Source of the DNA: a candidate division KSB1 bacterium
Lineage (GTDB): Bacteria; Zhuqueibacterota; JdFR-76; DREG01
DNA length: 5,125 nucleotides
Reading direction: 5' to 3'
Assembly (NCBI GenBank): GCA_022566355.1
Contig: JADFJB010000191.1
Location: 1-5,125 of the forward strand
The position numbers and the translations under genes are program-made. Positions 1 to 5,125 of this stretch are shown piece by piece (the stretch's first letter is position 1; each line of letters begins with the position of its first letter). The notes below the pieces were generated by a model. The model was not told where the DNA came from. It did not search any database and saw nothing but the letters and a program-made list of their open reading frames with translations.

Positions 1-1881
1 TATGGCAAAACCCATTTGATTGAATACCTCAGAAAAGGAGAGATTGAGAGAGATATAACAACCACACATGGAATAGAGCGCAGTCAGATCAAAATTCCCT
101 ATAAAGACAAGGATATCCGCCTCAATATATGGGATCTTGGCGGGCAGGAATTTATGCGCAGCACACACCAGTTTTTTTTCTCGGAGCGAACCCTGTACGT
201 ATTGGTTACACTTGCCCGCAGGGAACGAAATGAGCTCAATCATTGGCTCAAGCTGGCCAATCAGTTAGGGAACAAAGCGCCGGTTCTGGTGGTCATTAAT
301 AAAATAGACCTGGATCCACACGATCTGGATCGAAAAAGCCTTGAGCGCGATTACCCGAATATCATTGGCTTTGTCCGCACCAGTATCCATGATTGTGAGG
401 ATACTAAAGCCGTTGATTCCATCGATCTTCTAAAAAAGAAAATAACATCAATCGTAAGTGATAAGAAACTAATGCCGGGTGTCTTTGAACAGCGCCCGCG
501 TGAGTGGTTTACGGTTAAAGAACAATTGGAGAAGCTGGAAGCGGAAGGGACTGATTTTATCACCTACCAGGAATATGAAGATCTCGAATTTATCAAAGAC
601 CTTCCCGCAGAGGAGCGTAAAAGCAACCTGAAACTGCTCAGTATGATTGGCGCAGTGGTCAGCTATGTGGATGACCCGCGGCTGATCGATACCAATGTGA
701 TCAATCCGCAATGGATCATGGATGGCGTCTATGCCATCATTAATGACCCCATTGTGAAAGATAAAAATAAAGGCCGCCTGGATATTAATGATCTGGAACG
801 CATTCTTCCCGGTGATCGATTTCCAAAACCGAGGCATGTTTTCCTTTTAAACCTCATGCAAAAATTCAATCTTTGCTATGGGGCAAAAGACCAACAGGAT
901 ATTTATTTCATTCCGGATCTTTTTGTCGACATAGAGCCCGATTTTGAATGGGATAGCAAGAAATCCATGCATTTTCGCTACAACTATGACGATTTCCCAC
1001 CGGATGCATTTATCACCCGGTTTATTGTCGAAATGCACCTGGACATCCTGGCTGATAATCGATGGCGCAGTGGTGTGCTAATTTCCAATGGTTCATGCCG
1101 GGCAAAAGTCTACCAGACTTTTCGCAAGAACTATATTCATGTTGAAGTAAGTGGAACAAAAGGCGAGAGCCGCAGCTATCTCTATGCCATCCGGGAAACC
1201 TTTCGCAGGCTCCATGAGCCATTTCCGGAGATGACAATCAAGCAGGAGGTGCTCTATAAAGAACATTGGTTGGACTATTTACAACTCATTAATCGGGAAG
1301 AAAAAAACAAACCAATGTACCACGATGAGTTAGATGAGGATCTTCCTGTTACCGAAATCCTGAATGGCTATTCCACACCAACAGATCGGCAGGGGACGCA
1401 AAAAAACATCAAAATATTTCTGGCCTCTTCCGCAGAACTTAAGGCAGACAGAGAGCAATTTGAAATTTTCATTAACCGAGAGAATCAGCGGCTCTACGAA
1501 GAAGGTATTTTCTTAAAACTGGAACTTTGGGAAAATTTCATCGATGCGATGTCAAAGACCCGGTTACAAGATGAATACAATAATGTAGTGAAGCAATCAG
1601 ATATCTTTGTAAGCCTGTTCTTTACCAAAGTGGGTAAGTACACGGCAGAGGAATTTGAAACAGCCTTTGGCCAATTTAAAAAAACAGGGAAGCCTTTGGT
1701 TTATACCTACTTTAAAGATGCTCCAATAAATACAGAAGAAATAACAGATGAAATTAAAAGCCTGTTAGATTTCAGGAAAAAACTAGATGACTTGGGGCAT
1801 TTTAGAACGATCTACAAAAATATTGCTGATTTGAAGTTTCAATTCAGAAACCAACTTGAGAGGGTATTGCCTAAGTTGTAA
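1..1881 (+). CDS. ROCO-family protein (Roc GTPase-COR) with C-terminal TIR-like domain, 5' end outside the window
   Basis: Residues are counted from the first codon in the window (Tyr1); the frame is open from base 1, so the gene starts upstream. GKT at 2-4 is the tail of a P-loop. TTTHGIE (20-26) fits switch I, DLGGQE (45-50) is G3, NKID (100-103) is G4 and TSI (127-129) is G5. This set is typical of Roc GTPases. A COR domain follows (about 165-445), with NPQW at 235-238 before DGVYAII and FIPDLF at 303-308. After a polar linker, about 470-610 is TIR-like: IFLASSAELKADR (472-484), LELWENF, SDIFVSLFF, then GKYTAEEFETA (545-555). ROCO proteins dimerise through COR and couple GTP turnover to output; bacterial ones usually carry N-terminal LRRs, which would lie left of the window. 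TIR-like tails often cleave NAD or signal, so an immune or stress receptor is inferred. Three TAA codons in tandem end the frame. A TTG at 16 is not the start, because it would remove the P-loop. Confidence 0.88.
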   Translation, partial: YGKTHLIEYLRKGEIERDITTTHGIERSQIKIPYKDKDIRLNIWDLGGQEFMRSTHQFFFSERTLYVLVTLARRERNELNHWLKLANQLGNKAPVLVVINKIDLDPHDLDRKSLERDYPNIIGFVRTSIHDCEDTKAVDSIDLLKKKITSIVSDKKLMPGVFEQRPREWFTVKEQLEKLEAEGTDFITYQEYEDLEFIKDLPAEERKSNLKLLSMIGAVVSYVDDPRLIDTNVINPQWIMDGVYAIINDPIVKDKNKGRLDINDLERILPGDRFPKPRHVFLLNLMQKFNLCYGAKDQQDIYFIPDLFVDIEPDFEWDSKKSMHFRYNYDDFPPDAFITRFIVEMHLDILADNRWRSGVLISNGSCRAKVYQTFRKNYIHVEVSGTKGESRSYLYAIRETFRRLHEPFPEMTIKQEVLYKEHWLDYLQLINREEKNKPMYHDELDEDLPVTEILNGYSTPTDRQGTQKNIKIFLASSAELKADREQFEIFINRENQRLYEEGIFLKLELWENFIDAMSKTRLQDEYNNVVKQSDIFVSLFFTKVGKYTAEEFETAFGQFKKTGKPLVYTYFKDAPINTEEITDEIKSLLDFRKKLDDLGHFRTIYKNIADLKFQFRNQLERVLPKL

Positions 1882-1892
1882 TAATAAAACCC

Positions 1893-1914
1893 TATAGTCT
1901 TCATTGAAACTATA
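1893..1914. other. Short A/T-rich hairpin after the ROCO gene
   Basis: TATAGT (1893-1898) pairs with ACTATA (1909-1914). TTC (1900-1902) pairs with GAA (1906-1908), leaving a bulged C and a three-base loop. No T-run follows on the + strand, so it is a poor intrinsic terminator for the ROCO gene. On the - strand it is followed by TTTTATTATT, but no gene enters from that side. It may be a weak 3'-end stem or chance in AT-rich DNA. Confidence 0.3.
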
Positions 1915-1927
1915 AGAAAATTGCTTC

Positions 1928-2272
1928 ATGATGACCCAATCCGAAGAGCTATTTCATCAAATTGTCAATGAAGTACCTGGCGCCGTTGCAGGGAAAATGT
2001 TTGGTGCATCCTGCATTAAAACCATGAATGGAAAAGCAGTTGCCATTTTATGGCAAGATAGTATGCTGTTCAAACTGGATGAAAAAACCCGGCTGGAAGC
2101 ACTAAAGCTGGATGGTTCAAGCATGGCTTCGCATCTCTATGCTCCTGACAAGCCTATGAAAGGATGGGTTTCTTTACCCTTTAAACATTCCGGCAAATGG
2201 GCTGATTTTACTAGAAAAGCAGTTGCATTTGTAATGACATTGGAAAGAAACAGTAAGGCTGACAACAAATAA
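1928..2272 (+). CDS. TfoX N-terminal-domain protein
   Basis: The 114-residue product matches the TfoX/Sxy N-terminal domain along its whole length. Features seen are GKMFGASCIK (22-31) where the family has its R/K-MFG motif, AILWQDSMLFKL (39-50), and PMKGWVSLP (76-84) followed by an aromatic-rich helix with W91 and F94. Sxy/TfoX in gamma-proteobacteria co-activates competence genes with CRP. Single-domain versions like this, without the C-terminal TfoX domain, are frequent elsewhere and have no assigned role, so competence should not be inferred. The start could be either of two adjacent ATGs (1928 or 1931); no convincing Shine-Dalgarno sequence precedes them. The last residues (ADNK) and the TAA stop lie inside the attC-like repeat that follows, as in integron cassettes. 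The gene has no functional link with its neighbours. Confidence 0.82.
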   Translation: MMTQSEELFHQIVNEVPGAVAGKMFGASCIKTMNGKAVAILWQDSMLFKLDEKTRLEALKLDGSSMASHLYAPDKPMKGWVSLPFKHSGKWADFTRKAVAFVMTLERNSKADNK

Positions 2273-2309
2273 ACCGCATTAAAACGGGCGTTTATTCAAA
2301 CCGTTAGCT
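2258..2309 (+). repeat. attC-like structured repeat A
   Basis: The outer arms GCTGAC (2259-2264) and GTTAGC (2303-2308) pair over six positions, one of them G-T. Unpaired spacers follow, then an inner stem AATAAAC (2268-2274) with GTTTATT (2290-2296), continued by GC/GC after one bulged base. This layout of R''/R' arms, unpaired spacer, inner stem and extrahelical base is that of integron attC sites folded as single strands. GTTAGCT is close to the R' consensus GTTRRRY but lacks one purine. The TfoX-like stop codon lies inside, and the methyltransferase ATG begins 14 bases after the right end. It shares the block TAAACCGCAT and the ending ACCGTT with repeat B near 4411. Confidence 0.5.
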
Positions 2310-2323
2310 GAAATACAACCAAT

Positions 2324-3049
2324 ATGAAAAGGGTCAAATCAAAAATTAATGTTTTCAATGAAGAAACTCTCAACTATGTTCAAAAATTTATTACAAATAA
2401 GGATTTACGAATTCTTGAGGTTGGCTTTGGTTCTGGTGATCTCGGATATGAGCTACTAAAAACTGGTATAGCCCTCACCGCGTTGGATACAGATGCAAAA
2501 GCAGTTGAATTAGCTATAAAAAAAGGTGTGCCTGCCAAGCACCTTGATTTTTTATCATTTAAAGACGATCCGTTTGACATCATCCTATTTACGCGCTCAC
2601 TTCATCACATTCACAATCTTAAAAAAACTTTGCATCATACAAAATTATTACTGAAAAAAGGGGGTAAACTAATCATTGAAGATTTTGATCGTGAAATGGT
2701 GGATCTAAATACAACACGATGGTATTATGATACGATTTCAATCCTTTCCGCAATCATTCGGGAAGAGAAGTTTTCAGAATATATCAAAGATCCCCTTAAA
2801 GCATGGCAAGAAGATCATTCTCACGAACCACCGTTGCATTCGGGCAAGGAAATGATTAAAGAAATTGAGGAAAACTTTGGGGTAATCAAGATAGAGCGAA
2901 ATGCATACTTATACCGATCAATATGCAGCCGTTTGAAAGATGATGAAACTGGATATCATATCACGAAAAGGATATTTGAAATAGAAAATGGGTTGATAGC
3001 AGAAAGTTTTATTTTGCCCAATGGTTTGCGGATTGTGGCTGAAAATTGA
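2324..3049 (+). CDS. Class I SAM-dependent methyltransferase
   Basis: The 241-residue protein has a Rossmann-type methyltransferase core. Motif I is ILEVGFGSG (30-38). An acidic end of strand 2, ALDTD (53-57), would bind the SAM ribose. FDIILFTRSLHHIHNL (84-99) is the motif IV region, and LLKKGGKLIIEDFD (109-122) is the post-motif strand. This pattern fits Methyltransf_11/25-type small-molecule methylases. The C-terminal 120 residues (WYYDTISILSAIIREE onward) are a helical and beta extension that probably shapes the acceptor site. The substrate cannot be named. The ATG has no Shine-Dalgarno sequence and sits just after attC-like repeat A. The gene is AT-richer than the ROCO gene's Roc-COR part and has no metabolic partner nearby. 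It ends in TGA and is followed by a possible weaker attC-like element. Confidence 0.85.
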   Translation: MKRVKSKINVFNEETLNYVQKFITNKDLRILEVGFGSGDLGYELLKTGIALTALDTDAKAVELAIKKGVPAKHLDFLSFKDDPFDIILFTRSLHHIHNLKKTLHHTKLLLKKGGKLIIEDFDREMVDLNTTRWYYDTISILSAIIREEKFSEYIKDPLKAWQEDHSHEPPLHSGKEMIKEIEENFGVIKIERNAYLYRSICSRLKDDETGYHITKRIFEIENGLIAESFILPNGLRIVAEN

Positions 3050-3058
3050 AACTACTTC

Positions 3059-3113
3059 GGCTAACAATAGATGTAAAACATAGGACTGAATTGCAATACA
3101 AAAGGTGTTGGAT
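3059..3113 (+). other. Possible divergent attC-like site C
   Basis: CTAAC (3061-3065) can pair with GTTGG (3107-3111), one pair being T-G. GTTGGAT (3107-3113) matches the integron R' consensus GTTRRRY exactly, and GGCTAAC (3059-3065) matches R'' except at one position. The span of 55 bases and its place just after the methyltransferase stop fit an attC. The interior shows only short pairing such as TGTA with TACA, and it does not share the TAAACCGCAT block of repeats A and B. The call is therefore weak. Confidence 0.3.
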
Positions 3114-3166
3114 TTTGGAAAGTCCGCCAAGTAATATTAAAATTATAAATCGATCTTGACTCATTT

Positions 3167-3174
3167 AAAAGGAG
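3167..3174 (+). promoter_or_regulatory. Shine-Dalgarno that selects a TTG start
   Basis: AAAAGGAG lies seven bases before TTG 3182. With the signal peptide encoded immediately downstream, this makes TTG the best start even though an ATG occurs at codon 25. The methyltransferase and GNAT genes lack a comparable site. Confidence 0.6.
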
Positions 3175-3181
3175 CAATAAA

Positions 3182-3649
3182 TTGAAAAAGGGAGCTATTA
3201 TATTTCTATTATTTACCACTTATTATAACTGTTCTTTGGCACAAATAGAAATTATGGAAAAGTTTGACCTGGGAGAATTTAGTGTCGGGTTTAAGTACGA
3301 AACGCTGACAGATTATTCCAGAACATATGGAGATGGTTACAGATCGATACAACTGTTTATTTGGTATCCCGCAGGGGAGAAATCAATAACACCGCTTCAG
3401 TATGGCGAATATTTTTTGCTAAACGATCTAAAAAGTCAAGCATTTGAATTAGATACTGCAAACAAAAAGACAAGAATAGATTCCTTGTTACGACAAGAAA
3501 TTAAGAGACTGAACAAGCTAAAAAAAAATGACGTTAAATTATCAAAATATAAAAATTTAAAAACGATTGCGCAGAGAGGGGTTCCTGTCTCGCAAAAATC
3601 CTTTCCCCTACTCCTATTTGCGCCGGGAGGTAATACGTCCTATAATTGA
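3182..3649 (+). pseudogene. N-terminal remnant of a secreted alpha/beta hydrolase
   Basis: The 155-residue product starts with a signal peptide: MKK, a hydrophobic stretch at 5-16, and a likely cut at SLA|Q (20/21). No lipobox fits. YRSIQLFIWYPAGE (53-66) and FPLLLFAPGG (141-150) match the opening strands and the oxyanion-hole turn of the alpha/beta hydrolase fold, in the style of PAF-acetylhydrolase or dienelactone hydrolase-like enzymes. Reading then stops five residues later (NTSYN, TGA), before any GxSxG nucleophile elbow, Asp or His, so it cannot be a complete enzyme. No continuation of the fold appears in the following 155 bases; a short open stretch in another frame (about 3648-3707) does not resemble it. 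A deletion or early truncation is inferred. Alternatively it is a short secreted protein of unknown use, but the sequence ends mid-fold. It has an unusual TTG start with a good ribosome site. Confidence 0.6.
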
Positions 3650-3727
3650 TATAAATAATGAAAAAGCTAAGAGAATCGATAAAATAAGAATTGAATTGAT
3701 AGAATAAAAAACGTCCTGTCAACAACA

Positions 3728-3785
3728 GCTATGCGATAAATGCTCCCCTAATCGTTCGCACTACTCATAGCCATACCATTAGCAG
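3728..3785 (+). other. Structured element before the GNAT gene, possible attC-like site D
   Basis: GCTA (3728-3731) pairs with TAGC (3768-3771), and TGCGA (3732-3736) pairs with TCGCA (3756-3760). This leaves a one-sided bulge of seven bases and a 19-base loop. The right flank CATACCATTAGCAG (3772-3785) resembles CAAACCGTTAGCTG at the end of repeat A. Both lie a short distance before an ATG without a Shine-Dalgarno sequence. The outer left arm expected of an attC is not clear, so this may be a degenerate site or an unrelated stem. Confidence 0.3.
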
Positions 3786-3804
3786 CAAGCAGATAAAACA
3801 TATC

Positions 3805-4425
3805 ATGAAAAATTGGATAGACCAGCCCTTAAACTTAATTGGGGAAATAATTAACCTGATCTCTCTAGAGAAAGAACACATTATCGATCTTGAAAAATTA
3901 GCGAAAGACAAAAGAATTTGGCAGCACTATACAATGGATTTAACCAACTCTGAAAAATTTATTTCAGTTTTTAATGAGGCAATAATGGAGCGGGAAAAAG
4001 GAACTCAATTCCCGTTTGTGATTTATCACAAACTGGAGAACAGAATTATTGGCAGCACGAGATTCCTGGATATACAAGAAAACCACCGCAAATTAGAAAT
4101 TGGCTGGACCTGGTTACATCCTGACTATTGGGGCACAGCGATAAATTTGGAATGTAAATTATTGCTGCTGACATTCTGCTTTGAGACCTTAAAAACAACT
4201 CGAATCCAATTTAAAACAGATGAAAATAATTTGCGTTCAAGAAGAGCCATTGAAAAAGTTGGCGGCCGCTTTGAAGGCATTTTACGACATGATATGTTAA
4301 GAGATAATGGCACAAATAGAAATTCTGCTTGTTACGGTCTTATTGACAAAGAATGGGTATATACCAGGAAAAAAATAATGAACCCTATCAAAATAAGAAA
4401 AAAGCCAACTGCTAACAAACTATAA
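3805..4425 (+). CDS. GNAT-family N-acetyltransferase, RimJ/RimL type
   Basis: This 206-residue protein would transfer an acetyl group from acetyl-CoA to an amine. KLENRIIGSTRFLDI (76-90) is the central strand pair. EIGWTWLHPDYWGTAIN (98-114) covers strand 4 and the pyrophosphate loop, with WGTAIN where many relatives have WGxGxN. NNLRSRRAIEKVGGRFEGILRH (141-162) is the conserved Asn-Ser-Ile-Glu-Lys-x-Gly segment of the RimL branch, followed by the last strands with an aromatic (CYGLIDKEW). The acceptor is unknown: ribosomal protein N-termini, small amines or an antibiotic are all possible. The last 20 residues are basic and lie outside the fold; the final ones (TANKL) are encoded by attC-like repeat B. 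The ATG has no Shine-Dalgarno sequence. The next gene is convergent. Confidence 0.87.
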   Translation: MKNWIDQPLNLIGEIINLISLEKEHIIDLEKLAKDKRIWQHYTMDLTNSEKFISVFNEAIMEREKGTQFPFVIYHKLENRIIGSTRFLDIQENHRKLEIGWTWLHPDYWGTAINLECKLLLLTFCFETLKTTRIQFKTDENNLRSRRAIEKVGGRFEGILRHDMLRDNGTNRNSACYGLIDKEWVYTRKKIMNPIKIRKKPTANKL

Positions 4426-4457
4426 ACCGCATATAAACGTGGTTTACACTCACCGTT
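4411..4457 (+). repeat. attC-like structured repeat B
   Basis: The inner stem TAAACCGC (4423-4430) pairs with GTGGTTTA (4439-4446) over eight positions, one of them G-T, around an eight-base loop. The outer arms are GCTAAC (4411-4416) and GTTGAA (4454-4459 on extension), where AAC/GTT plus one wobble pair form. The GNAT stop TAA is the first triplet of the inner stem. It shares ACAAA, TAAACCGCAT, TAAA, CG-GG, TTTA and ACCGTT in the same order with repeat A (2258-2309). No T-run follows the stem, so a recombination-site reading fits better than a terminator, although it lies between convergent genes. Confidence 0.5.
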
Positions 4458-4479
4458 GAAAAATAAAAATGAGGGAGAC

Positions 4480-4701
4480 CTAAGCCGTTACTGGTTCCTG
4501 CGCTTGTTCTTGTTTTTTCTTCTCATTCGAGGCTTTTATAATGATCTTTATTCCGACTGCAACCAAGATAAGCGGCCAAAAATTACTGAGAATTTCACTA
4601 AAATCAATAATATAAAGATTCTCCAATAAAAATAAAACACCAATGCTAACCAACAAAATACCCCCGAATAACCTTCCAGACTTTTTGAATTTCTTGCTCA
4701 T
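4480..4701 (-). CDS. Small LiaI/LiaF-like two-helix membrane protein
   Basis: The 73-residue product has a basic N-terminus (MSKKFKKSGR), a first hydrophobic helix (about 11-32, FGGILLVSIGVLFLLENL), a short loop with D33 and E36, and a second helix starting at NFWPLILVAVG (40-50). It ends in a Lys/Glu/Gln-rich tail. The GGxLLxxGxxxLLxN pattern followed by xxWPLxLxxxG is the signature of the LiaI-LiaF-like transmembrane region seen in envelope-stress and small membrane proteins. Here it stands alone, without the C-terminal LiaF domain. A role in envelope sensing is only a guess from the family. CTCCT at 4709-4713 gives AGGAG on the coding strand, seven bases before the ATG. The stop is TAG. 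It is convergent with the GNAT gene. Confidence 0.75.
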   Translation of the reverse strand: MSKKFKKSGRLFGGILLVSIGVLFLLENLYIIDFSEILSNFWPLILVAVGIKIIIKASNEKKKQEQAQEPVTA

Positions 4702-4707
4702 ATTATT

Positions 4708-4714
4708 GCTCCTG
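4708..4714 (-). promoter_or_regulatory. Shine-Dalgarno of the LiaF-like gene
   Basis: On the - strand CAGGAGC precedes the ATG with a seven-base spacer. The string AGGAGCAATAA is identical to the one before the hydrolase remnant (3170-3180). Both may reflect the host's usual ribosome site, in contrast to the two genes that follow attC-like elements without one. Confidence 0.55.
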
Positions 4715-4846
4715 ATTGAGTGTGAGTTAAAAATAAAGGTGTGATTTTAGATCAGACGATTAAATTTTAAAAAATGTTTACGGTAAATTCCCAAAGTTGA
4801 TTCATGAATTGATATTATTTTATTTTATGAAGGTTTTATTAGATGA

Positions 4847-5086
4847 ATGAAAAAAAGAAATCGACTGGACGAAGGAGATTCGAGTGACGCTGTACTACCC
4901 AACGGGTATTTACCTAAGGGCCGCCGGCTTCCCTGGTTTGTGTTATTAAGTTTTTGCTTGCTATCGGTAATGAATTTTGTTAATTTTGGTATGGCCATTA
5001 GCTGTAAAACAAATTGGGAGGAGCAAGTAGGAAGAAATGAAATGATCCTACAAAGTTTCTCTGAACCTTTCTTAAATATAGGATAA
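4847..5086 (+). CDS. Doubtful small ORF with one hydrophobic segment
   Basis: I do not recognise this 79-residue reading frame. It has a charged N-terminus (MKKRNRLDEGD), a predicted membrane helix at about 29-50 (PWFVLLSFCLLSVMNFVNFGMA) and a polar tail with NWEEQ. No strong Shine-Dalgarno sequence fits ATG 4847; AAGG at about 4830 is better placed for ATG 4843, whose frame stops after 14 codons. A third frame is open across 4851-4946 and also has gene-like codons, and a run of seven A residues (4850-4856) separates the frames. It may be a real small membrane protein, the wrong frame, or a frameshifted remnant. Confidence 0.35.
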   Translation: MKKRNRLDEGDSSDAVLPNGYLPKGRRLPWFVLLSFCLLSVMNFVNFGMAISCKTNWEEQVGRNEMILQSFSEPFLNIG

Positions 5087-5125
5087 AAATTAGTGAATAA
5101 TGCATTTGAAAACCTGGGAATTATT

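What the first reader, a model, noticed from the sequence alone, without database searches (positions are those of the whole stretch)
2258..4459. Two related attC-like repeats, each swallowing the stop codon of the upstream gene
Repeats A (2258-2309) and B (4411-4459) share TAAACCGCAT and a string of other blocks in order. Both fold into an inner stem with outer R''/R'-like arms, and both contain the TAA of an unrelated gene. This is what gene cassettes look like. The DNA between them (methyltransferase, hydrolase remnant, GNAT) would be one or more cassettes.
Basis: partly seen in the sequence, partly recalled or inferred. Interest (0 to 1): 0.65.

Follow-up and report, generated by a model that had tools for sequence, protein, structure and literature searches.

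The report
Gene-cassette sites of a Bacteroidota integron
Two short repeats in this sequence are the docking sites of movable gene cassettes, and they belong to a little-described integron-like system, common in marine Bacteroidota, whose enzyme lacks the part thought essential for integron integrases.

Summary
A covariance model built from 22 repeats of other organisms scores site A (2257-2309) at 53 bits and B (4410-4461) at 49; the next hit in the window scores 12. The family is widespread in Bacteroidota: up to 32 copies per genome, behind genes, in arrays. Where contigs are long enough, the array follows a XerA/IntI-like tyrosine recombinase lacking the IntI-specific insertion, in the order recombinase, attI-like hairpin, G^TT, cassettes. 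A mechanism-specific prediction holds: the two ends of each cassette complement each other (2.64 of 4), the two sides of one site do not (1.67, equal to random; 0 of 5000). In the window, segment 2304-4455 has such ends; two weak candidates suggest three decayed cassettes (methyltransferase, hydrolase-like remnant, GNAT). The window's own genome has no intact IntI and no such recombinase, so this is an integrase-less remnant; transfer or mis-binning of the 5-kb contig is open. That the recombinase moves the cassettes is inferred.

The parts
1928..2272 (+). TfoX_N-like ORF upstream of site A; its stop codon TAA is the first three bases of TAAACC in A
   Evidence: weak Pfam match TfoX_N, E 0.00095, below cut-off
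2257..2309 (+). attC-like site A: R'' GGCTGAC 2257-2263, inner arm from TAAACCGC 2270-2277, R' GTTAGCT 2303-2309, predicted crossover between G2303 and T2304
   Evidence: R2 53.3 bits, E 2e-12 in the window, 1.9e-9 in the genome
2304..4455 (+). cassette segment from the crossover in A to the crossover in B; its ends complement each other (tail GTTAGCT at A, R'' TGCTAAC at B: 6 of 7)
2324..3049 (+). class I SAM-dependent methyltransferase, 241 aa, intact ORF
3059..3113 (+). candidate decayed site C behind the methyltransferase stop; R'' GGCTAAC complements the tail of A
   Evidence: 6.8 bits with R2 and 3.3 with R1, not significant alone; the near-identical MAG contig ends here
3182..3649 (+).
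   Evidence: no Pfam or NCBIfam match
3717..3784 (+). candidate decayed site D upstream of GNAT; tail ATTAGCA complements R'' of B (TGCTAAC); TTAGCA occurs once on the + strand of the window
   Evidence: third-best R2 hit, 11.6 bits, E 0.33
3805..4425 (+). GNAT acetyltransferase, 206 aa; stop codon TAA is the first three bases of TAAACC in B
   Evidence: Acetyltransf_3, E 6.6e-20
4410..4461 (+). attC-like site B: R'' TGCTAAC 4410-4416, inner arm from TAAACCGC 4423-4430, R' GTTGAAA 4455-4461
   Evidence: R2 49.1 bits, E 3e-11 in the window, 2.5e-8 in the genome

Best explanation
A and B are recombination sites of gene cassettes and belong to an integron-like system of Bacteroidota and some neighbouring lineages. 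In intact loci a tyrosine recombinase gene is followed by an attI-like site (mostly a perfect hairpin plus GTT), then by a row of cassettes in the same direction, each usually one gene with a site of about 50-90 bases behind its stop codon. By analogy with integrons, one strand of the site folds (R''/R' outer arm, unpaired spacers, L''/L' inner stem), the recombinase cuts between G and TT, and a circular cassette is joined at attI or at another site. The recombinase resembles XerA and IntI but lacks the insertion that defines IntI. The window carries a remnant of such an array without its recombinase. Shown by computation: the site family, arrays, gene-end position, crossover at G^TT, cassette-end complementarity, recombinase and attI at the head of arrays. 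Inferred: that this recombinase does the work, the single-strand mechanism, and that the window array once held three cassettes.
For: A and B score 53 and 49 bits with a model trained without them. The family is concentrated in Bacteroidota with complete layout. Arrays on one strand with 1-32 sites per genome; 69 of 89 sites have a same-strand ORF stop next to R'' against 17% at random. Cassette-end complementarity 2.64 against 1.67, random 1.66, 0 of 5000; 19 against 2 perfect pairs without the window, and a true IntI array behaves the same. attI tail predicted from the first cassette and found right behind the recombinase stop in L197 (7 of 7) and in L203. Hairpin plus GTT behind 6 of 9 recombinases against 1.4% at random. 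Recombinase at the head of the array in L196, L197, L203, and near a downstream contig end in six others. IntI-specific insertion absent: 60-67 residues against 102; group outside IntI and XerC/D.
Against: No experiment shows that this recombinase acts on these sites. The window's own genome lacks it. Sites C and D are weak. The training repeats were chosen with a core shared with A and B. Some genomes with many sites (Maribacter G086, Muriicola G095) showed no recombinase at the threshold used. Covariation inside the site is not significant. One Polaribacter phage site, probably of this family, recombined with IntI1 in the laboratory (PMC9892861), so IntI can use at least some of them.
Confidence: 0.72

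Rival explanations
1. The sites are ordinary attC variants moved by canonical IntI, acting in trans or before it was lost; the Bacteroidota recombinase is a bystander. The window is then a plain CALIN.
For: The phylum of the window's genome is rich in IntI (35 of 82), a same-family genome has IntI with an attC-like site behind it, and the window's genome holds decayed IntI fragments. IntI1 recombined one Polaribacter phage attC (PMC9892861).
Against: None of 16 genomes with the repeat has IntI over the cut-off; the arrays begin at the other recombinase and its attI; class-1-trained attC model misses most of the sites.
Confidence: 0.2
2. The repeats are transcription terminators or REP-like hairpins at gene ends, with no recombination.
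For: Position behind stop codons; a weaker relative at C168 behind a malic enzyme gene looks like a terminator.
Against: Sites have a conserved GTTR end beyond the hairpin, complementary cassette ends and an attI, none of which a terminator needs; only two exact copies in the genome.
Confidence: 0.04
3. They are XerC/XerD (dif-like) modules.
For: The window's genome has Xer recombinases, and the associated recombinase is XerA-like.
Against: dif sites are about 28 bases with two 11-base arms (general knowledge). Here sites have four arms and variable middles, mostly 50-90 bases, one-sided G^TT crossover and an attI beside a dedicated recombinase.
Confidence: 0.04

Closest known systems
Integron with IntI, attI and attC cassettes (class 1 and sedentary chromosomal integrons)
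   Same: One-gene cassettes in one direction, sites with R''/L''/L'/R' layout, crossover at G^TT, complementary cassette ends, attI at the head of the array
   Different: Recombinase lacks the IntI-specific insertion and falls outside the IntI clade; it reads in the same direction as the cassettes, with attI behind its stop codon; sites short and A+T-rich, mostly missed by a class-1-trained model
CALIN (cluster of attC sites lacking integron integrase; PMC9024848, PMC9668308)
   Same: The window: two sites about 2.1 kb apart, no integrase
   Different: Sites belong to the Bacteroidota type
Polaribacter phage P12002L attC sites (PMC9892861)
   Same: Two R2-type sites beside methyltransferase genes, 53.7 and 44.5 bits; published attC2 recombined with attI1 by IntI1
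   Different: No recombinase described; identity of our two sites with the published pair inferred from position
XerA-type tyrosine recombinases (NF040815; PDB 4a8e, 5hxy)
   Same: Best family and structure matches of the recombinase
   Different: Here at the head of cassette arrays with an attI; XerA resolves chromosome dimers (general knowledge)

Membership tests
attC site | R''...R' ends with conserved AAC and GTT | tested here: met
   80 of 89 sites of the family; A ends GAC/GTT, B AAC/GTT
attC site | inner L''/L' stem between unpaired spacers, with variable middle | tested here: met
   inner helix 83% of cells paired in the family; middles of varying length, sites mostly 50-90 bases
attC site | crossover between G and TT of R' | tested here: met
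   complementarity of cassette ends and attI; by sequence only, no junctions sequenced
attC site | scores with a model of known attC | tested here: not met
   R1 gives A 5.2 bits, E 3; R1 is a small home-made model, not IntegronFinder's
attC site | recombined as folded bottom strand by an integron integrase | not testable with these tools
   published for one Polaribacter phage attC with IntI1 (PMC9892861), probably of this family
Integron (IntI type) | intI gene with the IntI-specific insertion | tested here: not met
   own genome none over cut-off; 16 genomes with the repeat none; insertion absent
Integron (IntI type) | attI beside the integrase gene | tested here: met
   for the Bacteroidota platform, not for the window: L197, L203; hairpin+GTT in 6 of 9
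CALIN, the window | at least two attC sites less than 4 kb apart without integrase | tested here: met
   A and B about 2.1 kb apart, taking them as attC-type; no integrase in the window; definition from PMC9668308

The most novel reading that the evidence does not exclude
Bacteroidota hold a second kind of integron, run by a XerA/IntI-like recombinase that lacks the IntI-specific domain, with recombinase, attI and cassettes all reading in one direction; the window is a remnant of it, and it escapes attC and IntI searches trained on known integrons.
Probability: 0.6. Interest if true: 0.87.

Novelty: new variant of a known kind. Interest (0 to 1): 0.74.

Why it matters
The IntI-specific domain is described as defining and necessary for cassette recombination (PMC9668308, PMC8138268), and IntegronFinder 2.0 reports a single complete integron in Bacteroidetes proper, in Salinibacter (PMC9024848). 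If the recombinase found here works, either that domain is dispensable or the same job evolved another way, and a large reservoir of mobile cassettes in marine and soil Bacteroidota has been overlooked. It also offers a natural test of how Xer-like enzymes became integron integrases.

Tried and rejected
Rfam gathering scan of the window: nothing. Class-1-trained attC model R1: A not significant, most Bacteroidota sites missed. Home-made pairing scan for attC: too unspecific. DNA similarity of the window to plasmids: only a distant GNAT match. The repeat as a genome-wide element: at background beyond A and B. Covariation inside the site: not significant against shuffles, as expected with an invariant core and outer arms that belong to two different cassettes. 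Empty-site test: the near-identical record ends in candidate site C and has nothing matching window 3079-5125, so it cannot decide. That record as simply the same strain: 12 kb next to its copy have no match in the window's genome beyond 91 bases, so horizontal transfer or mis-binning of contig C191 is open; tetranucleotide make-up does not decide. Ten literature searches found no description of this recombinase-attI-array arrangement in Bacteroidota; subscription papers and preprints are not held.

Full report
Observation. The window is a whole 5125-base contig (C191) of a 4.62-Mb draft genome in 213 contigs. Repeats A and B are present as described. Both stop codons, of the TfoX_N-like ORF and of the GNAT ORF, are the TAA of the shared TAAACC block. 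The core pattern occurs without mismatch only at these two places in the genome.

First tests went against a classical attC. A covariance model from 17 class-1-type and phylum attC sites puts A first in the window in the right register, but with 5.2 bits only. The genome has no IntI over the curated cut-off, only Xer-type and other tyrosine recombinases and, at C15:12416-12713, fragments of a decayed IntI. The phylum as a whole is rich in IntI: 35 of 82 genomes.

A scan of 84,980 species genomes for ACAAN{2,6}TAAACCGCATNNAAACG gave 27 loci. Most are Bacteroidota (Polaribacter, Maribacter, Muriicola, Aquimarina, Fulvivirga, Flavobacteriales MAGs) and show the same complete layout: YAAC, 6 bases, TAAACCGC, ATTAAAAC, inner-arm complement, about 8 bases, GTTR. 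Scattered hits in other phyla lack the second half. In one Polaribacter assembly four copies agree up to GTTG and differ beyond it, and three lie at contig ends. One locus, MAG contig JACZTA010000002.1, is 98.5% identical to window 1-3078 and then ends.

Model R2, built from 22 of these repeats without A and B, scores A 53.3 and B 49.1 bits in the window; the next hit is 11.6. Across 59 genomes around the window's it finds A and B, two weaker places in the same genome and few others. In 16 genomes carrying the repeat it finds 1 to 32 sites each, many in rows on one strand. The training repeats were selected with a core from A and B, so the scores alone are partly circular; the following tests are not.

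Arrays. Of 89 sites, 69 have an ORF stop on the same strand within -120 to +40 bases of R'', against 17% of random positions. In L197 (Flavobacteriales MAG) seven sites on one strand separate genes that follow a 277-aa tyrosine recombinase. L196 and L203 show recombinase and sites in the same order. In five further genomes (L198 to L202) and in G030 of the window's phylum (L240) the recombinase lies 0.2 to 2.8 kb from a contig end on its downstream side, as expected if a repeat array broke the assembly.

Crossover and cassettes. In an integron the bases behind G^TT belong to the next cassette, so the R'' of a site should complement the tail of the previous site (the other end of the same cassette), not its own tail. 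Over 49 neighbouring pairs the score is 2.64 of 4 with the previous tail and 1.67 with the own tail; random tails give 1.66 (sd 0.14), with 0 of 5000 draws as high. Without the window, 19 against 2 pairs are perfect, and random tails from the same locus reach at most 14. A true IntI array, L108, behaves the same way. Five successive cassettes of L197 match perfectly. The prediction extends to attI: the first site of L197 (AGCTAAC) demands GTTAGCT, which lies right behind the recombinase stop; L203 shows the same with nine bases, and the cassette start is repeated behind its attC (the repeat at the contig end may be an assembly effect). Behind 6 of 9 recombinases a perfect hairpin of 7-13 base pairs precedes GTT, against 1.4% of random stretches.

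The recombinase. It matches Phage_integrase and Phage_int_SAM_4, scores highest with NF040815 (XerA-type, 'site-specific tyrosine recombinase/integron integrase') or TIGR02249, and matches TIGR02249 below the cut-off in two pieces, the first ending at about position 180. Between two catalytic motifs ten of these proteins have 60-67 residues (mostly 60) where the IntI measured have 102 and most Xer 68. In a tree the array-associated proteins form a group (SH-aLRT 87) outside the IntI clade (99) and outside the XerC/D clade (99). Nearest solved structures are XerA and IntI4, the latter in two stretches. The insertion it lacks is called essential for integron function (PMC8138268) and IntI-specific (PMC9668308).

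Back to the window. The segment from 2304 to 4455 has complementary ends (GTTAGCT and TGCTAAC). Two weak candidates inside would make it three cassettes: C (3059-3113, R'' GGCTAAC complementing the tail of A) and D (3717-3784, tail TTAGCA, the only one on the + strand of the window, complementing the R'' of B). I read the window as A, methyltransferase, C (decayed), ORF fragment, D (decayed), GNAT, B: a decaying integrase-less array. The inner sites remain candidates.

Whose DNA is it? The near-identical contig belongs to a MAG named Bacteroidetes bacterium, which holds ten R2 hits and the recombinase with attI, first cassette and attC (L203). Sequence next to its copy of the window is missing from the window's genome. 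The 5-kb contig may have come by transfer or by mis-binning; composition does not decide. This does not touch the nature of the sites.

What is known. Integrons in Bacteroidota are listed in reviews (PMC8618304), with one complete case in Salinibacter found by IntegronFinder 2.0 (PMC9024848). Two R2 sites lie in Polaribacter phage P12002L, beside methyltransferase genes. Published attC sites of that phage were tested with IntI1: attC2 recombined, attC1 did not (PMC9892861). That these are the same two sites is very likely but rests on position and gene content; the primers are in a supplement not read. No paper in the held library describes the recombinase-attI-array arrangement reported here.

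Noticed in passing
L016 1400-1700 (G000:C15:12416-12713): Decayed remnant of a canonical IntI gene (broken frames, ends RGVRSPVD) in the window's genome; a same-family genome (G002:C88) has an intact one.
   Followed up: partly
L002 around 1487-1541 (G000:C168:2700-2754, - strand): R2 relative of 38 bits behind a malic enzyme gene, without a GTT end; its palindrome with a T run looks like a terminator.
   Followed up: partly
L219 (G000:C175:5230-5281, - strand): Fourth, weaker R2 hit (27.9 bits) in the window's genome.
   Followed up: no
L184 (IMGVR_UViG_3300033388_003553): A contig filed as viral carries about ten R2 sites on one strand, a cassette array; no recombinase ORF seen in the 12.9 kb held.
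   Followed up: partly
L262 (Flammeovirga kamogawensis plasmid p2): Five R2 sites on one strand of a complete plasmid, separating hypothetical and DUF genes.
   Followed up: no
L111 3276-4668 (G015:C16): Array of 41-base repeats (CGATACNTTTCGCTTAAAAAGCAAGCGAAACACTCGGGATG) right beside an IntI gene.
   Followed up: no
Phylum of the window's genome (82 genomes held): 35 of 82 genomes have IntI over the curated cut-off, many at contig ends: an unusually integron-rich phylum.
   Followed up: partly
window 4480-4701 (- strand): Small LiaI/LiaF-like membrane protein facing the array end; not part of the finding.
   Followed up: no
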